This document shows, piece by piece, positions 1 to 64,000 of a stretch of DNA of 64,000 nucleotides. The position numbers and the translations under genes were made by a program. Origin of the DNA: Methylotenera mobilis JLW8 (lineage in GTDB: Bacteria; Pseudomonadota; Gammaproteobacteria; Burkholderiales; Methylophilaceae); assembly GCF_000023705.1 (NCBI RefSeq), contig NC_012968.1, forward strand, positions 1,426,001 through 1,490,000, in the 5' to 3' direction. The notes under the pieces were generated by a model, which worked only from the letters and a program-made list of their open reading frames with translations, did no database searches and was not told the DNA's origin. Within the stretch, counting starts at the first letter, position 1. Each line of letters opens with the position of its first letter.

Positions 1-2
1 GC

Positions 3-956
3 AACCTAGCACTTTTAAAACAAATGATTGGTTTTACGATAGACCGCGACTTTAGCGACTGGCTTCAACAACAAAACCATACCTTATCCAAAGACGAACC
101 CTCTACAGCACTGATTGAAGCATGGTTTACCGAGATTTGCGAACGCACAGCACGCATGATCGCCCACTGGATGCGCGTCGGCTTTGTACATGGCGTGATG
201 AACACAGACAATATGTCGATTATCGGCCTCACCATTGATTATGGCCCTTATGGCTGGGTAGATAATTTTGACCCAGGCTGGACCCCAAACACTACCGACG
301 CACAAGGCAGGCGCTACTGCTTCGGCAGGCAGCATGATATTGGGCGCTGGAATCTGGAACGTCTTGCTGATGCACTATCCACTATTTTGCCAGATGCTGT
401 TGGCTTAAATCACGCTTTAGACCAGTATGAAACCGTTTACACGCAAAGCCTCATTGATGCACTTGTAGGCAAGTTTGGCTTAGACACATGGCAAGATGAC
501 GATGGTGAATTAATTAACCGCTGCTTTGAGCTGATGACCCGTGCCGAAGTGGACATGACATTATTCTTCACCCATTTATCACATATCAATTTAGCCTCAC
601 CTAATATCGCAGATTTAAAAATCGCGTTTTACACCGAGCAAGGTTACACCAATTTCGAGAGCGACTTTAACGCTTGGCTAGCCCAGTATGCCAAGCGCAT
701 ATTGCAAAGCACAGAATCAATTGCTGCTAGGCAGGCACGCATGGCTAGCCATAATCCGCGTTATGTTTTGCGTAATTACTTAGCTCAAGAAGCGATTGAT
801 TTAGCAGAGCAAGGTGACTCCAGCATGATTGAAACCCTGCTTAAGTTATTAAAAAACCCATACACCCAACAAGCGGGCATGGAGAAATTTGAAGATAAAC
901 GCCCAGACTGGGCAAGGCATAAGGCGGGTTGCTCCATGCTCTCGTGTAGTTCATAA
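3..956 (+). CDS. selO: Protein adenylyltransferase SelO (YdiU family), 3' part only
   Basis: The reading frame is open to the left edge, so the gene begins outside the window and only about the C-terminal two thirds is seen. SelO is a pseudokinase-fold enzyme that transfers AMP to Ser/Thr/Tyr of target proteins. Counting from the Met at base 24, HGVMNTDN (about 56-63) matches the catalytic loop and IDYGPYG (71-77) the metal-binding motif. The protein ends in CSMLSCSS, the Cys-rich tail typical of the family (selenocysteine-containing in animals). The Zur-like gene follows after 27 bp, possibly co-transcribed. Family assignment is firm; the substrate is unknown. Confidence 0.93.
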   Translation, partial: NLALLKQMIGFTIDRDFSDWLQQQNHTLSKDEPSTALIEAWFTEICERTARMIAHWMRVGFVHGVMNTDNMSIIGLTIDYGPYGWVDNFDPGWTPNTTDAQGRRYCFGRQHDIGRWNLERLADALSTILPDAVGLNHALDQYETVYTQSLIDALVGKFGLDTWQDDDGELINRCFELMTRAEVDMTLFFTHLSHINLASPNIADLKIAFYTEQGYTNFESDFNAWLAQYAKRILQSTESIAARQARMASHNPRYVLRNYLAQEAIDLAEQGDSSMIETLLKLLKNPYTQQAGMEKFEDKRPDWARHKAGCSMLSCSS

Positions 957-983
957 TCCGCCCCTAATTCATCATAGTTACTT

Positions 984-1460
984 ATGAACACACAACAAAT
1001 TTTTATTGATGCTGGCCTGCGCCCTACCAAAGCACGCCTTGCCGTTTTAACTGTGCTAATCAGCACGCGCAACGCGCTCAGCCACTCTGAAATTTTAGAG
1101 CAAATGGCCAGCCAAAAAGAGTTTGACCGTGTCACCATCTATCGCGTGCTCGATTGGCTCACCGAGCATCATCTGATCCATAAAATTTCAGGTGAAAATC
1201 GCGCATGGAAATTCCAGTACTCACGCAACACCTATACACATAGTAAAGGTAGCGAAGCAAGCACTGACCAAAAACAGTTATTGCCTAATGCACACCAGCA
1301 TGCCCATTTGCACTGCACAGCCTGCGGTGCAGTAACATGCATACATGAAGTAAAACCGCAGTTTCCGGAACAGGTGCTCAAGCTTTACCATGTGGAATCG
1401 ATTGACATTAATATCAAAGGCTTGTGCCAACACTGCAATACGTCCACACAGACACACTGA
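984..1460 (+). CDS. zur: Fur-family regulator, probably zinc-responsive Zur
   Basis: A 158-residue Fur-type repressor: N-terminal winged helix (about 10-70, with FDRVTIYRVLDWL as recognition region) and a C-terminal dimerisation/metal domain. The structural zinc site is visible as CTAC (111-114) and CQHC (148-151), with a His-rich stretch HQHAHLHC just before the first pair. Fur proteins repress metal uptake when metal-loaded. The next gene is a COG0523 metallochaperone GTPase, commonly Zur-controlled, which is why I prefer Zur over Fur or PerR. No clear Zur operator is visible in the short gaps on either side, so metal specificity is inferred. Confidence 0.8.
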   Translation: MNTQQIFIDAGLRPTKARLAVLTVLISTRNALSHSEILEQMASQKEFDRVTIYRVLDWLTEHHLIHKISGENRAWKFQYSRNTYTHSKGSEASTDQKQLLPNAHQHAHLHCTACGAVTCIHEVKPQFPEQVLKLYHVESIDINIKGLCQHCNTSTQTH

Positions 1461-1531
1461 TTTGCAAACTGAAGCAACGCTTAATCAACTCGAACACCAG
1501 ATTAACCCAACATTAAGACCAATCTCAAACT

Positions 1532-2548
1532 ATGGATAAACGCATCCCCGTTACGCTGCTCACAGGCTTTTTAGGTTCAGGCAAAACCACTTTACTTAAC
1601 AAACTGCTAAGTGACGCCAAAATGCATGATTCAGCCGTCATCATCAACGAACTCGGCGAAACAGGCTTGGACCATATTTTAGCCATGCAGGTAGATAGTG
1701 AACATATTGCAGACAATACAGTGCTATTAAACTCAGGCTGCATCTGCTGTAGCCTAAAAAATGAGCTGGCAGACACGATGCGCGATTTATTCTTTAAGCG
1801 CGCGCTACAGGCGATTCCGCAATTTAATCGCTTAGTGATAGAAACCACCGGCATGGCTGACCCTGGCCCGATTTTAGGCAATTTAATGAATGAGCCAGTG
1901 ATTGAGTCAACCTTCAGGTTAGATGCAGTTGTGGTCACCATTGACAGCGTTTATGGCTTAACACAATTGGAGAGCAATCCCGAGGCACTCAAGCAGGCAG
2001 CGGTGGCCGATGTATTACTGCTCACCAAAACCGACATCGCAAGCCCAGAGACAACACAGGCGCTGCAGGAAAAACTCGCAGAAATTAACCCAGGAGCCAC
2101 CCAGCATTTGATTCAGCATGGTGAAATCAACCCGGATAGCATTATTGATGTTGGCTTATTTGACCCTACCGGCAAAACGGCAACGCCTCAGCGCTGGCTA
2201 CGCACACCAGGCAAAGCTAGCACGCCTAAAGGTACGTTACCGCAAAAACCACATCAGGATGGCATCACCAGCTTTACCGTCACCATGCCCAAGCCACTCA
2301 ACTGGCGCGATTTGAAACCTGTGATTTTGAAGCTATGCCAAACCCATGGCGCAAAACTATTGCGCCTAAAAGGCATTATTCACGCAGAAGACCAGCCGGC
2401 ACCGCTCGCTATTCATGCTGTGCACTTTACCCCTTACCCGCCAACGCTGCTTGAGGGCTGGGATGAAGAAGAAGCCATGTCGCGCATCGTGATTATTGGT
2501 AAAGATATTGATGAAGCTGAAATCAGAAAAGCATTGATGCAGATTTAG
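1532..2548 (+). CDS. COG0523 (CobW/YjiA-type) GTP-dependent metallochaperone
   Basis: A G3E GTPase of 338 residues. The P-loop GFLGSGKT is at 12-19, the metal-binding CxCC signature CICC at 70-73, followed by IETTG and a TKTD guanine-specificity motif; a CobW C-terminal domain occupies roughly 240-335. Members insert metals such as zinc into client proteins, often under zinc starvation. It lies 71 bp after the Zur-like gene on the same strand, so a zinc role is more likely than cobalamin synthesis; no cobalamin genes are near. The client is unknown. Confidence 0.88.
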   Translation: MDKRIPVTLLTGFLGSGKTTLLNKLLSDAKMHDSAVIINELGETGLDHILAMQVDSEHIADNTVLLNSGCICCSLKNELADTMRDLFFKRALQAIPQFNRLVIETTGMADPGPILGNLMNEPVIESTFRLDAVVVTIDSVYGLTQLESNPEALKQAAVADVLLLTKTDIASPETTQALQEKLAEINPGATQHLIQHGEINPDSIIDVGLFDPTGKTATPQRWLRTPGKASTPKGTLPQKPHQDGITSFTVTMPKPLNWRDLKPVILKLCQTHGAKLLRLKGIIHAEDQPAPLAIHAVHFTPYPPTLLEGWDEEEAMSRIVIIGKDIDEAEIRKALMQI

Positions 2549-2600
2549 CCAACAGCAACTGAGCACGCTGATAGCGAGCACAAAGGCCTTACAACATAAA

Positions 2601-3389
2601 TCACTCGGCACGCTCACGCTGACTTGGCTTGCGTTGTGTAGGCCGCACCACTAGTGGGGATGTAACAGGCTGCGCTTTCCAGCTAGGCTTCAGGGGGGTC
2701 ATGCCTACCACGCGTTTTTTGGCCACAATAAAATACACCCCGCCGATAGCCGATAGCCATTTTGCGCCCAGCTTACCCATAAAACCAAAACGGCGATGCC
2801 AGGATTCCTGTTCAAACGGCGGAATATGGCAGCACATTTGCACGGAAACCACTTCAAAACCCAGCAAAGCCAGCCAATCCTTCAGGCGGCCTAAGCCGAT
2901 AAAACTACCTGTCCACGGAAAAGATTTCGCAGCAGCATCATTGCTGTGCAGTAAGTTTCTCAGAAATAACGCCATACCCCACAAGCTCAAGGGATTAAAG
3001 CCGGAGATCAATAAATGCCCTTCCGGCATCATTACACGCTCTGCCTCACGTAGGGTTTGGTGGGGACGTTCACTAAACTCAAGCCGATGTGGCAAAATCA
3101 ACAAGTCTAGGCTTGCGTCTGCAATAGGCAAAAAGTCATCACAGCAGTACAAATGTGGGAACTCTGCCACGTTAGCGTACTCTGTAGAGCTGTAACGGTG
3201 TGCAATGCGTGAATTACGCAGCAAGTCCATTTGCAAACAGCCAATTTGCAATGCATTAAACCCAAACAAATCGACCACAGCCTGATCGTACAGCACTTGC
3301 TCCTCTTGTCGTAAGTAACGACCTAGTGCGGAATTTAGCCATTGATGCTCTGGATGCTGCGACGCTGTTGTATTCAATAGCTGGCTCAT
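2601..3389 (-). CDS. Class I SAM-dependent methyltransferase (methyltransferase type 11)
   Basis: 262 residues with a Rossmann-type methyltransferase core. Motif I is degenerate (LQIGCLQMDLL near 50); clearer are the acidic loop around DASLDLLILPH and the post-motif LLISGFNPLSLWG. The C-terminal 40 residues are basic and low in complexity. It is divergent from gloB with 60-75 bp between; the pairing of this methyltransferase with gloB and mltD is common in beta- and gammaproteobacteria. Its substrate is not known. Confidence 0.8.
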   Translation of the reverse strand: MSQLLNTTASQHPEHQWLNSALGRYLRQEEQVLYDQAVVDLFGFNALQIGCLQMDLLRNSRIAHRYSSTEYANVAEFPHLYCCDDFLPIADASLDLLILPHRLEFSERPHQTLREAERVMMPEGHLLISGFNPLSLWGMALFLRNLLHSNDAAAKSFPWTGSFIGLGRLKDWLALLGFEVVSVQMCCHIPPFEQESWHRRFGFMGKLGAKWLSAIGGVYFIVAKKRVVGMTPLKPSWKAQPVTSPLVVRPTQRKPSQRERAE

Positions 3390-3464
3390 AGCGTTGATAT
3401 CACTTTAAATTGAATTAAAATAAACTTTGTCAGGCAATATACTTAGAAACAGATGATAGACGAT

Positions 3465-4241
3465 ATGCAACATCCCGTACAAATTATTCCAATTCCGGCG
3501 TTTAACGACAATTACCTGTGGTTGATTCATAACCAGCGCAAGGCAATTGTGGTAGACCCAGGCGATGCTGCGCCTGTGATTAATACGCTAAAAAAACTTA
3601 ATCTGGATTTACAAACCATCTTAATTACCCACCATCACCAAGACCATATCGGTGGAGTGGAGTTATTACTAAGAACATATCCGAATGCAGAAGTTTTTGC
3701 CCCTAAATTGGAACACTACCCATTTAAGCACACTCCGGTGGGCGAACCACAGCAGGTGTATCTGGGTGACTGGGTCAGTAGCGCCAAAGTGATAGACGTA
3801 CCAGGGCATACGCTTGGACATATTGCTTATTACATTGAGCATGACGCACAACAGTGGCTATTTTGCGGTGACACTATGTTTGGCGCCGGTTGCGGCAGAT
3901 TGTTTGAAGGCACACCGGCGCAAATGCAGGCATCTCTGCAAAAGCTTACAGCCCTGCCTGCCAGCACCCAAGTGTACTGCACACATGAATACACATTGCA
4001 TAACATCAGCTTTGCACTCACGCTTGAGCCTGGCAACGCGTCACTAATCAAGCGCCAGCAGGATGCGAAAGCACGCATTACCTCTGGTCAGCCTACGCTC
4101 CCATCTAATCTTGCCTTAGAACTTGCAACCAATCCATTTCTGCGTTGCCATATGCCTGAAATTCAAGCATCCCTGCATACAGAAAACACTAATTTACTAC
4201 AAACATTCAGCGCAATGAGAGGGCTTAGAAACTCATATTAA
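3465..4241 (+). CDS. gloB: Hydroxyacylglutathione hydrolase (glyoxalase II)
   Basis: A metallo-beta-lactamase-fold thioesterase that hydrolyses S-lactoylglutathione to lactate and glutathione, the second step of methylglyoxal detoxification. The dinuclear metal motif THHHQDH is seen about 50 residues in, with later ligands in VPGHTLGH, the FCGDTMF Asp and THEYT. I place the start at the ATG at 3465 (MQHPVQIIPIPAF...), which fits family N-termini; an ATG at 3453 would add four residues. The length of about 258 is normal. Confidence 0.93.
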   Translation: MQHPVQIIPIPAFNDNYLWLIHNQRKAIVVDPGDAAPVINTLKKLNLDLQTILITHHHQDHIGGVELLLRTYPNAEVFAPKLEHYPFKHTPVGEPQQVYLGDWVSSAKVIDVPGHTLGHIAYYIEHDAQQWLFCGDTMFGAGCGRLFEGTPAQMQASLQKLTALPASTQVYCTHEYTLHNISFALTLEPGNASLIKRQQDAKARITSGQPTLPSNLALELATNPFLRCHMPEIQASLHTENTNLLQTFSAMRGLRNSY

Positions 4242-4288
4242 TCATGAAGATAGGCAATATTTATAAAGTAATTTACGGTGATTTTAAC

Positions 4289-4318
4289 TTGACTTACCGA
4301 ACGCACGTTCGTTACTAT
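4289..4318 (+). promoter_or_regulatory. Promoter of mltD with palindromic operator in the spacer
   Basis: TTGACT (4289-4294) and TACTAT (4313-4318) form a plausible sigma-70 promoter with an 18-bp spacer. The spacer holds the perfect palindrome CGAACG-CA-CGTTCG (4298-4311), with further symmetric bases outside it. A dyad between -35 and -10 is a classic repressor position; the regulator is not known. The predicted start of transcription falls almost on the first mltD ATG. Confidence 0.55.
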
Positions 4319-4326
4319 GTTGCATT

Positions 4327-6132
4327 ATGATGAACAAGAGCGTTTCTATGGGTATTCAATTTTTCTTACGCATTGGTCAATCCATCCAAACCCCTGCCCA
4401 AAACACTGTTAATTTCGTGCGCACATTTCATGCCACACTGTTCATCAGCTTAGCCTCTGCAGGTGTATTGTTCAGCCCTGCATTACAGGCAGAAACCAAC
4501 ACCATTTCCAACGTAGCTGGCGATGAGATTATTATCTTCTCAGACGACTCGTTTAAACCAGCCATCCGTGATTTAGGCAGCAAACCGGAAGCGAGCAAAG
4601 ATCTGCAAAGCCAGAAAAGCACTCGTGGCGGGCGCCTGGCCGATAGCTTTGAAATCAATATCAAAGATAACAAAACCAACGCTGGTAGCGAAACCAACAC
4701 AGCCAATTCAGACCAGTCTAACCCACAGCATGATGACCTGTGGCAACGCATTAAAAACGGCTACGCGATGCCGGAGTCAACCTCCGCACTCACCACCAAA
4801 CATGAAGAGTGGTACAGCTCACGCCCAGACTATGTGCAACGCATGGTAGAACGTAGCCAGCGCTATCTATTTCATATCGTTGAAGAAGTTGAAAAACGCG
4901 GCATGCCAACCGAAATCGCGCTATTACCAATGATTGAAAGCGCATACAACCCTAAGGCTTATTCCAAAAGCAGTGCATCCGGCATCTGGCAATTTATTCC
5001 ATCTACCGGTAAACATTTTGGCTTAAAACAAAACTGGTGGGTAGATAATAGACGCAACATCACCATGGCAACCGACGCCGCGCTGACTTACCTGCAGAAA
5101 TTGCACGCCATGTTTGGCGCGTGGGATTTAGCATTGGCTGCTTACAATGCCGGTGAAGGCACCGTAGGTCGCGCCATCGAGCGTAATCGTAAACTCGGCT
5201 TGCCGACAGACTACGAAAGCCTCAACTTATCAGATGAAACCAAGAACTACGTACCTAAATTACAGGCAGTAAAGAACCTGATGACCGACCCTGGCAATTA
5301 TGGGTTAAAAATACCGACCATCGCCAACACACCCTACTTTGCCAAAGTGAGCGCACCGGCACGTATTGATACGCACTTGGTTGCAAAACTGGCAGAGATT
5401 AACCATGAAGAGTTTCTGGCGCTTAATCCAAGCTATGACCGCCCACTCATTAATAGCGATAACGGCAATCTTGAACTATTGCTGCCTATCATGGCGGCAC
5501 AGACTTTTAGAACCAACTTGGCTAACTATGAAAAGCCGCTAGTGAACTGGCAAACTTACCAGGCAAAGCGCGGCGAGAGCATGGATAAAATCGCCAACAA
5601 GTTCGGGATGAATCTAGCGCAACTCAGAGACGTCAATGATTTGTCTGCGCAAGCCAAAATGAAAAAGAGCACCACCATCTTGGTACCTAAAGCGGATGGC
5701 AATGACGATGCACCACTCACGGTGATTGAAGAGCCAGCAGTAGAAAAAGAAACTGCGCCGCAAGAGCAAACCATCACGCACAAGGTGAAAAAAGGTGAAG
5801 TGATGCAATCTATCGCCAAGTATTACGGCGTGAGTGTTAAACAAATATTGGCGGCCAATGCGCTGCGTAATGGCAAATTAAAAACTGGCCAAATCTTAAA
5901 CATCAATGTTTCTAGCGCAAAAGAGGCAGCTGACGCTAAAAAATCTGCAAACAAGAGCAAGCCGCTAGATAAGAGCAAATCTGTAGAGAAGAAGCAAACT
6001 TATATCGTGAAACGTGGTGATACCCTACACAGCATTGCAGATAAATTTGATGTAGCGGTGGTAGACCTAAAACGCTGGAACAAAAAGTCATCCGCCCATA
6101 TTAAACCTGGTGCCAAACTGATCATTCAATAA
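4327..6132 (+). CDS. mltD: Membrane-bound lytic murein transglycosylase D with three LysM domains
   Basis: A 601-residue periplasmic enzyme that cleaves peptidoglycan glycan strands, forming 1,6-anhydromuramic ends. The N-terminus carries a signal sequence with hydrophobic core FISLASAGVLF and a likely cut after ALQA. The family 1 SLT domain has catalytic Glu204 in MIESAYNP, then SGIWQFIPSTG and AAYNAGEG. Three LysM repeats follow at about 411-455, 483-528 and 557-601, for peptidoglycan binding. The start is uncertain: ATGATG at 4327 has almost no leader after the predicted promoter, and an in-frame ATG at 4348 is possible. Confidence 0.92.
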   Translation: MMNKSVSMGIQFFLRIGQSIQTPAQNTVNFVRTFHATLFISLASAGVLFSPALQAETNTISNVAGDEIIIFSDDSFKPAIRDLGSKPEASKDLQSQKSTRGGRLADSFEINIKDNKTNAGSETNTANSDQSNPQHDDLWQRIKNGYAMPESTSALTTKHEEWYSSRPDYVQRMVERSQRYLFHIVEEVEKRGMPTEIALLPMIESAYNPKAYSKSSASGIWQFIPSTGKHFGLKQNWWVDNRRNITMATDAALTYLQKLHAMFGAWDLALAAYNAGEGTVGRAIERNRKLGLPTDYESLNLSDETKNYVPKLQAVKNLMTDPGNYGLKIPTIANTPYFAKVSAPARIDTHLVAKLAEINHEEFLALNPSYDRPLINSDNGNLELLLPIMAAQTFRTNLANYEKPLVNWQTYQAKRGESMDKIANKFGMNLAQLRDVNDLSAQAKMKKSTTILVPKADGNDDAPLTVIEEPAVEKETAPQEQTITHKVKKGEVMQSIAKYYGVSVKQILAANALRNGKLKTGQILNINVSSAKEAADAKKSANKSKPLDKSKSVEKKQTYIVKRGDTLHSIADKFDVAVVDLKRWNKKSSAHIKPGAKLIIQ

Positions 6133-6162
6133 CTGCATAACGTTTAAGCTATCATACTGCCG

Positions 6163-7818
6163 ATGCCCCCACTCTTTCGTTTACAAACTGCAATCAGCCT
6201 GTCACTCACCTTGCTTATTGCTGGGTGTGGTGCGCCGGCAGACCAAGCCAACCAGATTGATTACAACGTCAGCTCTCCTAAAGAATCAGGCGGCACATTA
6301 ATTAATGCCATGACCGGTGAGCCTAGTGGCTTGATCTCAATGATTGCCGGGGAGTCAGCATCTTCTGCCATCAGCAGCAACATTTTCAATAGTTTGCTCA
6401 AGTACGACAAGAACTTGGAACTAGAGGGTGATTTAACCCAAAGCTGGCAAATTTCCGCCGACCAAAAAACCATTACTTTCAAGCTTAAATCCAATCTGAA
6501 ATGGGCAGACAATCAGCCACTCACCAGCGCAGATGTACTATTTACATGGCAAGCGGTAACCAATGAAAAAAATGCCAGCCCCTATGCTTCAGATTTCTTA
6601 CTGGTAAAAAAAGCAGAAACGCCGGACCCGCAGACCTTTCGCGTCACTTACGAGCAAGCCTATGCACCAGCCTTAGATAGCTGGGCAGGCCTGCAAATAC
6701 TGCCAAAACACTTGCTTGCAGGCAAAGACCTGCACACTACCGCGTTCGCGCGCAACCCGGTAGGCAGTCACTATTACAAATTGGATAGCTGGAAGCACGG
6801 TGAACACCTGATACTCTCCAGAAACGCAAACTCCGTGCTGGGCCAAGCGCAAATCGACCGCCTGATTACACGCATCATTCCTGATAACTCTGCACAGTTT
6901 TTAGAGTTAATGGCGGATAATATCGACCTCATGGGTTTAGACCCGATTAAATATTCGCGCATCATCCCTGCTCGTCCTGAATTACTCAAAAAACTCGCCC
7001 TGTATAAAGAGCTGGGCAACAGCTACACCTATATGGGGTTTAACCTCAAACACAAACCATTTGACGACGTGCGCGTACGCCGTGCCATCAACTATGCTAT
7101 CGACAAGCAAGAAATCATAGACGGTGTTTATCTAGGCCTAGGCATTAACATCGCCTCCCCATACAAGCCCGGCACGCGTTGGAGCAACCCTAGCCTCAAA
7201 CCTTACCCTTATGATCCAGCTAAAGCACGCGCCTTACTCAAAGAAGCAGGCTTTAGCGACAGCAATGGCGACGGCATCCTGGAACGTGATGGCAAACCAT
7301 TCAGTTTTGAAATCATCACCAACCAAAACAAAGAGCGTGAAAAATCTGCCGTGCTGATTCAACGCAGGCTGAAAGAAGTGGGGATTGATGTCAAAATCCG
7401 CGCTATTGAATGGGCAAGCTTTATCAGTCGCTTTATCAAAACCGGTGACTTTGATGTGGTCGTCTTAGGTTGGGGCTTGGGCTTAGACCCTGATCAATAC
7501 AATATCTGGCATTCCAGCCAGCAGGCGCCAGGCCAGTTTAACTTTATTGGCTACAACAACCCTAAAGTGGATGCACTACTAGAACAAGGGCGCTTAGAAC
7601 TCAACCCTGATAAACGCATGGAAATTTATCACAAGTTCGCAGAAATATTGCTGGAAGACAGCCCTATCATCTACCTCTCTGCTGGCTACGGCTTGACTGC
7701 TATCCATAAACGCGTCAAAGGCATTGATGACCCCGCACCACCGGCTGGTATAGGCCACAACTCACAAGATTGGTATATTCCACAATCATTAAGAAGAAAT
7801 GAAATTAGCACTCAATAA
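6163..7818 (+). CDS. Peptide-type ABC transporter substrate-binding lipoprotein
   Basis: A 551-residue family 5 extracellular solute-binding protein (DppA/OppA type). The lipobox LLIAGC gives a lipid-modified Cys22, so it should be anchored in the periplasm. Family signatures include the KWADNQPLTSADVLFTW-type segment near 115-130 and a DSNGDGILERDGK calcium-loop-like motif near 365. Its stop is 5 bp before the first permease gene, indicating one operon. Substrate (peptide, opine or other) cannot be told from sequence. Confidence 0.88.
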   Translation: MPPLFRLQTAISLSLTLLIAGCGAPADQANQIDYNVSSPKESGGTLINAMTGEPSGLISMIAGESASSAISSNIFNSLLKYDKNLELEGDLTQSWQISADQKTITFKLKSNLKWADNQPLTSADVLFTWQAVTNEKNASPYASDFLLVKKAETPDPQTFRVTYEQAYAPALDSWAGLQILPKHLLAGKDLHTTAFARNPVGSHYYKLDSWKHGEHLILSRNANSVLGQAQIDRLITRIIPDNSAQFLELMADNIDLMGLDPIKYSRIIPARPELLKKLALYKELGNSYTYMGFNLKHKPFDDVRVRRAINYAIDKQEIIDGVYLGLGINIASPYKPGTRWSNPSLKPYPYDPAKARALLKEAGFSDSNGDGILERDGKPFSFEIITNQNKEREKSAVLIQRRLKEVGIDVKIRAIEWASFISRFIKTGDFDVVVLGWGLGLDPDQYNIWHSSQQAPGQFNFIGYNNPKVDALLEQGRLELNPDKRMEIYHKFAEILLEDSPIIYLSAGYGLTAIHKRVKGIDDPAPPAGIGHNSQDWYIPQSLRRNEISTQ

Positions 7819-7823
7819 CTATT

Positions 7824-8846
7824 ATGTTTAAATATCTAGTCAAACGTGTGTTGTGGATGATACCGATGCTGATAGGCATCAGCCTGATCTCATTTTTTAT
7901 CATGCATCTGGCGCCTGGTGACATTACTAATAATGAAGCCGCGTTCAACCCCAAAGCGAGCGAAGAGTCCAGGCAAAAACTACGTGAGATGTATCATTTA
8001 GATAAGCCCGTCATCGTGCAGTATGGCTTATGGTTAAAGCGCATGGCCACATTAGATTTTGGCAATTCGTTTGCATCTCACCAGAAACCGGTGTTTTGGC
8101 AAACTGTAGATGCAGATGGCAACGTGACCGAAGGCATGATTCAGCAGGCCCTACCTATTACCCTGATGATCAACCTGCTCGGGCTAGGTATTACCTTACT
8201 TTTGGCCATACCGCTGGGCATTATTGCCGCGCGTAAATATCAAGGCTGGCAGGACAGATCTATCACCCTTTTTAACTTTATCGGTTTTTCTATCCCTAGC
8301 TTCTGGCTATCGTTACTGCTTATGTACTGGTTAGGCGTGGTGCACAACTGGTTTCCTATTTCAGGGTTACACAGCCTCAATTATGAGTCGATGGACACTT
8401 GGCACAAAATCAAAGACTCATTCAGCCACTTATGGCTGCCCGTTGTGATACCGTCTATCACAGGGTTAGCAGGCATTACCCTGTTTGTAAAAAACGGTAT
8501 GCTAGACGTACTGCAGCAAGACTACATCACCACCGCACGCGCCAAAGGTCTAGGTGAGCGCAAAGTGGTATACACGCACGCCTTACGTAACGCGCTGTTG
8601 CCGCTGATTACCATTGTAGGCTTATCCATCCCCGGCCTGATCGGCGGTTCAGTCATTGCAGAAACCATTTTTGCCATTCCGGGCATGGGTAAATTATTTT
8701 ACGATGCAGTCCTGATGCGTGATTTCCCGGTGGTGATGGGCATATTGACCATAGGCTCAGCATTAACGCTTATCGGAAACTTGCTGGCCGATGTTGCATA
8801 CGCATGGGCAGACCCGCGTGTACGTCGTGGCGTGGCAAGGACATAA
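7824..8846 (+). CDS. Peptide-type ABC transporter permease, DppB-like
   Basis: 340 residues with an N-terminal membrane helix (LLIGISLISFFIMHLAPGD type), a long periplasmic loop and a binding-protein-dependent transport core of five further helices. The EAA loop for ATPase contact is seen as TARAKGLGERKVVYTHALRNAL. It is the second gene of the importer operon, ending 4 bp before the second permease. Confidence 0.9.
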   Translation: MFKYLVKRVLWMIPMLIGISLISFFIMHLAPGDITNNEAAFNPKASEESRQKLREMYHLDKPVIVQYGLWLKRMATLDFGNSFASHQKPVFWQTVDADGNVTEGMIQQALPITLMINLLGLGITLLLAIPLGIIAARKYQGWQDRSITLFNFIGFSIPSFWLSLLLMYWLGVVHNWFPISGLHSLNYESMDTWHKIKDSFSHLWLPVVIPSITGLAGITLFVKNGMLDVLQQDYITTARAKGLGERKVVYTHALRNALLPLITIVGLSIPGLIGGSVIAETIFAIPGMGKLFYDAVLMRDFPVVMGILTIGSALTLIGNLLADVAYAWADPRVRRGVART

Positions 8847-8850
8847 GCCA

Positions 8851-9696
8851 ATGAATATGCAGACTAGCCTGATGAAAAAAGCATTAGCCAACCCACTCTC
8901 ACTAGCGGGCTTCATTATTATTATGTGCGTGTTCGTATTATCCATGCTCGCCCCCGTCATGGCACCCTACGACCCTAACTATATTGATGTGAAAGCCATC
9001 TTATTACAGCCCTCTATGCAGCACTGGATGGGTACAGATGGATTAGGACGCGACGTTCTGAGCCGCATGCTTTACGGCGGCCGTATCTCATTGCTGGTGG
9101 GACTGGTAGCTGTCGGCATATCCACCGCCATTGGCATATTACTTGGTGCACTTGCTGGCTTCTACCGCGGCTGGGTAGATACACTCATCATGCGCATCGT
9201 AGACGTCATGCTCTCTATCCCCAGCTTCTTTCTGATACTGGCGGTCATTGCATTCTTAACGCCCTCTATCATTAACATCATGATTGTGATCGGTCTCACC
9301 TCATGGATGGGGGTGACCAGACTGGTACGTGCGGAGTTCTTAAGCTTGAATGAACGTGAATTTGTCATGGCTTCACGTACTTTAGGTGCAAAAAACGCAA
9401 GGCTAATCTTCACTCACTTATTGCCTAATAGCCTGACCCCTATCATTGTCAGCGCAGTATTAGGCGTAGCTGGTGCCGTCCTCATGGAGTCAGGCCTCAG
9501 CTTTTTAGGCTTAGGTGTGCAAGCGCCGCAAGCATCATGGGGCAATATTCTCACCGATGGCAAAGAATACATACAGTTTGCATGGTGGCTATCCTTGTTT
9601 CCAGGATTAGCGATTTTAATTACCGTGTTAGGTTATAATCTGCTCGGTGAGGGTTTGCGTGATGCACTAGACCCACGAAGTGGAAGTAATCGTTAG
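8851..9696 (+). CDS. Peptide-type ABC transporter permease, DppC-like
   Basis: 281 residues from the ATG at 8851 (MNMQTSLMKK); a longer frame from 8791 would overlap the upstream permease by 56 bp and is unlikely. It has the OppC/DppC N-terminal helix, the YDPNYID motif and MGTDGLGRDVLSRMLYGGR, followed by the transport core with EAA loop ASRTLGAKNARLIFTHLLPN. No ATPase genes follow; fabI comes next after 98 bp, so energy-coupling subunits must be encoded elsewhere. Confidence 0.9.
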   Translation: MNMQTSLMKKALANPLSLAGFIIIMCVFVLSMLAPVMAPYDPNYIDVKAILLQPSMQHWMGTDGLGRDVLSRMLYGGRISLLVGLVAVGISTAIGILLGALAGFYRGWVDTLIMRIVDVMLSIPSFFLILAVIAFLTPSIINIMIVIGLTSWMGVTRLVRAEFLSLNEREFVMASRTLGAKNARLIFTHLLPNSLTPIIVSAVLGVAGAVLMESGLSFLGLGVQAPQASWGNILTDGKEYIQFAWWLSLFPGLAILITVLGYNLLGEGLRDALDPRSGSNR

Positions 9697-9738
9697 TTCC
9701 ACACGTCTATCGAATCTACATGATCACGCAGCTATCGA

Positions 9739-9756
9739 GTTTAGCGGACGCTAAAC
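9739..9756. repeat. Perfect 8-bp inverted repeat before fabI
   Basis: GTTTAGCG-GA-CGCTAAAC lies between the permease gene and fabI. There is no T-run after it, so it is not a normal intrinsic terminator. It could be a weak transcript-end hairpin or a regulator site for fabI. Confidence 0.4.
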
Positions 9757-9794
9757 CACCCCTTCCTCTAATGACAAGTAAATAGGAAATAACT

Positions 9795-10580
9795 ATGGGA
9801 TTCTTAGCTGGTAAAAAAGTACTCATCGCGGGCTTATTAAGTAACCGCTCAATCGCTTACGGCATTGCTGCAGCAATGAAACGAGAAGGCGCTGAACTTG
9901 CTTTCACTTATCAAGTGGACAAACATGAAAAACGCGTTGCAGACTTAGCCGCAGATTTTGACTCAAAAATTGTGTTGCCATGTGATGTTGCAGAAGATGC
10001 ACAAATAGACGCACTGTTCCCTGCACTAGCCAAACACTGGGATGGCTTAGATTCATTGGTACACTCTGTTGCATTTGTACCTAAAGTCGCACTTGCTGGT
10101 GACTACTTGGAAGCTGTTGACCGCGAGTACTTCCGCATTGCGCACGACATTAGCTCTTACAGTTTTTCTGCACTAGCTAAAGCCGCTTACCCAATGATGG
10201 AAGGCCGTAAAGGCAGTTTATTAACATTGAGCTATCTTGGCGCAGAGCGCACCATGCCTAACTACAACGTAATGGGCTTGGCTAAAGCGAGTTTAGAAGC
10301 GAATGTACGCTATTTAGCACAAAGCCTAGGCCCACGTGGCATCCGTGTAAATGCAGTGTCTGCAGGCCCGATTAAAACGCTTGCAGCGTCTGGTATTGCA
10401 GACTTTGACAAGATGATTGGCTTTAACGAGAAACACGCAGCATTACGCAGAAACGTTACTATCGAAGAAGTAGGTAACGCGTCAGCTTTCTTATGCAGCG
10501 ATCTAGCTTCTGGTATCACTGGCGAAATCACCTATGTAGACGGCGGCATGAACATCACTGCTGCTGGCAGCATTGATTAA
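9795..10580 (+). CDS. fabI: Enoyl-[acyl-carrier-protein] reductase (NADH)
   Basis: A 261-residue SDR-fold enzyme that reduces enoyl-ACP in the last step of each fatty-acid elongation cycle. The FabI-type cofactor motif [13 protein letters not shown] (13-25) and active-site Tyr147, Tyr157 and Lys164 in [12 protein letters not shown]...GLAKAS are all present, and length is typical. An AGGAAATAACT stretch before the ATG serves as ribosome site. A strong terminator follows, so the gene ends its transcription unit. Confidence 0.96.
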
Positions 10581-10603
10581 GTAATAAGAGATTCACGCTC
10601 AAC

Positions 10604-10629
10604 AAAAAAGGCACCTAGGTGCCTTTTTT
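10604..10629 (+). terminator. Intrinsic terminator after fabI
   Basis: A perfect palindrome: AAAAAAGGCACCT pairs with AGGTGCCTTTTTT. The GC stem GGCACC/GGTGCC is followed by six T. It is symmetric and could also act on leftward transcripts of the MFS operon, whose last gene ends about 180 bp to the right. Confidence 0.9.
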
Positions 10630-10809
10630 GTTGTCTTCGATCAGTAGGTCTAGCTAAACAGTACTAAGTTAAACTATAGCGTATAGCTGAATGAGTCCGT
10701 CAGTGCTGCGATAAGCATGGTATAAACAAGGCTATATATCTATCACACCGTGTGTAGTACAGTAATAATGATTTTCATATCTCTATCTTTTAATTCATAA
10801 CATTAAGGC

Positions 10810-12216
10810 TTAGTGAGTCACTGCTTTAGGGTGCGTATTGATTGGAATGCACAATAGCATGCTGGTGAGCGCCAACATAATGTGTATAGAGTACATGCGA
10901 TGAAAGTCAGCAATTTGTAAATCATATTTTGCTAACAACAATACGGTGATAGAAACGCCAATGACTGTACCAATCTGACGCACGGCGTGATTGATTGCGC
11001 TGCCCACCGCGTAATCTTTTGTAGGTAGCCCGAACACAGAAGCCGCAGATAATGAAGGCAATACTAACCCTACCGACAATCCACTCAATAGCAAGCCTGG
11101 TAGCCACTCTGTTACATAATTAGGGCTGGCGTCTGGCACCGTCATAAACCACAAGCTACTTAATGCATAAGTGATGGTGCCTGTAATGAGTAATGGTCGA
11201 TGCCCTATTTTTGAAGCGATCTTGCCTGAGATAATTGCTGTAGGCACCACGGTTAACGGGCCAGGCATAATGGAAGCCCCTGCCAGAAACTGACTAAAGT
11301 GCCAAATATTTTTCATCCAGAAAAAGAATGAAAAAAACATAATGGCGAATGCAATCGCAAATACAAACCCTGCCACATTGGAAAATAAAAACGTTTTGTG
11401 CTTAAACAAACTAAGTTCAAACAGTGGTTCAGCATTCGCATTTGCCCAAGGAATATAGCTCAGCAAAATAACCAATCCCACAACGGCAATGCTGGTTAGC
11501 TCCAATTTTGACCAACTAACAGAATTAAGCTCAACAATGCTAAATGCAACCGCACCAACACCAATCATGAGCTGCAATACGCCAACCCAGTCTAAGCGCA
11601 TTTTATCTCTTAGTTGTACAGACTCCTGAAGCGTAGCTACGCTTTGCCAAATACAAAACAAGCCAATCGGAATGTTGATAAAGAATGCCCACTGCCATCC
11701 ACCCAACTCAATAATCAGTGATCCAATACCGGGTCCTAAAGCTGCAGCCAATGCACCCACGGCACCCCAAGCTCCCATCACCACCATACGCTTTTCTCTA
11801 GGGAAGGCTTCCAGCACTATTGCCAATGCCGCAGGCGATAGTAAACATGCTCCTATCGATTGAACAACCCTAGCCACGATCAACCAAAATACACTAGGTG
11901 AAGCGCCGCAAGCAAAGGAAGCTGTCACAAAAAGTAGCACACCAACGAGGAATACCTTTTTTCTGCCATACTTGTCGGCAATACCTCCGGCAGGAATCAG
12001 CATAGCCGCATAGACAATTGAATATGCATTCATCGCCCACGATAAGTCAGCCGCTGTCGATGTAGGAAAACTGTGCAAGATATTGTTAAACCCTGCGTAT
12101 AGTACCGTGGTATCGAGCGACACCATAAAAATCGCAATACAGGTAATCGCAAATACACGCCATGCGTTTGCCATTACTTTATCGTTAGTAATATATGTCG
12201 CATCAACTAGTGCCAT
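10810..12216 (-). CDS. MFS drug-efflux transporter, DHA2 (EmrB/QacA) type
   Basis: 468 residues with about 14 hydrophobic segments. Motif A is GGIADKYGRKKVF after helix 2, and the antiporter-type motif follows as ARVVQSIGACLLSPAALAIV. Members export drugs or metabolites by proton antiport. It is the last gene of a leftward three-gene run with the hydrolase and SDR genes, all divergent from a TetR regulator, which is the usual setting of an inducible efflux/detoxification operon. The substrate is unknown. Confidence 0.85.
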   Translation of the reverse strand: MALVDATYITNDKVMANAWRVFAITCIAIFMVSLDTTVLYAGFNNILHSFPTSTAADLSWAMNAYSIVYAAMLIPAGGIADKYGRKKVFLVGVLLFVTASFACGASPSVFWLIVARVVQSIGACLLSPAALAIVLEAFPREKRMVVMGAWGAVGALAAALGPGIGSLIIELGGWQWAFFINIPIGLFCIWQSVATLQESVQLRDKMRLDWVGVLQLMIGVGAVAFSIVELNSVSWSKLELTSIAVVGLVILLSYIPWANANAEPLFELSLFKHKTFLFSNVAGFVFAIAFAIMFFSFFFWMKNIWHFSQFLAGASIMPGPLTVVPTAIISGKIASKIGHRPLLITGTITYALSSLWFMTVPDASPNYVTEWLPGLLLSGLSVGLVLPSLSAASVFGLPTKDYAVGSAINHAVRQIGTVIGVSITVLLLAKYDLQIADFHRMYSIHIMLALTSMLLCIPINTHPKAVTH

Positions 12217-12295
12217 GTTTTATCTCGGGTAAATAGAAAATGTTATTGGCCACAATCTTTACTAGATGTGGCCAGCCTTAAATAAGCAACTAAAA

Positions 12296-13198
12296 TTAAT
12301 GGTCTAAAAAATAGTTAGTCGTATTGACGAATGCATCGTGATACTGAAAAATAGAGCCATGATTTGAATCTGGGTACAGCACCAATTGCGCATTTTCTAA
12401 TTGCTTGTACATGGTGATGGACCCTTCAGTATTCAGCATTGTGTCATTACTGCCTGTTACCACTAATACAGGCTGATGAATTGCTTTAAGTGTTTTGTAA
12501 TGATCAGGCGTACTGGTCCACATAATCAAAGCCTTGCCATGCGCATCTGCTATTTCTTTACCACTTTCCGGATCCCGATCTTTGGTTCTTGCATAGACTC
12601 TAGACAAAAACTCTGCGCCGGCTTTTTTGCCTGCATCTGTTTGGGAGAAAAATAAATAATCACGTGGATCAGGTGCATTGGCCCTAGAGAAAGCCTCGCC
12701 AAGTACCTGCATTAAATTGTTGCCGCCGCCTTGATAGGTCGTTCCTGCAAGAATCACCTTATGGACTAACTTAGGATGTTGAGCTGCCAACTCCTGTGCA
12801 ATAAAACCACCCATAGAGAAACCTAATAAATCGACTTGCTTATAACCAAGTGCTTGAATAAAGGCATAAGCATCAGTTGTCATTTGACCGATATTGTCAG
12901 CGACCACACCGTTTGTAGCACCAACACCTCTGTTGTTAAATACCACTACAGGGCGGGTTTTTGCTAAAGTATTTACAACAGCCGGATCCCACGCATCCAT
13001 TGTTCCCGTAAAGTGCTGCAAAAACACCAAAGGCGTACCTGACGTTGGCCCTAAAGTACGATATGAGAACTTAATACCATTGGCTTCTATATATCGTGTG
13101 GGCACATCTTCTAACTTTTCTGATGCCAAGGCAATGCTAGGCTCAATAATAGAAAATGCAGCAGTGATTAATAATAGTGACTTTAATAATTTAGTCAT
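12296..13198 (-). CDS. Exported alpha/beta hydrolase
   Basis: 300 residues starting with a signal peptide (MTKLLKSLLLITAAFSI..., likely cut after IALAS). The alpha/beta-hydrolase fold shows the oxyanion segment FLQHFTGT, nucleophile elbow GFSMGG with Ser128, an Asp in VVTGSNDTML and the His in SNHGSIF near 283. Such proteins hydrolyse esters, lactones or halides; the substrate cannot be named. It is the middle gene of the TetR-linked operon, 52 bp after the SDR gene. Confidence 0.85.
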   Translation of the reverse strand: MTKLLKSLLLITAAFSIIEPSIALASEKLEDVPTRYIEANGIKFSYRTLGPTSGTPLVFLQHFTGTMDAWDPAVVNTLAKTRPVVVFNNRGVGATNGVVADNIGQMTTDAYAFIQALGYKQVDLLGFSMGGFIAQELAAQHPKLVHKVILAGTTYQGGGNNLMQVLGEAFSRANAPDPRDYLFFSQTDAGKKAGAEFLSRVYARTKDRDPESGKEIADAHGKALIMWTSTPDHYKTLKAIHQPVLVVTGSNDTMLNTEGSITMYKQLENAQLVLYPDSNHGSIFQYHDAFVNTTNYFLDH

Positions 13199-13250
13199 GT
13201 TTATCTCTTTTATATTGAATGTATATTTTTGAAAAAAGTGTATTTAATTT

Positions 13251-14048
13251 TTAGTTGATATAGCGTGTTGCGGGCGTGGTATGAGATAAGTTAGGCGCCA
13301 AGTTTTTACGGGCAGCCTCTAGCGCTTGCCAATCTGCAATATTAGGTAGTGATGGGATCGTAACCACTTCACCTAAATCAAACCCGGCTAGCGCAGCATC
13401 TACCAACGTTTCCGGCTGCATCACTATTTGTGATGGAAGATTGCTAATAGGTAACCCCCCTTTATCCCAGAATGGAGTGTCAATCGCACCAGGCAACACG
13501 GCTTGCACTCTAATACCCTTATCAGATAACTCATGATGCATTGACTGCGTGAAGTTAACGACATAAGCTTTTGACCCGCTATATGCACCATTCAGCAGCT
13601 CAGGTGCCAGCGCAACGATTGATGCAATATTGATAATTGCACCATTACCACGCGCAATGAAGCTAGGCACAACAGCGGCAGATAACCTAGTCAATGCAAT
13701 CACATTTAAATCTATCATAGCTTCGATTGCATTCATGTTTGATTCTGCTAGCGTAGTGACCGCACCCAGACCAGCGTTATTCACTAATAGAGAAATGTTT
13801 TCATCTGAGCGCAAAATATTTTCCACCTGGATTAACTGCACTTTATTGGTTAAATCGGCTGGAACAATCTCTACTCCAACTTTATATTTGCTCTTTAGAT
13901 CATCTGCCACTTGAGTAAGCTTAGCCTCATCGCGTGCAACTAAAATCAAGTCATAACCGCGCTGAGCAATACGGTCAGCATAGATAGCACCCATACCAGT
14001 TGATGCTCCTGTTACTAGGGCTTTCCCTTGTTTTACTGCCTTATTCAT
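13251..14048 (-). CDS. Short-chain dehydrogenase/reductase (SDR)
   Basis: A 265-residue classical SDR. The NAD(P)-binding TGASTGMG is at 13-20, NNAG at 90-93, and the catalytic set Ser143, Tyr156 and Lys160 (YSGSK). A clear ribosome site (CAGGAGTTAGG) precedes the ATG. It is the first gene of the leftward operon, with a TetR-type operator candidate about 30 bp upstream of its start codon. Substrate unknown. Confidence 0.88.
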   Translation of the reverse strand: MNKAVKQGKALVTGASTGMGAIYADRIAQRGYDLILVARDEAKLTQVADDLKSKYKVGVEIVPADLTNKVQLIQVENILRSDENISLLVNNAGLGAVTTLAESNMNAIEAMIDLNVIALTRLSAAVVPSFIARGNGAIINIASIVALAPELLNGAYSGSKAYVVNFTQSMHHELSDKGIRVQAVLPGAIDTPFWDKGGLPISNLPSQIVMQPETLVDAALAGFDLGEVVTIPSLPNIADWQALEAARKNLAPNLSHTTPATRYIN

Positions 14049-14078
14049 ATCCTAACTCCTGTGAAATTTATATTTAAA

Positions 14079-14090
14079 TACCGATTGGTA
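14079..14090. promoter_or_regulatory. TetR operator candidate, copy 1
   Basis: TACCGATTGGTA has perfect TACC/GGTA arms around GATT. It sits 31 bp before the SDR start codon, in the expected promoter region. A second copy matching 10 of 12 bases lies 45 bp away at the tetR start. Confidence 0.55.
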
Positions 14091-14134
14091 AATAAATAGT
14101 ATTTAATCGCACTTGCTTTGTCAATCTTTTTTTG

Positions 14135-14146
14135 TAACAATTGGTA
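14135..14146. promoter_or_regulatory. TetR operator candidate, copy 2
   Basis: TAACAATTGGTA matches 10 of 12 bases of the copy at 14079 and keeps the right half ATTGGTA exactly. It overlaps the region where tetR transcription should begin, which fits autorepression. Confidence 0.5.
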
Positions 14147-14155
14147 TATTATTTA

Positions 14156-14776
14156 ATGAACAGTTTAATCATGACCATTGAAACCAAAAAAACACGCGGC
14201 CGCCCTAGAGTATTTGATACGGATGAAGCGCTAGAAAAAGCATTGCAAATCTTTTGGAATAGAGGCTATGAAGGCGCCTCTTTGGCAGAACTAACAGAAG
14301 TTTTAGGCATTAATAAGCCGAGCATGTATGCCGCATTTGGTAATAAAGAAGAGCTGTTCAAAAAGGCGCTGACAAGATATACAACATATCACGTCGCATT
14401 TGTAAGAGAGGTCATCAAAATGCCTACCGCCTATGAAGTAGCGCAGAGTTTCTTATATCAGGCTGCTGAGTTTTTAACCGACTCATCACACCCCAAGGGA
14501 TGCATGATTGTACAAGGTGCACTATCTAGCGGCGAAGGTGCAGAGTTGGTGAAAGCTATACTCATACAATATAGAGCCTCGTATGAGAGTTTATTAACAG
14601 AACGTTTTGAAAAAGCAAAAATAGATGGAGACTTAACCAACGATGCCAACTCTAAGTGTTTGGCAAAGTACCTTGCAGCATTGCATCAGGGCATGTCGGT
14701 ACAAGCCACCAGTGGCGCATCTAAAGATGAACTGATAGAAATAGCTAACTTAGCACTTAATGCTTGGCCGCGTTAA
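14156..14776 (+). CDS. TetR/AcrR-family transcriptional regulator
   Basis: About 206 residues from the ATG at 14156; an in-frame ATG at 14171 is also possible, and a TTG at 14141 lies inside the operator copy and is unlikely. The TetR helix-turn-helix is at the N-terminus (GRPRVFDTDEALEKAL..., then LAELTEVLGINKPSMYAAFG), with a ligand-binding C-terminal domain containing HPKGCMIVQGALSSG. It is divergent from the SDR/hydrolase/MFS operon and probably represses it and itself until an effector binds. Confidence 0.88.
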   Translation: MNSLIMTIETKKTRGRPRVFDTDEALEKALQIFWNRGYEGASLAELTEVLGINKPSMYAAFGNKEELFKKALTRYTTYHVAFVREVIKMPTAYEVAQSFLYQAAEFLTDSSHPKGCMIVQGALSSGEGAELVKAILIQYRASYESLLTERFEKAKIDGDLTNDANSKCLAKYLAALHQGMSVQATSGASKDELIEIANLALNAWPR

Positions 14777-14866
14777 ATGAAGCTTGAGTAATTAGTAAGA
14801 TAAGTCTTCTAGATAAAGTAATACAAGACGAATAATGAAGGTAAATAGATAGTTGAGCTAGAATAA

Positions 14867-14906
14867 AAAAACAGGGATATTATTTTTAAATAATATCCCT
14901 GTTTTT
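14867..14906. terminator. Bidirectional terminator between tetR and ppiD
   Basis: AACAGGGATATTATT pairs with AATAATATCCCTGTT around a two-base loop, flanked by A-run and T-run. The two neighbouring genes converge here, so it can end both transcripts. Confidence 0.9.
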
Positions 14907-14985
14907 ACAGCTTAAACTTATGACACCAGCTAAACACTGGCACCACCATTGGTAGAATGGCCTCATCCCGAGGCCATCAATATCA

Positions 14986-16884
14986 TTAGTGACTAGTATT
15001 TTCTAACAGCAAACGTTGGTTAACCGTCACTTTAGCTTTTTCACGCAACGATTGCTTATACGCTGACAAGTATTCATCTACTAACACTTGGCTCAGCTCA
15101 CCTTTAGCTGTTTTCACTGATTCAGCATCAGCAATACTCTCTGTATCCACTGCAATGATTTTTACAATCAAGTAGCCAAGTTTGCTGTCCGCCAAGCCAG
15201 AATAAGCTGGCAACTTGCTCACATCAGTTTTAAATACTTGCGTCATCGCTAATTGTGTCAGGCCTTGTGCATTTTTACGGTCAACCTTCACCTCTGGGAT
15301 CCAGTCTAAATTCGCTACTGAACCGCCAGCACGTAAGGTTTTCAACGCTTCCTCACCCTTAGCAATTGCCAATTTTGAAGCAGCTTCCAGTTTAAGCAAG
15401 TCTTCAATACCTGCTTTTACCGCATCAAATGTTTTTGTCGCTGCAGGTTTGTACTCTAGCACACGAGCTGAAACCAAGTTGTTAGGTGAAATCTCAACAG
15501 CCTCGGTGTTACGGTGTTCTTTGATAGACTCTGGTGAGAAAATCAAACTAACAATTTTATCGTTCTTAAAGAACTTAGCCGCTTCTTCACGTGAAGTCCA
15601 ACCTGAAAGCTGTAACTGGCCGCCAAACATTTTAGCAACAGGCGCTAAGCTATCCGATTGCTCATAAACTGCATTGCTAAAGCTTTCTGCTTTTTCCACA
15701 AACTCAGCCTGCGCTTTTTGGAAAATCAAATCACCTTTAATTTGCGCTTTCAATGACTCAAAATCAGAGCCTTGACCGGTAATTTCCGTTACTTTGATAA
15801 TGTGGTAACCAAATTCAGACTCCACTAAATCACTAACTTCATTCACCTTCATTTTGAACGCAGCTTCTTCAAATGGTTTTACCATTGCGCCACGGCCAAA
15901 ACTACCCAAATCACCGCCTTTAGTAGCAGAGCCAGGGTCTTGTGAGTTTTTAATCGCTAACTCTTCAAAAGACTTAGGATTCTTTTTAATAGTATCTAAC
16001 AAAGCCTGCGCTTTATTTTTAGCCTCTTGTTTTTGCTCTGGTGTGGCATTCACACCAAAACCAATCAAGATATGACTAGCACGTCTTTGCTCATTGCCTT
16101 TGAATTTAGCTGAGTTTTCATCGTAATAACGCTTCACTTCAGCATCGTCTACTTTAATACCCGGCACCAAGCTGCTTGCAGATAATAACAAGAACTCAAT
16201 TTTCACTTGCTCAGGGTCACGTAGCTTGTCTTTATGCTTATCGTAGTAAGCTTTTACCTCTTCTGGAGATACTTTAACTTGGTCTAAATAGTCCTTAGTT
16301 TTAAGCTCAGACACAGTAACTACACGTTTTTGATTTAACAGTTTTAATGTTTTGTCTGCACGCGCGGTAGAGATAAAACCAAGCTTAGCGATACCATCCT
16401 GCGCTTGCTGCGCTAATAAAGTCGCGCGAATCTCCGCCTCAAATTTTTTCGGGGTATATCTGTTTTGCTGCAACAGCTCATCGTACAACTCTTGTGAAAA
16501 TTTACCGTCTTTTTGGAAAGATGGCATCGCCGTAATATAAGTTGCTAACTGTGCATCGCTAATTTTATAGTTAGCGCGTTGAATTTCTTTTTCTAGCAAT
16601 TGTTCATTAATCAACTGATCCAACACCATTGCTTTCACTTCAGGGTTGTCCAATTGCGCCTGATCTGCTTTCCCTTCAGCCTGCATCCGACTACGTAAAT
16701 TCTGCATTGCATTTGCATATGCTTGCACAGAGATTTCGCTACCATCAACTTTTGCAATTGCCGCATTATTACCGGCTTGGCTCAAATAAGAGTCAATCCC
16801 AAATAAAGCAAAAGGCACAGTAATGAAAGCTAATATAGCTTTCCCTACCCAGCCTTTAGCTACAGAACGGATACCATCTAACAT
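14986..16884 (-). CDS. ppiD: Periplasmic folding factor PpiD (SurA_N/PPIC)
   Basis: 632 residues, the usual PpiD size. An N-terminal membrane anchor (GWVGKAILAFITVPFALFG, about 11-29) leads into a SurA-like chaperone domain and a parvulin domain at roughly 265-360 (RASHILIGFG... and EFGYHIIKV). PpiD helps outer-membrane and secreted proteins leave the Sec translocon. It closes the leftward tig-clpP-clpX-lon-hupB series after two tRNA genes. TGTAA-AAGC-TTACA about 40-55 bp before the start could be a regulator site but is unproven. Confidence 0.94.
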   Translation of the reverse strand: MLDGIRSVAKGWVGKAILAFITVPFALFGIDSYLSQAGNNAAIAKVDGSEISVQAYANAMQNLRSRMQAEGKADQAQLDNPEVKAMVLDQLINEQLLEKEIQRANYKISDAQLATYITAMPSFQKDGKFSQELYDELLQQNRYTPKKFEAEIRATLLAQQAQDGIAKLGFISTARADKTLKLLNQKRVVTVSELKTKDYLDQVKVSPEEVKAYYDKHKDKLRDPEQVKIEFLLLSASSLVPGIKVDDAEVKRYYDENSAKFKGNEQRRASHILIGFGVNATPEQKQEAKNKAQALLDTIKKNPKSFEELAIKNSQDPGSATKGGDLGSFGRGAMVKPFEEAAFKMKVNEVSDLVESEFGYHIIKVTEITGQGSDFESLKAQIKGDLIFQKAQAEFVEKAESFSNAVYEQSDSLAPVAKMFGGQLQLSGWTSREEAAKFFKNDKIVSLIFSPESIKEHRNTEAVEISPNNLVSARVLEYKPAATKTFDAVKAGIEDLLKLEAASKLAIAKGEEALKTLRAGGSVANLDWIPEVKVDRKNAQGLTQLAMTQVFKTDVSKLPAYSGLADSKLGYLIVKIIAVDTESIADAESVKTAKGELSQVLVDEYLSAYKQSLREKAKVTVNQRLLLENTSH

Positions 16885-17122
16885 AAAGTTCTCTTCTTAA
16901 AATATGCTGAAAAATCATTAAAAATGTAAAAGCTTACAATCGAAAATCAACCACAAGCCAAGGGTCATTAATATATCACAAGTTATAGTTGAAACATGAT
17001 TAGAGTGAGTAATAACAAGAGATTAGCACAACAAGTTATGATGACTAATCATCAGACTTAACACATAAAAAAGAGATGCTAGGGAATTGAGATGCCTAGA
17101 AAAAAGCATTAGGTAAGATAGA

Positions 17123-17158
17123 AATAAAAAAGCGAGCCTAATGGCTCGCTTTTTTATT
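17123..17158 (-). terminator. Terminator after tRNA-Asp
   Basis: AGCGAGCC-TAAT-GGCTCGCT with A-run and T-run flanks directly downstream of the leftward tRNA-Asp gene. Confidence 0.88.
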
Positions 17159-17235
17159 TGGCGGAGTGGACGGGACTCGAACCCGCGACCCCCGGCGTGA
17201 CAGGCCGGTATTCTAACCAACTGAACTACCACTCC
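17159..17235 (-). tRNA. tRNA-Asp (GTC)
   Basis: The reverse complement folds as a standard cloverleaf of 77 nt: acceptor GGAGTGG/CCACTCC, anticodon loop CTGTCAC with GTC, T-arm GGTTCGAGTCC and an encoded CCA end. Confidence 0.97.
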
Positions 17236-17397
17236 ATAACTCAGTATATTATTTTAATAACATACCTAAAAATTTGCGCTTCTAATTATTGCAGTGATTA
17301 ACACTACAAATTTTTTACAAAATAAAGAGCGCCTAAATTACCAGCACTCTGAATTTATAAAATTAGAAACGGCTTAGTCACATTATAGCTGGTTTTT

Positions 17398-17473
17398 TGG
17401 TGGGTGCTAACGGGGTCGAACCGCTGACATTCGCCTTGTAAGGGCGACGCTCTACCAACTGAGCTAAGCACCC
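17398..17473 (-). tRNA. tRNA-Val (TAC)
   Basis: The reverse complement starts GGGTGCTTAGCTCAGTTGG and has anticodon loop CTTACAA (TAC), T-arm GGTTCGACCCC and an encoded CCA; 76 nt. It lies between hupB and tRNA-Asp on the same strand and may share their transcript. Confidence 0.97.
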
Positions 17474-17492
17474 TGCCTAACCAACGAAAACG

Positions 17493-17765
17493 CTAGTTTA
17501 CAGCATCTTTAAGCGCTTTACCAGCCCTAAATTTAGGAGAATTTGCAGCTTGTATTTTAATTGTCTCGCCTGTGCGTGGATTACGGCCATTACGAGCCTC
17601 GCGTTTACCTACATAAAACGTACCAAAGCCAATCAATGTTACTAGATCACCTTTTTTAATTGCTTTTGTTATTGCAGCAGTTGTTGCATCTAGCGCACGA
17701 CCAGCAGCAGCTTTTGAAATACCTGCGGCACTAGCAATCTCGTCAATTAGTTCTGATTTATTCAC
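17493..17765 (-). CDS. hupB: DNA-binding protein HU
   Basis: A 90-residue nucleoid protein that bends DNA as a dimer. I start it at the GTG at 17765 (read as Met, then [10 protein letters not shown]), which gives the normal HU length and has a GAGAGGGGAT ribosome site about 7 bases away; a longer frame would add 13 residues unlike HU. The DNA-binding arm signature [20 protein letters not shown] is complete. It follows lon, as in many proteobacteria. Confidence 0.95.
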
Positions 17766-17906
17766 GTGTAATCCCCTCTCAAGGTTTATTAAATAAAATA
17801 ACAACTTCGGCAGACAGTCTTAGGTAACAAACTACCCGTATCAACTTTATATCAAGCCAACAAAGGCCGTGTCAAGCGTTAATACGGGTTAAAACACACT
17901 TATTTT

Positions 17907-20354
17907 TTAATGTTTAGTGGTTTCTAGTGCAAGCTCTGATTTTTCCTTAGCGTTATCAGTAGCTTGAACCTCATTCGCAACACCAACCGCCTCTGAACGC
18001 GGCACCGGTTTTGCAGCTAAAGCTAGCGCTAATACGTCATCGATCCATTGCACAGGGTGGATATCCAGATGGTTTTTAATGTTTTCCGGTATATCAGCCA
18101 AGTCTTTCACGTTTTGTTGTGGAATCAACACGGTTTTAATACCACCACGATGCGCAGCCAACAGTTTTTCTTTCAAGCCGCCAATTGGTAATACTTCACC
18201 ACGCAAGGTAATCTCACCCGTCATCGCCACATCAGCACGCACAGGAATACCAGTCAAAATTGAAACCAGCGCGGTAGTAATGGCAATACCTGCACTTGGT
18301 CCGTCTTTTGGCGTAGCACCCTCTGGGAAGTGGATATGAATGTCATGCTCTTCGTAAAAATTACCCTCTATACCTAAGCGTTCAGCGCGACTACGCACTA
18401 CACTCATCGCGGCCTGGGTAGATTCTTTCATCACATCACCAAGCTTACCTGTAGTTGTGGTTTTACCTTTACCTGGTAACAGTACTGCTTCAATAGTTAG
18501 CAATTCGCCACCTACAGAAGTCCACGCCAGGCCTGTTACTTGGCCCACTTGGTTCTCTTTGGCTGCAACACCAAAGTCGTAACGCTGCACACCTAAATAT
18601 TTATCCAGATTTTTCGGTGTCACATTAATCTTTTTAGGTGCTTTTGCGCCCTGCTTCGCTTTAGTCGTGAGCAATTCCTTTACCACTTTGCGGCAAACTT
18701 TCGCCACTTCTTGCTCTAATCTACGCACACCAGCTTCGCGTGTATAAAAACGTACGATGTCACGAATCGCGGGTTCTGAAATATGCACTTCCAGTTCATT
18801 CAGACCATGTGATTTAAGCTGTTTAGGTAACAAATAACGCATCGCGATATTTACTTTTTCATCTTCGGTGTAACCAGAAAGATTAATGATTTCCATACGA
18901 TCCAGCAAAGGCGCAGGAATATTCATTGAGTTTGCTGTCGCCACAAACATCACATCGGACAAATCGTACTCAACCTCTATGTAGTGATCCGCAAATGTAT
19001 GGTTTTGCTCTGGATCCAGCACCTCTAACAAGGCTGAAGATGGGTCACCTCTAAAGTCTTGGCCCAACTTATCCACTTCATCCAACAGGAATAATGGGTT
19101 TTTCACGCCTACCTTGGACATGCTTTGCAGAATTTTGCCTGGCATAGAGCCAATGTAAGTACGTCTATGGCCGCGAATCTCAGATTCATCGCGCACGCCG
19201 CCCAGCGCCATGCGAATGAACTTTCTATTCACCGCTTTAGCAATGCTTTGTCCTAATGAAGTTTTACCAACACCAGGAGGCCCCACCAAGCACAGAATAG
19301 GTGCTTTAATTTTGTCTACACGTTGTTGTACTGCGAGGTACTCAACGATACGCTCTTTCACTTTTTCCAGACCAAAATGGTCATCGTCCAATACTGCTTC
19401 GGCTTTGACTAAATCTTTGCTGATTTTGGTTTTTTTCTTCCAAGGCAAGTTGATCAAGGTGTCAATGTAGTTACGCACCACAGAAGCCTCTGCAGACATA
19501 GGCGACATCAGTTTTAGCTTTTTAAGCTCACTAGACACTTTAGCCAGTGCTTCTTTAGGCATACGAGCTTCATCAATGCGCTTTTCAAGCTCATCCATTT
19601 CGGCGTTTTCGTCTTGCTCGCCTAACTCTTTTTGAATCGCTTTCACTTGCTCATTCAAATAGTATTCACGCTGTGTTTTTTCCATCTGGCGTTTTACACG
19701 GCCACGGATACGCTTTTCTACCTGAAGGATGTCAATTTCACCCTCCATCAGGCGTAGCAAGTGCTCCAAGCGCTCGGCAACATCAATCATCTCCAGGATT
19801 TTTTGCTTTTCTTCCAGCTTCAAGGTGAGATGCGCAGCGATAGTATCGGCTAGGCGGCTCGCCTCATCAATGCTGGCAAGTGAAGTGAGAATCTCTGGTG
19901 GAATTTTTTTATTCAGCTTAACGTACTGGTCAAACTGCGCAAACACGGTGCGCATCAATGCTTGGATTTCCACATCGCTTACAGACTCTGCGATTAACTC
20001 TGCACGTGCGGCAAAGCATTCATCAGTTTCTGTGAATTCGCTGACACGTGCACGCTGTACGCCCTCAACCAGCACTTTTACTGTGCCGTCTGGCAGCTTA
20101 AGCATTTGCAGCACAGTCGCTACTGTGCCAACCTCATGTAAGTCGCTGGCCTCAGGGTCATCTTTATTGGCAGACTTTTGCGCAACCAATAAAATTTGCT
20201 TATTGCCTTCTGACGCAATCTCAAGGGCTTTAACAGACTTCGTGCGCCCAACAAAAAGAGGGATAACCAAGTGCGGATATACAACGACATCACGCAAAGG
20301 TAATAATGGCAATAAGCCACTATCTGGATTGTATGAAGGTAATGATTGTGCCAT
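17907..20354 (-). CDS. lon: ATP-dependent protease Lon
   Basis: 815 residues with the full LonA layout: N-terminal substrate-binding domain (about 12-205), coiled-coil region, AAA+ module with Walker A GPPGVGKT near 363 and Walker B FLLDEVDK, and the protease domain with catalytic Ser687 (DGPSAG) and Lys730 ([10 protein letters not shown]). It degrades misfolded and regulatory proteins in the cytoplasm. A sigma-32-like promoter lies about 60-85 bp before the start codon, consistent with heat-shock control. Confidence 0.97.
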
Positions 20355-20412
20355 GTGTAAACTTCCAAAATTAAGCTAAGAGTTAAGCCCAAGTGAGCTT
20401 ATATACTGATTG

Positions 20413-20438
20413 ATGGGGATAACTATTAACAGTTCAAG
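20413..20438 (-). promoter_or_regulatory. Heat-shock (sigma-32) promoter of lon
   Basis: On the minus strand CTTGAA (20438-20433) and CCCCAT (20418-20413) are separated by 14 bp. This matches the sigma-32 consensus CTTGAA-N13..15-CCCCATNT, and transcription would start about 50 bp before lon. Confidence 0.75.
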
Positions 20439-20730
20439 TATTTATTAGTATTTAACACTAAATTTAGCAAGTAATTGTAAAAAGTTTAAAGAAATTTGAT
20501 GGTTGCATAGCAAAATCCAGCTAGACATAGATACTAAATTACTAGGTTGATATAGCTAGATTGATGAGCATCATGGTCGCATCTAGACTAATGAGCGCAG
20601 TCAATGCACCACAAGTGTAAAACGAGAGCATTTAAGTGTAATATGAATTAAGTACGTTAAATTTGAAAGACATGCCCTAGAAAGCTAATACATACAAAAC
20701 TGAGCCACAAAAAAACTAGACCCCAAAAAA
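20439..20730. other. Lon-clpX spacer, no gene seen
   Basis: AT-rich spacer between the clpX terminator and the lon promoter. I see no open frame with a ribosome site and no strong hairpin in it. Confidence 0.6.
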
Positions 20731-20767
20731 ACTAAAAAGCCAGCAATTTAAGTTGCTGGCTTTTTAG
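20731..20767 (-). terminator. Intrinsic terminator after clpX
   Basis: ACTAAAAAGCCAGCAA pairs with TTGCTGGCTTTTTAGT, six-base loop. It abuts the clpX stop codon and separates clpX from lon transcription. Confidence 0.9.
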
Positions 20768-22048
20768 TTAAGCTGAAGCCTCGTCGGCTGGCTTGTCCTC
20801 ATAAATTAACAGCGGTGGGCTATCACCTCGAATTACACCGTCATCAATCACCACTTTACTCAAGTTCTTCAATGATGGTAATTCGTACATCACTTCCAGT
20901 AGCGAATGTTCCATGATAGAACGCAGACCACGTGCGCCAGTTTTACGTTCTAATGCTTTTTTCGCAATTAGTAATAAAGCAGACTCTCTGAACTCTAAAT
21001 CAACACCTTCCATTTTAAACAACTTGATATATTGTTTAGTCAGTGCATTTTTTGGCTCAGTGAGAATCGTCATTAAAGCTGCTTCATCGAGTGACTCTAA
21101 TGTAGCAACTACCGGCAAGCGGCCGATAAACTCAGGAATTAAACCAAATTTAATAAGATCTTCTGGCTCTACATCGCGTAATACCGCGCCAACTTCACGC
21201 ACATCAGCTTTGCTTTTCACTTCTGCGCCAAAACCAATACCACCTTTTTCAGAGCGTAGGCGAATGACTTTTTCCAAACCATCAAATGCGCCACCGCAAA
21301 TAAACAAGATATTGGTAGTGTCTAACTGCACAAACTCTTGATTAGGATGCTTGCGACCACCTTGTGGCGGGATTGAAGCAACCGTACCTTCAATCAATTT
21401 CAACAACGCTTGTTGCACACCCTCACCAGACACATCGCGCGTGATGGATGGGTTGTCTGATTTACGTGAAATCTTGTCTACTTCGTCAATATACACAATG
21501 CCGCGCTGCGCTTTTTCAGTATCGTAATCACACTTTTGCAGCAGTTTTTGCATGATGTTTTCTACGTCTTCACCGACATAACCAGCTTCGGTTAACGTAG
21601 TGGCGTCAGCCATGACAAACGGCACATCTAGCAGTCTTGCCAGTGTTTGCGCCAATAAGGTTTTACCTGAACCCGTAGGCCCAATCAGCAGAATATTGCT
21701 TTTTGCAATTTCCACTTCATCTTTTTGACCACCGTTAGCAAGGTTGTTATGACCAAGGCGTTTGTAATGATTATAAACAGCAACCGCTAAGTTCTTCTTG
21801 GCTTGCGTTTGACCAATCACGTACTGATCTAATATTTTGCAAATTTCCTGCGGGGTAGGCAGGCTGGTGTCAGTGGATTTCAATCCATCTGAATTTTGAA
21901 TTTCTTCTTTGATGATGTCATTGCACAAATCTACGCATTCATTACAAATGAATACAGATGGGCCTGCTATCAGCTTTTTTACTTCATGTTGGCTTTTGCC
22001 ACAAAATGAGCAATAAAGTAATTTATCGTCGTCGGCTTTAGTCGCCAT
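20768..22048 (-). CDS. clpX: ClpXP protease ATPase subunit ClpX
   Basis: 426-residue AAA+ unfoldase. The N-terminal zinc domain has CSFC (about 13-16) and CNEC (about 35-38). Walker A is GPTGSGKT, the pore loop is GYVGEDVE, and the ClpP-docking loop IGF is present in [10 protein letters not shown]. It recognises tagged proteins and feeds them to ClpP. It follows clpP after about 97 bp on the same strand and ends at a strong terminator. Confidence 0.97.
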
Positions 22049-22145
22049 TTAGTATTTCCTAAAGTAGTGTTGCGCGCTGATTGACAGGCGTCTAGCCCAC
22101 TGAATCTCTTCAATGAGCATAGTCGCCTATAATCAAATTAATAGT

Positions 22146-22790
22146 TTAAACAGCTTCGTTACGGCTACCGATGACTTTGTCGATTAATCCATAAGCGACA
22201 GATTGCTCTGCGCTCATAAAGTTATCGCGCTCTGTATCGCGGTCGATTTCTTCTGCTGTTCTACCTGTATGATGGGCTAAGATATCATTCAGTTTCGCAC
22301 GTAAGTAAAGAATTTCTTTCGCGTGAATCTCGATATCTGAAGACTGTCCTTGAAACCCACCAGAAGGCTGATGGATCATAATGCGAGAGTTTGGCAAACT
22401 GTAACGTTTATCTTTTGCCCCAGCCGCTAATAAAAACGCACCCATACTCGCCGCTTGGCCAATACATAAAGTGCTCACGTCTGGTTTGATGAACTGCATT
22501 GTGTCGTAGATAGACATACCCGCTGTTACTGAACCGCCTGGTGAGTTAATGTAGAGCGAGATATCTTTATCTGGGTTTTCTGCCTCCAGGAACAATAGCT
22601 GCGCAACCACTAAGTTCGCAGACATATCGTTCACAGGGCCAACCAAGAAAATCACGCGCTCTTTTAACAAGCGCGAGTAGATATCAAATGAACGCTCACC
22701 GCGACCACTTTGCTCAATCACCATTGGGATGTAGCCCAAACCAGTGGTGATTAACTCAGATTGAGCTTGAGGTTGCAGGTGCTTATTCAT
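22146..22790 (-). CDS. clpP: ATP-dependent Clp protease proteolytic subunit ClpP
   Basis: 214 residues with the serine-protease triad Ser115 ([10 protein letters not shown]), His140 (IMIHQPSGG) and Asp189 (TERDNFMSA). It forms the double-ring chamber used by ClpX or ClpA. The start codon directly follows the tig stop (no gap), so the two are co-translated. Confidence 0.97.
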
Positions 22791-24095
22791 TTACGCGTTT
22801 CCCATTAGATCATCAAATTTAACTTTTTTATCAGTCACTTTAGCTTGAGACAACACCCAGCTCACTGCGTTCTCTTCAGTTGCTAATGCAGCAGGTTCGT
22901 CTAAACGTTTGTGGTCCGCATAGTACCAAGTTACTACATCCGCTGGACGCTCAAAGCTTTGTGAGAATACATCTACCATTGCACGCACTTGGTCTGCATT
23001 TGCATGCAGGCCATTTGTGTTAATCAACTCACCTAGTAGCAAGCGTAGTTTAGTGCTGCGTTTTGCTTGATCTTCAAACATTGCAGGCTCTAACTGGATG
23101 TTAGCTAAATCTGCACCACGTTGTTTCAGATTTTGCTGCGTTGTTTGCATCATGCGATTGATTTCAGTTTCTAGCAAAATACGTGGAATATCAAAATCTG
23201 CTGATTCCACTAACGCTTGGAATACTTGCTCTTTTAATTTTGCGCTTACACGTTTAGCTACTTCTTGCTTTAGGCTTTCAGCAACTTCTGCTTTCATTTT
23301 TTCAACGTCGCCATCTTCAACGCCTAAGCTCTTTGCAAATTCCGCATCCACTTCTGGCAATACTGGCTGAGAAACAGAAACAAAAGTCACTTCATAACCA
23401 ACTGTTTTACCAGCTAATTGTGCTGGGTTGTGGTCTTCAGGGTAAGTAATGTCGAACTTCTTAGTTGCGCCAGTTTTACCACCGATTAACTCGTCGTCAA
23501 ATGCAGACATACGGCCAGCTTCACCTAGCACTAAATCAATACCGTTATCACCGGTAGACTCAACTTCTTCGCCATCCATAAAGGCTTTTAACGTTACGTT
23601 AACGCGGTCACCTTTTTTAGCTGCGCGTTTTACTGGCTCAAACTTAACGCGTTGTTTTACTAACACGTCTAAAGTTTTTTTCACGTCAGCTTCGCCAACT
23701 TCAAGCACTGGGCGTTCGATTTTAACTTTTGACAAATCACCCAACACAACTTCTGGGAATACTTCAAATGTTGCTGTGTATTCTAGTGTTTCTGATGCAG
23801 CATCAAATGGTTTGTGTTGAATATTAGGGAAGCCGGCAACACGCAACTTTGCTTCATCTACAGCTTCACCAAAGCTTTTTTCTACTGCTGCTGAGTAAAC
23901 CTCATCACGTACTTGATTGCCGTAATGTTGGTTAACCAAGCCCATAGGCGCTTTACCTGGTCTAAAACCAGAAAATTTTGCAGTACGTGCAACTTGATTT
24001 AATCTTTGTTTAATTTGCGCCTCTAGCGGTTGCAAAGGAACGCTGATAGAAATTCTACGTTCAAGATTGCTGAGGGTTTCAACATTCAGAGCCAT
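22791..24095 (-). CDS. tig: Trigger factor
   Basis: 434-residue ribosome-bound chaperone. The N-terminal ribosome-docking signature is seen as FSGFRPGKAPMGLV (about 41-54), followed by an FKBP-type isomerase domain (about 160-245) and a long helical C-terminal chaperone region. First gene of tig-clpP-clpX. Upstream DNA shows no sigma-32-type promoter like that of lon. Confidence 0.97.
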   Translation of the reverse strand: MALNVETLSNLERRISISVPLQPLEAQIKQRLNQVARTAKFSGFRPGKAPMGLVNQHYGNQVRDEVYSAAVEKSFGEAVDEAKLRVAGFPNIQHKPFDAASETLEYTATFEVFPEVVLGDLSKVKIERPVLEVGEADVKKTLDVLVKQRVKFEPVKRAAKKGDRVNVTLKAFMDGEEVESTGDNGIDLVLGEAGRMSAFDDELIGGKTGATKKFDITYPEDHNPAQLAGKTVGYEVTFVSVSQPVLPEVDAEFAKSLGVEDGDVEKMKAEVAESLKQEVAKRVSAKLKEQVFQALVESADFDIPRILLETEINRMMQTTQQNLKQRGADLANIQLEPAMFEDQAKRSTKLRLLLGELINTNGLHANADQVRAMVDVFSQSFERPADVVTWYYADHKRLDEPAALATEENAVSWVLSQAKVTDKKVKFDDLMGNA

Positions 24096-24288
24096 GCTGT
24101 CATTCCTAAATTCTTAACTGCACATCACAAATAAGCGTCCGTTATGAAGCGCTATCTACAATCATGCTATTTATAAAGTAAAGTGGGGACGAAAAAGTTA
24201 TCGTTTGCTATCACACCAGATGGTATCTAGATATCAAACTAGTCTTTAACGCCTACAACCTATTTTGTCACTTAATGTTTTAATAGAC

Positions 24289-24305
24289 TCAGGTAGATTA
24301 CCTGA
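24289..24305. repeat. 7-bp inverted repeat
   Basis: TCAGGTA-GAT-TACCTGA, perfect arms, about 195 bp upstream of tig. It may be an operator; no T-run makes it a terminator. Confidence 0.4.
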
Positions 24306-24535
24306 AAAATTCAAAACCTTACTCAACAATTAAGGTTGAAAGACTGTGGATGTTACACAAGAAAACCCATGAAGTCTAGATGAATAAAGCAAGTAAAAAA
24401 CATATATAAATATAGGGATTAGGCCTATTTATAAAAATTGATGCATAGCGCGAATCAGTTTTTGCAAAACAGTCACTTAATCATGGATTTGACCCCTCAC
24501 TACGGTCTTAGCGCCATACAAACAATCAACACTAT

Positions 24536-24557
24536 CTAATCACAACCTAATCACAAC
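24536..24557. repeat. Two tandem 11-bp direct repeats
   Basis: CTAATCACAAC occurs twice without gap, so the period is one helical turn. It lies 16 bp before the TTTAC array and may belong to the same regulator site. Confidence 0.6.
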
Positions 24558-24573
24558 CGCCATGATGCGAACC

Positions 24574-24598
24574 TTTACACAACCTTACAAAAGTTTAC
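24574..24598 (-). promoter_or_regulatory. CpxR-box-like triple half-site upstream of the Ser-rich gene
   Basis: TTTAC (24574), CTTAC (24584) and TTTAC (24594) each separated by exactly 5 bp. Read on the minus strand this is GTAAA-N5-GTAAG-N5-GTAAA, matching the CpxR consensus GTAAA-N5-GTAAA. The same motif stands beside the Cpx-like genes at 26271-26306. Confidence 0.6.
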
Positions 24599-24888
24599 AT
24601 CTATTTCAATAACATACTATTTGTCGATACTGCGTTGAAAATTGCGGCTAAAAAACAGTAACTAAAAACAAGCACAGCACTTTTAACTTAACCCAAACCA
24701 CTGAAACTAAACAAGACTTGAGTTTAGAGCCGCACACATTAAACATGCTGACATAGCCAGTAGCGACATAGTTACCGATGGCAAATTGAACAGGTTTGCG
24801 CTTCATAAAGCAAAAGACTAAGCATCGCATGCTGTTTGATTAGTACAGGTAGCGTTTTTAAAGTTTCATTTATTTAGGAGCGATTAAG

Positions 24889-25530
24889 ATGACCAGTATT
24901 AATAGTATTTCATCCTCAAGCAACATATACCAAACCTCACAAGTGAGCTCTGGCACTACAGCGGCACGATTCAAACCAGACGATGCGTCGCATCACGGTA
25001 AAGATGGCGGTGTATTGCTAGGCGCTATTGATAGCGCCCTTAAAGCTGCCGGCATCAGCGGCGGTCTTTCATCTATATTAAAAGAAACTGACAGTACAAG
25101 TACATCATCTACCAGCAATACTGAATCAAGCACAGACACAGCCTCCACAACCGATGCTAGTTCTGCGCTAAGTGAATTTATGGCCAATCTGATGGCAGCG
25201 TTACAGTCACAAAATGGCAAAAGCGTTGATGCTTCGTCAGAAACCAGCGATATGCCACCGCCACCTCCTCCACCAATGGGCATGGGTAAAGGTGATATAG
25301 AAGACAAACTGCAAAGCTTGATTGCACAACTAAACAATGCAAGCAGCATCACATCCAGTAATAGCACCGATACAGGCAGTGATGCATTAAGCACCAGTTT
25401 TAGCGACCTAATGAGTGCATTGGGCAAACAATCTTCCACCAGCAGTGATTTGGAAGCGTTTTTACAAGCACTATCAAGCAAGTTATCAGGCCAGGGCTCA
25501 GCTGGCAATGTAATTGATACGAAAGCTTAA
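24889..25530 (+). CDS. Ser/Thr-rich, cysteine-free protein with poly-proline tract, function unknown
   Basis: 213 residues that I do not recognise. It starts after a strong ribosome site (TTTAGGAGCGATTAAG). There is no signal peptide, membrane helix, Cys or Trp. Low-complexity Ser/Thr stretches separate short amphipathic helices of similar pattern: ALSEFMANLMAALQSQ, EDKLQSLIAQLNNA, LSTSFSDLMSALGKQ and DLEAFLQALSSKLSGQ. A seven-proline run with flanking Met (MPPPPPPPMGMG) lies near 121-132 and should need EF-P for translation. CpxR-like sites upstream and the neighbouring Cpx-like genes suggest an envelope-stress link. The composition resembles non-classically secreted proteins, but that is only an analogy. 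Confidence 0.75.
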   Translation: MTSINSISSSSNIYQTSQVSSGTTAARFKPDDASHHGKDGGVLLGAIDSALKAAGISGGLSSILKETDSTSTSSTSNTESSTDTASTTDASSALSEFMANLMAALQSQNGKSVDASSETSDMPPPPPPPMGMGKGDIEDKLQSLIAQLNNASSITSSNSTDTGSDALSTSFSDLMSALGKQSSTSSDLEAFLQALSSKLSGQGSAGNVIDTKA

Positions 25531-25656
25531 GCCGGCTATAACGCAACCTCATCTATATAATGCAGCTAGTAGCTAGATTGGATGCACCCTAGCCAACCAC
25601 TAGCTGCAGTTATTCATAGCACCGATTAGTATCCGCTGCTTTGTATCACGCCTAGC

Positions 25657-26187
25657 TTACAGCAAGCGCTCTAGCTTTTTGGTTTGATCTGAGCCGTGAT
25701 GAAATCTGCTTTTGCTAAAGCCTTCAGCATGATGCTGTCTCATTTCAGCCAGCTGTTTACGTTGCTCTGGGCTCAAAATCAAAAAGATCTGATTATCTGT
25801 AGAAGCACGATTAAACATAGACTCCTGCTCAATTTCTGCTAACTTTTCTGTAAGCTGCTTGGCTTTATCGCTATCAAACGTAGCAGAGTTGGACAGCGCT
25901 CTTAGCTCAGTCATTAACTGCTCACGCTGCTTCTCAGATTGTCTGATTTTTGGCACTTGCGGATAAACAATTTCGAACACTTTATCTTGCTGGCTATCAG
26001 ACAAGTTCAACGCAGACAAGTGCGGTGGCAAGCCTCTTGCGCCAAATGCATCATGCGGGAGTCTTCCTGCACCATGTGATTTTAGCGCATGCTCACAACG
26101 GTCACGCTTCACTGGATCAGCCTGCGAAGCTAAAGGAATAGCCATTGTGGCTAATGCTAATACTAAAATTGGGGTTGCGATTTTCAT
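25657..26187 (-). CDS. CpxP/Spy-family periplasmic protein (LTxxQ motifs)
   Basis: 176 residues with a signal peptide (MKIATPILVLALATMAIPLASQA) and an all-helical mature part. Two LTxxQ-type motifs are seen, LNLSDSQQ and LSPEQRKQL, about 85 residues apart, in the pattern of Spy, CpxP and ZraP. Such proteins bind misfolded periplasmic proteins or metals and restrain a sensor kinase. It is divergent from a CpxR/CpxA-like pair, as cpxP is in enterobacteria, with tandem GTAAA repeats in between. His-rich C-terminus (RQHHAEG, RFHHG) may bind metal. Confidence 0.82.
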   Translation of the reverse strand: MKIATPILVLALATMAIPLASQADPVKRDRCEHALKSHGAGRLPHDAFGARGLPPHLSALNLSDSQQDKVFEIVYPQVPKIRQSEKQREQLMTELRALSNSATFDSDKAKQLTEKLAEIEQESMFNRASTDNQIFLILSPEQRKQLAEMRQHHAEGFSKSRFHHGSDQTKKLERLL

Positions 26188-26270
26188 TTACAGTCTCCTG
26201 ATGAATAAATTAAGTATCATGGTTGGAACATGACCAATCAAATGACAGTTGCATTTTGCCTTGGTCGCTT

Positions 26271-26306
26271 GTAAATGCAGGTTAAGCAATAGTAAAGTTA
26301 GGTAAA
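26271..26306 (+). promoter_or_regulatory. Two tandem CpxR-box-like sites
   Basis: GTAAA-TGCAG-GTTAA (26271-26285) and GTAAA-GTTAG-GTAAA (26292-26306), the second an exact fit to GTAAA-N5-GTAAA. They lie between the divergent cpxP-like gene and the regulator gene, so can control both. Confidence 0.7.
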
Positions 26307-26383
26307 TGTCCAGCAACACTATTGTCGCGAGCTTAGTGTCGTCGTTATGATGTTGTATCTTTATAATGATTTTCCATGCCGCC

Positions 26384-27091
26384 ATGCACAAAATACTGCT
26401 AATTGATGATGATATTGAGCTCACCGCAATGCTTAAAGAGTTTTTATGCACGGAGGGTTTTGACGTAACCACCGCTAGCGATGGCGTTAGCGGTGCGCAG
26501 CTTGCCCTTAGCAATCAATTTGACCTCGCGGTGCTAGATGTCATGATGCCTAAAATGAATGGCATTGAAACGCTAGGCCTCATCCGAAAAAGCAGCCAAA
26601 TTCCGGTAATCATGCTCACTGCCAGAGGAGACGAGTCTGATCGGTTCTTTGGCCTAGAGCTAGGTGCGGATGATTATGTACCTAAGCCATGCACACCGCG
26701 TGAGCTCACTGCGCGCATTCGTGCGATATTGAGGCGCGCAAAACCAACGCAAGAAAGCTTACAAACCGAGAGCCAGCTCACTGTCGGCGACCTCACCATT
26801 TGGCCGGAACAACGCCGCGTAGAGTTAGACGGCAATACCATCAACCTCACCAGCACCGAATTTAACTTGCTAGAAGTACTGGCTAAGAATGCCGGTCATG
26901 TCGTAAGTAAGAAAGAACTGGCCAAACTAGGCATGGGCAAACCGCTGGCAAGATTTGATCGCAGCATAGACGTACACATGAGCAGTATTAGGCAAAAAAT
27001 TGGCACACTGAAAGATGGTAGAGACTGTATCCAAACCGTGTATCGCATGGGCTATCAGCTCATTAAAACACTACCGATTAAATCATCATGA
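26384..27091 (+). CDS. OmpR-family response regulator, CpxR-like
   Basis: 235 residues from the ATG at 26384 (MHKILLIDDD); a start at 26366 would add six residues. The receiver domain has acidic pair Asp8/Asp9 with Asp10, phospho-acceptor Asp52 (VLDVMMP), Thr in MLTARG and Lys in YVPKP; a winged-helix DNA-binding domain follows from about 135. The kinase gene overlaps its stop by 4 bp. CpxR-like sites lie 78-113 bp upstream, suggesting autoregulation. Confidence 0.9.
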   Translation: MHKILLIDDDIELTAMLKEFLCTEGFDVTTASDGVSGAQLALSNQFDLAVLDVMMPKMNGIETLGLIRKSSQIPVIMLTARGDESDRFFGLELGADDYVPKPCTPRELTARIRAILRRAKPTQESLQTESQLTVGDLTIWPEQRRVELDGNTINLTSTEFNLLEVLAKNAGHVVSKKELAKLGMGKPLARFDRSIDVHMSSIRQKIGTLKDGRDCIQTVYRMGYQLIKTLPIKSS

Positions 27092-28518
27092 ACAGGCTAT
27101 TCTGGAAGTTCTTTATGTTCCTGCTGGTGGCTCAGCTCACCGCGGTCACTGGGGTCAGTGTTGCAATCTGGCTACAACATCGCCATGAGGCCTTGCAAAG
27201 TACTGGGGTGGAAATGTCACCGCCAGCACGTTCATTGGTGGAAGCTTCAGCCTCCACACTGCAATTTGGCGGTGTAGAAGCACTCAGGCATTTATTGCAA
27301 AGCTGGCAAAAACGCCCAATGCCGCAGCTACTGGCGATAGATAACAAAGGGCAAGAACTATTACAGCGCAGCTACACCAAGGCAAGCTTTGATACGGCCA
27401 TTGCATTAGTGCGCGAAGACCAGCGTCAACGTCATGTAAAACAGATAAAACTGAACAATGGGCAATCATTTTTGCTGTTTGTACCGGACAATGGGCGCCC
27501 CTCCGTCGTTGCACCAGCTCCTACCGAGCGTAGCCACAATCACCGGAGCCCTGTAAGCGATGCACGCATGCCAGCCGCGGACAATATGGAACAATACAGA
27601 AGCGCACCGCACAGGCCGCCGGTACGCTTTCCGTTAATGCCATTATTAGGCGGTGTTGTTGTAAGCTTTTTATTTGCAGCACTGCTGGCTTGGTATTTTT
27701 CTAAGCCGATTAACATTTTACGTAGTGCATTTGAGCAGGCGTCCCATGGCAAACTGGATGTGCGCGTCGCCAACGCGATGGGTGGGCGGCGCGATGAGCT
27801 TTCAGACCTAGGCCATGATTTTGACGCAATGGCATCGCGCCTGGAAAGCTTACTGCAAAGTCAGACCAAGCTACTGCACCATGTTTCTCATGAGCTGCGC
27901 TCGCCGCTTGCCAGAATCCAAATGGCGCTAGGGCTAGTAACACAAGCACCACACAAGATTACCGAATTTATTGACCGCATCACGCTAGAAGCCAACCGTA
28001 TGGATGGATTAATCGGAGAACTACTCACACTCTCAAGGCTAGAGTCAGGTGCCGTGCAAATTAAAAAGGAAACGCTGGCGTTAAATCAGCTTCTGCATAG
28101 CATAGTGGAAGACGCCCAATTTGAGGCAGCATCTAAAGATATCAAGCTAGGCATGAACTTAGCGCGTGAATATTCGCTGCAAGGACAGCCAGACCTGCTA
28201 TATCGAGCAATTGAAAACGTAGTGCGCAATGCCATTAAGTATAGCCCTGAGCACAGCGCGATTGACATCAACTGCCATCAAGACGCGACAGATGACTGCC
28301 TTCACATCACAGTAACAGACGAAGGCGCTGGTGTTGACGCACTAGAACTGGAGGATATATTCAAACCGTTTGTGAGGGGCGTTTCCGGCAGCCAAACCGT
28401 AGGGCATGGCGTTGGGCTGGCCATCACCAAGCAAGTAATTGAAGCGCATGGCGGACATGTACGTGCAGACAATCTCAGCCCGAATGGCTTTAGAATTGAG
28501 ATCGCTCTACCCGGCTAA
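27088..28518 (+). CDS. Sensor histidine kinase, CpxA-like
   Basis: 476 residues: membrane helix 1 (about 5-28), a periplasmic sensor region of roughly 160 residues, membrane helix 2 (about 185-210), HAMP, a HisKA domain with His268 in HHVSHELRSPLARI, and an ATPase domain with N box NVVRNAIKYSP, DEGAGVD and GHGVGLAI. It overlaps the regulator gene by ATGA. With the divergent CpxP-like gene it forms a Cpx-type envelope-stress set. Confidence 0.9.
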   Translation: MNRLFWKFFMFLLVAQLTAVTGVSVAIWLQHRHEALQSTGVEMSPPARSLVEASASTLQFGGVEALRHLLQSWQKRPMPQLLAIDNKGQELLQRSYTKASFDTAIALVREDQRQRHVKQIKLNNGQSFLLFVPDNGRPSVVAPAPTERSHNHRSPVSDARMPAADNMEQYRSAPHRPPVRFPLMPLLGGVVVSFLFAALLAWYFSKPINILRSAFEQASHGKLDVRVANAMGGRRDELSDLGHDFDAMASRLESLLQSQTKLLHHVSHELRSPLARIQMALGLVTQAPHKITEFIDRITLEANRMDGLIGELLTLSRLESGAVQIKKETLALNQLLHSIVEDAQFEAASKDIKLGMNLAREYSLQGQPDLLYRAIENVVRNAIKYSPEHSAIDINCHQDATDDCLHITVTDEGAGVDALELEDIFKPFVRGVSGSQTVGHGVGLAITKQVIEAHGGHVRADNLSPNGFRIEIALPG

Positions 28519-28667
28519 GCTCAGACACGACTAAGTTAAGGAGAAATCACCGCTAAGCGAGCAGTCCAATTGACGCCAGCGAGCTATTGCTCAGCAATCG
28601 TGCCAGTGGCAAAGCAATTATTAGCCTGGAAAATTGTTGAGCTAGAAAGTTAACCTAGAAATAAGAA

Positions 28668-28709
28668 AACCCCACTATTCAATGACCAAAGTCACAAATA
28701 AATGGGGTT
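28668..28709 (-). terminator. Probable terminator after tRNA-Leu
   Basis: On the minus strand AACCCCA pairs with TGGGGTT followed by TTCTTATT; the long loop makes it moderate in strength. Confidence 0.5.
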
Positions 28710-28728
28710 CCAATTTACTGCTAAATTC

Positions 28729-28813
28729 TGGTGCGAAAGGAGAGACTCGAACTCTCACGCCTCACGGCGCTGGAACCTAAATCCAGTGCGTCTACCAATT
28801 CCGCCACTCTCGC
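28729..28813 (-). tRNA. tRNA-Leu (TAG)
   Basis: 85-nt class II tRNA on the minus strand. Acceptor GCGAGAG/CTTTCGC with one G-T pair, anticodon loop TTTAGGT (TAG), long variable arm, T-arm AGTTCGAGTCT, encoded CCA. Confidence 0.96.
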
Positions 28814-28876
28814 AAGGTAGTGTTTGAATAACGTTTAAGTGCTGTCGTTCAAACAAGGACGCCATTGTATATCAAG

Positions 28877-28900
28877 TTATCCCATTCCGAAAAGGGATAA
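28877..28900. repeat. Inverted repeat upstream of tRNA-Leu
   Basis: TTATCCC and GGGATAA separated by 10 bp, about 65 bp before the tRNA-Leu gene and 160 bp before the 82-residue protein gene. Possible operator; no further support. Confidence 0.35.
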
Positions 28901-29057
28901 TACAAAAAATATGCTATTTATTTTCAGATTGCCATTTTTAGACCATTTTGAATCATGAATAATCTGTTTAAGCTTGGAATATCTAGCAGTACGGCTAATG
29001 ATTGTGAGAAAATACACTTAGTACTATACTCAACTTATAAATAAAAGTTATTCCATT

Positions 29058-29306
29058 ATGCCAAACACAATCAATCAAAACGAAATCAACATGCTGCGCA
29101 CCGAGCTTGAGCTCCTTATGCGCGAGCGACAAGCTTTATTAAAGATTGCTGGCGTTGCTGCTGGGTTAATTGCTGAAATGGATAGTCATAACTTACCTAT
29201 TGCCACCGTTGAAGCAGCGGATATTCTTGCAACCTCCATCAATCAATTAAGTGAAGAAACGCTACAGGATGCATTAGATGCAGTACATGCAGAAATTGTA
29301 AGTTAG
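29058..29306 (+). CDS. Small helical protein of unknown function (82 aa)
   Basis: A soluble-looking, Leu/Ala/Glu-rich protein of 82 residues with no signal peptide, membrane helix or Cys. The first half (INMLRTELELLMRERQALL) reads as an amphipathic or coiled-coil helix. The next gene starts 29 bp later on the same strand, so it may be the first gene of the efflux operon. I do not recognise the family. The ribosome site is weak, which lowers confidence in the start. Confidence 0.65.
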   Translation: MPNTINQNEINMLRTELELLMRERQALLKIAGVAAGLIAEMDSHNLPIATVEAADILATSINQLSEETLQDALDAVHAEIVS

Positions 29307-29335
29307 CTTTAAAGCACGACTAACCCAATCGGCGC

Positions 29336-30781
29336 ATGCATTTAATCTCTTGCAAAGTTAGATTTCAATTTCTGCACACTAGTCTCTGGCTAGCATGCCT
29401 GCCGCTGACATTATCAGCATGCGGCTTTGTGGAGTACTTTGCCAAGCCGATTGACCAGCAAGCGCTGATTCACAAGATTGAAAGCAAGCATCCTGACAAT
29501 GCGGAATTTAAGCAGTATTTAGCTGACAACAACTACACACCGAGCACTTTCCCGATTAAGCAGTGGAATTTAGATGAACTCATCTATTGCGCACTGTTTT
29601 TCCACCCGAATTTAGACCTGGCACGTGCGCAATGGCGTGCCGCTGAAGCAGCGCAAACCACTGCAGGTGCTAGGCCATTGCCCACGCTTAGTGGCAACTA
29701 TGGCAAAAGCGACAATGTCAACGGTGATATTAGCCCTTACACTTACGGCTTAAGCATAGACATCCCGGTTATCACAGCCAATAAGCTCCACATTCGCATT
29801 GAAAATGCACAGCACTTGTCTGAGGCCGCCAAGTTGGATGTGGCGCAAACAGCATGGAGTCTGCGTGCACAAGTGGCCACCACTTATTACGAACTGCAAT
29901 TTAACCAAGCGCAAATACGGGCGCTATCGCAAGAGCTAGCCTACCGCCAAGACATTGTTGCTGTGTACCAAAAGCGTCAAGACTTAGGCTTAGCTTCTAA
30001 AGTTGAATTAAGTCATGCCAAACTTTTGCTGCAAACCACCAATACAGACTTAAACACGCAACAACAAAACAAACTGGTGCTCACCACCAAGCTGGCCAGC
30101 AATCTAGGCTTGCCGTTAAGTTTGGTGCAGCAAATGACATTTGCTGAAACACATAGCGCGGAAAGCATCATCGAGAACGCGCCTTCAGACTTGCTAGCTA
30201 ACGCACAATCCGCCGCTTTATTAAACCGCTTGGATTTACGTGCGGCACTAGAGCGCTACGCAGTTGCAGAAGGCAAGCTCAAACTGGAGATCGCAAAGCA
30301 ATACCCCGACCTTACTTTCAGCCCGTCCTACACCTATGAGTTTGGCAGTCAGGTGTGGTCATTAGGCTTATCCGGTTTGATGACCATACTGAATAAAAAC
30401 AAGTACGCAATTGCTGAGGCTACGCAACTGCGTGAAGTAGAGGCCGCGCAGTTCGAAGCTTTACAAAGCCGTGTGATTAGCGAGACACATGCAGCGCGGG
30501 CTAAATTGACACAAACCCAGCAGTCACTGGCTGATTACAAAAGACTGTACGCCCTGCAGCAAGATAATACCAATCGTATGCAACACTTATTTGCAGGTGG
30601 TGAAATTGATAGACTAGAACTCACCATGGCAAAGCTTGAAGACTTAATGTCTGAGAAAAGCGTCTTGCTTGCCAACTTCCAACTGTACAGCTCCATTAAC
30701 AATCTGGAAAACACCTTACAGCACCCTTTGCATGAACTGGGCAACCAACCTAACGCTTTAAATGCTGTGCGCACCGATTGA
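29336..30781 (+). CDS. TolC-family outer-membrane efflux protein
   Basis: 481 residues. A lipoprotein-type signal ends in LTLSAC, giving Cys29, then two outer-membrane-factor repeats of long helices (about 80-270 and 290-465) with the usual alpha-barrel heptads. It would form the exit duct of the RND pump coded by the next two genes, which is the operon order seen here: duct, adaptor, pump. Confidence 0.88.
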   Translation: MHLISCKVRFQFLHTSLWLACLPLTLSACGFVEYFAKPIDQQALIHKIESKHPDNAEFKQYLADNNYTPSTFPIKQWNLDELIYCALFFHPNLDLARAQWRAAEAAQTTAGARPLPTLSGNYGKSDNVNGDISPYTYGLSIDIPVITANKLHIRIENAQHLSEAAKLDVAQTAWSLRAQVATTYYELQFNQAQIRALSQELAYRQDIVAVYQKRQDLGLASKVELSHAKLLLQTTNTDLNTQQQNKLVLTTKLASNLGLPLSLVQQMTFAETHSAESIIENAPSDLLANAQSAALLNRLDLRAALERYAVAEGKLKLEIAKQYPDLTFSPSYTYEFGSQVWSLGLSGLMTILNKNKYAIAEATQLREVEAAQFEALQSRVISETHAARAKLTQTQQSLADYKRLYALQQDNTNRMQHLFAGGEIDRLELTMAKLEDLMSEKSVLLANFQLYSSINNLENTLQHPLHELGNQPNALNAVRTD

Positions 30782-30826
30782 TAAGCTGAGGCGCTAAATC
30801 CTAGCCGCATGATGGAGAAAAACTGA

Positions 30827-31891
30827 ATGAATCGTAAACTTGCCATTATTATAGGCTTACAAGCTTTTTTAATTGTTTTGTTGTTCTGGCTATTAGTCTT
30901 TTATGGCAAAGATGAATTTGAGACTATTTCTGAACAAACGGAAGAAGAAATTGAAACCATCAGCCGTGTTGCCAATAAAGATGGCATAGCCGTTGTCAGC
31001 GTGAGCCCTGCCGCGCAAAAGCAAAGCGATATATTCACGGCGCAACTCAAGGCCAGCTCGCATCAGGCCAGCATCAGTACATATGGTAATGTAGTGAGCA
31101 TTGACGGTCTGATCGAACTGCGCAATCGTTATTTGGCAGTGAAGTCTGAAATTGACGTGTTAAAAGCATCGTTTAACCATAATAAAAATGAGTTAGAACG
31201 CTTTAGAGCGCTGAATCAAGACAACAAAAACATATCCGATAAAGTAGTAGCTAATGCCGCAGCCACTGCAAAAGCGGATGAGACAAAAATCACCGCAGCA
31301 GAGTCCAACGCCAGAAATATTGTAGACAGCATGCGCCAACTGTGGGGCGACACACTGGCACAACAGGCAACCAAACCGCAAGCCAGTGAGTTGCTGCAAG
31401 CGCTTATCTCCAATAAAAAAGTGCTGATTCAAACCACACTGCCGTTTGACGCTGCTGAGCCGCAAGCCAATAGCAGCATCACCATTGCGCCAACCGCCGC
31501 GCCGTCACACACCATGCGCGCTGACTACATCTCCCCTGCCCCTATCACCAATAGCACGATACAAGGTAAAACCTACTTTTACCACGCGGTGACCAATGAG
31601 TTGCGTACCGGCATGCAAATCAATGCCGTGACCGCCACATCTAACAAGAAGAGCAGCGGCGTGGTGATCCCTAACAACGCTATTATTTGGTATGCAGGAA
31701 AGCCGTGGGTATACCAAAAAACCGGAGATGCTGCATTTAAACGCAAGCCGATACAAACCGACATTGAGGTGGAAAATGGCTGGTTTTACCAAGGTAACCT
31801 AAAAGCCAATGATGAGGTGGTGGTTAGCGGCGCGCAGTTATTGCTATCAGAAGAGTTCAAATCACAAATCATGAACGAGAACGATGACTAG
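30827..31891 (+). CDS. Periplasmic adaptor (membrane-fusion) protein of RND efflux system
   Basis: 354 residues. One N-terminal membrane helix (LAIIIGLQAFLIVLLFWLLVF) anchors it; a helical hairpin region at about 95-175 and a C-terminal beta-barrel part with VVIPNNAIIWYAGKPWVYQK and DEVVVSGAQLL follow. It should link the inner-membrane pump to the outer-membrane duct. Sequence is far from textbook CusB/CzcB and no Met- or His-rich metal site is clear, so the class comes mainly from context. Confidence 0.8.
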   Translation: MNRKLAIIIGLQAFLIVLLFWLLVFYGKDEFETISEQTEEEIETISRVANKDGIAVVSVSPAAQKQSDIFTAQLKASSHQASISTYGNVVSIDGLIELRNRYLAVKSEIDVLKASFNHNKNELERFRALNQDNKNISDKVVANAAATAKADETKITAAESNARNIVDSMRQLWGDTLAQQATKPQASELLQALISNKKVLIQTTLPFDAAEPQANSSITIAPTAAPSHTMRADYISPAPITNSTIQGKTYFYHAVTNELRTGMQINAVTATSNKKSSGVVIPNNAIIWYAGKPWVYQKTGDAAFKRKPIQTDIEVENGWFYQGNLKANDEVVVSGAQLLLSEEFKSQIMNENDD

Positions 31892-31925
31892 CACGCTGCT
31901 TTAAGCGCATTTAGATAAAAAATAA

Positions 31926-31947
31926 TGCGGCACACCATCATGCCGCA
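31926..31947 (+). other. Intercistronic hairpin between adaptor and pump genes
   Basis: TGCGGCA and TGCCGCA with an 8-base loop in the 146-bp gap. No T-run follows, so it may stabilise or process the mRNA instead of ending it. Confidence 0.4.
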
Positions 31948-32037
31948 AAACAAGGGACTAGCAATGCGAACAATTATTTCAGTTCATCGCTTCCATCATA
32001 CAGACTGCATCCAAACATCACTCGAGGCTCGCTCACT

Positions 32038-35000
32038 ATGATGCAAGCCTTGGTTCGCTTCTCCATCCGCTTTAGTGGCGTGATTATTGGTTTAGCCTCA
32101 CTCATTATTGTTTATGGCTTGTTTAGCCTGACGCGCAGCAATCTTGATGTGTTTCCTGAGTTTGCACCCACCCAGATTATCATTCAAACTGAGTCACCCG
32201 GCCTATCTGCAGAGCTGGTGGAAAGTCTGGTTACGCAACCTATTGAAACCAGCGCTGCCGGTACTGTTGGCATTAAAAGCATGCGCTCACAGTCCATTCC
32301 TGGCCTTTCTATCGTCACCATTATTTTTAATGAATCGACCGATATCTATCGTAATCGCCAAGTCATTGCAGAGCGCCTTTCCACCTTGGGCAATAAACTG
32401 CCGCAAGGTATTACCCCTAACATCACGCCACTTACCTCCTCTGCCAGCACGGTATTAGGCTTTGGCTTAACATCAAAAACACGCTCGCTTACAGAACTTC
32501 GCACCATGGTAGATTGGACCATCGTGCCGCATTTGCTGGCGATACCCGGCGTAGCAGATGTCAATGTGTTTGGCGGCAAAGTCAAGCAGCTACAAGTGCA
32601 AGTTGACCCTGAAAAAATGATCCGCTACGGCATCTCACTACTGCAAGTAGAGGATGCCGTGAGAAAAGCCACAGGGGTGCGTGGTGGTGGCTATATTGAG
32701 AATAAAAACCAGCGCATCGTGATTAACACCGAAGGGCAATCCACGACGCCAGAAAAATTGGCACTAGTTACGCTGCTCCATAAAAATGGGCAAACCATCA
32801 GACTAGGCGATATAGGTAAGGTTGCATATGGAGCAGCACCCTCTATCAGCGCAGCAGCCATTAATGAAGAAAGCGGCGTTTACCTTTCCGTACAAGGTCA
32901 GCTGGGCGCCAACACGCATGGTGTAACGCTTGCAGTAGAGCGCGCATTAAAAGAACTGGAACCTAACCTGACCGCTGAACATATCAAGCTGCATCAAGGT
33001 TTGTTCCGGCCAGCTAACTTTATTGAAGTAGCAATCAGCGGTGTGCGAGCGGATATTCTTATCGGCTCAGTACTGGTGATTACCATTCTATTTCTATTTT
33101 TGTTTAATGTACGTACCGCATTTATCTCTGCAACCGCCATCCCACTATCACTACTCACCGCGATTGTAGTCATGAGCTACTTTAATATTGGCTTGAATAT
33201 CATGGTACTGGGTGGCCTTGCCATTGCACTTGGCGAAGTGGTGGACGATGCAATTATCGATACCGAAAACATCTTTAGACGCCTGCGTGAAAACCGTTTG
33301 CTGGCACAACCCTTACCTACCTATCAGGTGGTGTTTAATGCATCGATGGAGGTGCGTACCTCTGTGGTCTATGCAACCTTTATTGTGGCATTAGTATTTT
33401 TACCATTACTCACCTTAGGTGGCGTTGCCGGCAAACTATTCGCGCCGTTAGGCCTGGCTTACATTGCTGCGATTATGGCCTCATTGTTTGTTGCACTAAC
33501 GCTAACCCCTGCGCTGTGCTACATCATGCTAGGTAATGCCAAACTTGACGATACAGACCCACCATTGATTCAATTTTTCAAAAGAATCTATGTAAAAGTG
33601 CTGATGAAGGTGGATGCGCATTACAAAGTAGTGATTGCCACCAGTTTTATCCTAATTGCCATTGGCTTAGGTACCCTACCGTTATTTAAAAGCCAGTTTA
33701 TCCCTGCACTTCATGAAGGCCATTACATCATGCATATGACAGCGGTACCTGGCACCTCAGAGCAAGAGTCGTTGCGTATCGGTAAAAAAGTCTCAGAGAC
33801 CATTCGCAAAATTGATGGCGTTAAATCCGTTACCCAATGGGTAGGCCGCGCACCTAATGCCGCAGATACTTTTGGCACGCACTATAGCGAGTTTGAGATT
33901 GAAATTGGTGCTATTTCGGGAGAGGAACAACGCCGCATTTTAGCTGATATCAGAGAAGAACTTTCTGGTGAAGATGTTGATCGCGACGGTGATGGTGTGG
34001 CCGAAACCGGCTTTGTAGGCGTCAACTTTGCCATTAATACCTTTTTAACCGAGCGCATTGAAGAAACCATCTCGGGTTACGCAGCCAGCACAGTGATTAA
34101 CATCTATGGACAAAACCTAGACGCGTTAGATAGCGATGCAAATAACATAGCCAGAATCCTGAATGATATTAAAGGCGCGGCAGATGTTACCGTGCAATCA
34201 CCTCCAGGCACGCCGCAACTGGTTGTGCGCTTACGCCCAGAGAAAATGGCACAACTGGGCTTGTACCCGACAGATGTATTGGACAATATTCGCGCGGCTT
34301 ATGAAGGCGTACCTGTCACACAAGTTTATGAAGGTAACCGCGTCATTGGCGTTAGTGTGCTGCTGGACTTGGAGGCTAGGGATGACGTACAGGAAGCAGG
34401 CAGCCTACCGCTATTCAATGCTGAAGGTAAGTTATTTAGATTACGCGATGTGGCAGACATCGTGCAAGAAAACGGCCGCTCAAAAATACTGCATGCCGGT
34501 GCCAAACGCATTCAGACTGTCACTGCCAATGTTTCAGGGCGTGACATTGACTCGTTCACCAGTGAATTAAAAACTCGCTTGAACTCCGAACTAACGCTGA
34601 GCCCAGGCACCTATTTGGAGTTTACCGGCGCAGCAGAGGCCAATGCCAAATCTAGGGAAAAACTGATTTTACAATCGGCAATCGCCGGCGTGAGTGTATT
34701 GTTAATGTTGTATATCGCATTTGGGCGCTTACGTAACCTACTGCTGACCTTTGCCAACTTGCCATTTGCCCTAATAGGCGGCGTAATTGCGGTGATGCTC
34801 ACAGGGGGATGGATTTCATTAGGCTCACTAGTAGGCTTTGTGACGCTGTTTGGTATTACCCTGCGCAACTCAATTATGATGGCCTCACATTTTCAGCATC
34901 TGGTGGATGAGGAAAACTGCGTATGGTGCCTGGAAACATGCATCCGCGGAGCATCGGAGCGCCTGCCTTCTATCTTGATGACGGCGCTGGTAACTGCTTT

Positions 35001-35184
35001 GGGCTTATTACCACTGGCGGTTGGCAGTGGTGAGCCTGGTCGAGAGATTGAAGGGCCAATGGCCACCATTATTGTCGGTGGATTGGTGACCTCTACGATA
35101 CTTAACTTGCTGATATTGCCAACAATTATGCTGCATTTTGGTAAATTTGAGCGTAGCGTCAAGTTTGAGCCACACGCAGGCTAA
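32038..35184 (+). CDS. RND efflux pump, CusA/CzcA (heavy-metal) type
   Basis: 1048 residues with 12 predicted membrane helices and two large periplasmic loops. N-terminal signature NLDVFPEFAPTQI and helix 4 motif GEVVDDAIIDTENIFRRL are of the heavy-metal RND group, with the proton-relay Asp pair kept. PGTSEQES after HYIMHM matches the porter-domain motif of CusA/CzcA. A short insert DVDRDGDGVAE near 646 looks like a calcium loop. It pairs with the preceding adaptor and duct genes. The metal cannot be named. Confidence 0.9.
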   Translation: MMQALVRFSIRFSGVIIGLASLIIVYGLFSLTRSNLDVFPEFAPTQIIIQTESPGLSAELVESLVTQPIETSAAGTVGIKSMRSQSIPGLSIVTIIFNESTDIYRNRQVIAERLSTLGNKLPQGITPNITPLTSSASTVLGFGLTSKTRSLTELRTMVDWTIVPHLLAIPGVADVNVFGGKVKQLQVQVDPEKMIRYGISLLQVEDAVRKATGVRGGGYIENKNQRIVINTEGQSTTPEKLALVTLLHKNGQTIRLGDIGKVAYGAAPSISAAAINEESGVYLSVQGQLGANTHGVTLAVERALKELEPNLTAEHIKLHQGLFRPANFIEVAISGVRADILIGSVLVITILFLFLFNVRTAFISATAIPLSLLTAIVVMSYFNIGLNIMVLGGLAIALGEVVDDAIIDTENIFRRLRENRLLAQPLPTYQVVFNASMEVRTSVVYATFIVALVFLPLLTLGGVAGKLFAPLGLAYIAAIMASLFVALTLTPALCYIMLGNAKLDDTDPPLIQFFKRIYVKVLMKVDAHYKVVIATSFILIAIGLGTLPLFKSQFIPALHEGHYIMHMTAVPGTSEQESLRIGKKVSETIRKIDGVKSVTQWVGRAPNAADTFGTHYSEFEIEIGAISGEEQRRILADIREELSGEDVDRDGDGVAETGFVGVNFAINTFLTERIEETISGYAASTVINIYGQNLDALDSDANNIARILNDIKGAADVTVQSPPGTPQLVVRLRPEKMAQLGLYPTDVLDNIRAAYEGVPVTQVYEGNRVIGVSVLLDLEARDDVQEAGSLPLFNAEGKLFRLRDVADIVQENGRSKILHAGAKRIQTVTANVSGRDIDSFTSELKTRLNSELTLSPGTYLEFTGAAEANAKSREKLILQSAIAGVSVLLMLYIAFGRLRNLLLTFANLPFALIGGVIAVMLTGGWISLGSLVGFVTLFGITLRNSIMMASHFQHLVDEENCVWCLETCIRGASERLPSILMTALVTALGLLPLAVGSGEPGREIEGPMATIIVGGLVTSTILNLLILPTIMLHFGKFERSVKFEPHAG

Positions 35185-35221
35185 AGCACTACCAACAGCA
35201 GCACAGCCAGCAGGCTGAATG

Positions 35222-35599
35222 CTATTTATCGTCGTATTTGATGTATTTGAAGCGCACGTCTTCGTTTGGCGTTCCCGTTAAGGCACCACCTTCCTTAGCG
35301 GGCTGCCAAGCAATCACAGATTCAATCTTTTTCGCTAACTCAAAGTCTTTTTCGGTAATGCCTTTTGCGTCATGTGTGCACAATTTAACGATAACAAACG
35401 CATAAGACACGGTTAAGTCAGGATGATGCCACGCTGCCTCGGCCAAATGCCCTACCGTGTTCACCACCATCAGCGTGGCTTTCCAGCCACTGGTTTTATA
35501 CTTGCGGCGTATCCAGCCATTTTCCAGATACCAATGCGGGAGTTCTGCCGCTAATCTTGCTTCGACTTCTTGCTCAGAAAATACAGGGGTTGTAGACAT
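35222..35599 (-). CDS. Pterin-4a-carbinolamine dehydratase
   Basis: 125 residues of the PCD/DCoH fold; the pterin-binding signature is AEAAWHHPDLTVSYAFVIVKLCTH with the paired His and Pro. The enzyme dehydrates 4a-hydroxytetrahydropterins. No aromatic amino-acid hydroxylase is nearby; instead it is the last gene of a run with mfnE, pabB, mfnF and mfnD. A pterin role linked to H4MPT is therefore possible but unproven. Confidence 0.85.
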   Translation of the reverse strand: MSTTPVFSEQEVEARLAAELPHWYLENGWIRRKYKTSGWKATLMVVNTVGHLAEAAWHHPDLTVSYAFVIVKLCTHDAKGITEKDFELAKKIESVIAWQPAKEGGALTGTPNEDVRFKYIKYDDK

Positions 35600-35626
35600 A
35601 ATAAAACTTTCTTTTAATAAGCCAAT

Positions 35627-36274
35627 TTAATAATCAACCAGCAGCACATGATCGGTGGCAACGCTCACATCTTCCATACGGCGCTTACTTAATATAGGTT
35701 CAACCGCGGCATAATTGGCTTTATGTACTACATAAGTTTGGAAGCGCTGTTGCAGACAATAATCACTAAAGGCACTGTCCACTAGCTCATCTTGTACCAA
35801 GGTTTGCAGTAACACTGATGTTGAGTTTGCATAGTCACTCAGCGGCTTGGACTTCACCAGCAGCAAGCGCTCCGCTCCTATTTTATGTGCCAGCCATGCA
35901 CTTAAGCTATCGGAGGTTACTTGCCAATTCTTGGCAATGGCATCATCAGCCAATACCATCTTGCTAGGTAACCAGACAATAGCCCTATGCTGCCAGCCGC
36001 GTTCGGCAAGCTCTAACTCACTGCTAGCGGTGACCAAATGAGGGTTAATGCCAGTCAGTAATAAACCAAACTGGTCCATAGCCAGCAATGCCAAGTGATG
36101 CGCCATGGCATCACTCACGCCGGAGCGCTGCTGCGCCACACGCACAGCGTCAGCAAATACACTGCCACCGGGTACGATAATGACTTTGCCATCGCTGATT
36201 TTAACCAACATTTCCAGCCAACGCGGCAGCTCTGGTGAGCCCAGCAAGCTACCCCCTAATTTTACTACCCACAT
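35627..36274 (-). CDS. mfnE: Amino acid kinase-fold protein, MfnE-like (methylofuran synthesis)
   Basis: 215 residues starting MWVVKLGGSLL, the amino-acid-kinase phosphate-binding motif, with VIIVPGG next. In archaea MfnE phosphorylates aminomethylfuran phosphate to its diphosphate during methanofuran synthesis; methylotrophs use the related methylofuran as carrier for the formyltransferase/hydrolase complex. Position beside mfnF- and mfnD-like genes supports this role. The function is by homology and context. Confidence 0.78.
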   Translation of the reverse strand: MWVVKLGGSLLGSPELPRWLEMLVKISDGKVIIVPGGSVFADAVRVAQQRSGVSDAMAHHLALLAMDQFGLLLTGINPHLVTASSELELAERGWQHRAIVWLPSKMVLADDAIAKNWQVTSDSLSAWLAHKIGAERLLLVKSKPLSDYANSTSVLLQTLVQDELVDSAFSDYCLQQRFQTYVVHKANYAAVEPILSKRRMEDVSVATDHVLLVDY

Positions 36275-36378
36275 AGGCGACCCCTTGGTTTAAAAGCTAA
36301 AGTCTAAAGCTAAAGTTTAAAACTACTGTTTAAAGCGATGGTTTAACGCTCATATCTAAAACTAGGGCTTATTTAAAA

Positions 36379-37806
36379 CTACTCAGGCTTGCGGCTAAAA
36401 CACTCTACTACTTTTAGCATACTGGAGGCTTTATCCCAAGTTTCCACATACTCTTTTTCAACATCTGAATCTGCAACAATACCGCCGCCGGCATAAAAGC
36501 TGACTTCACCTTCGCCATTTTTCTTTTCTACATAAACCGCAGTGCGTATCGCAATATTCGTATCCATATTGCCATCAAAGCCGATATAACCAATCGCGCC
36601 GCAATATACACCACGCCGATGCGGTTCTAACTCTTCAATAATTTGCATGGCGCGTAGTTTAGGCGCGCCAGTAATTGAACCACCTGGGAAACAACCACGC
36701 AATAAATCTATGGCAGATTTATCTGCCAGTAACTCCCCCGTTACGATGCTCACCAAGTGATGCACGTTGGCAAAGCTTTGTAATTGAAATAGCTTATCTG
36801 CCTTAACTGAACCTGTTTTACAGTTTTTACTGATGTCATTACGCAGCAAATCCACGATCATCAGGTTCTCTGCACGATCTTTCAGGCTTTCAAGCAAGTC
36901 CTGCGCATACTCTGCATCTTGCTCCGCATCTGCAGCGCGCGGCCTAGTGCCTTTAATTGGTCGCGTCTCCACATACCCATTGACCACTTGCAAAAACCGC
37001 TCAGGTGAGCCGGAAACCACATGCATATGCCCTAAATTCATATATGCCATAAATGGTGCAGGGCTAATTTCTCTTAGCTTTTGATAAAAAGCCCAGGCAT
37101 CACCGTGCGCCGTAGCGGAAAATCGCTGCGCCAGATTGACCTGATAACAGTCGCCTTCATGAATATAGGTTTTAATCGCGTTAAAAGCCGCGCTATAAGC
37201 CGCCTTATCCATGTTAGAGCGTACCGCCGATGTGATTTCAAAGTCAGCAGTCTGTGCTGCCTCACTTTGTCCTACCCCATCAAACAGTTCACATAACGAC
37301 TGCCAATCATCATGCGTTTGGCGATCAAAGCCATTAGAAACCAAATGCGTAGTTTTCGCGCGGTGGTCCACGATCACCGCCCAATCGTAAATGCCGACTT
37401 GCAGTTGCGGAACCAATCCATCATCCACAGCGGTACTTTCTAGCTTTTCCAACCGTCTGGCTAAATCATAGCCAAAATAACCAACCGCACCTCCGGTAAA
37501 TGGCCACGCTGATTGAGCGGCACGCAGTGGCTGTAAGGCATCATTTACCAACTTGAAGGGGTCCTCAAGTGAAGTATGCTTTCCATCTCTACTCACCACT
37601 TCGGTGTGCTGACCATTGCTAGTGAACGTAATAAACGGTTTCGCCACCAAAATATCATAATGGCCATATTGGCTGCCAGCCTTGCCTGTTAGCGGATTCA
37701 GTAGTTGGCCGCTATCCAAAAACATTGCCCATGGCATCTGTGCGATCCGTGCAAAATATTGCGCACTATCCGCTAGGTAATGCAACTCATGCTTTAAAAA
37801 ACTCAT
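36379..37806 (-). CDS. pabB: Aminodeoxychorismate synthase component I
   Basis: 475 residues from the ATG at 37806 (MSFLKHELHYL), which overlaps the stop of mfnF by ATGA; a longer frame adds 14 unlikely residues. Chorismate-binding domain with PIKGTRPR: the Lys (Lys285) marks aminodeoxychorismate synthase, where anthranilate synthase has Ala. GGSITGAPKLRAM and GAIGYIGFDG are also present. It makes the p-aminobenzoate precursor; p-aminobenzoate feeds folate and, through mptG (RFAP synthase), H4MPT, which explains its place in this cluster. Confidence 0.93.
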   Translation of the reverse strand: MSFLKHELHYLADSAQYFARIAQMPWAMFLDSGQLLNPLTGKAGSQYGHYDILVAKPFITFTSNGQHTEVVSRDGKHTSLEDPFKLVNDALQPLRAAQSAWPFTGGAVGYFGYDLARRLEKLESTAVDDGLVPQLQVGIYDWAVIVDHRAKTTHLVSNGFDRQTHDDWQSLCELFDGVGQSEAAQTADFEITSAVRSNMDKAAYSAAFNAIKTYIHEGDCYQVNLAQRFSATAHGDAWAFYQKLREISPAPFMAYMNLGHMHVVSGSPERFLQVVNGYVETRPIKGTRPRAADAEQDAEYAQDLLESLKDRAENLMIVDLLRNDISKNCKTGSVKADKLFQLQSFANVHHLVSIVTGELLADKSAIDLLRGCFPGGSITGAPKLRAMQIIEELEPHRRGVYCGAIGYIGFDGNMDTNIAIRTAVYVEKKNGEGEVSFYAGGGIVADSDVEKEYVETWDKASSMLKVVECFSRKPE

Positions 37807-38855
37807 CCAGACAGCCCCAGTGAAGCAACTGCAAAAGCTGGAAAACAAACCTTCGCCATATTTTTGATTACACTACTTTCTGCACTAATAAACTCGCTCA
37901 CCGAGCGATATGGAAGCCCTAACTGCTGGGCAAGAGATGCCGTTAAAAACTCACCGGCACCTGCGCCTATCAACTGTAACGAAGCCACAGCATCTTGTTG
38001 AGATGATAGCTTGCTTAATACAGCCTGTCGCACCATGTTGAGCTGCGCATGTTTGAATGCATGGGCAAGCCCTATCCAGGCAGCTAAAGGCGCGTCATGC
38101 GCATCCCACCCGACCATTCTGGCGATACGGCGTGCGCTGGATGCTACGCTTTTATCGGCACCATCTGCCGTATCAGCCATATTATCTTCTGGCGCCAACT
38201 CACCAGTTAGGGTGTAAACATCGGCTGTGGTCGCAAAATGCTCGGCAGCCACATTCACTAATTGCCCTGCGAGCGGGATTTTTTGCGCCAACGCCATTAA
38301 TGGTGTTCGCACAACCCCAGTATAAACCAACTCATCAAACCTCATACGTGCTGCATCGGTAAAACCCTGCACATCTGGCTTACCATCACTTAACAACGCA
38401 ATATCCGTGGTAGTACTGCCAATATCAAGAAAAATCGCTTGCGGTAATTGCTGCGCCAAATACTGCATGCTGGCTAGCCAGTTCATCGATGCTATCTCAC
38501 TCGTCACCTGCGCAACAGCATCTGGCGCTATGAGGCCCTTATTTCCTGCAAAAAACTTAAGCTGAACGACACGGTTAGCTGTATTGAGTTTGCGCTGCAT
38601 GGTTTGCGCAATAGCTAACACACCGCTATGCCTATCTGCAAAAATATCAGCCAGCTCACCGGTCATAGTCACCATGTGCGACTCAGCCTGCATTTCAGAC
38701 AAAATAGCATCAATCGCTGATTCCAACTCGTTTAGCCCACGCCACAAAGGGCAATAGACCTGCTTTGCATGCAGCACTTGTCCCTGCGTATTGATTAATA
38801 CCGCTTTCAGGTGCGCGCCACCGACATCCCAACCAATAATATCTTGCTGACTCAT
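37803..38855 (-). CDS. mfnF: Hydantoinase/oxoprolinase-like protein, MfnF-like (H4MPT-linked C1 pathway)
   Basis: 350 residues with two ATP-binding ASKHA-type motifs, GWDVGGAHLKAV at 8-19 and FLDIGSTTTDIAL near 140. It matches the family described as H4MPT-linked C1 transfer pathway protein; the archaeal member MfnF couples the furan diphosphate to glutamyl-tyramine in methanofuran synthesis. Overlaps pabB (ATGA) and mfnD (4 bp), so the three are translated together. Reaction in bacteria is inferred. Confidence 0.8.
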   Translation of the reverse strand: MSQQDIIGWDVGGAHLKAVLINTQGQVLHAKQVYCPLWRGLNELESAIDAILSEMQAESHMVTMTGELADIFADRHSGVLAIAQTMQRKLNTANRVVQLKFFAGNKGLIAPDAVAQVTSEIASMNWLASMQYLAQQLPQAIFLDIGSTTTDIALLSDGKPDVQGFTDAARMRFDELVYTGVVRTPLMALAQKIPLAGQLVNVAAEHFATTADVYTLTGELAPEDNMADTADGADKSVASSARRIARMVGWDAHDAPLAAWIGLAHAFKHAQLNMVRQAVLSKLSSQQDAVASLQLIGAGAGEFLTASLAQQLGLPYRSVSEFISAESSVIKNMAKVCFPAFAVASLGLSG

Positions 38856-39889
38856 AGTGGGATAAATACCTGTTTTTTGGCTAGATTCGGCATAACAAAC
38901 TTATCGGTCAACACACAATCCATGATTAATTTAGCAGGATTATAATCTAAGGCCTGCTCCAGCCCTACGTAGCTGGTGGTCAAGCGCGGATTAATTTCAA
39001 TCACATAAATCTTATGGTCATGCTCGGTATCCACAATCACATCAACACCGACATAACCCAGCGCGTCTGGTAGCATTTTGGCAACTTTTCTGGCGATGGT
39101 TTCAAAACGCTGCCAATAAGCTGACATGCCGTTAATTGTGATGCCAGACAACTTAAAATGGTTGCCGTCACGCGTGATATGCTGCTCATTACAACTTAAC
39201 AGCCATGCCTTGCCATTGCGGCACAACATCGAAAAACTGGCCGCCACACCAGCTTGATAGGGTTGAGCCAAATAGGTCAGATAACGCTCACCCTGCTTAA
39301 CCCAATGCGTTAAGTCATCGATAGAATCAAACAAGTTAATACCCTCACAGCCAGCGCCATCCTCTGGTTTAGCAACCCAAGTGCTAACATGTTCTGTACT
39401 TAGCTGCTCACATTTGCCCGCTACGAGATCTTCCCCCGCATACACTGGCAAGGTATAGATATTTGCATCACGCAAAGCCTCAAAACACAAAGTCTTGCTG
39501 GTGCCAATTAAAGTAGCATCAAACCCGCAACCTAAAAATAATGCACCTTTATCGTGGCTTGCATAACATAACTCGCTCAGCTCTAACAAAACACCATTGC
39601 TTTCCGGCGCAATGAGCCATACCAACTCCACGCTAGGCAGTGTTTCAGCAAAAATGCGATTAAACTGCCCAGACTCCACTGCAATACTATGATTCGCCAA
39701 TGGTGAGGGAGTAAGCCTGGCATCGTGCAATGTCACGATTTCAAATTGACTCATCTCTGTCAGATTACGCAGTAAAGCATCCCGCATCAACGAACCCTCA
39801 TTCACCAAAGACTCAGGTAACGCTTCTGTGCCCAAACCACCGCCGGTAATATATTCACAGACTAATATTTTTTTTAATGCTTCGATGAT
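38852..39889 (-). CDS. mfnD: ATP-grasp ligase, MfnD-like (tyramine-glutamate ligase)
   Basis: ATP-grasp protein of about 345 residues. VAKPEDGAGCEG and IEINPRLTTSYVGLEQ give the ATP- and Mg-binding sites. In archaea MfnD joins tyramine to glutamate for methanofuran. The first normal start codon, TTG at 39835, would remove the conserved first strand KKILVCEYITGGGLG. The frame runs upstream to an AGAGGA ribosome site followed by ATC ATC GAA, so I set the start at the ATC at 39889; there is no ATG, GTG or TTG between the upstream stop and 39835. An eight-A run nearby leaves a sequencing or frameshift error possible. Confidence 0.75.
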   Translation of the reverse strand: MIEALKKILVCEYITGGGLGTEALPESLVNEGSLMRDALLRNLTEMSQFEIVTLHDARLTPSPLANHSIAVESGQFNRIFAETLPSVELVWLIAPESNGVLLELSELCYASHDKGALFLGCGFDATLIGTSKTLCFEALRDANIYTLPVYAGEDLVAGKCEQLSTEHVSTWVAKPEDGAGCEGINLFDSIDDLTHWVKQGERYLTYLAQPYQAGVAASFSMLCRNGKAWLLSCNEQHITRDGNHFKLSGITINGMSAYWQRFETIARKVAKMLPDALGYVGVDVIVDTEHDHKIYVIEINPRLTTSYVGLEQALDYNPAKLIMDCVLTDKFVMPNLAKKQVFIPL

Positions 39890-40083
39890 GAATATTCCTC
39901 TTTAATTACATTATGCGACGCATCACGCTGATACGCTCAACCCAAAGCCGCCCTAACGAGATGCATGCCAAAGCACACAGAAGCTGGGATAATACGTCCT
40001 AGTCAACCAATCTTTATAGCCATTGAAAGTGTAGGCTAAGATGCCAATTAAACAAAGCAGCCATTACCTTTCTTGAGATACTC

Positions 40084-40848
40084 ATGCAAATAATTCCAGT
40101 GATTGATCTACTTAACGGCATTGTCGTTCACGCAAAAAAAGGTGAGCGCCACCGCTATCAGGCAATCACATCAGCACTTACCCCCTCAAGCGAACCTTTA
40201 GCGATTGTTGCCGCCCTGCTTGCTTTACATCCTTTTCAGCAACTATACATTGCAGATCTAAATGCTATACAAAAACTTGGCAACACTCAGGACTGCACTC
40301 AAAGCAACAACTTTGACGTGATTGCATCTATCGCGCAACACTATCCCAACCTAACGCTTTGGGTGGATGCCGGTATCAGCAATTTAACCGAGCTTGATTT
40401 ATGGTCACAACTAAACTTATCCTCACAACCAGATTTATCGTCACAAGCAGGTGTAAAGCTCATTCTAGGTAGTGAGAACTTTGTAAGTATGGAACAGTAT
40501 CTGGCTATCTATCATGTAATAAGTGAGCAAACCATACTCTCACTGGACTTTATGCCTACAGGCTACCAGGGCCCACAAGCCTTACTAGAGAGCACTGCTT
40601 ACTGGCCACAAGCGGTGATTATCATGTCACTTGCACATGTAGGCGCCAATCAAGGGGTTAATCTGCAGTTGCTTACACAAACTCAAGCAAAGGCTGGCGA
40701 TTTTAACTTATATGCGGCTGGTGGCGTTAGAGATATAGCAGATTTAAATACACTAAAATCTTTAGGTATCCATGGCGCACTCATTGCCACAGCTATACAT
40801 AGCAAGCAGTTAACACAGCAACAACTCACGTTACTTCAGCAGCAATAA
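40084..40848 (+). CDS. HisA/HisF-related TIM-barrel protein of the C1 cofactor cluster
   Basis: 254 residues starting MQIIPVIDLLNGIVVHA, close to HisA (where it is PAIDL-NG-VV). The phosphate-binding C-terminal part YAAGGVRDIADLN is conserved. True HisA lies in his operons; this group is found in methanogens and H4MPT-using methylotrophs beside methanofuran-type genes, so a role in methylofuran or H4MPT synthesis is likely but not shown. A small repeat (DLSSQ/NLSSQ, about 119-130) lengthens one loop. It is divergent from mfnD and ends at a strong terminator. Confidence 0.78.
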   Translation: MQIIPVIDLLNGIVVHAKKGERHRYQAITSALTPSSEPLAIVAALLALHPFQQLYIADLNAIQKLGNTQDCTQSNNFDVIASIAQHYPNLTLWVDAGISNLTELDLWSQLNLSSQPDLSSQAGVKLILGSENFVSMEQYLAIYHVISEQTILSLDFMPTGYQGPQALLESTAYWPQAVIIMSLAHVGANQGVNLQLLTQTQAKAGDFNLYAAGGVRDIADLNTLKSLGIHGALIATAIHSKQLTQQQLTLLQQQ

Positions 40849-40876
40849 AAAAAGCCCGAATCATCGGGCTTTTTTT
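40847..40876. terminator. Bidirectional terminator between the HisA-like gene and hxlB
   Basis: AAAAAAAGCCCGA-ATCA-TCGGGCTTTTTTT, perfect 13-bp stem between converging genes. Confidence 0.92.
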
Positions 40877-40955
40877 AACTAACGACTATAGCGTATGGCT
40901 ATAGCAGCTTGTGACTATACTGCAATTTTTCGGCGATTACACCGCAAGCTTTCGA

Positions 40956-41495
40956 CTACTCTAGGTTTGCGTGGATAGCGCGCATACCTTCTTCAGTTAG
41001 GCCTTTTGCAAAAATCAAATCAGCAATAGTAGCTTCTAAGAATAGCAATGTTGAAAGTTCAAATTGTGAACCCATAGGCATACCGTTAGTTAACGGGAAG
41101 CTGCTGTCGTTACCAATTTGGATGGTTAAGTCAGCTGCATCAGCCATTGGTGAAGTTTTCTTCATAGAAATCACTACCAATTTAGCACCAACAGATTTTG
41201 CTTTTTTCACGAATGGCAATAGTGTTTCTGTACCGCCTGAACCTGAAACCAAAACTAGCAAGTCGCCAGCTTTGATTGCTGGTGTAACCACTTCACCGAT
41301 CATGCTTACATTGTAACCAGCGTGTACTAAACGCATAGCGAAGAAACGTGATACTAACAATGAACGGCCAGCGCCACCGATAAATGTACGGCCTGCACCT
41401 TCAACCAGTTTTAACAACTCAGCTGATTTAGAATTGTCTGTTTCAGCCAAGATACTTGTTAACTTGTCTAAAATTAGTTTTTGACTACTACTCAT
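40956..41495 (-). CDS. hxlB: 6-phospho-3-hexuloisomerase
   Basis: 179-residue SIS-domain isomerase that converts hexulose-6-phosphate to fructose-6-phosphate, second step of the RuMP formaldehyde-fixation cycle. SIS motifs include FIGGAGRSLLVSRFFAMRL and LLVLVSGSGGTETL; catalytic His is in the segment near AGYNVSMIGE or C-terminal region, not assigned with certainty. It follows hxlA on the same strand, with a hairpin terminator between. Confidence 0.94.
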   Translation of the reverse strand: MSSSQKLILDKLTSILAETDNSKSAELLKLVEGAGRTFIGGAGRSLLVSRFFAMRLVHAGYNVSMIGEVVTPAIKAGDLLVLVSGSGGTETLLPFVKKAKSVGAKLVVISMKKTSPMADAADLTIQIGNDSSFPLTNGMPMGSQFELSTLLFLEATIADLIFAKGLTEEGMRAIHANLE

Positions 41496-41544
41496 GATAT
41501 TTCCTTATCGAATCAATGATTTTAGTGAATACTTAAAATCCCAA

Positions 41545-41580
41545 AAAAAATCCCGACCCATTACTGAGTCAGGATTTTTT
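41545..41580 (-). terminator. Terminator or attenuator between hxlA and hxlB
   Basis: On the minus strand AAAAAATCC-T-GAC pairs with GTC-G-GGATTTTTT (one T-G pair), with an A-run before and T-run after. It should reduce read-through from hxlA into hxlB. Confidence 0.75.
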
Positions 41581-41622
41581 AACCGTTCATTTCAATAAAA
41601 AACTTATTGAAAAGAGCTTAAA

Positions 41623-42255
41623 TTAAGCGTGAACGATAGATGTGATTTCTGCAGCAGCAGCAGCAGGATCAGCAGCGCCGTAGATAGCAGCACCAGCAAC
41701 GATGATTGTTGCGCCAGCGTCTTTAACTTGTTTAGCTGTAGCAGCTTTAACGCCACCAGCAACAGAGATTTCAACGCCTAGGTTCAAAGCAGCAACCAAT
41801 GCTAAGTCAGCAAATGGAGTTTGACCAGCAGCTTGTTGGTCAAGACCAGTGTGCACGCCAATGATGTGTGCGCCAGCAGCAGCAGCAGCTTTAGTAACAG
41901 CAGCTTTGTCAGCAACGTTGATCAAGTCGATTTGTGCTTTTTTGCCGTATTTGTTAGCAGCATCGATTACACCTTTGATTGTACCCATATCAGAAATACC
42001 TAATACAGTAACGATGTCAGCACCAGCTTTGTAGAATGGCTCAGCTTCGTAGAAACCAGCGTCAGCTGTTTTCAAGTCAACTAAGATTTTGTTGTTTGGG
42101 AATTTAGCACGTAATGTTTCAAGCAATTTGATACCGTTGTGCTTGATGCATGGTGTACCGATTTCAAGGATGTCCACGTGTGGAGCAACTGTTGTTGCTA
42201 ATGCAACTGTTGCGTCGAAATCTAATGAATCTAATGCCATTTGTGTTAATGCCAT
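41623..42255 (-). CDS. hxlA: 3-hexulose-6-phosphate synthase
   Basis: 210-residue OMP-decarboxylase-superfamily aldolase that condenses formaldehyde with ribulose-5-phosphate, the entry step of the RuMP cycle. The signature VDLKTADAG (59-67) and C-terminal SVAGGVKAATAK are clear. Ribosome site ACGGAGAAACACC precedes the ATG. Codon use is highly regular with GCT/GCA alanines, as for strongly expressed genes such as the neighbouring transaldolase. Confidence 0.96.
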   Translation of the reverse strand: MALTQMALDSLDFDATVALATTVAPHVDILEIGTPCIKHNGIKLLETLRAKFPNNKILVDLKTADAGFYEAEPFYKAGADIVTVLGISDMGTIKGVIDAANKYGKKAQIDLINVADKAAVTKAAAAAGAHIIGVHTGLDQQAAGQTPFADLALVAALNLGVEISVAGGVKAATAKQVKDAGATIIVAGAAIYGAADPAAAAAEITSIVHA

Positions 42256-42398
42256 GGTGTTTCTCCGTTTAATAATTTTAAGAATTACATTTATTACTAT
42301 TTTGCGAAACTCGACTCACATCAAGTTTAGCTAATTTTATCCGCAATAAATTACGAAATAATTAACTAAAAATAACTGCGCTTCGACTTTCACTCGTT

Positions 42399-42420
42399 CG
42401 AATTTAAGTGCCTAAATTCG
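42399..42420. repeat. 8-bp inverted repeat between tal terminator and hxlA
   Basis: CGAATTTA-AGTGCC-TAAATTCG, perfect arms, about 145-165 bp upstream of the hxlA start codon. Candidate operator for hxlA. Confidence 0.45.
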
Positions 42421-42425
42421 GCCTC

Positions 42426-42458
42426 ATAAAAAACTGGACACTCATGGTAAATGCCCAG
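42426..42458 (-). terminator. Terminator after tal
   Basis: On the minus strand CTGGGCA pairs with TGTCCAG (one G-T pair), followed by TTTTTTAT, 64 bp after the tal stop codon. Confidence 0.75.
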
Positions 42459-42521
42459 CTAATTTATGTCAATTCTAAAGCGCAACGATTACGCTTTAAT
42501 TACAAAAATAATACCAAAGTA

Positions 42522-43475
42522 TTACAGTTTTTCGCTTAATGCTGCTTCAAGTTTGTTTTGGTCAACTACGAAACCACGGATACCTTCAGCAAGTTTTTCT
42601 GTTGCCATTGGGTCTTGGTTCAATTCAAAACGGAACTCAGCTTCTGTCATTTTTGCCGGTGCTGGTTTAGTTGCGCCAGTGTCTTTCAATACTTGGGTCA
42701 ATGTGCCTTCAGTAGCAGCCAGGTCTTGCAACAAGTTTGGTGAAACTGTCAAACGGTCACAACCAGCTAAAGCAACCAACTCGCCTGTGTTACGGAATGA
42801 AGCGCCCATTACCACTGTTTTGTAGCCATGCTCTTTGTAGTATTGGTAAATAGCACGTACTGAAACCACACCTGGGTCAGTTTCTTGTGTGTATTCTGTT
42901 GTTGGGTTTTTAGCTTTGTACCAGTCTAAGATACGGCCAACAAATGGAGAGATCAAGAATACACCAGCTTCAGCACATGCACGTGCTTGGCCGAAACCGA
43001 ATAACAATGTCAGGTTACATTGGATGCCTTCTTTTTCTAGGATTTCGCCGGCTTTGATGCCTTCCCATGTTGATGCTAGTTTGATCAACACGCGGTCTTT
43101 GCTGATGCCTGACTCTTCGTATAGTTTGATCAATTTACGGCCTTTAGCCACCATTGCATCTAAATTGAAAGATAGACGTGCATCAACCTCTGTTGAGATA
43201 CGACCTGGCACTTCTTTAGTGATTTCTGCACCAATCAACACTGCTAATTTGTCAGCAGCGTTATCAATTTGTTCAGCCTTAGTACCGCCTTGTGCTTTTG
43301 CGTAAGCAACCGCAGCTTCGATTAAAGGCGCGTATTGTGGCAATTGGCTTGCTTTTAGCACTAATGATGGGTTTGTTGTTGCGTCAACAGGCTTAACTGC
43401 CTTGATCGCTTCAACGTCACCAGTATCCGCCACGATAGTGGTCATAGATTTTAATTGCTCTAACAAATTAGCCAT
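42522..43475 (-). CDS. tal: Transaldolase
   Basis: 317 residues of the TalB type. The Schiff-base Lys132 lies in [12 protein letters not shown], with DATTNPSL at 31-38. It regenerates ribulose-5-phosphate in the RuMP cycle together with transketolase. A perfect AGGAGG ribosome site is 7 bases before the ATG, in line with high expression. Next to hxlA but separated by its own terminator. Confidence 0.96.
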
Positions 43476-43560
43476 TACTGCCTCCTAAAAAATTATCTGA
43501 ATACAACTCTTGTACAAAATCAAGTGCAAGATTATATCTTAAAAGTGATGATGTTAAAAA

Positions 43561-45597
43561 CTATATGGTGTCATTAAATGGCGACACATAATGCTTTCTG
43601 CGGTCAGATTCAACAGGTTGATGAGTTTTGCGTCGCTCCAACGGTAGTGAAACAATAAAGGTGGCTCCACGCCCCTCTTCGCTATGAACAGATACGCTGC
43701 CACGATGCTTTTTAATAGTCACACTCACAAAATATAAACCTAAACCACTGCCTTCCTGCGCCTGATGTTCGCCTTCAGCCCTGCTAAAACGTTTAAACAC
43801 TTTGGCAATTTTTTTTGCTGGTATTCCCGGTCCCTGGTCGATCACTTTTAGCACGATTGATTGCTGATTATTTTCTATGATTACACTGATCACACCGCGC
43901 TCTGGTGAGTACTTAACAGCATTGAGCAAAATGTTTGAAACTGCCCTAAGTAGCAAACCAAAATCCCCCCTTACCCATACACACTCCTCTGGAAAATCTT
44001 TATGCAACTTTAGTCTTTTTGCCACAGATATTTCATACACATCATCAATCGCCTGCTGCGTGAGGCTAACCATATCAAGCTCATGAAATCTATTCACATT
44101 TGCCATCTCCGCTCGCGATGCCTGCAAAAATCCTTCCGCCATACTATGCGCACGAATTAACATTTTGCTCATACGCTGGGAGTATTTATTGGCCTCAAAC
44201 TTGTCCAACAACATCATTGCTGCGCCAAGGGGGGCTCGAATATCATGTGTGATGAACGCTAAAGTATCATTTCTACTCTTATGTAAGTTTCGTAAGTGCT
44301 GCGCTGTTAAATTCACCTTTAAAATTCTTGACTGCAACGGATCAACATTAGACTCATCTAAACTGTCTTCTGTCACCATACCCAAGGCAGCCAACTCATC
44401 ACGCAACCTTTGCAACTCTTTATCTAAGGACAGTTGGGCAGAATTAAGCTTACGCCAACTCCAGATTGGATAAGCTAACAAGATAGCCGCTAAAGCACCT
44501 GAAACAGGGATCCAAACTTGCCACCAGTGCACAATAGAAAGTGAAGCTAAGATAATCATGGGGAAATATACTGCAATCATCACCACAGATTTCAAAGGCT
44601 GCATCCTAGGCAACCATAACAATGGAAACATTGCCAATAGCGCACATAGCAAACTGACGAGCCAACCTGGCGCATCCACGACCAATGATGCATCTTGCAT
44701 CGCGGCAATCGCATTAGCGTGAAACTCTATCCCCGGCATTGGTTGCGAGTAGCTTGAAACTGGCGTATACAGCACATCACCGCCTCCTAATGCTGTCACA
44801 CCAACCAGTACAATTTTGTCCCTGAAAAAATCAGATGAATACTTATTAGCCAAAACATCCACATAGGAGATCTGATTAAAGTGTCTAGGTGGTCCAAAGA
44901 AATCAACTTTCCGCGGTGAATATGAAATCAAGCGCTGCGCAGCATCTCCGGCATAATTTAGCGCACTCGGGTTCGATGGATGAATAACTGGAGCAACAGT
45001 ATTCACATAGGCAGGAAGCATATGAGCAACCTGCAATACCGATTGTGAAAAATGTGGCAGTCCTACTGAGGTGAGGGCTGATGACGACAAACCTTCCCAT
45101 AGGTAAAAGCTACGTGCGACGCCATCAGAATCAAGCAAAACGTTAAGTCGACCAAAACCAGCAACTGATCCAACTAATGGCGGAATAGGTAAACTCTGCT
45201 TAACAGCAGCACCAACATAAGGCGCCTCAAGCAAAACAGGTAAAACAACATTACCGGCACGTCTAATCGCTTGCGCAAAAGCATAGTCTACTTCTTCAGC
45301 ATCGCGCTCTGGCTCAGAAAATACGACACCAAAACCTATTACCTTCGGTTGCTGACCGACTAAATGATTAATAAGCTCCGTATGGAATCGCTTAGACCAA
45401 GGCCATTTACCAATGGCATTAATACTCGCCTCATCAACTGCAACAATCACTATATTATCTGGTGCATTTTTGAAACTTAGGCGCTGCCCTAGATCATAAT
45501 AAAAATGATCAAACCGAACTAAAACCTCACTTAAAGTAAATGCACAAGCTATAAGGGCTAGGGCAATGGCAGTAAACAATCTATCATTTATTTGCAT
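43561..45597 (-). CDS. CHASE2-domain sensor histidine kinase
   Basis: 678 residues: N-terminal membrane helix, a periplasmic CHASE2 sensor domain (about 30-300, with FSEPERDAEEVDYAFAQAI and VLVGVTALGGGD), three membrane helices at about 310-385, a short coiled coil, HisKA with His451 in FITHDIRAPLG, and an ATPase domain with NILLNAVKYSP, DQGPGIP and GSGLGLYF. CHASE2 ligands are unknown. Its ATG overlaps the stop of a small exported peptide gene; the OmpR-type regulator gene lies just upstream. Confidence 0.9.
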   Translation of the reverse strand: MQINDRLFTAIALALIACAFTLSEVLVRFDHFYYDLGQRLSFKNAPDNIVIVAVDEASINAIGKWPWSKRFHTELINHLVGQQPKVIGFGVVFSEPERDAEEVDYAFAQAIRRAGNVVLPVLLEAPYVGAAVKQSLPIPPLVGSVAGFGRLNVLLDSDGVARSFYLWEGLSSSALTSVGLPHFSQSVLQVAHMLPAYVNTVAPVIHPSNPSALNYAGDAAQRLISYSPRKVDFFGPPRHFNQISYVDVLANKYSSDFFRDKIVLVGVTALGGGDVLYTPVSSYSQPMPGIEFHANAIAAMQDASLVVDAPGWLVSLLCALLAMFPLLWLPRMQPLKSVVMIAVYFPMIILASLSIVHWWQVWIPVSGALAAILLAYPIWSWRKLNSAQLSLDKELQRLRDELAALGMVTEDSLDESNVDPLQSRILKVNLTAQHLRNLHKSRNDTLAFITHDIRAPLGAAMMLLDKFEANKYSQRMSKMLIRAHSMAEGFLQASRAEMANVNRFHELDMVSLTQQAIDDVYEISVAKRLKLHKDFPEECVWVRGDFGLLLRAVSNILLNAVKYSPERGVISVIIENNQQSIVLKVIDQGPGIPAKKIAKVFKRFSRAEGEHQAQEGSGLGLYFVSVTIKKHRGSVSVHSEEGRGATFIVSLPLERRKTHQPVESDRRKHYVSPFNDTI

Positions 45598-45743
45598 AAA
45601 TCGTTTACTAGTTGATAGGGTTTATGTAAATTGGGCACTAAATTGCAAGATTGGACCAAATCATCGGCAATGGCAATATTTGCCAAATTTAGTAGCAAAC
45701 CTAATGTACAGCACGAAATTTTTGTTATTTTAATGGTGTTCAT
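45588..45743 (-). CDS. Small exported peptide (51 aa), unknown
   Basis: From the ATG at 45743 it reads MNTIKITKISCCTLGLLLNLANIAIA and then about 25 residues ending NDLCK: a signal peptide with a short mature peptide holding two Cys. Its last 10 bases overlap the kinase start (TTATGCAAATAA), a translational-coupling arrangement that supports a real gene. An in-frame start at 45776 is also possible. In many bacteria the gene at this position codes a FecR/LysM exported protein, so this could be its remnant. Confidence 0.5.
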   Translation of the reverse strand: MNTIKITKISCCTLGLLLNLANIAIADDLVQSCNLVPNLHKPYQLVNDLCK

Positions 45744-45868
45744 GCAAGTCATTTTTTCAAACTGGAACTGACACACAAAGTACCACGAACAACCCTATTT
45801 TTTTCAATATCAAGCCGCACTGATTTGTTAAGTTTTGTAAATTGTCAGCAACTGACAATAGTAAATCG

Positions 45869-46555
45869 CTAGCGATTGCGCTCTAGGCGGTAGCCTTGCT
45901 GGTAAATTGAAGTTAATCTCCAACCATATTCTGACGTCAGTTTTAGTTTAGTACGTAAGTGACTAATATGCACATCAACCTTGCGCGTTTCTACTTCTGA
46001 CGTAGCACCCCACACCACATTCATTAAGTGTACTCTTGATAACAAAACACCTTCATTTTTCAAAAAATACAATGCCAAATCAAACTCTTTATCGGTTAGC
46101 CTTACCGCCTCTCCGGCAAGTGTTGCGACTCTCAGTTTAGTGTCAAACCTCAGCGCATAGAACTCATAATTAGTTTTATCAACAAGCTGATTCGATGTGC
46201 GCCTTAGTAGTGCATGGATGCGCGCCATTAGTAGAGGTCGACTGGCTGGTTTAACAACATAATCATCGGCACCGGCTTCAATCACACGAACAATATCCTG
46301 TTCTTCAGACCTGCCAGTAAAAAAAATAATTGGGGGTAACTTTTTAGCTCTAAGCTTGATGCTCACCATGACATCCGGCCCTTCCATATCAGGTAAAGCC
46401 CAATCAAACACACATAAATCATATTGCCCGTGTGAAAACTGACGTAAGAAATCCAATCCAGTTTTAAAGTGATCCACCTCAAAATTATCTTGCTGCAACC
46501 ACTCAATCAGCACATCGGCAAAGGCCAAGTCATCTTCCAACAATGCAATTTTCAT
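45869..46555 (-). CDS. OmpR-family response regulator
   Basis: 228 residues. Receiver domain with acidic residues Glu7/Asp8/Asp9, phospho-acceptor Asp51 (VFDWALPD), Thr in FFTGRS and Lys in VVKPAS; winged-helix domain from about 130 (AVRLTDKEFDLALYF). It precedes the exported-peptide and CHASE2-kinase genes on the same strand and is their likely partner. Targets unknown; the flanking C1 genes are candidates only by position. Confidence 0.9.
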   Translation of the reverse strand: MKIALLEDDLAFADVLIEWLQQDNFEVDHFKTGLDFLRQFSHGQYDLCVFDWALPDMEGPDVMVSIKLRAKKLPPIIFFTGRSEEQDIVRVIEAGADDYVVKPASRPLLMARIHALLRRTSNQLVDKTNYEFYALRFDTKLRVATLAGEAVRLTDKEFDLALYFLKNEGVLLSRVHLMNVVWGATSEVETRKVDVHISHLRTKLKLTSEYGWRLTSIYQQGYRLERNR

Positions 46556-46672
46556 TTATATTTTTATTCCGAATTGTTGATGCTTACTACCCAATTACAC
46601 CGAACTGTTTATAGCACTCAAGGAATGCCTAGGAGTCAATCGCTGAGTTAGAGTGAGGTAGTGAAATACTTG

Positions 46673-47527
46673 TTATATTGCAAACGCCAATTCACTCGCT
46701 AGCAAAGTAGCCACAGTTAAGTCTGCACTAGTACCAGGGTTGATTTTTCTTGCTTTAAGAGAGGCATCCCACACAAGCAATTGCTTCTGCATTAGTTTGG
46801 GATTGTGTGTTGCCCAATAGTTAGACTGCATTTCTTTCGCTTCCTGCATCAGGATATTGGCAACACCTTCTCCGTGCTTACGTACCACGTGCGTATCGGC
46901 ATGTTTAGTTAAAAATCCCAAATACAAAGCCGTTGTTGCCCAAGCCGCATTCTCCCATTTGAGTAATGCATCAGCGTATAAATTAACACCAAAATCCACT
47001 ATATCCTGAAAGCAATTTGAATACTGCCAAGAAACGCGGTCTTTATCTTGTGCTGAACGCATCATTTCAAGAAGACTAACACTAGGCGACTCATGAACAT
47101 CATGCTGACTAGATGCACCCAATCCACCCGGATTTGCCAGCACAATCGCCTTGGCAACCCAAACTGCATCATCTAAGCTCAGTTGATTTAGCGTTTGGTA
47201 CAACTGGCCCCATAAAGATTGGTTAGCTTGCAAGTTTGAAGCTGCATGAAGCAAAGGTGCGCATAATAAAAGCATGCCTAAATTGGTGTTTTGCCCTACC
47301 GCTTTTTGCGTAGCTTCTACCGCATAAAAAACGCGTTCACCTACAGAAAGACTCGCCTTAGCAATCGGCTCTGCCGACACATCCGCGCTTTGAATAAAGT
47401 CTTGAATAGTCATGCCGTGACCATCAGAGAATGCATGCACATTGCCAGGCTTCAATGCCTGCAATTCTCCCATACATGAATTTTTATAGGCTAGAGCCAA
47501 TTGCGTAGGTGTGAATTGACTAGCCAT
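46673..47527 (-). CDS. CitG/MdcB-like protein of the H4MPT cluster
   Basis: 284 residues similar to triphosphoribosyl-dephospho-CoA synthase: LKPGNVHAFSDGHGM, TNLGMLLLCAPLL, NPGGLGASSQHDV and a C-terminal INPGTSADLTVA are the family landmarks. No citrate lyase or malonate decarboxylase genes are near; homologues in methylotrophs lie beside mch and mtdB, so a step in H4MPT or methylofuran synthesis using a triphosphoribosyl-type chemistry is inferred. Start directly overlaps the end of the RimK-like gene. Confidence 0.8.
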   Translation of the reverse strand: MASQFTPTQLALAYKNSCMGELQALKPGNVHAFSDGHGMTIQDFIQSADVSAEPIAKASLSVGERVFYAVEATQKAVGQNTNLGMLLLCAPLLHAASNLQANQSLWGQLYQTLNQLSLDDAVWVAKAIVLANPGGLGASSQHDVHESPSVSLLEMMRSAQDKDRVSWQYSNCFQDIVDFGVNLYADALLKWENAAWATTALYLGFLTKHADTHVVRKHGEGVANILMQEAKEMQSNYWATHNPKLMQKQLLVWDASLKARKINPGTSADLTVATLLASELAFAI

Positions 47528-48420
47528 TATTCAACAGGCCCGTTTAATTTATGCAAAAAGTCATCCACCAACACTTCCGCAATATTAAAATTGGTTACGC
47601 TTTGCAAACCGCGCCATGCAGGGATGCTGTTCACTTCCAACACGTAATATTCACCACTCGCAGCTTGAATCACATCAACACCACAATAATCTATATCAAC
47701 CGCCTTAGTTGCTTTTAGCGCGATTTCCACCATAGCATCATCAGCTTCTACTGCTTCACAGCGCCCGCCAGCGGCAACGTTATTCACAAAGCCATCACCT
47801 AATCTGCGCATCGTAGAGATCACTTTGCCAGCCACCACAAACACACGGTAATCATGTGGCGCATCGGCGGTTTCTATAAATTCCTGAAAGTAATAAATGC
47901 CATCTACGTACTGCTGCATGGGCACAGGTAAAGGCTCATATGCCTCCAGTTTACGCACACCCTGCCCTTGTGAGCCGAACAATGGTTTCAATACCAGCTG
48001 CTGATGATTTTTCGCAGCTTGCTGACGCACTATTGCCGCCTGCTGTCTTGATTCGCACACCCAAGTAGCTGGCGTCCTCACCTGATGCTCACGCAGCAAA
48101 AAACTGGTCATGGCTTTATCTACGGTGCGCTCAATGGCACGCGCTTGATTGTAAATGCGTACGCCTTGCACAGTTAACAGATGCAGTACATTCAAACGTG
48201 TAATCACCTGCTGCAAAGTACCACCGGCCACACCACGTACAAAAGCTGCACGCGGGTTACTATCAAAACCTGGAATATGGATCTGCGAACGTGGCTGTGA
48301 AAGGTCAATCACACAGTCCTGCAGTGATACAAAGCTGGTTTCAACCCCACGCTTTGCGAAGGCAAGCTTGAGCTGGTTGCCCTGCCAACCAGCATCATCG
48401 GTAAAAATAGGTATTTTCAA
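47527..48420 (-). CDS. RimK-like ATP-grasp ligase (MptN-like)
   Basis: 297 residues with the RimK-type ATP-grasp fold: QARAIERTVDKAMTSFLL, LKPLFGSQGQGVRKL and YYVLEVNSIPAW. The archaeal relative MptN adds glutamate to H4MPT; the bacterial gene sits in H4MPT clusters and probably adds amino acids to H4MPT or methylofuran. It overlaps the CitG-like gene by one base. Which cofactor it acts on is not shown by sequence. Confidence 0.8.
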   Translation of the reverse strand: MKIPIFTDDAGWQGNQLKLAFAKRGVETSFVSLQDCVIDLSQPRSQIHIPGFDSNPRAAFVRGVAGGTLQQVITRLNVLHLLTVQGVRIYNQARAIERTVDKAMTSFLLREHQVRTPATWVCESRQQAAIVRQQAAKNHQQLVLKPLFGSQGQGVRKLEAYEPLPVPMQQYVDGIYYFQEFIETADAPHDYRVFVVAGKVISTMRRLGDGFVNNVAAGGRCEAVEADDAMVEIALKATKAVDIDYCGVDVIQAASGEYYVLEVNSIPAWRGLQSVTNFNIAEVLVDDFLHKLNGPVE

Positions 48421-48475
48421 GTGTGCGTAAAACTAATAATTAATATGATTCAGGGTTTAATTCACACGCGAAGAA

Positions 48476-49456
48476 TTAGCGGAATGAGATGTTGATCAAA
48501 TCTGCATTTAACTGACCAGCTTCAAACACATTGCCAGTATCAACGTTGGTTACCTTTACTTTAGCTGGGCTAAACAACATTGGGTCAATTTTGTAGAAAT
48601 CCATCTCGTAGAATTTAAATACTTCAGCAAATGTTTTGCCGTAATCTTTAGATGCGCTACTTGGCAAATCTTGCGCTAATTTCGCTGCCGCTGCATCGTC
48701 ACCTTTCACTTGCAGGCTTACAAAACCGCCAAACAAAATAGCGTCGTTAGTACGACCCATACCGGTCATAAAGTCACTTGCCACTGGCGGCAATACCGCC
48801 AAGCCTGTGCCACTCACGATATTTTCTAATGGGAAGTGCAAGGTGTGCGCTTTGTGCAACGCAACTTCCAATACGCGGCCTACAATCTGTACCACGCCAG
48901 CCACACTGGTAGTTGGCGTCAAGATAATGGTTAACTGCTCTGCAGACATTTTGGTGTCACGCAAGATTTTTTCAATCACTTCCACTGGCGGGACTTTGTC
49001 TGTTTCCAACACGATACAAGTGCTGGTGCCGCTATCTACGTAAGCTAGCTCTTTAAATAACTCTTCACGCTGTGCCAAAGCACGTGCAGGCCCTGAACCT
49101 AATGAAAAGAACTTCTCATGGCTGAGCGCCCAACCTGCGTATTGGCTGGCCAAGCAAGCGTGCACAGGCTGTGTTGAACTCACGGCAATTGCGTCATGCC
49201 AGTCAGCGAAGCGTTCATCCGCTTGCAAACTAACTTCGCCTAAACCACCCATGCAAATCTCAGCGATTAAACGACCAGCCTCTGCACAGCCAGGAAACTG
49301 GATGCCAGCATCCACGATGGTACAGCCAGAAGCGTGTTGAGATACACCAACGTGCAAAGTCTCCGCTTGCTCTATTAGCCTTTTTACCAACGGCGCACTA
49401 AGCTGATTAACACTAGGCGCTGTCGCCGATGTTTGGGTTGAAGAGGTATTTTGCAT
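48476..49456 (-). CDS. mch: Methenyl-H4MPT cyclohydrolase
   Basis: 326 residues; hydrolyses methenyl-H4MPT to formyl-H4MPT in formaldehyde oxidation. Recognised from the family stretches VDAGIQFPGCAEAGRLIAE and GLGEVSL, then VLETDKVPP and ILTPTTSVAGVVQI. Works after MtdB, which is coded two genes upstream, and before the Fhc complex, not in this window. Confidence 0.95.
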   Translation of the reverse strand: MQNTSSTQTSATAPSVNQLSAPLVKRLIEQAETLHVGVSQHASGCTIVDAGIQFPGCAEAGRLIAEICMGGLGEVSLQADERFADWHDAIAVSSTQPVHACLASQYAGWALSHEKFFSLGSGPARALAQREELFKELAYVDSGTSTCIVLETDKVPPVEVIEKILRDTKMSAEQLTIILTPTTSVAGVVQIVGRVLEVALHKAHTLHFPLENIVSGTGLAVLPPVASDFMTGMGRTNDAILFGGFVSLQVKGDDAAAAKLAQDLPSSASKDYGKTFAEVFKFYEMDFYKIDPMLFSPAKVKVTNVDTGNVFEAGQLNADLINISFR

Positions 49457-49503
49457 TTTTTTTCCTTTGCACTACTCACCAGCCTCGTGGAAGCAAGGTT
49501 TGT

Positions 49504-50682
49504 TTAATGAGTAGATTGTAATAAATTTTTAATCTGCTGCACTCTAGTCAGCACTTCTTTTTTTGCCGCGTCCGCACTATCTGCATACGCCAGCACACTG
49601 CAAACTGGAGCACCAGCTACAATCTTTAATGGTGCATCCAACTGGACAGGCGTATCCGTCACCCAGTCAGGCCAAACCATTTCTGTATTTAATGTAACAT
49701 CAATATCGGCATACACAATCGCATGCGCTTTAGATACCGTTTTATACTCATGCTGCCACGCATACACACCAGCTAATCGCCTATGCATACACGCCTGCAC
49801 ATGGCGTTCAAACAAAACACCACCATTATCGTATAAATCAATCGTGGCGCTTAACCGCGGGTTAATTTCCAATACATATACCTGCTCTACACCAGTCCCT
49901 GTTTGATGCACAATGGCATCCAAACTATTTAAACCGAGCAGTCCAAATGCCAAAGTTAACTGCCTAGCTGCATCTAACAATTGCTGCTGTACCTTAGCAG
50001 ATAACACAGCATGACTCACTGCACCGCCATACCGAAACGGCAACTGCGCACTGGCACAGATCCATTGCTCATTAAAACCCACCACTTCAACATCAGTGCC
50101 ATTGGCAATAAACAATAGCGAAACTGGCATACCTGCAAGCTTGCGTTGAAAATAATGATGCGCTAGTGCACGACCCGGTGTCGACGCGGCGGGTTTGATA
50201 TGTACACCACCGCTACCGCCAGAGAGTTTACTTACATACAAATCTAAATCGACATCAGCAGGCAACTGCTCAAAAGTTTCAGGATGCTGGATATTTAGCT
50301 TTTGCATCACTGCAAAAAACACGTTCATATCTTTGGCTGAGGCCAAAGTGGCAGGAGCATTACCAACTACTGGAATTAACGCAGCCACCTTTTGTAACAA
50401 ATCTGGTTGCGCTTCAAACCCACTACCATACACAACGCCTGCAAACTGACAAAGCTGCAAGCCACCATCTAAATTTTCGACATCTAGTGCATTCAACGTT
50501 TGTAGCAAGTCTTCTGCATCAAATCCAAAAGCATCATGCTTTACTATCAGCGCTTTCTCTACCAAAGCAACCGTTTGCGCATCAGAAAATGCATCAATCG
50601 CTACAACCCTATAGCGAGCGCTGACCGCGGCCTCAACATAAGGCCGCGCTGATAATGCGATGATTAAGAGTGAACTTTTAAT
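49504..50682 (-). CDS. ATP-grasp protein of the H4MPT cluster, probable ATT start
   Basis: ATP-grasp protein of about 392 residues. Family landmarks are YVSKLSGGSGGVHIKP and VLEINPRLSATIDLY. The first usual start codon (TTG at 50565) would cut off a well-formed N-terminal strand. The frame stays open upstream, coding SSLLIIALSARPYVEAA and YRVVAIDAFSDAQT, and reaches ATT AAA AGT at 50682 just after a stop. No ATG, GTG or TTG lies between. With the ATT start it overlaps the mtdB end by 19 bp. Its reaction (amino-acid addition to H4MPT or methylofuran) is unknown. Confidence 0.8.
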   Translation of the reverse strand: MKSSLLIIALSARPYVEAAVSARYRVVAIDAFSDAQTVALVEKALIVKHDAFGFDAEDLLQTLNALDVENLDGGLQLCQFAGVVYGSGFEAQPDLLQKVAALIPVVGNAPATLASAKDMNVFFAVMQKLNIQHPETFEQLPADVDLDLYVSKLSGGSGGVHIKPAASTPGRALAHHYFQRKLAGMPVSLLFIANGTDVEVVGFNEQWICASAQLPFRYGGAVSHAVLSAKVQQQLLDAARQLTLAFGLLGLNSLDAIVHQTGTGVEQVYVLEINPRLSATIDLYDNGGVLFERHVQACMHRRLAGVYAWQHEYKTVSKAHAIVYADIDVTLNTEMVWPDWVTDTPVQLDAPLKIVAGAPVCSVLAYADSADAAKKEVLTRVQQIKNLLQSTH

Positions 50683-51581
50683 AGATCACGCGCCAACTTA
50701 AATGCAGCTGAGAATTCCAAATATTTTGGTTTTTCAAACGGTTGGTCTGATGGCAACATTTGTTTTAGCAATTGATGTTGCGTGTTGTATTTCAACTGAC
50801 CAACAGCAATCGCGCCAATACCGTAAATGTTGGTACCTTCAATTTGCACGCTGTCATCACTTACACTCACGCCTTGCACGCCAAGTGGTGCAACTGCATT
50901 TACGTCAGCAACAACTTTTAGTTTTTTCGCAATGGCTAACTGTTCTTTGCTAATCACTTGAATACCAGCAGCAGCTGAACAAATCACGATGTCAGATTCA
51001 GCTAAAATCTCTTCTTTTTTCGCTTCAGTTGTACCATCAACTACTTTCATGCTTACTTGGTATTTTTCATTCCAAGCAGTAGCCTTAGGTACTACTGCTT
51101 CTACTGAGCTATGTGCAACCATTTGTACGTTAGCACCTTGCTGTGCTGCAATAATTGATGCACAGCTACCAACTGGGCCAGTAGAACCAAATACGCTCAA
51201 AGTTTTGCCAGCTAGGCTCTCACCAAAGTTTTCTTTAAGGCTAGCTTCTACTTTTGCAATCATTGCTGCTGCAGTAGTGAACGCGCCTGATGGGTCAGCA
51301 AATGCTGAACAGGCAAAAGGTGCAAACATTGCTTTCTTAGCAGTATTTAGCATATCCATCGCCAAATCGATATCACGACCACCAATAAAAATTGCTTCAC
51401 GCTTAACACCTGAAAGGCCACGTGAGAAAATTGCATCTTGCGTTAAACCAGTTACCTCAGAGAGTTCAACATTCGTATACGGTACAACTTTATCAAAACC
51501 AGCGTCAAACGCCATGTTGACATCGAACGGACTTGCGTTCTTAGCGGCCGTGAATACATGCAAAATGCTAGCTTTTTCCAT
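50664..51581 (-). CDS. mtdB: NAD(P)-dependent methylene-H4MPT dehydrogenase
   Basis: 305 residues from the ATG at 51581 (MEKASILHVF), which has an AAGGAAAG ribosome site; an ORF start 18 codons earlier is less likely. It oxidises methylene-H4MPT to methenyl-H4MPT. FDVNMAFDAGFDKV and the nucleotide-binding VFGSTGPVGS are typical of MtdA/MtdB; the H4MPT neighbourhood favours MtdB. Confidence 0.93.
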   Translation of the reverse strand: MEKASILHVFTAAKNASPFDVNMAFDAGFDKVVPYTNVELSEVTGLTQDAIFSRGLSGVKREAIFIGGRDIDLAMDMLNTAKKAMFAPFACSAFADPSGAFTTAAAMIAKVEASLKENFGESLAGKTLSVFGSTGPVGSCASIIAAQQGANVQMVAHSSVEAVVPKATAWNEKYQVSMKVVDGTTEAKKEEILAESDIVICSAAAGIQVISKEQLAIAKKLKVVADVNAVAPLGVQGVSVSDDSVQIEGTNIYGIGAIAVGQLKYNTQHQLLKQMLPSDQPFEKPKYLEFSAAFKLARDLLKVHS

Positions 51582-51642
51582 TGTTACTTTCCTTAATTTT
51601 AGTTTGTTTGTGTTAATTTTCACTAACCTAACCATTGTAAAT

Positions 51643-52632
51643 TTATACGGTTACGTCGAATTTATTGAATTTTGCACCATGATTGCACGCACTGCAAATT
51701 TTCCATGAAAGTGCACTATCGGTGAAACTTGTTTTTAGCTGCTGCAAATGCAGCTCTGCCTGGTTTTTATTCGCAAATATAGCAAAACCAGTTGGCCCCC
51801 AAGAACTTTGGCCAAAACATGGCACGCCCATCAGCTCAAGGCGCTCCAGCACCGCGCTTACCAATCGGCTGGCATACCTGCCACCTTGCACCGGTAAAAA
51901 GTAATCGCCTACATGCTGCTGCAGCACTTGAATGCTTTGGCCAAAAGCGAGCAAATCTCGCTCAACTAATGCGGGCAGCGCCTGCATCAGCACATGCCTA
52001 CACAACTGGGCGGCCAAGCTTTCCGGAAAAGTCGGCAATTCGTTAAACGCTATCTTCTCCTGCTCGCCGTGAATACCTGGCTCACTTGCATCAAAAATTA
52101 ACAAGATAGCCCACTCTTCAGGGAAGTCATACCTCGCCAGCATTGGTGGTGGGCTAGCATTTACAGCAGAAACTACTCGTCCGCCATCCACCAGTAAACC
52201 ACCGTAATCAAAAGCAGAAATACCAACCCCAGAACGCCTACCGCGTCCTGTTAATGTGGCTATTTGCATGCTAGTTAAATTAAGCTGGTACAAATGACTT
52301 ATCGCAGCACCAGCCGCCAGTGCCATTTGGGTACCAGACCCTAAGCCTGAGTGCTCAGGCACAGCCTCGCTAATATTAACTTCAACAGCATCTGTAATGT
52401 TCATTGCATTTAAAATCTGCTGCGAAACTTTAGCAATCCGCGCAACGACCGACTCCGGCACAACACTCGCAGCTGACACCTGAAGCGATTTTGATCGCTT
52501 GGCAGTGAGCACCAAATTGGGCTCACTCAGGCTCAAGCCTATACTACCAAACTTGCGCCCAAGCCCACCATGCAAATCGAAAAAACCCATATGCAAGCGA
52601 CCGCTAGTTGACACCTCAACGCTAGTGGCCAT
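51643..52632 (-). CDS. mptG: Beta-ribofuranosylaminobenzene 5'-phosphate synthase (RFAP synthase)
   Basis: 329-residue GHMP-kinase-fold protein. GRLHMGFFDLHGGLGRKFG at 11-29 and the GHMP motif PEHSGLGSGTQMAL (about 111-124) identify it. It joins p-aminobenzoate and PRPP with CO2 release, the first committed step of H4MPT synthesis. It is the first gene of the leftward mptG-mtdB-ATP-grasp-mch-RimK-CitG run, and divergent from ppsA. Confidence 0.93.
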   Translation of the reverse strand: MATSVEVSTSGRLHMGFFDLHGGLGRKFGSIGLSLSEPNLVLTAKRSKSLQVSAASVVPESVVARIAKVSQQILNAMNITDAVEVNISEAVPEHSGLGSGTQMALAAGAAISHLYQLNLTSMQIATLTGRGRRSGVGISAFDYGGLLVDGGRVVSAVNASPPPMLARYDFPEEWAILLIFDASEPGIHGEQEKIAFNELPTFPESLAAQLCRHVLMQALPALVERDLLAFGQSIQVLQQHVGDYFLPVQGGRYASRLVSAVLERLELMGVPCFGQSSWGPTGFAIFANKNQAELHLQQLKTSFTDSALSWKICSACNHGAKFNKFDVTV

Positions 52633-53050
52633 TGATCATTCCTGCTGAACTAATTTTTAGCAATCCGGCTTGATGCGAACGCTTCGCTCTGTGTAACATT
52701 GCATGGGTGTAACATTGCATAGTGATAATCGTATTAATGGTGATAATTTAGCTTCTTTAATTTATTTTAACTTAGGCTAAGCAATTTTCATACGCAAAAC
52801 ATTCTTGCCCTAATAATTTTAGTGTTAGAGCTAGTTTAAAAAACCAAAGATTTTATTCAATCTGTAGTTTTTCAGGTGACAACCCCAACATAATTAGGCA
52901 AAATGAGGGATTATTAAAATAATCTAACGCGTTCACCTCCCCTTCTACGCACAAGGCATCACCCAAACGGGTCAATTAGCTTTAAAATGAAGCGCGAGTG
53001 TCGAGTATATAGTTAGAAAATTAATCATTTGTTTGAACTAAGGAACTATC
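52633..53050. other. 418-bp divergent regulatory region, mptG / ppsA
   Basis: No gene seen. It holds two sets of tandem direct repeats near the mptG side (52691-52747, listed separately) and AT-rich DNA before ppsA, whose ATG is preceded by AACTAAGGAACTATC. Confidence 0.6.
52691..52747. repeat. Tandem direct repeats in the mptG/ppsA promoter region
   Basis: GTGTAACATTGCAT occurs at 52691-52704 and 52707-52720 (period 16). GTGATAAT occurs at 52722-52729 and 52740-52747 (period 18). The first repeat itself has partial dyad symmetry (TGnAAnnTTnCA). They lie 59-115 bp before the mptG start. Confidence 0.65.
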
Positions 53051-55420
53051 ATGTCAGCCCACGTTATTCCATTTGAAAATTTACGCAACGTAGACGTCCC
53101 TTCAGTCGGCGGCAAAAATGCATCGCTAGGCGAAATGATTTCTCAACTGTCTGCAAAAGGAGTACGCGTCCCTACTGGTTTTGCTACTACAGCAGATGCG
53201 TATCGTGAATTTTTAGCTCAAGATGGCTTAGATGCCAAAATCAATGCTGAGCTTGATAAACTGAACGTAGACGACACACAAGCCCTTGCTACTTGTGGTA
53301 AACAAGTACGTGAATGGATTATGGCTGCACCATTTCCTGCCGCACTGGAAAAAGCAATTGCTGAAAACTATGAAACGTTGATTGCTAAATCAGGTAACGG
53401 CGCTACATTTGCAGTTCGCTCATCTGCAACGGCAGAAGATCTACCGGACGCATCATTTGCTGGCCAACAAGAATCATTCCTTAACATCCACGGTTTAGAT
53501 AACATCTTGCACGCTATCAAAGAAGTATTTGCTTCTTTATATAACGACCGCGCAATCTCATACCGTGTACACAAAGGCTTTGTACACGCAGATGTAGCAT
53601 TGTCAGCAGGCGTACAGCAAATGGTACGTAGCGACATTGGCTGTGCTGGCGTGATGTTCACCATTGATACTGAATCTGGCTTTAAAGACGTGGTGTTTAT
53701 CACATCATCTTACGGTCTAGGTGAAACAGTGGTGCAAGGTGCGGTGAACCCTGATGAGTTCTATGTACACAAACCTACACTTGCACAAGGCAAACCATCT
53801 ATCGTGCGACGCACGATGGGTTCTAAACTGATCAAAATGGTGTTCAGTGATGCAACTCGCGCAGGCAAAAGTACACACACCGTAGAGGTTGACCCAGCTG
53901 ATAGCGACCGCTACTCATTATCAAATGATGACGTGCTAGAACTAGCACGCTATGCGATGATTATTGAAGCGCACTACGGCTGTCCAATGGATATCGAGTG
54001 GGGTAAAAACGGCGTAGACAACAAACTCTACATCCTGCAAGCGCGCCCTGAAACTGTTAAATCACAAGAAGCAGCAAGCAACGTTACTGAGACATTCAAA
54101 CTTAACAAACACAGCGAAAAACCACTAGTGGTAGGCCGCGCTGTGACACAAAAAGTAGGCGTAGGCCCAGTACGTATCGTGTTAGACCCAGCAGATATGC
54201 ACTTGGTACAGCCTGGTGACGTATTAGTTGCTGATATGACAGACCCTAACTGGGAGCCAGTGATGAAGCGTGCTAGCGCTTTGGTCACCAACCGTGGCGG
54301 CCGCACTTGCCACGCAGCAATTATTGCGCGTGAATTAGGTATTCCTGCGATTGTTGGTGCGGTAAACGCGACTGATGTATTGCGTGAAGGCGAAGTAGTT
54401 ACCGTGTCATGTGCAGAAGGCGAATCAGGCTTTGTTTACCACGGTGAAATCGAGTATGACGTAAGCACACAAGCGGCAGCGGCACTGAAACCTGCACCAT
54501 GCAAAATCATGATGAACGTTGGCAACCCGGACATGGCATTTAGCTTTGCTAATACACCTAACGATGGCGTAGGCTTGGCTCGTTTAGAGTTCGTAATCAA
54601 CAACATGGTCGGCATCCATCCAAAAGCAATTTTGAATATGGAAGCCATGCCAAGTGCGATTCAAACCACCATTAAAAACCGTTCACGCGGCTATGCTTCA
54701 CCTAAACAGTTCTATATCGACAAAGTGGCAGAAGGCGTTGCAACCATTGCAGCGGCGTTCTATCCAAAACCAGTGATTGTGCGTACTTCTGATTTCAAAT
54801 CAAACGAGTATAAAAAATTGGTGGGTGGCGAGATCTACGAGCCAGATGAAGAAAACCCAATGATCGGTTTCCGTGGTGCAGCGCGTTACATGGCAGAAGA
54901 CTTCAAAGAGTGTTTTGCGATGGAATGTATCGCTATGAAAAAAGTACGTGATGAAATGGGCTTAACCAACGTTGAGTTGATGATTCCTTTCGTTCGCACC
55001 TTAGCTGAAGCGAAAGCAGTGACTGAGATTATGGCTGCAAACGGCCTGAAACGAGGTGAGAATGGCTTACGTCTAATCATGATGTGTGAGATTCCATCTA
55101 ACGCATTGCTTGCTGAGCAGTTCTTGGCTTACTTTGACGGCTTCTCAATTGGCTCAAACGACCTTACCCAACTAACCTTAGGTATGGACCGTGACTCAGG
55201 CATCCTTGCTGATGGCTTTGATGAGCGTAACGATGCGGTAAAAGTATTGCTGAAAATGGCAATCACCACTGCAAATCGCTTAGGTAAATACGTGGGTATT
55301 TGCGGTCAAGGCCCATCAGACCATCCTGACTTTGCGGAATGGCTGGTTGAAGAAGGTATCCAATCTGTATCACTTAACCCTGATACCGTGGTAGCAACTT
55401 GGCAACGTCTTACAAAATAG
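53051..55420 (+). CDS. ppsA: Phosphoenolpyruvate synthase
   Basis: 789 residues. Makes PEP from pyruvate and ATP. Domains: N-terminal ATP-binding ([33 protein letters not shown]), phospho-histidine domain with His421 in [15 protein letters not shown], and C-terminal PEP-binding barrel ([15 protein letters not shown]). Its regulator ppsR follows after 22 bp. In RuMP methylotrophs it links pyruvate to gluconeogenesis. Confidence 0.96.
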
Positions 55421-55442
55421 TCAATAACATAAGCAGACTGTC

Positions 55443-56258
55443 ATGATTAAGCGTACCGCATTCTTCATTTCTGACGGCACTGGCATTACGGCAGGCGCAT
55501 TGGGTAAGTTACTGGAGCATTTCCCCAGCACTCACTTTACCCAAGTGCGCTTACCGTTCACCAACACGCTAGAGAAGATCAAGCTAGCGCAAGAAGCAAT
55601 CGTGCATGCCACAGAAGAAGACGGCGGTCGCCCAGTCGTGATTATGACCTTGGGCGACATTGCTTTGCGTAACTCGCTCAAACAATGTAACGCCTACTTT
55701 ATTGACCTATTCAACACCTTTATTGACCCGTTGGGCTTGGAACTTGAACAAAAGCCACTGACCGGTGCAGGCATTGCCCATAGCGTGATGGGCAGTAGCT
55801 ACAATGAGCGTATGGAGGCGATTAACTTCACACTCAACCATGACGATGGGATGACCAACAACGGCTTAGAAGAAGCCGAAGTCATTCTAGTCGGCGTATC
55901 TCGCTGTGGCAAAACGCCAACCAGCGTTTACCTCGCGATGCAATTTGGCGTAAAAGCTGCAAACTACCCACTGATTCCTGAAGACTTTGAGCGCGGCACC
56001 CTACCGGCAGTACTCAATAAACATTTAGGTAAGATTTTTGGCTTAACCATTAAAGCCGAACGCCTACATGCAGTACGCAATGAGCGCAGAGCTGGTAGCT
56101 TCTATGCCTCATTGGATAATTGCCGTCAGGAAATTGCAACTGCTGAAACACTTATGCGTAATGCAGGCATCACCTGGGCAGACTCAACCAGCCGCTCAGT
56201 AGAAGAACTATCTGCCATTATTCTGGAAAAAATGCGACATCCAGCCAGTAGCAAATAA
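55443..56258 (+). CDS. ppsR: PEP synthase regulatory protein (kinase/pyrophosphorylase)
   Basis: 271 residues of the DUF299 family. The P-loop GVSRCGKT is at 151-158. It switches PpsA on and off by ADP-dependent phosphorylation of a Thr and Pi-dependent removal. Same transcription unit as ppsA, ended by a strong terminator. Confidence 0.95.
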   Translation: MIKRTAFFISDGTGITAGALGKLLEHFPSTHFTQVRLPFTNTLEKIKLAQEAIVHATEEDGGRPVVIMTLGDIALRNSLKQCNAYFIDLFNTFIDPLGLELEQKPLTGAGIAHSVMGSSYNERMEAINFTLNHDDGMTNNGLEEAEVILVGVSRCGKTPTSVYLAMQFGVKAANYPLIPEDFERGTLPAVLNKHLGKIFGLTIKAERLHAVRNERRAGSFYASLDNCRQEIATAETLMRNAGITWADSTSRSVEELSAIILEKMRHPASSK

Positions 56259-56280
56259 TCGTTTGAGCTTTACAAAAAAC

Positions 56281-56318
56281 AAATAAAAAAGGTGCTGAAT
56301 CAGCACCTTTTTTTATTT
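56281..56318 (+). terminator. Terminator after ppsR
   Basis: AAAAAAGGTGCTG-AAT-CAGCACCTTTTTT, near-perfect; the A-run also allows use by the converging glutathione peroxidase gene. Confidence 0.92.
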
Positions 56319-56388
56319 TGCATTACTAAATTTGCACTTAAGTATCAGATTTGCGCTTACCTATTGAGTTTTCTCTTACCTGTCGCCC

Positions 56389-56955
56389 CTACTTCAAGCT
56401 GGGCTTAATCTTACTCAAAATTTCTGCCGCGTTCGGCTTTACATCGCTACTGTATGCATATACATCATTACCACCTGGCAAAATCACATATTTGAAGAAA
56501 TTCCAGCTTGGGGACTGTCCGGTTTTGGCAATCAACTGCTGATAAAATGGATTGGCAGTTTTACCGCTGACGGAAGACTTGCTAATCATTGGGAACTTCA
56601 CCGAATAGGTTAACTTACAAAAATCATTAATTTGCTTATCGTCACTTAACTCTTGCTTAAAATCATTGGATGGAAAACCAATCACTAGCAAACCTTGCTT
56701 TTTGTACTGGCTATACAAGCTCTCTAGCGCCTCAAACTGCGGCGTAAAGCCACATTTGCTGGCAGTATTCACCACTAAGATGGGTTTATCCTGATAATCA
56801 CACAGGTTGATTTTTCCACCCTGCAAAGTGGAAAACTGATGGTTGTACAACGCAGAACAAGCAGCATTTGCCATATTGGTCGTTGATAACATAAGTATTG
56901 AAAGTAATGCTGATAAGCCAATTTTTGAAGCGCTAGATGAAAAGTACATTTCCAC
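56389..56955 (-). CDS. Glutathione peroxidase family protein, exported
   Basis: 188 residues with an N-terminal signal sequence (IGLSALLSILMLSTTNMANA). The thioredoxin-fold core has the peroxidatic Cys68 in NTASKCGFTPQ, in place of selenocysteine, a GFPSNDF segment and the catalytic Trp in SWNFFKYV. It should reduce peroxides in the periplasm, probably with a thiol donor. Single gene. Confidence 0.9.
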   Translation of the reverse strand: MEMYFSSSASKIGLSALLSILMLSTTNMANAACSALYNHQFSTLQGGKINLCDYQDKPILVVNTASKCGFTPQFEALESLYSQYKKQGLLVIGFPSNDFKQELSDDKQINDFCKLTYSVKFPMISKSSVSGKTANPFYQQLIAKTGQSPSWNFFKYVILPGGNDVYAYSSDVKPNAAEILSKIKPSLK

Positions 56956-57023
56956 TCACTTAACTATCAATAATATAGATGATACTGTGACTAGGCTTTT
57001 TATATTAAATTCCATCGTGCCTC

Positions 57024-57419
57024 CTATTGCTTAATGTACTGTACAGCGGCAACCCCAAGCGCTGCCATCAGCAATGCGCCAAACATGTGGGTAAATGCGT
57101 GCAATGCAGCTAGATAATAATCATGGCGGTGTAACAAAGATAAACTCTCGCCGGTAAAGGCTGAGAATGTGGTCAACCCACCTAAAAAACCTGTGGTAAT
57201 AAATAGGCGCAAACTTGGGTTATCCAACCCGCCTAGCCCAATCAAGCCCATTGCTACCCCCATTAACAGCCCCCCACCGAGATTAGCAATAAGCGTGCCC
57301 AACGGCAGGTTAGGCATAATAACGTTAAAGGCAATACCTAAGCCCCAGCGACTCCATGCGCCTAATGCCGCGCCTGCACCAACCGCTAGCGTATTTGTAA
57401 AATTTATCGCGGAATTCAT
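57024..57419 (-). CDS. crcB: Fluoride ion channel CrcB (Fluc)
   Basis: 131 residues with four membrane helices. GAALGAWSRWGLG, the NLGGGLLMG Asn and TTGFLGGLTTFSAFTGE are Fluc signatures. It exports fluoride as a dual-topology dimer. The upstream 95 bp, shared with divergent glgA, does not contain a fluoride riboswitch that I can see. Confidence 0.93.
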   Translation of the reverse strand: MNSAINFTNTLAVGAGAALGAWSRWGLGIAFNVIMPNLPLGTLIANLGGGLLMGVAMGLIGLGGLDNPSLRLFITTGFLGGLTTFSAFTGESLSLLHRHDYYLAALHAFTHMFGALLMAALGVAAVQYIKQ

Positions 57420-57514
57420 ATTCTTAAACCCAGATTAGCAGCATCGTATAGTAAAATCTTTTCATCAGATTTAGCCAATACTAAAATAAACATAAGAACT
57501 TTAGCGAGAAAATC

Positions 57515-58972
57515 ATGGCAATGAAAGTGTTATTTGTGAGCTCTGAGGTTTTTCCACTGATCAAGACCGGTGGATTAGCTGATGTTAGCGGCTCTCTACC
57601 CACGGCCTTACAGGGGTTAGGAGTTGATATTCGGATACTGGTACCGGGCTACAATGCCGTATTAGCCGCATTAAAAGACTTAACAACCGTTGCATCGCTA
57701 GATTATCTGCCACAAATAGGCCAAGCTGAATTGCAACTTGGCACCATAGAGAGCACACAAGTTAAAATACTGGTCATTAAAGCGCCCGATTTATATGAGC
57801 GTGATGGTGGGCCATATGCAGACCCGCAAGGGTTGGAGTGGCAGGATAACCCAGCGCGTTTTGGTGTATTGTCCAAAGTTGCAGCGATATTAGCCAGCGA
57901 CAACTCCCCTATCCAGAATTGGCGGCCAGATATTGTTCATTGCAATGACTGGCAAACAGGCTTAACCCCTGCCTACATGAAGCTCACCGAGCATTCACGC
58001 GCTAAATCCATTATTAGCCTGCATAACATGGCGTTTCAGGGCTGCTACCCACAACAGTGGGTAGCCAGCTTGGGTTTACCTAGCACAAACTTTACGATTG
58101 AAGGCTTTGAATATCACAATCAACTGTCATTCTTAAAGGCAGGCATCTTCTATGCGGATGCAATTTCTACCGTGAGCCCGCGCTATGCACAAGAAATTCA
58201 AACCACAGCGTTTGGCTTTGGCTTAGAAGGCCTGCTCAGCAAACGCGGTCATGAAATCAAAGGCATACTGAATGGCATTGAAACCGATGAATGGAATCCT
58301 GCAACCGATCAATATCTAACCAAACATTACAGCGCAAGTAAACTAGCAGGCAAGAAGCAAGTTAAAAAGGCGCTACAACAGCAGTTTGGGCTCGATATCG
58401 ATGCAGATGCACCATTATTGGGCGTAGTCAGCCGCCTTACCCACCAAAAAGGTTTGGACATGCTGCTGCCCCATCTGCAAAGCCTGATCAACCAAGGTTG
58501 CCAATTTGCTTTATTAGGTGGTGGTGAAACGGCGCTGGAATCAGCATTTTTAGAGATTGCAGCACAAAACCCTAACCGCGCCAGCGTGACCATAGGTTAT
58601 AACGAATCACTCTCCCACCAAATCATGGCGGGCTGCGATATGTTTGTGATGCCTTCTCGTTTTGAGCCTTGCGGCCTGAACCAACTCTACGGTTTAGCTT
58701 ATGGCACGCCACCCATTGTTAACGCCACTGGCGGCCTTGCGGACTCTATTATTGACGCAGATGCAACGCACTTGGCAAATAAAACAGCCAATGGTTTTGT
58801 CATGGTAGAAGCCAGTGCAGATGGTTTAATTGCCAGCATTCAACGTGCGTTAGAAATGTTCAGAACCAATCCTAAGCTATGGAAGCAGCTGCAAACCACG
58901 GGGATGTCACAGGATTTAAGCTGGGCTAAAAGCGCGCAAGAGTACTTGGCTTTGTACCAATCTCTCGTTTAA
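57515..58972 (+). CDS. glgA: Glycogen synthase (ADP-glucose)
   Basis: 485-residue GT5 glycosyltransferase. The ADP-glucose-binding KTGGLADVSG is at about 19-28 and the C-terminal EPCGLNQLYGLAYGTPPIV holds the catalytic Glu. Extends alpha-1,4-glucan chains. No other glg genes are adjacent. A long hairpin element and a terminator follow. Confidence 0.95.
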   Translation: MAMKVLFVSSEVFPLIKTGGLADVSGSLPTALQGLGVDIRILVPGYNAVLAALKDLTTVASLDYLPQIGQAELQLGTIESTQVKILVIKAPDLYERDGGPYADPQGLEWQDNPARFGVLSKVAAILASDNSPIQNWRPDIVHCNDWQTGLTPAYMKLTEHSRAKSIISLHNMAFQGCYPQQWVASLGLPSTNFTIEGFEYHNQLSFLKAGIFYADAISTVSPRYAQEIQTTAFGFGLEGLLSKRGHEIKGILNGIETDEWNPATDQYLTKHYSASKLAGKKQVKKALQQQFGLDIDADAPLLGVVSRLTHQKGLDMLLPHLQSLINQGCQFALLGGGETALESAFLEIAAQNPNRASVTIGYNESLSHQIMAGCDMFVMPSRFEPCGLNQLYGLAYGTPPIVNATGGLADSIIDADATHLANKTANGFVMVEASADGLIASIQRALEMFRTNPKLWKQLQTTGMSQDLSWAKSAQEYLALYQSLV

Positions 58973-58988
58973 AACAATTGAAAAGAAA

Positions 58989-59067
58989 AAGGGGTGAAAA
59001 GTTGGCATGCTTGATGCTTATATAAAATCAAGCTTACATATATCTCCTAAGCCGATTTTCTCCCCTT
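58989..59067 (+). other. Long imperfect hairpin element after glgA, possible sRNA
   Basis: AAGGGGTGAAAAGTTGGC (58989-59006) pairs with GCCGATTTTCTCCCCTT (59051-59067) with one mismatch and G-T pairs, and inside it GCTTGAT (59009-59015) pairs with ATCAAGC (59027-59033). A terminator starts two bases later. It may be a 3' untranslated structure or a small RNA; TTGGCT/TAAAAC near the glgA end could be a promoter. Confidence 0.45.
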
Positions 59068-59068
59068 C

Positions 59069-59096
59069 AGGCGCCCTTAGTTGGCGCCTTTTTTTA
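59069..59096 (+). terminator. Terminator after glgA and the hairpin element
   Basis: AGGCGCC and GGCGCCT with a seven-base loop, then T8. Confidence 0.9.
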
Positions 59097-59176
59097 TCTA
59101 AATGCTGTATATCTGTAGATTGAACATCTACACATTGAGCCATTAACTACTAATCGTACTTAATGGCTAAGCTGCA

Positions 59177-59740
59177 TTACTTAACAATAAAGTGTTCGCG
59201 ATAATATTTAAGCTCGTCAATAGACTCATAAATATCAGCCAATGCCTCGTGACGGCTTGCCTTTTTGAAACCTGAGTAAATTTCTGGTTTCCATCTGCGT
59301 GCTAACTCTTTAAATACGCTGACATCTAAATTGCGGTAATGGAAAAAGCTTTCCAGTTCAGGCATATAGCGCGCCATAAAGCGTCTGTCCTGACAGATGG
59401 AGTTACCACACATCGGTGACTTACCTGATGGCACATGCGCTTTAAGAAACTCTATCATTTGTGCTGAAGCTTCAGCCTCACTTAATGTAGACGCCTTTAC
59501 TTTATCAATCAAGCCAGAGCGGCCATGTGCACCCTTGTTCCAAGCATCCATGCCGTCTAACACTTCATCAGATTGATGCACGACAAACACCGGTGACTCA
59601 GCTAATACGTTTAAATCTGCATCGGTCACCACCGCTGCCAACTCTAAAACACGGTCAGAATCTGGCAGTAAACCGCTCATTTCCATATCAAGCCAAATTA
59701 AATTATTCTGATTCGTCGTATTGTCTGCAGCTGCCATCAT
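59177..59740 (-). CDS. orn: Oligoribonuclease
   Basis: 187 residues from the ATG at 59740, which has GGAAATC as ribosome site; a longer frame to 59788 adds residues foreign to the family. DEDDh exonuclease: WLDMEMSG, an Asp in VTDADL, CQDRRFM and HEALADI supply the catalytic acids and His. It degrades 2-5 nt RNA and pGpG from cyclic-di-GMP; an HD-GYP-type gene lies at the right end of the window. Confidence 0.94.
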
Positions 59741-59848
59741 GATTTCCATTAAAATGAGTATTGTTAAGTAAACAGTGTGAACCATCACATCTAAAATGCT
59801 TCACAATACGTATATTAACTTAATTCAATTCTTAAAACGAACGATAAA

Positions 59849-61099
59849 ATGGCTCAAACTCTCACCATTACTTTCATTAGCTTGCTGGTTATCACTACAT
59901 TTGTGCGTATTTGGCTTGGCAGACGCCATATTGCGCATGTGCAATCTCATCGCAACCAAGTGCCTCAAGCTTTTAGCGAAAATATCGCATTGGAAGCGCA
60001 TCAGAAAGCTGCGGATTACTCTACAGACAAAACCAAATTAGCGTTACTGGAAACTACAGTGCAGGCTGTGTTATTGGCAGCATTAACCATAGGTGGTGGT
60101 TTGCAATGGATAGACGACTTATGGCACAACCTAATTGTGAACCATGACATTGCACGTGGTGCAGTTGTGATTGTGAGTGCCATGCTGGTGAGCAGCATGA
60201 TAGATTTGCCATTTGAATACTATAAAACGTTTGTGGTGGATGAAAAATTTGGCTTCAACAAAATGACGCCAGCCATGTTTTTTAGCGACTTGGTAAAACA
60301 AAGCATCGTGGGCATCGTTTTAGGCGCACCTATCCTATTTGCAGCTTTATGGTTAATGCAAGGTGCCGGCGACTACTGGTGGCTTTACCTGTGGATTGTA
60401 TGGAGTGCGTTTAATTTAATGATGCTCGCAGTTTATCCAACCTTTATCGCGCCATTTTTCAACAAATTCACGCCGTTAGAAGACCAAGCGCTAAAACAAA
60501 GAATTGAATCATTGCTAACCAAATGCGGTTTTAAATCTCAAGGTCTATTTGTAATGGACGGCTCTGCACGTAGCAGCCACGGCAACGCTTACTTTACCGG
60601 CTTTGGAGCATCCAAACGTGTGGTGTTTTTTGACACCTTACTCGCTAGATTAAATGCAGATGAAATTGAAGCGGTATTGGCACATGAGCTTGGCCACTTT
60701 AAGCACCACCATGTAATTAAACGTATTGCCATGATGTTCTTTATTAGCTTCGTTGGCTTAGCATTACTAGGCTGGCTCATGAAACAGGATTGGTTCTACA
60801 CCGGACTTGGTGTAAGCGAAGTAAGCAACCACATGGCACTCGTATTATTTTTGCTGGTATCACCGGTGTTCTTATTCATTTTAAGGCCTATCATGGCAAG
60901 CTATTCACGCAAAAATGAGTTTGAAGCTGACAGCTACGCTGCTAAACACGCCAATGCCAAATATTTAATCGAAGCACTAGTGAAGCTGTATCGCGACAAC
61001 GCGTCTACATTAACGCCAGATCCGCTACATTCGGCTTTTTATGATTCACATCCACCGGCAAGTATACGAATTTCAAAATTAGCGGCGTATACTAGCTAA
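59849..61099 (+). CDS. M48 family metallopeptidase (Ste24/CAAX-protease type)
   Basis: 416 residues with several membrane helices. The zinc site is His279-Glu-x-x-His283 in LAHELGHFKHH with the third ligand in NEFEADSYAAKH. DLPFEYYKTFVVDEKFGFNKM is the Ste24 N-terminal signature. In bacteria it probably degrades membrane or misfolded proteins. The cytochrome c gene follows by about 25 bp. Confidence 0.92.
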   Translation: MAQTLTITFISLLVITTFVRIWLGRRHIAHVQSHRNQVPQAFSENIALEAHQKAADYSTDKTKLALLETTVQAVLLAALTIGGGLQWIDDLWHNLIVNHDIARGAVVIVSAMLVSSMIDLPFEYYKTFVVDEKFGFNKMTPAMFFSDLVKQSIVGIVLGAPILFAALWLMQGAGDYWWLYLWIVWSAFNLMMLAVYPTFIAPFFNKFTPLEDQALKQRIESLLTKCGFKSQGLFVMDGSARSSHGNAYFTGFGASKRVVFFDTLLARLNADEIEAVLAHELGHFKHHHVIKRIAMMFFISFVGLALLGWLMKQDWFYTGLGVSEVSNHMALVLFLLVSPVFLFILRPIMASYSRKNEFEADSYAAKHANAKYLIEALVKLYRDNASTLTPDPLHSAFYDSHPPASIRISKLAAYTS

Positions 61100-61124
61100 C
61101 ATCCTCTTTAAAAAGGTGAGCAAG

Positions 61125-61433
61125 ATGAAACTGTTGCGATATTTAGTATTGCTGTTCATCAGTTGCAACGCGCATGCCGAACCTTTTCAAGCTGCAGATG
61201 CAGTTGCGGGTAAAGTGCTGGTTAACCAACACTGCATCCGCTGCCATGCGGCTAGCTTTGGTGGTGATGGCTCGGGCATTTACACACGAGAGTTTCGTAA
61301 AGTAAAGAGCTCAAGTGCGCTTGCCGCGCAAGTCCGTAATTGCAACACCATGTTAGGCCTGAAATGGTTTGAAGATGAAGAGCTTAACGTTGCAAAATAC
61401 CTCAATCAACAATACTACAAATTTACAGAATAG
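61125..61433 (+). CDS. Small periplasmic c-type cytochrome
   Basis: 102 residues from the ATG at 61125 (AAAAAGG ribosome site); a GTG at 61116 lies within that site. A signal peptide (LLRYLVLLFISCNAHA) is followed by one haem site CIRCH. The likely axial Met is in NCNTMLGLKWF. It is a class I-like monohaem cytochrome; its redox partner is unknown. Confidence 0.88.
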   Translation: MKLLRYLVLLFISCNAHAEPFQAADAVAGKVLVNQHCIRCHAASFGGDGSGIYTREFRKVKSSSALAAQVRNCNTMLGLKWFEDEELNVAKYLNQQYYKFTE

Positions 61434-61440
61434 CGAGCAC

Positions 61441-62352
61441 GTGGGTATCTCAATTAATGCGCAAGATGAAACAGGCTTGCAAGGCACAGTAGTGGCCGCT
61501 TACGGCAAACGCTACCAAGTAGAACTCACCGACACCAAACAGCGTATCAGCTGTGTTACTCGTGGCAAAAAGACCGACCTTGCCTGCGGTGATTTTGTTT
61601 TAGTCAAACTTACAGATAAAGAAGAAGGCGTGGTGGAGTCTACCCTGCCCCGCAAGACACTACTGTTTCGTAGCAATGCGTTTAAAAGCAAGATGTTGGC
61701 AGCTAATGTCACGCAAATTATTATCGTACTAGCGACGCAGCCCAGCTTTTATGAGGCTCTCCTCAACCGCTGCCTAATTGCGGCAGAAGCAGCTGGCATT
61801 AAAGCACTGATTGTACTTAACAAATGCGACCTGACAGACAATCATGATGCACTGAGAAAACTGGAGCTGTACAGCAAGCTGGGTTATCAGGTATTGCCGT
61901 TATCGGCAAAACTAGACATCTCTAGTCTGAGACCATATCTGCAAGATGAAGTAAGTATACTAGTCGGACAATCCGGCATGGGAAAATCCACTATTATTAA
62001 TGCGCTATTGCCATCTGAGGCTGTGCGTACACAGGAAGTGAGCCATGTACTGGATAGCGGCAAACACACCACGACAGCTGCGCATTTATATCACTTAGAC
62101 GCAAGCAGCCAACTGATTGACTCCCCGGGCTTGCAAGAATTTGGCTTACACCATTTGAACACAGATGAGCTGGAACATGCCTTTATTGAATTTAGGCCAT
62201 TTTTAGGAAAATGCAGATTCAACAACTGCAAGCACCTGCAAGAGCCGGATTGTGCGATTACCGAAGCGCTATCACAGGATAAAATATCGGCAGAGAGATT
62301 AGCGATTTATAAGATGTTACGTACTGAGATTTCTCACCAGATACAGCATTAA
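61441..62352 (+). CDS. rsgA: Ribosome small-subunit-dependent GTPase RsgA
   Basis: 303 residues from the GTG at 61441; a frame start at 61369 would overlap the cytochrome gene. OB fold first (GLQGTVVAAYGKRYQVEL), then a circularly permuted GTPase with G4 NKCD before G1 GQSGMGKST and G3 DSPGLQEFGL, and a C-terminal zinc knuckle CRFNNCKHLQEPDC. It matures the 30S subunit. Confidence 0.94.
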   Translation: MGISINAQDETGLQGTVVAAYGKRYQVELTDTKQRISCVTRGKKTDLACGDFVLVKLTDKEEGVVESTLPRKTLLFRSNAFKSKMLAANVTQIIIVLATQPSFYEALLNRCLIAAEAAGIKALIVLNKCDLTDNHDALRKLELYSKLGYQVLPLSAKLDISSLRPYLQDEVSILVGQSGMGKSTIINALLPSEAVRTQEVSHVLDSGKHTTTAAHLYHLDASSQLIDSPGLQEFGLHHLNTDELEHAFIEFRPFLGKCRFNNCKHLQEPDCAITEALSQDKISAERLAIYKMLRTEISHQIQH

Positions 62353-62383
62353 CCAAATTACAGCAATCAGCCACAGGTATAGT

Positions 62384-63307
62384 ATGACAACCGCTTTCAT
62401 TACTCACCCTGACACTTTATTGCACATCATGGATGGCAACCATCCAGAATCGCCAGCGCGCATCACTGCCATTAAAAACGCACTGATAAAGCAAGGCATC
62501 TACCAGCATCTAGCCGTGTATGAAGCACCGGCTGCAACCGGCGCACAATTGGCACGCGTTCACCACTCAGATTACATCCAGCACATTCGTGCGCTGTCAC
62601 CCAAGGCTGGCTTAGTACGGCTGGATGCGGACACCGCCATGGGCCCCATGAGCTTATCCGCAACCCTGCATGCCAGCGGTGCCGCGGTGCTAGCCACTGA
62701 TCTCGTCATGCAAGGCAAAGCAGACAATGCCTTCTGCTGCGTTAGACCGCCAGGCCACCATGCTGGCCGTGCCAATAGCGCAGGATTCTGCATTTTCAAC
62801 CATATAGCAGTTGGCGTTGCCCATGCTTTAGCCCAATACAAAGTCCAACGCGTTGCGATTATTGACTTTGATGTGCACCATGGTGACGGTACAGAAGATA
62901 TTTTTAAAAGCAATCCACAAGTCATGCTCTGCTCAACATTTCAGCACCCATTTTATCCGCACCGTGGCTTTGATACCCGCACCGCCACCATGATTAACGT
63001 ACCGTTGGCTGCCAACGCAGAAGGTAAGCAATACCAGCAAGCGTTCAATCAGGAGTTTTTACCTGCACTTAACCAATTTAAGCCTGAGATTATTTATGTA
63101 TCAGCAGGATTTGACGCACACATTGACGACCCGCTGGCAGGCATGCAGTTAGTTAACCAAGACTATGCATGGATCACCAGCTTTATTAAACAAGTGGCTA
63201 AGCAGCATGCGCAAGGCAGAACAGTCTCCTTACTAGAGGGCGGCTATCACCTGCCAGCATTAGCGCAAGCCGCTAGTACGCACATTAGCGTAATGATGCA
63301 AACATAA
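62384..63307 (+). CDS. Histone deacetylase family protein (AcuC/AphA-like)
   Basis: 307 residues of the class II HDAC/acetylpolyamine amidohydrolase fold. RPPGHHAG holds the paired active-site His, DFDVHHGDGTED the zinc ligands Asp and His, and SAGFDAH the last Asp. It removes acyl groups from amines or proteins; the substrate is unknown. 31 bp after rsgA, same strand. Confidence 0.92.
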   Translation: MTTAFITHPDTLLHIMDGNHPESPARITAIKNALIKQGIYQHLAVYEAPAATGAQLARVHHSDYIQHIRALSPKAGLVRLDADTAMGPMSLSATLHASGAAVLATDLVMQGKADNAFCCVRPPGHHAGRANSAGFCIFNHIAVGVAHALAQYKVQRVAIIDFDVHHGDGTEDIFKSNPQVMLCSTFQHPFYPHRGFDTRTATMINVPLAANAEGKQYQQAFNQEFLPALNQFKPEIIYVSAGFDAHIDDPLAGMQLVNQDYAWITSFIKQVAKQHAQGRTVSLLEGGYHLPALAQAASTHISVMMQT

Positions 63308-63416
63308 ATAAGACATTGAATCATGCGAAGAATGAAACGATAATACTAGCTATGTATCAAGCCTCAAGTAATCACTACCAAGCCGTGTAAGAAAACAATA
63401 CTCAGGACCTTATCAA

Positions 63417-64000
63417 TTGACTGATATTCGCAAAGAGCAGACCCCTGTACATGCACTGGCAATTGGCATGTTTGTATGTGAGCTGGATCGGCCTTGGCTT
63501 GGGACGCCCTTCTTGCTGGAAGGCTTATTAATTGAAGACGAAGAGCAAATCACCACGCTGGCTAGTTTGTGCGAGTTTGTCTATGTAGATCGTACCGTAT
63601 CACTTGGTCAGTATTATCTGGCAGCGGAGAAAAAGTCGATTGCCGTTAATCGTCAGGCCTCTAATACTATCAATCACTCAGTAGCATCCAGACCGTCCAC
63701 ACCGAGTGTACGCCCAGCAGAAACTAAATCTAGCGAGAGCAAAGAACAACGCTCATTTTTTAATGTGGTAAGGGAAATTCGGGACTTCAATCAACATACG
63801 CAGCAAGCGGTTAACCACAACAACCCCAACCTCAATCTAAGCTACCTGAGCCAAGAAGCTGATCTGAGTGCAGAAGACACAATGGCTAGCCTGCCTTTAT
63901 CAAAGCTAATTAAGGCTGATTTATCACGCTTTGTATCCGGCTTAAAAAGCTGGCGACCAGGCATGAGAAAAGGGTCGCACAACACTTCTGCACAGCAGAA
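63417..64000 (+). CDS. DUF3391 / HD-GYP-type protein, 5' part only
   Basis: The frame starts at a TTG (63417) with CAGGA nine bases upstream and runs off the right edge after about 194 codons. The N-terminus has the DUF3391 signature MFVCELDRPWLGTPFLLEG and FVYVDRT; then a Ser/Pro-rich linker. DUF3391 usually precedes an HD-GYP cyclic-di-GMP phosphodiesterase domain, which would lie outside the window. Confidence 0.85.
   Translation, partial: MTDIRKEQTPVHALAIGMFVCELDRPWLGTPFLLEGLLIEDEEQITTLASLCEFVYVDRTVSLGQYYLAAEKKSIAVNRQASNTINHSVASRPSTPSVRPAETKSSESKEQRSFFNVVREIRDFNQHTQQAVNHNNPNLNLSYLSQEADLSAEDTMASLPLSKLIKADLSRFVSGLKSWRPGMRKGSHNTSAQQ

Follow-up and report, generated by a model that had tools for sequence, protein, structure and literature searches.

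The window analyzed here is a 64,000-nucleotide stretch of the Methylotenera mobilis JLW8 genome (family Methylophilaceae). Within it, a gene for a Spy/CpxP-like LTXXQ protein (25657..26187, minus strand) is divergent from the genes for a CpxR-type response regulator (26384..27091, plus strand) and a CpxA-type sensor kinase (27088..28518, plus strand), as in a Cpx locus, and a gene for a Ser-rich poly-proline protein of a family termed A2 lies nearby (24889..25530, plus strand). The regulator (235 amino acids; Response_reg and Trans_reg_C domains) is encoded by an ORF open from 26366, for which the start codon was picked to match E. coli CpxR. It is identical to E. coli CpxR in 117 of 238 alignment columns, its best NCBIfam model is CpxR (1.9e-71; 240.7 bits, not reaching the model cut-off of 341), and its sole match in the PDB at E-values up to 1e-40 is the receiver domain of E. 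coli CpxR. The kinase (476 amino acids) has two TM-like stretches and HAMP, HisKA, and HATPase_c domains, and its two best NCBIfam models are both CpxA models, each scoring under its cut-off. The LTXXQ protein (176 amino acids, hydrophobic N-terminus) matched PF07813 over the cut-off (2.2e-07) and scored better with the Spy model (8.2e-15, below its cut-off) than with the CpxP model. That the CpxR, CpxA, and Spy/CpxP model scores all fall below the equivalog cut-offs counts against a Cpx assignment. The Ser-rich protein (213 amino acids, 49 of them Ser) lacks Cys, Trp, a hydrophobic N-terminus, and any TM-like stretch, matched no Pfam family over the cut-off, and was modeled as six helices with long low-confidence stretches (mean pLDDT 55.9).

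All three motifs reported in a preliminary description of this DNA were recovered. Two lie between the cpxP-like gene and cpxRA: an exact CpxR-type box, GTAAA-N5-GTAAA (GTAAAGTTAGGTAAA; 26292..26306, plus strand), and a second box with one mismatch, GTAAA-N5-GTTAA (GTAAATGCAGGTTAA; 26271..26285, plus strand), offset from the exact box by 21 bp. The putative cpxP promoter has a -10-like element, GCAAAATG (26252..26259, minus strand), at +47 to +54 from the first half-site, and all 16 cpxP loci with two boxes have CANAAT at the same fixed distance. Among the cpxP-like loci of the family, for which the best 30 of 48 matches were fetched and scored and few of the remainder were inspected, the exact box preceded 28 of the 30, in nine of ten genera and in a single orientation, and no other permutation of GTAAA was present at more than one of the 30. 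Three weaker cpxP loci had only a one-mismatch triple form.

Counting motifs, whether in the window or in the genome, was uninformative as evidence. With one mismatch allowed, the window contains 10 matches versus 6.4 expected, a count that proves nothing alone because 13 of 100 shuffles reach it, and the genome contains 14 exact boxes, barely exceeding the 11 of the reversed motif. Both the lack of a clear excess in the window and the genome-wide numbers fit the view that the repeats arose by chance, the motif being short and AT-rich. We nevertheless consider chance highly improbable, as position and orientation are kept in those 28 of 30 cpxP loci and in all four Methylotenera Ser-rich loci, with permutation controls near zero. 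From the genome-wide number, about 0.001 exact boxes would be expected in the 178–196 bp cpxP–cpxR gap. Conservation, not match count, is the real evidence for the repeats. The preliminary description had let its reading depend in part on whether the repeats are kept in related genomes that share the gene order, and on the cpxP side that reading stands, with the boxes kept family-wide. Together with CpxR as the nearest NCBIfam model, albeit under its strict cut-off, this conservation supports the proposed betaproteobacterial Cpx-type circuit and provides sequence-level evidence for a Cpx response among Betaproteobacteria, methylotrophs included. In such a circuit, CpxA would sense envelope stress and then phosphorylate CpxR, dimers of which are predicted to bind the tandem GTAAA half-sites and would activate the Spy/CpxP-like gene via four half-sites ending just before its -10 element.

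The locus can be compared with that of E. coli K-12 (NC_000913.3), in which cpxP is likewise divergent from cpxRA and the gap contains an exact GTAAA-N5-GTAAA that faces cpxP the same way as in the window. E. coli has one box within one mismatch, whereas the window has four half-sites, and no Ser-rich gene is annotated in the 7-kb E. coli stretch, whereas the window has one. According to a paper on the Pseudomonas aeruginosa Cpx system, GTAAA direct repeats precede cpxP and efflux genes, CpxP is nearer to Spy, and the extra genus-specific genes cpxM and cpxH are attached to the cpx locus (PMC12802237). On that account, P. aeruginosa is like the window in its repeats before cpxP, its Spy-like CpxP, and its extra attached genes, but its kinase and regulator genes flank cpxP on opposite sides (PMC12802237).

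The third motif, upstream of the Ser-rich gene, is a triple CpxR-type half-site, GTAAA-N5-GTAAG-N5-GTAAA (24574..24598, minus strand), that reads TTTAC-N5-CTTAC-N5-TTTAC toward the gene. With the middle half-site relaxed to GTAAR, this genome has a single instance of the triple pattern. Of 120 family genomes, 24 contain it (one of the 24 being a simple repeat), and none contains the reversed pattern. The site is kept in all four Methylotenera genomes with the Ser-rich gene, two of which (G027 and G090) have the gene elsewhere, and it is the best-kept block of an otherwise diverged upstream region. At a fixed distance after it, the block TTCAATAA (24605..24612, plus strand) is identical in four of four Methylotenera loci and is possibly part of the Ser-rich promoter. 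Two candidate -10 elements, TACTAT (24615-24620) and GTCGATAC (24623-24630), both on the plus strand within 24615..24630, are near-identical in this genome and G040 only (two of four loci), and no -10 element common to all four Methylotenera Ser-rich loci was found. Three genomes that share the cpx–tig gene order and have no Ser-rich gene lack the triple site, and between cpxP and tig they contain nothing that matches the box even with one mismatch allowed. The same-gene-order comparison thus came out in favor of this site as well, in that it follows the gene in four of four cases and is missing from the three syntenic genomes without the gene.

These genomes also bear on the alternative that the triple site serves the divergent tig-clpP-clpX-lon genes or an unseen small RNA, with the Ser-rich gene as a bystander. 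The site is separated from tig by about 480 bp and from the start of the Ser-rich gene by 291 bp, a spacing that would leave space for a small RNA, but the absence of the site from the three genomes that have tig without the Ser-rich gene makes this alternative unlikely, as does its presence before the Ser-rich gene in G027 and G090 despite unrelated neighbors. Moreover, the Ser-rich gene is the only downstream gene in the G027 and G090 gap, and apart from the site and TTCAATAA, the leader is little conserved among the four genomes. We favor reading the window module as a Cpx-type envelope-stress circuit with the Ser-rich gene at 24889-25530 as an extra output, at a probability of about 0.78; CpxR would act through the triple site to activate, rather than repress, this gene.

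The proposal in the preliminary description that the Ser-rich protein is a Cpx output holds for Methylotenera only, because the site is absent at all 16 A2 homologues read outside that genus: 9/9 from Methylophilus, 4/4 from other members of the family (one with just 309 bp upstream), and 3/3 from outside the family. A2 relatives are named in Methylotenera, Methylophilus, Duganella, and Chromobacterium. The nine Methylophilus genomes do encode a CpxR-like regulator (56–57% identity) without an exact box nearby. Judging from four genomes, the Cpx link of the Ser-rich gene appears to be a Methylotenera trait.

Beyond the reach of the preliminary description, sites of the same kind were found across Betaproteobacteria at a Ser-rich poly-proline EF-hand family (A1), which adjoins cpxRA and is often in the slot of cpxP. 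This uncharacterized "EF-hand domain-containing protein" family is found mostly in Betaproteobacteria; of 7998 candidates scored, 1523 proteins belong to it at E-values of 1e-10 or lower. Like the window protein, its members are Ser-rich, with a similar start and poly-proline stretch and, in the nine A1 proteins checked, no Cys and no TM-like stretch; like the window gene, they have a triple CpxR-type site upstream and CpxRA as a neighbor. A1 differs in having EF hands and, often, a sigma-28-like element, neither of which the window protein has; no EF-hand model was among its matches at E-values up to 0.1. Alignment of the window protein with the A1 profile by hhalign gave 42% probability over 23 columns only, and homology between the two is unproven. 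Counting against the favored reading, the triple site starts 280–315 bp before the Ser-rich start codon, farther away than at 47 EF-hand loci (109–245 bp, median 130).

Among the best 80 of the 117 relatives listed by a contig scan, the site was present at 49 of the 53 loci that have a CpxR-type neighbor, at 1 of the 10 with a different regulator, and at 8 of the 17 lacking any regulator in reach. Nine A1 seeds had been picked for adjoining cpxP or a triple site, which biases the within-family counts (a box at 10/10 A1 copies near cpxP, no box at 4/4 unlinked Methylophilus copies). Outside the family, where loci were not chosen by site, although many come from related MAGs and the counts ignore phylogeny, the corresponding numbers among the matches listed were 42/46, 1/10, and 8/14.

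Among the matches listed, 36 of the 47 triple-site EF-hand loci have a sigma-28-like GCCGATAA exactly 55 bp past the site; the sigma-28 reading of this element is weaker outside the family than inside. A sigma-28 (FliA) promoter of the form TAAA/TCAA-N15-GCCGATAA was sought at the Ser-rich gene of the window and not found; two of the four genomes have just GTCGATAC/GTCGATAT, at a distance that is shifted. Flagellin is encoded in 67 of 68 genomes searched, which hence give no information on whether GCCGATAA tracks flagellin. Motility genes are repressed by CpxR in enterobacteria, and CpxR could similarly repress both the Ser-rich and the EF-hand genes, so that under stress a motility-linked gene would be switched off. 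The fixed-distance element in 36 of 47 EF-hand loci and the flagellin-type domain encoded by every one of the 25 family genomes that have either protein are consistent with repression, which we judge somewhat unlikely given that the EF-hand sites are located before the -35 position, where activators usually bind, that the -35 is weak, and that the cpxP sites share the same orientation.

With activation as the preferred reading, we hypothesize that envelope stress is connected through the Ser-rich output with motility or surface life, because in many Betaproteobacteria the slot of this protein is taken by a Ser-rich poly-proline EF-hand protein, which has the same triple site and frequently a sigma-28-like element. 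Tentatively, and as a speculative extension, these genes could form an undescribed class of Ser-rich poly-proline, mostly EF-hand outputs, with a CpxR triple half-site immediately before a sigma-28 promoter, an arrangement in which a single promoter would respond to both envelope stress and the flagellar program. The proteins, in which no signal peptide is visible, may be exported by the flagellar apparatus or bind calcium in the cytoplasm, adjusting motility or attachment, and the window protein would be the Methylotenera replacement. Such a class may be new relative to the described enterobacterial Cpx regulon, and the Cpx sites before Ser-rich and EF-hand genes suggest an overlooked branch of the envelope-stress response. 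A large uncharacterized family would thereby be given a probable regulator and a promoter architecture, along with a testable role connecting envelope stress with flagella and possibly calcium. Literature searches found no description of this Cpx-linked Ser-rich/EF-hand arrangement, and the main text of the P. aeruginosa Cpx paper nowhere uses the term EF-hand (PMC12802237). Separately, a triple site differing by one base was observed before flhB in three genomes, with little other shared sequence.

The gene at 25657-26187 (-) encodes an LTXXQ protein (cpxP hereafter) with a hydrophobic N-terminus that exceeds the PF07813 cut-off and scores highest in NCBIfam with Spy, under that model's cut-off. 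Divergent from it lies the gene for an OmpR-type regulator (26384-27091, +), for which CpxR is the best NCBIfam model (240.7 bits versus a cut-off of 341). At E up to 1e-40, its sole relative of solved structure is E. coli CpxR (receiver domain); the two proteins are identical in 117 of 238 alignment columns and share FDRxIDxHxSxxRxK in the DNA-binding domain. The gene at 27088-28518 (+) was assigned to a CpxA-type kinase by domain and NCBIfam models. The motifs from which the preliminary description proposed a Cpx-type circuit were all in place, namely an exact CpxR-type box (GTAAA-N5-GTAAA) at 26292-26306, a one-mismatch copy at 26271-26285, and a triple site (TTTAC-N5-CTTAC-N5-TTTAC) at 24574-24598. 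The window contains 10 one-mismatch boxes (6.4 expected), and the genome of 2,547,570 bases contains 14 exact boxes versus 11 for the reversed motif. The special status of the sites comes from position and conservation, not from match counts.

CpxP-like relatives are encoded in 40 of the 120 Methylophilaceae genomes (48 matches). The 320 bp upstream of the best 30 of these 48 matches were scored with strand taken into account, and the exact box was present in 28/30, representing 9 of 10 genera, which bears out its conservation before cpxP. All 28 have TTTAC..TTTAC reading toward cpxP, and each of the 19 remaining GTAAA permutations occurred at no more than one of the 30 loci. The two loci without an exact box, L055 (g7) and L060 (g9), have stop codons within their matches. 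Among the 18 weaker matches, the cpxP-cpxR gap was inspected for five; an exact box is present there in genomes G021 and G001, and the sole form in G010 (contig C3), G062, and the second G053 copy is a triple one, in the same orientation and with each box one mismatch off. Sixteen loci have two boxes with no more than one mismatch each; their arrangement is TTTAC-N5-TTTAC-N6-TTAAC-N5-TTTACA, with one T variable, followed in 16/16 at a fixed distance by CANAAT, which we read as a putative -10 element. E. coli cpxP has a single box in the same orientation.

The gene at 24889-25530 (+) encodes a Ser-rich poly-proline protein (family A2) with 49 Ser among 213 residues and without Cys or Trp. Hydropathy revealed no signal or TM-like stretch, and no Pfam family matched over its cut-off. 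AlphaFold2 predicts six helices (residues 42-53, 61-67, 87-110, 136-151, 162-178, and 185-200) linked by low-confidence stretches (mean pLDDT 55.9). The protein has 41 relatives, those named being hypothetical proteins of Methylotenera, Methylophilus, Duganella, and Chromobacterium. The proposal that this gene is an output of the circuit held in Methylotenera, where the triple site precedes the orthologue in 4/4 cases, and did not extend further: the site is absent from 9/9 Methylophilus loci, 4/4 other A2 genes of the family (L029, L030, L033, and L028, for which only 309 bp of upstream sequence was covered), and 3/3 outside it (L141-L143). Gene order in G040 matches the window. In both G027 and G090, a second cpxRA pair, with a CpxR 71-73% identical to that of the window, lies ~5.5 kb from the relocated Ser-rich gene, which is the only gene downstream of the triple site. 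Together with a TTCAATAA block, this site is the best-conserved portion of an otherwise diverged upstream region. In three genomes (G069, G112, and G051), cpx and tig keep their order with no Ser-rich gene present, and that locus contains no box within one mismatch. In the nine Methylophilus genomes with a Ser-rich homologue, the CpxR-like regulator shows 56-57% identity, no exact box lies within 7-8 kb around it, and no CpxP relative was found; since the triple site is missing there too, its presence follows that of the cpxP-type circuit, as judged from two lineages only.

Other genera of the family encode, after cpxP or one gene beyond, Ser-rich poly-proline proteins that match EF-hand models (family A1). 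A box within one mismatch lies upstream of 10/10 A1 copies near cpxP, in triple form in 8, and of 0/4 Methylophilus copies that are not near cpx. Searching named genome contigs yielded 80 A1 loci (the best 80 of 117 relatives), which were scored for a box within one mismatch in the 350 bp upstream, at least 50% identity to the window CpxR defining a CpxR-type neighbour. Among these best 80 of 117, the box was present at 49/53 loci with a CpxR-type neighbour, 1/10 with a less similar regulator nearby, and 8/17 with no regulator on the stretch. Excluding the 10 family loci, the values are 42/46, 1/10, and 8/14 (Fisher P = 9e-07 for 42/46 versus 1/10, relatedness of loci ignored). GTAAA repeats thus scored occur at 58/80 loci and the opposite-orientation box at 0/80; in the permutation control, the one-base shifts TAAAG and AGTAA reached 31/80 and 9/80, and the others at most 5 each. 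Only 11 of the 53 loci with a CpxR-type neighbour have a CpxP-like match, and in Azonexus hydrophilus (L202), for example, the EF-hand gene is divergent from cpxR, in the expected cpxP position. A1 and A2 proteins are both rich in Ser, begin similarly, contain a poly-proline stretch, and occupy the same genomic slot, but homology between them is not demonstrable by profile comparison. Genes of both families are also found next to other two-component pairs without the box. Ser-rich or EF-hand homologues adjoin a different pair, without CpxR-type boxes, at L075 (5310-8221), L076 (5319-9442), L223, L228, L235, L260, L266, and L274, where the regulator is 33-37% identical to the window CpxR. In three Methylotenera genomes, a second cpxRA pair is convergent to a gene for 167-168 amino acids (L187:2892-3508, L188:3409-4023, and L189:2841-3457) with an exact box ~110 bp upstream; Pfam confirmed EF hands for L187 only, and the gene represents a third CpxR-linked EF-hand type.

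Most likely, CpxR would bind the half-sites as head-to-tail dimers and, as we infer for the direction of the effect, activate cpxP and the Ser-rich gene. At the EF-hand loci, the CpxR-type sites are immediately upstream of the -35 element. When 47 A1 loci were aligned on the triple site, a GGCCGATAACTTGC block emerged; 36/47 have a match to GCCGATAA (up to one mismatch) at exactly +55, and the other positions between +26 and +139 gave only two more, both at +56. The GGCCGATAACTTGC block is missing from two Methylobacillus loci that carry the triple site. The -35 is weak, with T[CA]AA matched fully in 7/36 and with one mismatch in 16/36. Flagellin-type genes of the family have T[CA]AA-N15 and then one-mismatch GCCGATAA (NCCGATAA or GTCGATAA) in 12/12 genomes read. 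Outside the family (n = 8), three have TAAA-N15 and a two-mismatch element, one has a one-mismatch element lacking the -35, and four have no such pattern; given this weaker match, "sigma-28-like" is a fair name for the block inside the family and a tentative one elsewhere. PF00669, which also matches FlgL, is encoded in 25/25 family genomes with a full-length A1 or A2 homologue (E up to 2.1e-9 in one search and up to 1e-50 in the other) versus 35/95 others (Fisher P = 2e-09, confounded by genome reduction and kinship). A sigma-28 promoter was also sought at the Ser-rich gene of the window, where no good match was obtained.

Elsewhere in the genome of the window, exact boxes lie in the gap separating yhdP from a gene assigned by eye to an ABC-ATPase (L009, G000:C1:1545821) and upstream of an outer-membrane efflux gene (L012, G000:C1:2276657), likely marking further Cpx targets; most of the remaining boxes among the 14 fall within genes. 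A triple site also precedes an apparently shared outer-membrane efflux gene in four Methylotenera genomes (Pfam on one of the four), consistent with the efflux genes described for the P. aeruginosa Cpx regulon (PMC12802237). A published link between CpxR or CpxP and an EF-hand or serine-rich protein was not found among the matches listed, the subscription literature being mostly out of reach, and for Methylophilaceae, Methylotenera, or Betaproteobacteria none of the 20 matches listed out of 427 mentions CpxR; "cpx" is absent from the main text of an M. mobilis transcriptome study (PMC3728764). In two Methylotenera genomes for which no cpxP match was obtained, the triple pattern lies within a flgK-like gene (by eye; L095 and L099, 1501-1525), probably a coding-sequence coincidence. 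In three genomes of one genus, a triple site one base off that of the window lies ~550 bp before flhB (L102, L103, and L104, 1501-1525). The window also encodes a further two-component pair (43561-46555, -), identified by eye as an OmpR-type regulator (45869-46555) and a large sensor kinase (43561-45597). One-mismatch GTAAA-N5-GTAAA sites lie at 45827, in the gap, and at 45902, within the regulator gene.
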